From: an archaeon
GTDB taxonomy: Archaea > Asgardarchaeota > Hermodarchaeia > Hermodarchaeales > Hermodarchaeaceae
Reading direction: 5' to 3'
DNA: 14,907 bases
Assembly (NCBI GenBank): GCA_016550415.1
Contig: JABXGU010000313.1
Span: 1-14,907 of the forward strand
Within the stretch, counting starts at the first letter, position 1, and each line of letters opens with the position of its first letter. Positions 1 through 14,907 of this stretch are shown in pieces. The translations under genes were made by a program, and so were the position numbers. The notes beneath the pieces are model-generated. The model searched no databases. It had not been told where the DNA came from and saw only the letters and a program-made list of their open reading frames with translations.

Positions 1-677
1 CTATACACGCTATTACAGGGGGACTATTAGGTTCAACTGAAATCTCTATTGATGATGTATTAAGTGGAGCACGTGCATCTCTTCTGATTAAGATGCGCCG
101 TTATGAGAAATTCCTGAATAAGGGTAAAGAAGATTCTAAATTATTGAAGAAGGTTTTAGAAGATATTCGCCATATCATGACTGAGGTTCAAGGCCCCTTA
201 GAACGTATTTCTGATTATACAGCGGCAGAAATCCTTATTGAAGCAATGCCGCCCCCACCAGAATCCATTGATGAGGGATCAAAGTATGGTTTCATGCACC
301 CTGCTTTCCCTGCTCTTCCACGGGCAGGTCCACCATTGAAAACACCAATTGACTTCCTAGAAAGAGATGTGTGGCTTGCACTTATGCAAGAACCTACTGA
401 GCGAAGCGATTTTCTCCGAGAAAGAATAAGTGTTGTTATAGAAAGTATGCTTTCCCAAGGTACACCTTTGGAAAAGGTAGGTAGTACAATTATATTTGAT
501 ATAGATGCACGTTTACCTTGGAAACGCTCTAAGAAAACCGTGATTCACCGTGAACTCCAAGAATTACAGGAAACTGCAGGAGAAAATTACAGGGAACAAG
601 TGGGACATTATATCTTGGATAATATCCTCTCGAAAATACCTCAATTACGTTCCACTACTCATTCTTCGGAAGGATAG
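1..677 (+). CDS. Unrecognised protein, 5' end cut by window edge
   Basis: The frame is open from position 3 to a TAG at 675-677, giving 224 visible residues. An internal ATG at 93 could serve as a start, but no Shine-Dalgarno sequence precedes it and the 30 codons before it read like normal protein (for example STEISIDDVLSGARASL). A gene truncated by the window edge is therefore preferred. The visible part is soluble and mostly helical by composition. A Lys/Glu-rich charged stretch follows the ATG at 93, then a proline-rich segment (MPPPPES near residues 82-88), then a helical C-terminal half. No family motif, membrane segment or metal-binding cluster was recognised. The next gene begins 25 nt downstream on the same strand, so the two are probably co-transcribed. 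That the frame is coding is likely; the function is unknown. Confidence 0.75.
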   Translation, partial: IHAITGGLLGSTEISIDDVLSGARASLLIKMRRYEKFLNKGKEDSKLLKKVLEDIRHIMTEVQGPLERISDYTAAEILIEAMPPPPESIDEGSKYGFMHPAFPALPRAGPPLKTPIDFLERDVWLALMQEPTERSDFLRERISVVIESMLSQGTPLEKVGSTIIFDIDARLPWKRSKKTVIHRELQELQETAGENYREQVGHYILDNILSKIPQLRSTTHSSEG

Positions 678-702
678 ACTATACAATGGAGGTTCAATTT
701 GA

Positions 703-1476
703 GTGAGCAGACAAAACCCCCCATTGATTTGGGTATTGAATTTTCTTGCACCTGCCTTTCGATTATTTGGTCATGAACTAACAATTGTTGGTGATTTACT
801 AATTGCTTCACGGCAGCTTTGGAGCTTACTCTGTGAAGATACAGTGCGTTCAGCTTTAATTGGTCCCGGAATCGTAAAAGGACAAGTTAACATCAAGGGG
901 CATCCTGTTGATATTGAATTTCTGGTGGGTGCTACACTCTTTGACCCCACTGAAATGCGTCCAGGCGAACCAATCCCTCTGCTCGATATCCTAAATCCTG
1001 AAGTCGTAGACCCCCTTTCCAAATCATCACCTGAACAAGTGCAACAAATTATTCGTTCACTAATAGTGAAGAAAGGCTCTGTTTCAGACTCAGGACAAAT
1101 CCTAACAGTAAGCATTGAAGGTGCGCTTCCTCAAACCCTAATTGTCGAACAGCAAATGATTGGGAAAAATATTACATTTGTCTCAGGGATAAACAAGGCT
1201 AAATTTCTCCTTGGCGGACAAAAAAACCGACTATATACTCCCTTTAAAGAAGCACTACTCAAGAATCGATTTAGCAATCCAGAAAAAATCTGGAATTTCA
1301 GAGTTGACCGAAAGCAGTTTGATGCATACAATTCATCTGACTTCAAGGAATGGGTAATAATCGAAATGCAGACAGATTCCCGCCTAGATTCCTTTGACAC
1401 TCCAAAAGCAATGGATGAGGAGTATAACTCTGTTCTCAAATATTTGCTAGGCAACCGTGATTATTTCATCTTCTAG
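703..1476 (+). CDS. Unrecognised 257-residue protein
   Basis: The GTG start at 703 is supported by a strong Shine-Dalgarno sequence, TGGAGGT at 687-693, about 9 nt upstream. An in-frame TGA directly before the GTG excludes an earlier start. The product has a hydrophobic-leaning N-terminus (residues about 8-45) but no convincing transmembrane helix or signal peptide. A mixed alpha/beta middle follows, then a charged C-terminal half ending in YFIF. I recognise no family or catalytic motif. It follows the upstream unknown gene by 25 nt, so the pair may form an operon. Its last 11 nt overlap the 3' end of the convergent helicase gene. The overlap means the two transcripts are antisense at their ends; whether that matters is unknown. 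Confidence 0.8.
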   Translation: MSRQNPPLIWVLNFLAPAFRLFGHELTIVGDLLIASRQLWSLLCEDTVRSALIGPGIVKGQVNIKGHPVDIEFLVGATLFDPTEMRPGEPIPLLDILNPEVVDPLSKSSPEQVQQIIRSLIVKKGSVSDSGQILTVSIEGALPQTLIVEQQMIGKNITFVSGINKAKFLLGGQKNRLYTPFKEALLKNRFSNPEKIWNFRVDRKQFDAYNSSDFKEWVIIEMQTDSRLDSFDTPKAMDEEYNSVLKYLLGNRDYFIF

Positions 1477-4093
1477 AAGTTGAATCCGATTTTTGTGGGT
1501 GTTCAATCAAGGTAATTGCCTTACTTGCACTTTCTGCCAAGTCAAAGCGTTCCAACGTTTCTGCTACACGCTGGATGCCCTGCAGGATATGAACTTGATT
1601 ATCAAGAAAACCAAAAATATCGCCAGGGTAAATGAACAGTTCATACTTCTTTAGAAAAGCGGCATTGATTTTCGAAGGTGTTAAACCCTTAAAGCGCATT
1701 TCAAGAACAGCACGGGAGAGACTCCACTGACCGTGGTCACAGAATGGACTCTCCTTGCATCGGCAGTTGAAGAAGGTAAGTGTCCATTTACTAAACATCT
1801 GGAGCACCCAACGTGGAAGCTTCTTTAATCGACGAGTGCTACGAGTGCTCATCAGATCAAGGACTGCTCCTGCGAATAGACGGGTGGCAAATCGTGTACG
1901 AAATGCACGTTCAATTGCACTTTGGAGCTTAGGTGAGAGGTAGACATTTCTTAAAGGCTCAAGCATAACTGAAAGTTCTTCAGCAGTATTATTCGAATAT
2001 TCACGAATTGCGGCAACATTGGAGGCGGAAAAATATGAAATGGATGCGGCACGTCCTAATTCTGTTGATGTTAATTGTTCACCGGTTTGCTTTGCCAAAC
2101 CATGTTTCTTTAGAAAACGTATGCCTTCATTAAATGAGACTGTACGGGATATGAGGCTCTCGTAAGCCTGCTGTAACTGTTTATATGATATTGTGTCAAA
2201 GCAAGAAAGCGTTGCTAATATCTGGTCCACGGATTGTTCGAATGTTGCTTCTGGTCGAACATCTTCAATTGGATTGTTTAATACGTCCAAGGCGACTTCT
2301 TCTTCTGTTTTTGGCTCGTCACCAAAATATCTTCGATTTATCTCAGCAAGTAATATTGCCTTTCCAGTGTCATGTTTGCCCAGACGACCTGCACGACCAA
2401 GCATCTGAGTAAATTCACCGACGCTTAATATTTTGGTACCCATCATCAGGCTTTGGAAAATTACTGTGCTAGCTGGAAAGTCAACTCCTGCTGCAAGTGC
2501 TGCAGTTGTTACTACTGATGCGATTTCTCCTGCAGCGAATGCCTCCTCGATTCTATGACGTTGGACGTAGGTCATCCCCGCATGGTAGGGTCGTGCTGAA
2601 ATGCCTTGTTTTTGTAGTTCAGTGGCTATGGCATGAGTGCCGCGTCTTGAGTTAGTGAAAATGATTGTCTGTCCCCTGAAACCGAAGGAACTTCTTTGGT
2701 TAAATTCAGCTTTACAAATGTCAGCCATCATTCGAAGCTTATCCTCTTCAGTAAGTGTGAGGATTAAATGGCGTTGCAGCGGAACTGGACGTCCATGCAA
2801 GATTACTGGTTTCAATTCTAATTCCTGTGCCAATTCCTTAGGATTACCAACTGTTGCTGAAAGTGCCACAACCTGTGCCTTTGGAAAAAGTGTACGAAGC
2901 CGTGCCAGTAGACCATCAAGCTCCGCTCCTCTGTCCTCATCAGCAACCATCTGAATCTCATCAATAACCACCACACCAACATCTCTGATTTGATGCCATT
3001 GGCTACTTCGAAGTAGAAAATCAAAGCCCTCATAGCTAGCTACAATGATGTTAGCACCAGCAACATCATCATCTACAATTACAAGCGCCTCTTCACCTGC
3101 ATCGATGGAACTCATCCCAACCCGAATAGCAACACGTAATCCAAGAGCCTCATATTTGCTGACATACTCATGATATTTCTGATTTGCCAAGGCAACAAGG
3201 GGAGATAGGTAGATGTATGTTTTACCTTCCATCGCAGCTTTAATACCAGCTAGTTCACCAACAAGGGATTTACCACTTGTTGTATCTGAAACTACAAGAA
3301 TGTCTTTGCCTTCAAGTAACCCCCCTTCCAGAGCTAAAGTCTGAATGGGTAATAAAGACGAGATACCATTTTTTCTTAAGACGTCTCCAAACTTTTTGGG
3401 GATGTCAAGTGTGCTAATGGATATTGGCTCCGTACTGTCTTTGGTTGCTTGGACCTGATCATAAAGGGTTATGGCTGGGTTACGGCTGGGTCGAAATCTG
3501 GAAGATAAAAACCAAGCTACCTTATCCACTGATCGAAGCCGTTTCAGCATTGCTTCAAGGCTGTCATGAGCCTGCCTTGAAATCTTAATATCCATCGAAC
3601 GAAAGCGATTGGATAATTCACGTAACGCACATGGATAACATAATGCTTCTCCATCAGCTGTAAAAACATCACGTTTTCGAAGCATTGTCAATCGTCCATC
3701 TGCTGCACAATTTTTGCAGGAACGGACGATTATGGGATCTGCAACATTATAGTCCCGTAACATCCCTTTTAACTCGGTAAGAAAAGGGAGATGCGGTTGA
3801 CGGGGGATAGCAATGTATTCTGCATTTCGAATCCATTTGAAAAAGGAATGAGGATCTATTGGTTTCTCATGGTTTTTACTCAATATCCAAAGTTTTTCTG
3901 GTCGAAGTCGACCACGCACCATATGAAACCAAATACGAGCTCGGATTAATGGTAAATTAGGACGCTTTGGACGAAATACAATGCACCGTGCTGCAAGTTC
4001 TCTCCTTTTTTCTGAAAAAAGTGCAAGTGCAAATGGTGGTTTCAAAGGGCGCAAAGGTTCCACGACATCTAAAAGTTTATTCAAGGAGTTCAA
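1466..4093 (-). CDS. Ski2-like archaeal superfamily 2 helicase (ASH-Ski2/COG1202 type)
   Basis: An 875-residue ATP-dependent helicase. Motifs in order: a zinc-finger-like C126-x2-C129 ... C152-x2-C155 in a roughly 240-residue N-terminal region; Walker A SDTTSGKS (269-276); motif II DEIQ (378-381); motif III SAT (412-414); motif IV around IIFTNSRR (477-484); and motif VI QMLGRAGR (563-570). A winged-helix and helical region follows, with a late cysteine cluster at C777, C779, C785 and H787. The length and N-terminal zinc finger fit the archaea-specific ASH-Ski2 family, reported in Thermococcales to partner the RNase aRNase J in RNA metabolism, better than Hel308, which is shorter and lacks this finger. 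The TTG at 4093 is the only common start in the open frame, which extends to a stop at 4154-4156, and it has no Shine-Dalgarno sequence. A GATATTC TATA-like element on the minus strand (4120-4126) would place transcription near 4097, so a leaderless mRNA is possible. The gene is divergent from the JAMM gene. Confidence 0.9.
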   Translation of the reverse strand: MNSLNKLLDVVEPLRPLKPPFALALFSEKRRELAARCIVFRPKRPNLPLIRARIWFHMVRGRLRPEKLWILSKNHEKPIDPHSFFKWIRNAEYIAIPRQPHLPFLTELKGMLRDYNVADPIIVRSCKNCAADGRLTMLRKRDVFTADGEALCYPCALRELSNRFRSMDIKISRQAHDSLEAMLKRLRSVDKVAWFLSSRFRPSRNPAITLYDQVQATKDSTEPISISTLDIPKKFGDVLRKNGISSLLPIQTLALEGGLLEGKDILVVSDTTSGKSLVGELAGIKAAMEGKTYIYLSPLVALANQKYHEYVSKYEALGLRVAIRVGMSSIDAGEEALVIVDDDVAGANIIVASYEGFDFLLRSSQWHQIRDVGVVVIDEIQMVADEDRGAELDGLLARLRTLFPKAQVVALSATVGNPKELAQELELKPVILHGRPVPLQRHLILTLTEEDKLRMMADICKAEFNQRSSFGFRGQTIIFTNSRRGTHAIATELQKQGISARPYHAGMTYVQRHRIEEAFAAGEIASVVTTAALAAGVDFPASTVIFQSLMMGTKILSVGEFTQMLGRAGRLGKHDTGKAILLAEINRRYFGDEPKTEEEVALDVLNNPIEDVRPEATFEQSVDQILATLSCFDTISYKQLQQAYESLISRTVSFNEGIRFLKKHGLAKQTGEQLTSTELGRAASISYFSASNVAAIREYSNNTAEELSVMLEPLRNVYLSPKLQSAIERAFRTRFATRLFAGAVLDLMSTRSTRRLKKLPRWVLQMFSKWTLTFFNCRCKESPFCDHGQWSLSRAVLEMRFKGLTPSKINAAFLKKYELFIYPGDIFGFLDNQVHILQGIQRVAETLERFDLAESASKAITLIEHPQKSDSTSRR

Positions 4094-4142
4094 GCAAGGC
4101 TTTTTTAGTCTTCGCTTACGAATATCTTCCAGGATGATTTGA

Positions 4143-4835
4143 GTGCCAGAAGTTCAAATCTTTCCAGGTGTCTTGTCCCTCATTTTGACCCGTTCAGCTC
4201 GTGCAGGGAGAACAGAAATCGGTGGTTTTCTGATTGGCAGGGTACAAGGTCAAAAGCTATTTGTTACTAGAGCTACGTTTCCAAGACAGATAGGTACATC
4301 CACACATGTGGCGATTAACGATATTGATATGGCACTGCTCGCTGAAGACCTCATTGAACAGGGTACCGGGGAAGCTATCATTGGTTGGTGGCACACACAT
4401 CCCAGTTTAGGCGTCTTCATGTCAGGAACAGATATCACTACACAAGAACGGTATCAAGCTTTCTTTCCTCAAGCCATTGCATTAGTAGTAGATCCTGTGA
4501 AATTTTCAGAATCCCTTAATCTTCAGGATTTAGATCTTCACGTGTATCGCATCGTTGAAGGCAGGGCAAAGGATCTTGAGTTTGCTTATGTATTTGAACC
4601 AAGTGAGGTTATCCCTGATTTCTATGGTCTACTGCTCCAATTAGACATTCCTTCTCAGATTATCTTCGAAGATACATGGTTTGAACGTTTGCTTCGAAAT
4701 ACCCTTGGGGAACGGATAACAACACCCGAATTCACTCAGCATCTTGGGAATTTTCTTGAAGCTATTGTGGCTTTCAGTACAGTGGGCGTGTTAATGCTGA
4801 TAATTATCCTGTCACTTGTTGCGCTAGTAAGCTAA
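4143..4835 (+). CDS. Tail-anchored JAMM/MPN metalloprotease, Rpn11/CSN5-like
   Basis: A 230-residue MPN+ protein, predicted to be a zinc isopeptidase that removes ubiquitin-like modifiers. The full JAMM active site is present: general base E25 in TEIGGFLIGR, then zinc ligands H84 and H86, S94 and D97 in WHTHPSLGVFMSGTD, matching the H-x-H-x7-S-x2-D pattern exactly. The GTD-ITTQ context closely resembles eukaryotic Rpn11 and CSN5. The MPN fold covers about residues 3-150. After a linker, residues about 210-230 form a single hydrophobic helix ending at the C-terminus, so the catalytic domain should face the cytosol in a tail-anchored topology. The GTG start at 4143 has an in-frame TGA before it, and the MPN fold begins almost immediately, which supports this start. 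AGGATGATT upstream is only a weak Shine-Dalgarno match. The substrate is unknown, and no ubiquitin, E1 or E2 gene lies in the window. Confidence 0.9.
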   Translation: MPEVQIFPGVLSLILTRSARAGRTEIGGFLIGRVQGQKLFVTRATFPRQIGTSTHVAINDIDMALLAEDLIEQGTGEAIIGWWHTHPSLGVFMSGTDITTQERYQAFFPQAIALVVDPVKFSESLNLQDLDLHVYRIVEGRAKDLEFAYVFEPSEVIPDFYGLLLQLDIPSQIIFEDTWFERLLRNTLGERITTPEFTQHLGNFLEAIVAFSTVGVLMLIIILSLVALVS

Positions 4836-4869
4836 TTTTGAGGAGTACCTTTATTCTGGCTCCTCAAAA
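4836..4869. terminator. Hairpin between convergent JAMM and roadblock genes
   Basis: A perfect 10-bp inverted repeat, TTTTGAGGAG at 4836-4845 and CTCCTCAAAA at 4860-4869, encloses a 14-nt loop. It starts directly after the JAMM stop codon and its right arm is the last codons of the convergent roadblock gene. Placement between two converging genes suggests a bidirectional transcript-end structure or an RNA-stabilising hairpin. Archaeal termination normally depends on T-rich tracts rather than hairpins, so the terminator role is inferred. Confidence 0.45.
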
Positions 4870-5459
4870 CCTAAAGCTTTCAACGCAGCCAAAATAGCCT
4901 CTTTATCATCTACCGAAATATCTTCTTCATCAACAGAGGATTCAGCAGTACTGACAGCAACTGGTTCAGGGGCTTCCTCAATTCTAATTGTTGGTTCAGT
5001 TTTAGTGGGAGCTGAAACAGGCTCTGGTGGAGATGTGGGCATTCTACTAAGACCAATCAATTCCTCTGGGCGCAGAGAATATGTTTCCATAATCTTGGTG
5101 ACCTTTGTTATGTATATCTTCATCAATCCAATATAATAGCCCAACCGGATTTGATCCCGACTAGCACCAACTAATAATGTTTCAGGCGAAGCCCACATAA
5201 TAATAGTGAAGCCTTTACTCCCTCGTAAAATGACTTCAGTGAGTGTACCCTGGCTTAGCTGTCGGAGTGTTTCCTCACCAACATTAACAAGCGTTGCTGT
5301 TGCAGCAGAAAAAATGTCAGAGTCAACATTACCACTTACTGCACAAGCAAGACGGATACCTTCACGGGTAACAACGGCTAAGGCTTCAAGGCCAGTCGAC
5401 TCCTCTATTCGCCGCATCAATTCCTGTAAATCCTTAAATGGTGTATCTGCAAGTGTCAT
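4851..5459 (-). CDS. Roadblock/LC7 domain protein with acidic C-terminal extension
   Basis: A 202-residue protein. Residues about 5-125 match the roadblock/LC7 (MglB/longin-related) fold: an N-terminal helix (LQELMRRIEESTGLEALAVV), then a strand pair around REGIRLAC, and a later helix and strand through FTIIMWASPETLLVGAS. Such domains dimerise and in bacteria and eukaryotes regulate small GTPases; Asgard genomes carry many, but the partner here is unknown. Residues about 140-183 form a Pro/Glu-rich, probably disordered linker, followed by a short amphipathic helix, KEAILAALKALGFEE (186-200), which could be a docking motif. The ATG at 5459 is well supported by AGGTGAG (5469-5475) with 9-nt spacing and a TATA-like element 44-50 nt upstream. 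The gene is divergent from the Orc1-like gene and convergent with the JAMM gene. Confidence 0.88.
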   Translation of the reverse strand: MTLADTPFKDLQELMRRIEESTGLEALAVVTREGIRLACAVSGNVDSDIFSAATATLVNVGEETLRQLSQGTLTEVILRGSKGFTIIMWASPETLLVGASRDQIRLGYYIGLMKIYITKVTKIMETYSLRPEELIGLSRMPTSPPEPVSAPTKTEPTIRIEEAPEPVAVSTAESSVDEEDISVDDKEAILAALKALGFEEPE

Positions 5460-5502
5460 TTCGAAGGACTCACCTATTTGAGTAATTTGCTTTTTGTTTC
5501 AA

Positions 5503-5509
5503 CCTATAA
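5503..5509 (-). promoter_or_regulatory. TATA-like element for the roadblock gene
   Basis: On the minus strand this reads TTATAGG. Transcription starting about 26 nt downstream would begin near 5480, leaving a leader of about 20 nt that contains the AGGTGAG Shine-Dalgarno sequence. The spacing is coherent, but the box itself is not a strong consensus. Confidence 0.4.
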
Positions 5510-5575
5510 CAAAGTTTCCATCTTATTTTCTTTTCTTATCTAAAGTTTGAGCACTTCGAAAAAAAGTCTAAAGAA

Positions 5576-5624
5576 AATACTTTCGCTTTCCTCTCCCCTA
5601 TCCGCCTGTTCGCTTGAAAGTATT
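5576..5624. repeat. 9-bp inverted repeat upstream of the Orc1-like gene
   Basis: AATACTTTC (5576-5584) and GAAAGTATT (5616-5624) are exact reverse complements separated by 31 bp of pyrimidine-rich DNA. The right arm ends 4 bp before the TATA box at 5629. It could be a regulator-binding site or an Orc1/Cdc6 autoregulatory or origin element. It does not contain a recognisable origin recognition box. Confidence 0.5.
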
Positions 5625-5628
5625 GGAG

Positions 5629-5636
5629 TTTATATA
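5629..5636 (+). promoter_or_regulatory. TATA box of the Orc1-like gene
   Basis: TTTATATA is a near-consensus archaeal TATA box. Its centre is 23-24 nt before the ATG at 5656 and only about 12 nt before the GTG at 5644. Transcription would therefore start at about 5656-5660, making the GTG at 5644 an unlikely start and favouring a leaderless ATG at 5656 or a short-leader ATG at 5671. Confidence 0.6.
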
Positions 5637-5655
5637 GATTTGAGTGAAGGCAAAA

Positions 5656-6762
5656 ATGGAGCACCCGACTATGGTTTCCTGTGCTAAAGCCCTCTTCGAT
5701 CCTGAATATCTACCGACTAAATTGCTGCATCGTGATAAGGAACTTAATACTCTAGCCAGTTTCATTTCTCCCAATGATGAATCTTCGCCAGTTAATCTAA
5801 TGGTTCATGGAAGCTTTGGTGTTGGTCGTACTACCCTGCTTCGTTTCTTGGGTCATAACGAATTGGGTGCCTGGCGGCGGCCTTTCATCAACTTCCATAT
5901 GAAGAGTGACATAGAAATCGTCCATGACACATTAACAACTCTTACCGGTTCATCTGCTCCTTCTGCAACACTCCCTGAACTCTGGTCTCTATTGAAACGA
6001 ATACTCCGAAAAGCTGAAACACCACTCATTTTCACATTTGACGATATAGACCGTCACACAAATGATGCCTATACCAAGTACCTGTCTCTTTGTAAAAATC
6101 TTGGAATTCCCTCAATGGCAACTGCCCCTCGATACTTTCCTCGCCAACTTACCTCCTCTGCTGCTTCCTTCCTTGATTTAACACTAGAATTGGAACCCTT
6201 TTCAGACCATCAATTCCTTGACATCATCACCCAAAGAGTCAATGATGCCTTCCCTATACCGTTGCCTCCATCTATCACTGAATTCATTGCAGACATAATT
6301 TGTATACTAGATTTTCAACGACCCGCCACAGCAGTAGAGCTTCTCCGAAGTCTATACCCATTAACCACAGAAAATACAAATCTGACAACTGATCATATAC
6401 GTCAAGCTTGTCTTTCATCTAGGGCTCTTCACTATGATTTTTGGAGCGGTCACCTTGCTCATCTTACAAATCTGGAAGCAACAACAACACTCCTCATACA
6501 AGCTGTAGGAGAGTACTTCACTATCAACCCAGGTCAAATCTATGTAACCAAACCCCAGCTTTTGTTTCAATACAAACAGGTCTGCGAACGTACAGAAATT
6601 TCTCCAACCAATACTCAATTCTCGAGAGCGTTGAATGAGTTGCTCTTCCAAGATCTTCTTCTCCGCTCCCGGTACAACTCTGATAATTTCTTCACGCTCC
6701 TCCCTGCCCAAGGCTACTTCGAAATTGTAGAGTTGGTACTTGGTGATAAGGAAGAATGCTAG
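5656..6762 (+). CDS. Divergent Orc1/Cdc6-like AAA+ ATPase with altered Walker A
   Basis: Resembles archaeal Orc1/Cdc6 initiators: the N-terminal box YLPTKLLHRDKEL matches the typical P-x-x-L-x-HR-x-x-EL lead-in, followed by an AAA+ module and a C-terminal region sized for a winged helix. With residues numbered from the in-frame GTG at 5644, the P-loop is GSFGVGRTT (56-64): the normally invariant lysine is R62. Walker B is LIFTFDD (128-134), with D134 where the catalytic glutamate is expected. A sensor-2-like RPATAVELLRSLY segment remains. The changes suggest impaired ATP hydrolysis or a role as an ATP-independent DNA-binding paralogue rather than a standard initiator. The ATG at 5656 is chosen from the TATA position (368 residues); 5644 and 5671 are alternatives and all retain the fold. 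It converges with the DUF99 gene, 24 nt away. A STAND-like or other AAA+ family is a less likely alternative. Confidence 0.78.
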   Translation: MEHPTMVSCAKALFDPEYLPTKLLHRDKELNTLASFISPNDESSPVNLMVHGSFGVGRTTLLRFLGHNELGAWRRPFINFHMKSDIEIVHDTLTTLTGSSAPSATLPELWSLLKRILRKAETPLIFTFDDIDRHTNDAYTKYLSLCKNLGIPSMATAPRYFPRQLTSSAASFLDLTLELEPFSDHQFLDIITQRVNDAFPIPLPPSITEFIADIICILDFQRPATAVELLRSLYPLTTENTNLTTDHIRQACLSSRALHYDFWSGHLAHLTNLEATTTLLIQAVGEYFTINPGQIYVTKPQLLFQYKQVCERTEISPTNTQFSRALNELLFQDLLLRSRYNSDNFFTLLPAQGYFEIVELVLGDKEEC

Positions 6763-6786
6763 CCTGATCTAAACTGAATTTTATTG

Positions 6787-7398
6787 TTAATCACTCTGCG
6801 TCTTTGCCAATGTCCGTGCAAAAATCCTTGCCACTCGAATAGGTTCAGGTAGCCCTCCAAATCTTGTAAGACGTTCTAAAAGCGTCTTTACGACTCTCCA
6901 TTCAGCACCATGAAACTGCACAAACACATCATTATCTGTTGGCAATGTTAGTGGTTGCATTGGACCATTTCTACAAACTATATTCCACCGCGCTTCCCAC
7001 TCATCAGGAAAAGTTGCCAAAAGATGCTCACGGATATCTCCCTGCGTTTCTTTAGTCACACTGATAATAGGCAAACTCGATTTATCATGAAGCTGCTGAA
7101 GATCAATCATATTATACAAAGCAATAACGCTGCCATGCAGCATTATACAACCAATATCCTCTCGGCTAATCCGTTGGATCAAATCAAGTACAGCATCTGT
7201 TCCATCCATCCCTCCAATTGTAGCAGTTCCAAAAACCATTCCATCAATAATAAAATCAGCCCGCATTACCACGCCACCAAGAATAGTTGTCCTAGCATGT
7301 GGAGGTGCACTCTCAGCAACCCCAAAAACACGTACAGCAGCCTTCAATAAGCTAGCTTCAACACTCTTCAAGGTGGATGACCACCTAGAATCATACAA
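6787..7398 (-). CDS. DUF99 (UPF0215) family protein
   Basis: A 203-residue protein with the hallmark archaeal DUF99 blocks: LGGVVMRADFIIDG (40-53), IGGMDGTDAVLDLI (61-74) and IMLHGSVIALYNMIDLQQLH (85-104). The family is related in fold to endonuclease V, but its biochemical role is not established, so no nuclease function is claimed. The TTG at 7398 is the only usable in-frame start near the beginning of homology. The frame remains open upstream to 7440 but encodes a run of Phe/Leu from a pyrimidine tract, unlikely to be translated. No Shine-Dalgarno sequence is visible. It lies 39 nt downstream of the Tes-like gene in the same direction, but a T-rich tract between them suggests that transcription of the upstream gene may stop there. 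Confidence 0.85.
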   Translation of the reverse strand: MYDSRWSSTLKSVEASLLKAAVRVFGVAESAPPHARTTILGGVVMRADFIIDGMVFGTATIGGMDGTDAVLDLIQRISREDIGCIMLHGSVIALYNMIDLQQLHDKSSLPIISVTKETQGDIREHLLATFPDEWEARWNIVCRNGPMQPLTLPTDNDVFVQFHGAEWRVVKTLLERLTRFGGLPEPIRVARIFARTLAKTQSD

Positions 7399-7416
7399 AA
7401 CAAAAAGAAAAAGGAA
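7396..7416 (-). terminator. T-rich tract after the Tes-like gene
   Basis: On the minus strand, the stretch after the Tes-like stop codon is almost entirely pyrimidine with several T runs (complement of AAAACAAAAAGAAAAAGG). Such tracts terminate archaeal RNA polymerase. It overlaps the start of the DUF99 gene, so read-through or a separate promoter would be needed for DUF99. Confidence 0.4.
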
Positions 7417-7437
7417 GTGGATGAAGAGAAAAGCTAG

Positions 7438-8955
7438 CTAAGCTGGTGCATTAATCTTAGCACCAGGATGCTTAGCCTTCCACTCATCCAAACTAATCGC
7501 AAATTTCTTCTCAATTCTAGGTCGATGCAAGCTGTTGTACGCGCAGAATGGGACTATGCGTCCGTCTGGGATGGCATAGTGGATTGCGCATCGTTCGAGT
7601 CGTTCTAAATCTAAGTTGTATGGGTCTTGGAAGTGCATTGACCCAATCATAATGATGCGTTCCATGAATTTAGCTAGTGAATCGTAGTCTTTCTTTCGTA
7701 GGAAATTGTTGGCGAGATTGAATAGTAGTCCTTTCTTCTTGAAGAAGCGCATGGCACTGATGATGCCTCTCATGGTGCCTCGCCATCGTTTTCCTCTTTC
7801 ATAGTCCTTTGACATTTTTTCTAGTGAGCCAAGGAATCGTTCCACATCAACGTACTTTGTTATGGGTTGATAGGTTCCGTCTTCTTCTACGATGATGAAT
7901 GTTGCCATACCACAGGCTGGGTGTGTTGAAAACTCGACGGCTGGTGCACCACCACGAGCTCCTAGGGCACGTGCTAATGGTACAACGAAGGGAACAGGAT
8001 ACCAGTCACTCCGCTTTATGATGCCTTTGGTTTGTTCCTCTGTTAATCGCATTAAATCTGGGATAGTGATGCGCATTTCCTGTCGTTTATCATAATCGAT
8101 GCGGCCTGTGATGGACACTGGCTGAAAGTTCACACATCGGATGATGTCATGGTTCTCAACGGCGAACCGTATAATGTCGCCAACTTGGTCGTCGTTGATA
8201 CCTCCAACTAATGTTGGTACCAGGACAATGCTGCGTAATCCCTCTTCACGGCATCGCTGCAAAGCCTTCATCTTCTGAGACAAAAGATTTACTCCACGTG
8301 CAGCAAGGTACGGCTCCGGTGTCAAACCATCAAATTGCAAATAGACCGTACTTAGGCCGGCCTCAGCTAGCTTCTTTGGATATCCCTTCTGGGTAAGCAT
8401 CAACCCATTGCTGGCGATCTCAATGTGTGGGAATCCTGCCTCCTTTGCCGCCTTGATAATCTCAGGAAGTTCCTCTCGCATCGTGGGCTCTCCACCAGCA
8501 AACTGCACGGCAGGTGCTGGCACTGGCTTATTAGATCTAAGATTCGCTAACATTTCCTTTATCTCTTCAAGACTGGGCTCATAGACGTATCCTGCTTTAC
8601 CAGCATGAGCGAAACAGATGGGACATTGAAGATTGCAACGGTTGGTAACATCAATTAGGGCAAGGCAAGTGTGGGTTTTGTGGTTGGGGCAAAGACCGCA
8701 ATCATTGGGACAGCCATTAACCGTTTCAGTACGTGGATTATCAAGCCCTAAGCCCTTGTAAGCAAACTTCATGGCTCGATGAAAATCCTTCACGCTGGAC
8801 CAATATACATCCTTGTATTCGCCATGCTCTTTGCAGCTCTTGCGAATCATGAGCTTACCATCTTCTTCATAGATGGTTGCCTCCACGGTGCAGAGACACT
8901 CAGGGCATATGCTTTTTGTAGTGTATGGTAGTGTTTTTGGCGCCATTTTTTCCAT
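7438..8955 (-). CDS. tes: Radical SAM enzyme, tetraether lipid synthase (Tes)-like
   Basis: A 505-residue enzyme of the MJ0619/Tes family (COG1964), which couples the ends of archaeol phytanyl chains into biphytane to make tetraether (GDGT) lipids. Visible motifs: N-terminal CPECLC (17-22) with C41 and H44; [11 protein letters not shown] (82-92), another metal-binding group; the radical SAM cluster motif CNLQCPIC (107-114, C-x3-C-x2-C); AGGEPTMRE for SAM binding; and late cysteines in HPACG, RCAIHYA and VPFCAYN. The family is reported to hold three 4Fe-4S clusters plus a rubredoxin-like iron, in agreement with this many cysteines. The ATG at 8955 is preferred: AGGAG lies 10 nt upstream, the length then matches the family, and the frame upstream to 9096 encodes low-complexity sequence. 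Other COG1964 members with different substrates cannot be excluded. Confidence 0.88.
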
Positions 8956-8961
8956 TGAATT

Positions 8962-8977
8962 ACCACTCCTTAGTGGT
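8962..8977. repeat. Small inverted repeat over the Tes-like ribosome binding site
   Basis: ACCACT (8962-8967) and AGTGGT (8972-8977) are perfect complements around CCTT. On the minus strand the arms and loop read ACCACTAAGGAGTGGT, so the AAGGAG Shine-Dalgarno bases lie in the loop and right arm. In the mRNA it could fold over the ribosome binding site, or in DNA act as a small operator. The short arms make chance possible. Confidence 0.4.
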
Positions 8978-9084
8978 GGATTTGTATTAACTAGGCTTTT
9001 GCATTTATTTTCACTTAAAAGGGTTTTCCGATTTTTCAGAGTAGGAAAACGTAACCTTAAGAGGAAGAAATATTGAGGGAAAGA

Positions 9085-10044
9085 ATGGTGTGGCAAATGC
9101 GGATGAGGATAGGATTTCTTTTGACTCTATTATTCATTGTAACAATCTCATCTAGCTCAATATTAGGGTCAATCAGTCCTGTAGCCTCAATGGATATTCC
9201 GGACTGGCCAACGGAGAAGGTACGTATAATGTTCATTCACCATTCTTGTGGTGAGAACCTATGGTACACCTATGGACATCTTGCTGATGAATTAGCGACT
9301 ATCAATATTGAGCCCCATGATGCCACATATGGAGACGCGATTGGTGACGACACAGACGTATGTCATTGGTATCCAAAATTCAGGGATCAACTTAATGAGA
9401 TTCTGACCTTCAACCACTCATATGATGTCTATTATCCAATACCAAGTGGAGTGGTTAATGACATTATCATGTTCAAGTCATGCTATCCTGCATCAGATAT
9501 CTGGGGTTGGGGAACTGAACCAGGTGATCCTGAAGATTCTGATCAGACAATTGCCAATTACAAGGCAGCATATAATGAGCTTTTACCGATTTTTCAGGCA
9601 AATCCTGACACACTTTTCATTCCCGTGACAGCACCACCCCTAAACCGTAATGGTGGTTGGACGCCTGAGAACGGTGCGAATGCAAGTTATTTCAATAACT
9701 GGTTAGTCAATGACTGGGCTCCTGATGAGAAGAACATTGCAGTTTTTGATTGGTTTCATTTCCTTGCTAACCCACTAGATTTTGCTGCAAAAGATGATTA
9801 TGTTGACGATTCGGACAGTCACCCGAATCTTCAAGCATGTGAGGATACTACCACTGTCTTCATTGGTTGGATTGATGATGTGATTGCACGGTGGCAGACA
9901 GGGAACGGGTCAACGACGCTCCCCACGACATCTGAAACTCCCACGATTCCAGGTTTCCCGTTCGTAGCAATTGCATCTGGTGTAGCTTTAGCTTTAGGCG
10001 TAATTTTTGTGAAGCGTCGCAAAAACCCTCTCTTCAAAAAATAG
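9085..10044 (+). CDS. Secreted SGNH-hydrolase-like surface protein with PGF-type sorting tail
   Basis: About 319 residues. A signal peptide (basic start, then hydrophobic IGFLLTLLFIV and a small-residue stretch) is followed by an SGNH-like domain: block I IMFIHHSCGENLW with candidate nucleophile S58, a middle FIPVTAPPLNRNGG segment, and a late DDSDSHPN block with H250 (numbers from the in-frame TTG at 9073). The usual D-x-x-H spacing is not exact, since the acids sit at -2 and -4 from the histidine. The C-terminus has a Thr/Pro stalk, PGF at 293-295, one transmembrane helix and KRRK, the three-part layout of archaeosortase-processed anchors. An esterase or deacetylase acting on surface glycans is plausible, not proven. 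GAGGG lies 5 nt before the ATG at 9085; the TTG at 9073 has an equally good GAGG, so the start is uncertain. It is divergent from the Tes-like gene. Confidence 0.75.
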   Translation: MVWQMRMRIGFLLTLLFIVTISSSSILGSISPVASMDIPDWPTEKVRIMFIHHSCGENLWYTYGHLADELATINIEPHDATYGDAIGDDTDVCHWYPKFRDQLNEILTFNHSYDVYYPIPSGVVNDIIMFKSCYPASDIWGWGTEPGDPEDSDQTIANYKAAYNELLPIFQANPDTLFIPVTAPPLNRNGGWTPENGANASYFNNWLVNDWAPDEKNIAVFDWFHFLANPLDFAAKDDYVDDSDSHPNLQACEDTTTVFIGWIDDVIARWQTGNGSTTLPTTSETPTIPGFPFVAIASGVALALGVIFVKRRKNPLFKK

Positions 10045-10102
10045 GGTGATTGAAGGGCATAACCTGATGGTTTCGGTCAGGCAGGTGGGTAATGAAGAAG
10101 TG

Positions 10103-10110
10103 TTTATATT
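10103..10110 (+). promoter_or_regulatory. TATA box of the RHH gene
   Basis: TTTATATT, preceded by purine-rich GAAGAAG that could act as a BRE. The box centre is 27-28 nt before the ATG at 10134, so the mRNA would begin almost exactly at the start codon and be leaderless. Confidence 0.6.
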
Positions 10111-10133
10111 TTGTAAGCCACTATCAGTAGGGT

Positions 10134-10328
10134 ATGTCCCGGGTATTACGCTTATCACTTGTTTCGGTGAAATTACCGAAGGCATATGTAAAGGGTTTGG
10201 ATACACTTGTTGAGCGAGGAACCTATCCGACTCGGAGTGAAGCAATTCGTGTTGCGATTCGAGACCTGCTTAAAAAGGAACTTTGGATGTCAGGTTCACC
10301 TCTCACAATGCCCGCTTCATCTGAATGA
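10134..10328 (+). CDS. CopG/Arc-type ribbon-helix-helix transcription regulator
   Basis: A 64-residue protein with a textbook ribbon-helix-helix: beta strand LVSVKLP (9-15), helix A from about 16 to 29, then TYPTRSEAIRVAIRDLLKKE, whose S/T-R-S-E-A-I-R pattern marks the start of helix B. Such proteins dimerise and bind DNA through the paired strands. The N-terminal eight residues and the C-terminal tail (SGSPLTMPASSE) carry no recognised effector or metal domain, so it is not NikR-like. The ATG is fixed by the TATA spacing. It ends 3 nt before the convergent inositol-phosphate synthase gene and lies 89 nt downstream of the surface protein gene. The target is unknown; autoregulation or control of the neighbours is speculation. 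Confidence 0.88.
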   Translation: MSRVLRLSLVSVKLPKAYVKGLDTLVERGTYPTRSEAIRVAIRDLLKKELWMSGSPLTMPASSE

Positions 10329-10331
10329 TGT

Positions 10332-11423
10332 TTAGCGTTCAAGTTTTCCTTGAATAAACTCCTCCACCATTCGCCGAGCAGTACTATCTTCCACTTGCTT
10401 TGGCGGATGCTTGAAGCAGTATGAAGAGATGCTGAGGAGGGGTCCACTGATGCCCCGGTCAAGGGCTAATTTAGTTGCACGGACTACATCTACAACCACG
10501 CCAGCTGAGTTTGGTGAGTCTTCAACTTGAAGTTTTAAACTGACTTCGATTGGCATACCACCCCATTTGCGTCCGTGGGCATGGATATAGCATACCTTTG
10601 TATCTTTGAGGAAAGGAACGTAGTCGCTGGGTCCAATTCTTGTTGGTACGGGGTAGGAAAGGAGACTTGTCACCGCTTCAGTTTTGCTAATGCGTTTACT
10701 CTTTAGTCTATGCTCAGCCAGCATATTTTCAAAATCTGTATTCCCACCAATATTGAGCTGATAGGTTTCAGTGATGTCGACACCTCGATCCATGAGAAGT
10801 TGGGCAATGACTCTGTGCAGAATGGTAGCTCCGACTTGGGATTTGATGTCATCGCCAGCCATGGGTAAACCAGCTTTTCGGTATTTTTCCTGCCAACCGG
10901 CATCAGAGACGATGAATTCTGGAATGCAATTAATGAATCCGCATCCTGCATCTAAAGCTGCTTGTGCGTAATAGCGTGATCCTTTAGCACTGCCAACTGG
11001 GAGGAAATTGATGAGAATCTCAGCACCTGCTTTACGTAGCTTCTCTGCCACATCAACGGGCTTGATTTCTTTCGGGTCATAGCAGTCGAAGGATTTCTGC
11101 ATGTGTTCAGCAACACCATCCAAAATAGGTGCTGCCTGAACCTTTATCCCCAATCTGGGGGTCTCAGCGAATCTTATTACACAGTTTGGTGGTACAAAAA
11201 TTGCTTCGCTAATGTCTTTTCCGATTTTTTCCTTGTTGATATCAAAGGCAGCAACGAATTTGATGTCTTTTGGTAGATATCCTCCAAAATCGGGATGCAT
11301 CAATCCCGTTACTCGGTCTTCATTACCTGTAATGTTTTGGTAGTAATAAGTGCCTTGAACAAGGCTGGAAGCACAGTTGCCTAATCCTGCAATTGCTACT
11401 TTTATTGGACTCATATTATGCAC
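10332..11423 (-). CDS. ino1: myo-Inositol-1-phosphate synthase
   Basis: Converts glucose 6-phosphate to inositol 1-phosphate with NAD as a recycled cofactor (EC 5.5.1.4). In archaea this supplies the archaetidylinositol headgroup and, in some species, compatible solutes. The 363 residues fit the archaeal subfamily. Seen: the NAD-binding loop AGLGNCASSLVQG near the N-terminus, LINFLPVGSAKGSRYYAQAA, GDDIKSQVGATILHR, NIGGNTDFENM, and the lysine-rich LKSKRISKTEAV region that holds family active-site residues. The start is either the GTG at 11423 or the ATG at 11414; the family normally begins just before the NAD-binding strand, so the ATG three codons in is at least as likely. A minus-strand TATA-like box at 11452-11459 predicts transcription near 11429 and hence a very short leader. 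It is divergent from the membrane protein gene. Confidence 0.95.
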   Translation of the reverse strand: MHNMSPIKVAIAGLGNCASSLVQGTYYYQNITGNEDRVTGLMHPDFGGYLPKDIKFVAAFDINKEKIGKDISEAIFVPPNCVIRFAETPRLGIKVQAAPILDGVAEHMQKSFDCYDPKEIKPVDVAEKLRKAGAEILINFLPVGSAKGSRYYAQAALDAGCGFINCIPEFIVSDAGWQEKYRKAGLPMAGDDIKSQVGATILHRVIAQLLMDRGVDITETYQLNIGGNTDFENMLAEHRLKSKRISKTEAVTSLLSYPVPTRIGPSDYVPFLKDTKVCYIHAHGRKWGGMPIEVSLKLQVEDSPNSAGVVVDVVRATKLALDRGISGPLLSISSYCFKHPPKQVEDSTARRMVEEFIQGKLER

Positions 11424-11451
11424 GCTCAGCAGAGATAGTTTACCATCATAA

Positions 11452-11459
11452 AGTATATT
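11452..11459 (-). promoter_or_regulatory. TATA-like element for ino1
   Basis: Reads AATATACT on the minus strand. Its centre is about 33 nt before the GTG at 11423 and 42 nt before the ATG at 11414, consistent with a 5' leader of about 7-16 nt. A moderate consensus match. Confidence 0.45.
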
Positions 11460-11570
11460 GTGCGTTTAACTAGGGTGAACCATTTAAGCATTTCTCATAA
11501 TTACGACAGATAACCAACTGCTGCCAGTAAATTAAAAACCCCGTATTAAGGTGAACGCTAGCGAGAAGCC

Positions 11571-12704
11571 ATGTCATCCGCTGAGGTTCGAGCAAAGCTA
11601 TCAGCACTCTTCTTACCCATCATTATTGCAGTGGGGCTAACAGTATACTTCGTAGTCCTATTCAACCTTACTCTTCTTCCCGGAGTCCTTCCTATGGTCA
11701 TTCGCTCCTTCGCGATGCCTTTGATTTTCACATTTCCGTGGGTGCTTTTTTTCGCCATCTTCCGAGAACGCACAGTAAATGCATGGAACGCAATGAAAGT
11801 TAAAACCAGTATTATCCCTCTTCGCTGGAGAATGCTCTATGGTTTCAACACAATAATTGTAATCTCCTTCTTCATTCTGCCCTTCATTTCCCCACCTCTC
11901 GCTGTATTTGCAGCCCTTGTCCTTGCTTGGCGAATCGTCTACCATAGCGATTTCATTTGGCAGAAGGGTCCAACAACTCGTATCCTATACGGTGGACTGC
12001 TCTTCGCCATCATAGCTGCTCTGCCATGTTATCTTCTTATCATCTGGTTTCAATACTATCTTAGCTACATCGCCGCTGTTATTCTGGCAACTTGGATAGA
12101 ATGGTTCGATGTATTCTACTTTGTTTCGATCTGCATTGTCGACGCGCTAGCCATCGGGGCTCTTCTTCATCTATCATATGGCACCTTAGATCCAAAGGGA
12201 AATGTGCGAATGGAGAAAGGCACTATTATATGGACAATACGGAGTATTGAATTTATTTTTGCAGGTTTTCTTCTTCTCCTCGTTAGTCCCTATTGGACTC
12301 CCCTTGGTTTCGGAATTGGACATCTAGATCCATTAGGTCTCAATGTTGGTCTAATCACCTATATCAACTGGGCCTGTTTGGCCTTGATTTGTATGGTCTA
12401 TTTTGTGAAGATATGTGTCGGTATTCGAGGAGATACCAGCATCTCACTCTTAGGAGTTCTACTTGCAGCAGCCTTCCTCTTAGTGGAGCTTTTTCAAACA
12501 TTTAACATAGTCTTGAAGGGAGTGCTTGTTGTCAGCTCCAGCCTTTTCTTCGTCATTGGATTCTTGATTAGCTTCTTTACAAGTCCTGACGAGTTGGTAA
12601 CAAGGCTAGAGGATGAACCAGAGCCCGAAGAGGACTTAACTAGCGAGCAGCTTAGTCTAGAGGACGAAGCTGAATCCGAAGTTGAAGAAGTTGATTCCAG
12701 CTAG
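11571..12704 (+). CDS. Polytopic membrane protein with acidic cytosolic-type tail
   Basis: A 377-residue integral membrane protein of unrecognised family. Hydrophobic segments lie at about 12-37, 45-64, 91-107, 108-124, 138-160, 163-178, 181-203, 222-243, 261-284, 291-310 and 314-336, so roughly nine to eleven helices. Basic loops such as FRERTVNAWNAMKVK (64-78) would face the cytosol by the positive-inside rule. No transporter, rhodopsin or enzyme signature was recognised. Residues about 338-377 form a soluble, highly acidic tail (over a third Glu/Asp), probably disordered. The ATG at 11571 has no well-placed Shine-Dalgarno sequence: AAGGTGA at 11548-11554 is 16 nt away. An AT-rich TAAATTAA at about 11528-11535 could be a TATA box. 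It is convergent with the small unknown gene, 25 nt away. Confidence 0.85.
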   Translation: MSSAEVRAKLSALFLPIIIAVGLTVYFVVLFNLTLLPGVLPMVIRSFAMPLIFTFPWVLFFAIFRERTVNAWNAMKVKTSIIPLRWRMLYGFNTIIVISFFILPFISPPLAVFAALVLAWRIVYHSDFIWQKGPTTRILYGGLLFAIIAALPCYLLIIWFQYYLSYIAAVILATWIEWFDVFYFVSICIVDALAIGALLHLSYGTLDPKGNVRMEKGTIIWTIRSIEFIFAGFLLLLVSPYWTPLGFGIGHLDPLGLNVGLITYINWACLALICMVYFVKICVGIRGDTSISLLGVLLAAAFLLVELFQTFNIVLKGVLVVSSSLFFVIGFLISFFTSPDELVTRLEDEPEPEEDLTSEQLSLEDEAESEVEEVDSS

Positions 12705-12729
12705 TGTAAGTCCAATCTACTCAAGACTT

Positions 12730-13092
12730 CTAAATATTTCTTAGGAAAACTGGGCACTTATCTAGCGAGATAACCGGAATATAGGAATACTTCCTGTCAT
12801 AGGTTCCATCTGTGTAGTCCCATTCTTCGGTAGGATCTGATAGGTACTTTATGAATGGTCCTTTGGGGCCTTCATTTTGCTCGATATAAAGAAAGAGTGG
12901 CAAACCTTCGAGCTTGTAATAGCCTGGTAGGGCAGTTAGTGTACCTATTATGTGTCTTTTATCCTGTTTGAAATGAAGGATTGTCGCAGTCCGTTCCCGC
13001 GTCCAAAAAATAACCATTCTGATGAGGTTGTCAAGGTTCTTTAATTTTAAGAGTACAGCGGGAGCAATTAATTCTTCATCCACAATTATCAA
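12730..13092 (-). CDS. Small unrecognised protein
   Basis: A 120-residue protein starting at TTG (13092), the only common start in its short open frame. The ATG at 13096 is out of frame. The sequence is balanced and looks like a folded alpha/beta protein: an N-terminal IIVDEELIAPAVLL segment, a strand-rich TATILHF ... RHIIGTLTALPG ... LPLFLYIE centre, then a Tyr/Asp-rich segment (EWDYTDGTYDRKYSYIP). No signal peptide, membrane helix or metal site is seen and no family is recognised. The lack of competing frames and the amino-acid balance support coding. No Shine-Dalgarno sequence is visible, so the mRNA may be leaderless. It is divergent from the nitrilase gene. Confidence 0.72.
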   Translation of the reverse strand: MIIVDEELIAPAVLLKLKNLDNLIRMVIFWTRERTATILHFKQDKRHIIGTLTALPGYYKLEGLPLFLYIEQNEGPKGPFIKYLSDPTEEWDYTDGTYDRKYSYIPVISLDKCPVFLRNI

Positions 13093-13187
13093 CCATTTTT
13101 CAATAAGTCAATGCTAAGAAAAAGTCTTTGCTTGGTGGAATTTGGTGGCTAGCATTTTTGAGGAAGCAAATATAGTTGTTTATTACT

Positions 13188-13976
13188 ATGCAGTTGAGAG
13201 TTGCCTGTGCACAGATGGATGTTATTTTTGGAGATAAGGACGCAAATATGGGCGCAGTAGTACAAATGGCTAATATGGCAGCTGATAAGCAAGCTGATCT
13301 TCTGGTATTGCCAGAACTCTTCACCACTGGGTTTTGTTTGAATCAGGCAAATCTACTAGCTGAAAAACCCCTTGGTCACTCGGTACAACTTCTTCGGGAT
13401 TTAGCCAGTCGATTCCGGCTGCTCCTTGTTGGAGGGAGTATTCTAGAGCGTCGGGGGGATAAAATCTACAATACCTGCCCAATTATTGGAAAAGACGGTA
13501 AGCTTCTTGGGACCTATGATAAGATTCATTTATTTCCACCATTTGTAGAAGACAAGTATCTAACACCAGGGGGTAAATTAAACACAATTAAAACAAGTTA
13601 TGGGCAGTTTGGTGTGATGATTTGCTTTGATATACGATTTCCTGAGACTGCCCGTTCACTTGCTCTTCAAGGTGCACAAGTAATTTTTTGCCCTGCAGAA
13701 TTCCCGGCAGAGCGAATCAATGTTTGGGCCACACTATTGCGGGCTCGAGCTATCGAAAACCAAGTATTTGTAGTTGGCTGCAATCGTGTTGGAAGTGATG
13801 GAAAAAACATCTTTGGCGGACGGAGTGCTATCATAGATCCTGAAGGGAAAACCCTAGCTCAGGCTGATGACAGTGCACAGTTAATTGATGCAGTAATCGA
13901 CCTTGACGGGATAGCAGCGGTAAGAGAGCAGCTACCTTTTACGAAATATCGACGCAAGGATTTGTATAAAAGTTGA
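13188..13976 (+). CDS. Nitrilase-superfamily amidohydrolase (omega-amidase-like)
   Basis: A 262-residue carbon-nitrogen hydrolase. The Glu-Lys-Cys triad is intact: E43 in LPELFTTGF, K112 in YDKIHLF and C146 in ICFDIRFPE. The family hydrolyses amide C-N bonds through a thioester on the cysteine. The compact length without extra domains, and the DIRFPE context, resemble Nit2/omega-amidase and related small cytosolic amidases, but the substrate cannot be read from sequence. The N-terminus MQLRVACAQMD is typical when starting at the ATG at 13188. An upstream in-frame TTG at 13176 adds four residues and has GAGGA at 13160-13164 at a good distance, so it is a genuine alternative. No partner gene is adjacent. 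It is followed 82 nt later by the DUF47 gene on the same strand with its own TATA box. Confidence 0.92.
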   Translation: MQLRVACAQMDVIFGDKDANMGAVVQMANMAADKQADLLVLPELFTTGFCLNQANLLAEKPLGHSVQLLRDLASRFRLLLVGGSILERRGDKIYNTCPIIGKDGKLLGTYDKIHLFPPFVEDKYLTPGGKLNTIKTSYGQFGVMICFDIRFPETARSLALQGAQVIFCPAEFPAERINVWATLLRARAIENQVFVVGCNRVGSDGKNIFGGRSAIIDPEGKTLAQADDSAQLIDAVIDLDGIAAVREQLPFTKYRRKDLYKS

Positions 13977-14026
13977 ATTTGTGAAACTTCACCAAACCTT
14001 TAAACAGTATTCACATTTAGGTTTCT

Positions 14027-14034
14027 TAATATAA
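14027..14034 (+). promoter_or_regulatory. TATA box of the DUF47 gene
   Basis: TAATATAA within an AT-rich stretch. Its centre is about 28 nt before the GTG at 14059, so transcription should begin within a few bases of the start codon (leaderless or nearly so). A 6-bp inverted repeat, AAACCT/AGGTTT (13994-13999 and 14019-14024), lies just upstream and could be an operator or the end of the nitrilase transcript. Confidence 0.55.
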
Positions 14035-14058
14035 AATCTTAAAATCGGTGTTCAAAGA

Positions 14059-14715
14059 GTGTGGCGAAGAAAAAGCGAAAAAGTCATCCGCGAATTCATC
14101 ACACAACATAGTCAAGCTGTTTTAGAGACCGTCAAGGCTCTTCACGAATATATTAGTGTCATCCGGAAGAAGAAACCAGAAAAGCGCTTGACAGATGAAG
14201 AAGAACGCCTAGCAGAACGTGTACTTGAATTAGAGCTCAAAGCAGACAAAATTGAAGCAAAGCTTCATGAAGAACTATACAAAGGCGCGTTTCTTCCTGT
14301 GACTAGCAGTGACCGTTATGATTTAGTCGCTACAATTGACAGTATTGCTGATCGATGCGAAATTGTGGTCCGCAAATTACGCATAGTGGGTGAACCTATT
14401 CCTCTAGATGTCAAGGAGAAATTAATTGATATGACTAAAATATGTGTGGACGCCACATCATTAATTGTGGAAAGTTTGGGGCTAATGAGTGAGGATTTTG
14501 ATGCTTCAATAGAAAAAGCGAGACTTGTTTATTCTCTTCGTGAAAAAAACCGTGACATCGAATTTTCCTCTTATCAGCTTCTGGTTAAGCATGAATTGAA
14601 GAGTTCGTCCATGGTTCTCCTATATGATATTATCCAACTTCTCGGTCGAATTGGAGATCGTGCCAAACTATCAGCTGACGCTATCATCTCTATGGTGATA
14701 AAATACCGCTCTTAA
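14059..14715 (+). CDS. DUF47 / PhoU-like helical protein
   Basis: A 218-residue, almost entirely helical protein of the DUF47 family, related in fold to PhoU phosphate-signalling proteins. Seen: ITQHSQAVLETVKALHEYI (helix 1), a charged helix RLAERVLELELKADKIEAKLHEELYKG, then FLPVTSSDRYDLVATIDSIADRCEIVVRKLRI, which carries the family's E/D-x3-D-type metal-binding pattern (DRYDLV...D-x-x-DR), and a C-terminal LYDIIQLLGRIGDRAKLSADAI helix with a second GDRA motif. Family members often sit beside a PiT-type phosphate transporter and are thought to regulate it. No such transporter is within this window, so the link to phosphate is from family knowledge only. The GTG at 14059 is supported by the TATA position. 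It is convergent with the truncated gene at the window end. Confidence 0.88.
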   Translation: MWRRKSEKVIREFITQHSQAVLETVKALHEYISVIRKKKPEKRLTDEEERLAERVLELELKADKIEAKLHEELYKGAFLPVTSSDRYDLVATIDSIADRCEIVVRKLRIVGEPIPLDVKEKLIDMTKICVDATSLIVESLGLMSEDFDASIEKARLVYSLREKNRDIEFSSYQLLVKHELKSSSMVLLYDIIQLLGRIGDRAKLSADAIISMVIKYRS

Positions 14716-14749
14716 TAGCTGTGTAAATCTTCAAATCTTAAGTGATAAT

Positions 14750-14907
14750 TCAATCCTTTTGGACAAGTTCATCTTTTCGCTTCAAGTACTTGGTCCGAAG
14801 TCGCTCGTAGGTGCTATCATCTACAAGCCCCGCTCTTCGTTTTTCCTCAAGTCTAGCTATAAGCTCTGCTGTGGCTAGCAGCTCTGATGCTGCTTCCTCC
14901 TCAGTCA
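14750..14907 (-). CDS. C-terminal fragment of an unknown protein, cut by window edge
   Basis: On the minus strand the frame is open from the window edge to a TGA at 14750-14752, giving 51 residues. The composition is highly charged and helical: TEEEAASELLATAEL, then IARLEEKRRAGLVDDSTYERL and a basic KYLKRKDELVQKD end. The pattern of a helix, a turn with G-L-V-D-x-x-x-Y and a second helix is common at the ends of archaeal and bacterial proteins (SHOCT-like or coiled-coil hairpins). The rest of the gene lies outside, so no function can be assigned. Confidence 0.65.
   Translation of the reverse strand, partial: TEEEAASELLATAELIARLEEKRRAGLVDDSTYERLRTKYLKRKDELVQKD

Follow-up and report, generated by a model that had tools for sequence, protein, structure and literature searches.

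The window, by which we mean the whole stretch of 14,907 nucleotides analysed here, encodes a JAMM/MPN+ protein of the CsRpn11 type with a predicted transmembrane tail anchor at its C-terminus (TA-JAMM; Table 1). The gene order of the window (ORF1, ORF2, helicase, JAMM, Roadblock, Cdc6-like AAA, endonuclease dU and Tes) is kept in Candidatus Hermodarchaeum yapensis (locus L001), which places the source archaeon in the Asgard group near Hermodarchaeia. ORF1 and ORF2 were found upstream of the JAMM gene and on its strand, with ORF1 upstream of ORF2, in 12 of the 38 genomes compared; ORF2 is 1–197 bp from the JAMM gene in six of these, and an antisense helicase gene separates the two in the Hermodarchaeum-like clade. 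Elsewhere, the products measure 391–427 amino acids (ORF1) and 255–269 amino acids (ORF2). No known family was found for either protein and ORF2 had no fold match; we regard the pair as the best lead to working partners of TA-JAMM. The tetraether lipid synthase Tes (window positions 7438–9096) scored 648 bits, above its cut-off of 450, and positions 11571–12704 encode a 377-residue protein that, by eye, is a polytopic membrane protein whose tail is acidic; no Pfam or NCBIfam family was found for it. A DUF362 ferredoxin-like protein with a lone hydrophobic C-terminal segment is encoded at positions 3439–4647 of locus L111 and at the same place in G057, G059 and G062; in G058, a Ras-family GTPase gene lies one gene further upstream of the DUF362 protein.

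Table 1 Features of the window around the TA-JAMM gene
Feature	Position	Strand	Basis or remarks
ORF1, C-terminal part	3..677	+	Frame open at the left edge of the window; 402 aa in L001
ORF2, 257 aa, upstream of TA-JAMM	703..1476	+	Comparison of 38 genomes
Hel308-like DEAD helicase with DUF5814, between ORF2 and TA-JAMM	1466..4093	-	Family models, gene-order comparison
TA-JAMM, Rpn11-like JAMM protease with predicted tail anchor	4143..4835	+	230 aa, GTG start, stop included
MPN/JAMM catalytic domain, residues ~3–150	4149..4592	+	CsRpn11 alignment, AlphaFold2 model, structural matches
Glu25, catalytic, equivalent to CsRpn11 Glu24 (PMC6043591, excerpts)	4215..4217	+	Sequence, alignment
H84-T-H86 ... 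S94-x-x-D97, metal-binding and catalytic motif	4392..4433	+	Sequence, alignment
Predicted C-terminal transmembrane tail anchor, residues 207–230	4761..4832	+	Hydropathy; model helix 194–229

Catalytic domain and nearest known enzymes

The active site described in the initial annotation (E25, H84, H86, S94 and D97) is complete and conserved. In an alignment of the window protein with 50 relatives (A1), H84, H86, S94 and D97 never vary and conservation of E25 exceeds 90%, three rows being 169-residue pieces that lack the E25 region. The protein carries the E ... HxHx(7)Sx(2)D motif of JAMM/MPN+ enzymes, matches Pfam JAB (PF01398; E = 2.8e-13, 50.2 bits versus a cut-off of 22.5) as well as Prok-JAB (PF14464), and has an MPN fold in the predicted model. 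Sequence and predicted fold together place TA-JAMM among JAMM/MPN+ proteins of the CsRpn11 type.

Placement beside the eukaryotic Rpn11/CSN5 type, as initially annotated, was right, with an archaeal enzyme nearer still—the best PDB match by sequence was CsRpn11 of Caldiarchaeum (E = 8.6e-29), followed by human PSMD14 (2.5e-14) and CSN5 (1e-12) and, further down, AMSH/Sst2 (about 1e-10) and BRCC36 (1e-4). CsRpn11 (PDB 6FJU, 6FJV, 6FNN and 6FNO) is the best match of TA-JAMM in both sequence and structure. The alignment spans TA-JAMM residues 3–144 with one gap of one residue, the cores are 33–39% identical and the catalytic residues of the shared MPN+ domain are in register. TA-JAMM, which starts with its MPN domain, has no insertion relative to CsRpn11, and the two have in common an Ins-1 of similar length, the absence of Ins-2 and a helix after the core, features defined in excerpts of PMC6043591. 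According to excerpts of PMC6043591 and PMC5654768, CsRpn11 cuts both conjugates and the precursor of ubiquitin, and catalysis does not critically depend on its C-terminal helices. CsRpn11 was soluble when crystallized and assayed and is a monomer in solution, whereas the C-terminal end of TA-JAMM is a hydrophobic tail. The CsRpn11 gene adjoins its own ubiquitin operon, whereas in G066 and G069 the tailed JAMM gene is apart from the ubiquitin cluster, and no ubiquitin, E1 or E2 family was found among the scanned window proteins.

Eukaryotic Rpn11/PSMD14 of the 26S lid and CSN5 share the MPN+ domain and the catalytic set with TA-JAMM, which differs from them in its predicted membrane tail and has none of the hallmarks of Rpn11 proper (Ins-2, an N-terminal extension and lid-anchoring C-terminal helices). 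AMSH-type enzymes act at endosomal membranes together with ESCRT, and AMSH is recruited through other domains and partners. The MPN+ domain of the deubiquitinases AMSH, AMSH-LP and Sst2 is also found in TA-JAMM; unlike AMSH, TA-JAMM opens with this domain (from residue 3 of 230) and closes with a hydrophobic segment, and it has neither an N-terminal recruiting domain nor the Ins-2 with which AMSH reads linkage (PMC6043591, excerpts). SAMP-specific JAMMs, as described in excerpts of the same paper (PMC6043591), are without the flanking helices H4/H5. The JAMM-1 desampylases are, like TA-JAMM, archaeal JAMM metalloproteases, yet the NCBIfam desampylase model desamp_Halo gave TA-JAMM 16.5 bits versus a cut-off of 130; the Cap3 model gave 18.9 bits versus 200, and the defence Cap2 fusion model was far under its cut-off. 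We also count EMC8/EMC9 of the ER membrane complex among the closest known systems. PF03665, which we take to be the EMC8/EMC9 family, has precomputed matches on the JAMMs P0171, P0172, P0174, P0175, P0179 and P0181, four of which are of CsRpn11 size, and these proteins may bear on the origin of EMC subunits.

The C-terminal tail and its distribution

Hydropathy analysis of TA-JAMM placed the top 19-residue window at residues 208–226 (Kyte–Doolittle mean, 2.83; next best elsewhere, 1.08), and the last 24 residues (207–230) are free of D, E, K, R, N, Q and H. AlphaFold2 predicts a single 36-residue helix (residues 194–229) following the MPN fold. The hydrophobic helix that the initial annotation had placed at about residues 210–230 is therefore present with a different span—the predicted helix covers 194–229 and its hydrophobic part 207–230—and in the model it forms a distinct helix past the MPN fold, where packing within that fold would have spoken against an anchor. 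By hydropathy, it is the sole predicted transmembrane segment and belongs to the last 30 or so residues of the protein, as in tail-anchored proteins. Hydropathy and the predicted helix suggest that the tail sits in a cellular membrane.

The tail was found in the window protein and in 50 of 50 A1 relatives (including three 169-residue pieces), ending 0–5 residues from the C-terminus; those close relatives that are named carry the labels Thorarchaeota or Promethearchaeota. For a wider search, 7,995 candidates were scored with a profile from 19 diverse tailed proteins (E of 1e-8 or better). Retention of the helix among relatives, which the annotation had made a point to check, extends to 70 of the 92 proteins matched, the search profile itself having been built from tailed proteins. 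Source names in this set include Heimdallarchaeaceae, Heimdallarchaeota and Kariarchaeaceae, and the tail was verified by eye in four proteins so named (P0106, P0123, P0146 and P0164). The 22 untailed proteins include P0176 (Caldarchaeales) and P0171, P0172, P0174 and P0175 of like size, the remainder being short or of other JAMM classes.

Genome searches covered the 227 genomes of the GTDB phylum of G001 (the H. yapensis genome), taken as the Asgard phylum. JAMMs were detected in at least 169 of these by profile search, and loci were fetched by match strength (strong-match genomes left unread include G010, G014, G019, G020, G023, G025 and G030). From the fetched loci, 124 distinct JAMM cores were extracted, of which 56, in 54 genomes, were tailed. 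All 56 keep the HxHP...SxxD motif and the upstream Glu. The linkers between MPN domain and tail are unalignable and range from about 38 to 113 residues; the uncharged stretch measures 19–27 residues (median, 24), and in 44 of the 56 proteins the tail is the very end, with no residues after it. Five tails have a charged residue within the best 19-mer, and the weakest hydropathy mean was 2.01 (L030). As a background, a lone hydrophobic C-terminal segment occurs in 4 of 321 other ORFs (150–450 amino acids) of 38 loci, all four belonging to one family, the DUF362 ferredoxin-like protein whose gene lies upstream of the JAMM gene in G057, G058, G059 and G062. In the same 38 loci, which were preselected as near matches and are no sample, 35 of 38 JAMM genes are tailed; only the figure of 4/321 is unbiased, because the loci are the nearest matches and were mostly picked after the tails had been seen.

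No tail was found in the other JAMM classes of the fetched loci, which comprise short proteins, proteins encoded close to E2 or ubiquitin, and proteins with a long C-terminal extension. The Asgard JAMMs at L143–L146, L149, L150 and L154 continue beyond the MPN domain with such an extension and lack the hydrophobic tail. Likewise, no tailed JAMM was found in 12 genomes that all have E2 (G044, G049, G052, G086, G099, G101, G110, G114, G122, G131, G145 and G152), for which the strongest 30 of 54 JAMM places were covered and the 24 weakest left out. A pan-Asgard tailed JAMM was rejected on the basis of these 0 of 30 places and of untailed JAMMs in G075, G082 and G083.

A quick tree with 117 rows (ten far cores were removed first, and two named sequences and the window protein were added) requires six changes of the tail label, two of them forced by starred branches, versus an average of 39 after shuffling; omitting two very long rows gives seven changes. 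Untailed JAMMs of loci L021, L022 and L089 and of genomes G075, G082 and G083 lie in the same part of the tree as tailed ones. A single group of all tailed proteins plus L021, L022 and L089 was not rejected (p-AU = 0.506; log-likelihood 0.74 higher), although this group was named after inspection of the tree and the test is no proof of a clade. The tree fits a single origin of the tail with a few losses. CsRpn11 and PSMD14 cluster with the untailed JAMMs of G076–G079 (support, 95; long branches meet). Descent of eukaryotic Rpn11 from the tailed form is not supported by this tree, in which PSMD14, though on a long branch, falls with CsRpn11 and untailed JAMMs. G077, G078 and G079 each combine an untailed JAMM gene, at most 1.6 kb from ubiquitin and E2, with a tailed one that lies on a different contig; because all three genomes hold both, the two forms are paralogues.

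Ubiquitin machinery in the same genomes

The initial annotation had asked whether ubiquitin, E1 and E2 are encoded alongside the enzyme; ubiquitin, E2 and ThiF (E1-like) proteins were each found in all eight genomes nearest the window (G001 and G065–G071), ThiF alone being unspecific (present in 11 of 14 control genomes). Among the matches listed for each of these eight genomes, the A1 profile (E 1e-5) hits only the tailed JAMM. Snf7 is present in seven of them. One locus of G069 (L103, G069:C176, positions 257–9156) encodes ubiquitin, E2 and E1, the last a ThiF protein whose end is weakly ubiquitin-like, together with Snf7, Vps4, ESCRT-II, EAP30, Vps28 and Vps23 (E2 fold). Excerpts of a preprint (PMC11188069) describe Hermodarchaeia as being without any ESCRT families; in contrast, G001 (H. 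yapensis) has two Snf7 matches and L103 is an ESCRT locus in the Hermodarchaeum-like clade. A RING-like Cys/His protein, read by eye, adjoins ubiquitin in G066; no Pfam match was found for the G069 protein at that position. We expected the JAMM gene inside the ubiquitin cluster and rejected this arrangement, as the ubiquitin–E2–E1 clusters of G066 and G069 are elsewhere.

Across the phylum, a JAMM of some class is present in at least 158 of 163 genomes with E2, versus at least 11 of 64 genomes not listed with E2 (up to five of these not covered by the E2 search). E2 is listed for 52 of the 54 tailed-JAMM genomes; G173 has none, and G160 has ubiquitin and is possibly outside the E2 search. A screen of 20 ubiquitin loci for ORFs that stop at Gly-Gly or no more than 12 residues beyond it yielded one such ORF in 19 loci, and 18 of these 19 ORFs stop exactly at Gly-Gly (including 6 of 6 from the nearest clade, of whose eight genomes six were in the set). 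Maturation is therefore unneeded there, and deconjugation is the likely task.

Each of the eight nearest genomes has at least two further JAMM types. One is short (open frame of 145–188 amino acids in 8 of 8) and in H. yapensis is encoded beside a proteasome alpha subunit gene, as judged by eye (L003 1270–1833, G001:C30). Another, of 207–227 amino acids, is close to a ThiF gene in all eight (L122–L125, G001:C41, G066:C45, G068:C135 and G071:C176), possibly forming with it a separate modifier system.

Proposed function and alternative readings

We consider it probable that TA-JAMM is a tail-anchored isopeptidase of the Rpn11/CsRpn11 type that takes ubiquitin off at the membrane, a reading built on the motif, the predicted fold, the hydrophobic tail, their conservation and the co-occurrence with ubiquitin enzymes. 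The zinc-dependent MPN+ domain would face the cytoplasm and be joined by a lineage-specific linker to the C-terminal helix, which would insert into the cytoplasmic membrane or an internal one, so that hardly any of the protein emerges beyond it. The groove bordered by Ins-1 would bind ubiquitin by its C-terminal Gly-Gly tail and the isopeptide bond to the substrate lysine would be cut, removing ubiquitin from proteins at or in the membrane before ESCRT sorting or degradation; the tail would keep the enzyme near ubiquitinated membrane proteins or a membrane-bound sorting complex. Analogy to CsRpn11 argues strongly for this chemistry, including catalysis and ubiquitin binding, and the hydrophobic tail provides a good argument for the membrane as the place of action. 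Membrane proteins are the presumed targets, a link to ESCRT or degradation is faintly suggested and the pathway itself is a guess. Several observations count against a membrane deubiquitinase: in G066 and G069 the gene is outside the ubiquitin cluster, its neighbours ORF1 and ORF2 matched no known family, L021, L022 and L089 are untailed, 0 of 30 places are tailed in the 12 E2 genomes, five of 56 tails contain charges and that of L030 has a mean of only 2.01.

The enzyme could instead be a membrane-anchored JAMM for another modifier (SAMP, a Urm1-like or another Gly-Gly protein). The Prok-JAB match, the SAMP targets of other JAMMs (PMC6043591, excerpts) and the further ThiF proteins in the same genomes are in keeping with this. 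We consider it unlikely given the score far below the desampylase cut-off, the ubiquitin-cleaving activity of the nearest solved relatives, the enrichment of JAMMs in genomes with E2 and the presence of at least two other JAMM types in the same genomes. Less likely again is that the helix is buried and docks the enzyme onto a soluble partner complex, much as eukaryotic Rpn11 is assembled into the lid through its C-terminal helices (PMC6043591, excerpts): the same-strand set of ORF1, ORF2 and JAMM in 12 of 38 genomes offers candidate partners, whereas the uncharged stretch at the extreme C-terminus, the lack of sequence conservation in the tail between lineages after linkers of very different length, and the tails in 23 of 26 genomes with neither ORF1 nor ORF2 seen near the JAMM gene (some on short contigs) favour a membrane segment. 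An ordinary CsRpn11 orthologue with the tail as a minor decoration lacking functional meaning would agree with the core identity and with the activity of CsRpn11 without its C-terminal helices (PMC6043591, excerpts), but is very improbable in view of the tailed and untailed paralogues in G077, G078 and G079, the grouping of CsRpn11 with untailed JAMMs (support, 95; long branches) and the tail in 54 genomes.

The fold and probable chemistry of TA-JAMM are already known, whereas no tail-anchored Rpn11-type JAMM was found in the literature searched. Asgard ubiquitin and ESCRT genes are often clustered, with ESCRT parts linked by two-hybrid assays (PMC9192718, excerpts), and a figure legend on ESCRT neighbourhoods in the preprint excerpts names MPN deubiquitinating proteins, a membrane segment being unmentioned in those excerpts (PMC11188069). 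A broader proposal, which we rate as rather doubtful, is that tail-anchored JAMMs are membrane deubiquitinases of Asgard ubiquitin–ESCRT sorting that predate eukaryotes, occur in lineages including Heimdallarchaeia and did the job later taken over by recruited enzymes such as AMSH. The membrane deubiquitinase proposed here would show that a division of JAMM enzymes into soluble and membrane forms existed in archaea. As a probable ubiquitin-cleaving membrane protein present in several Asgard lineages, TA-JAMM offers a direct handle on ubiquitin events at the membrane, and its substrates would reveal which membrane proteins carry ubiquitin in Asgard cells.
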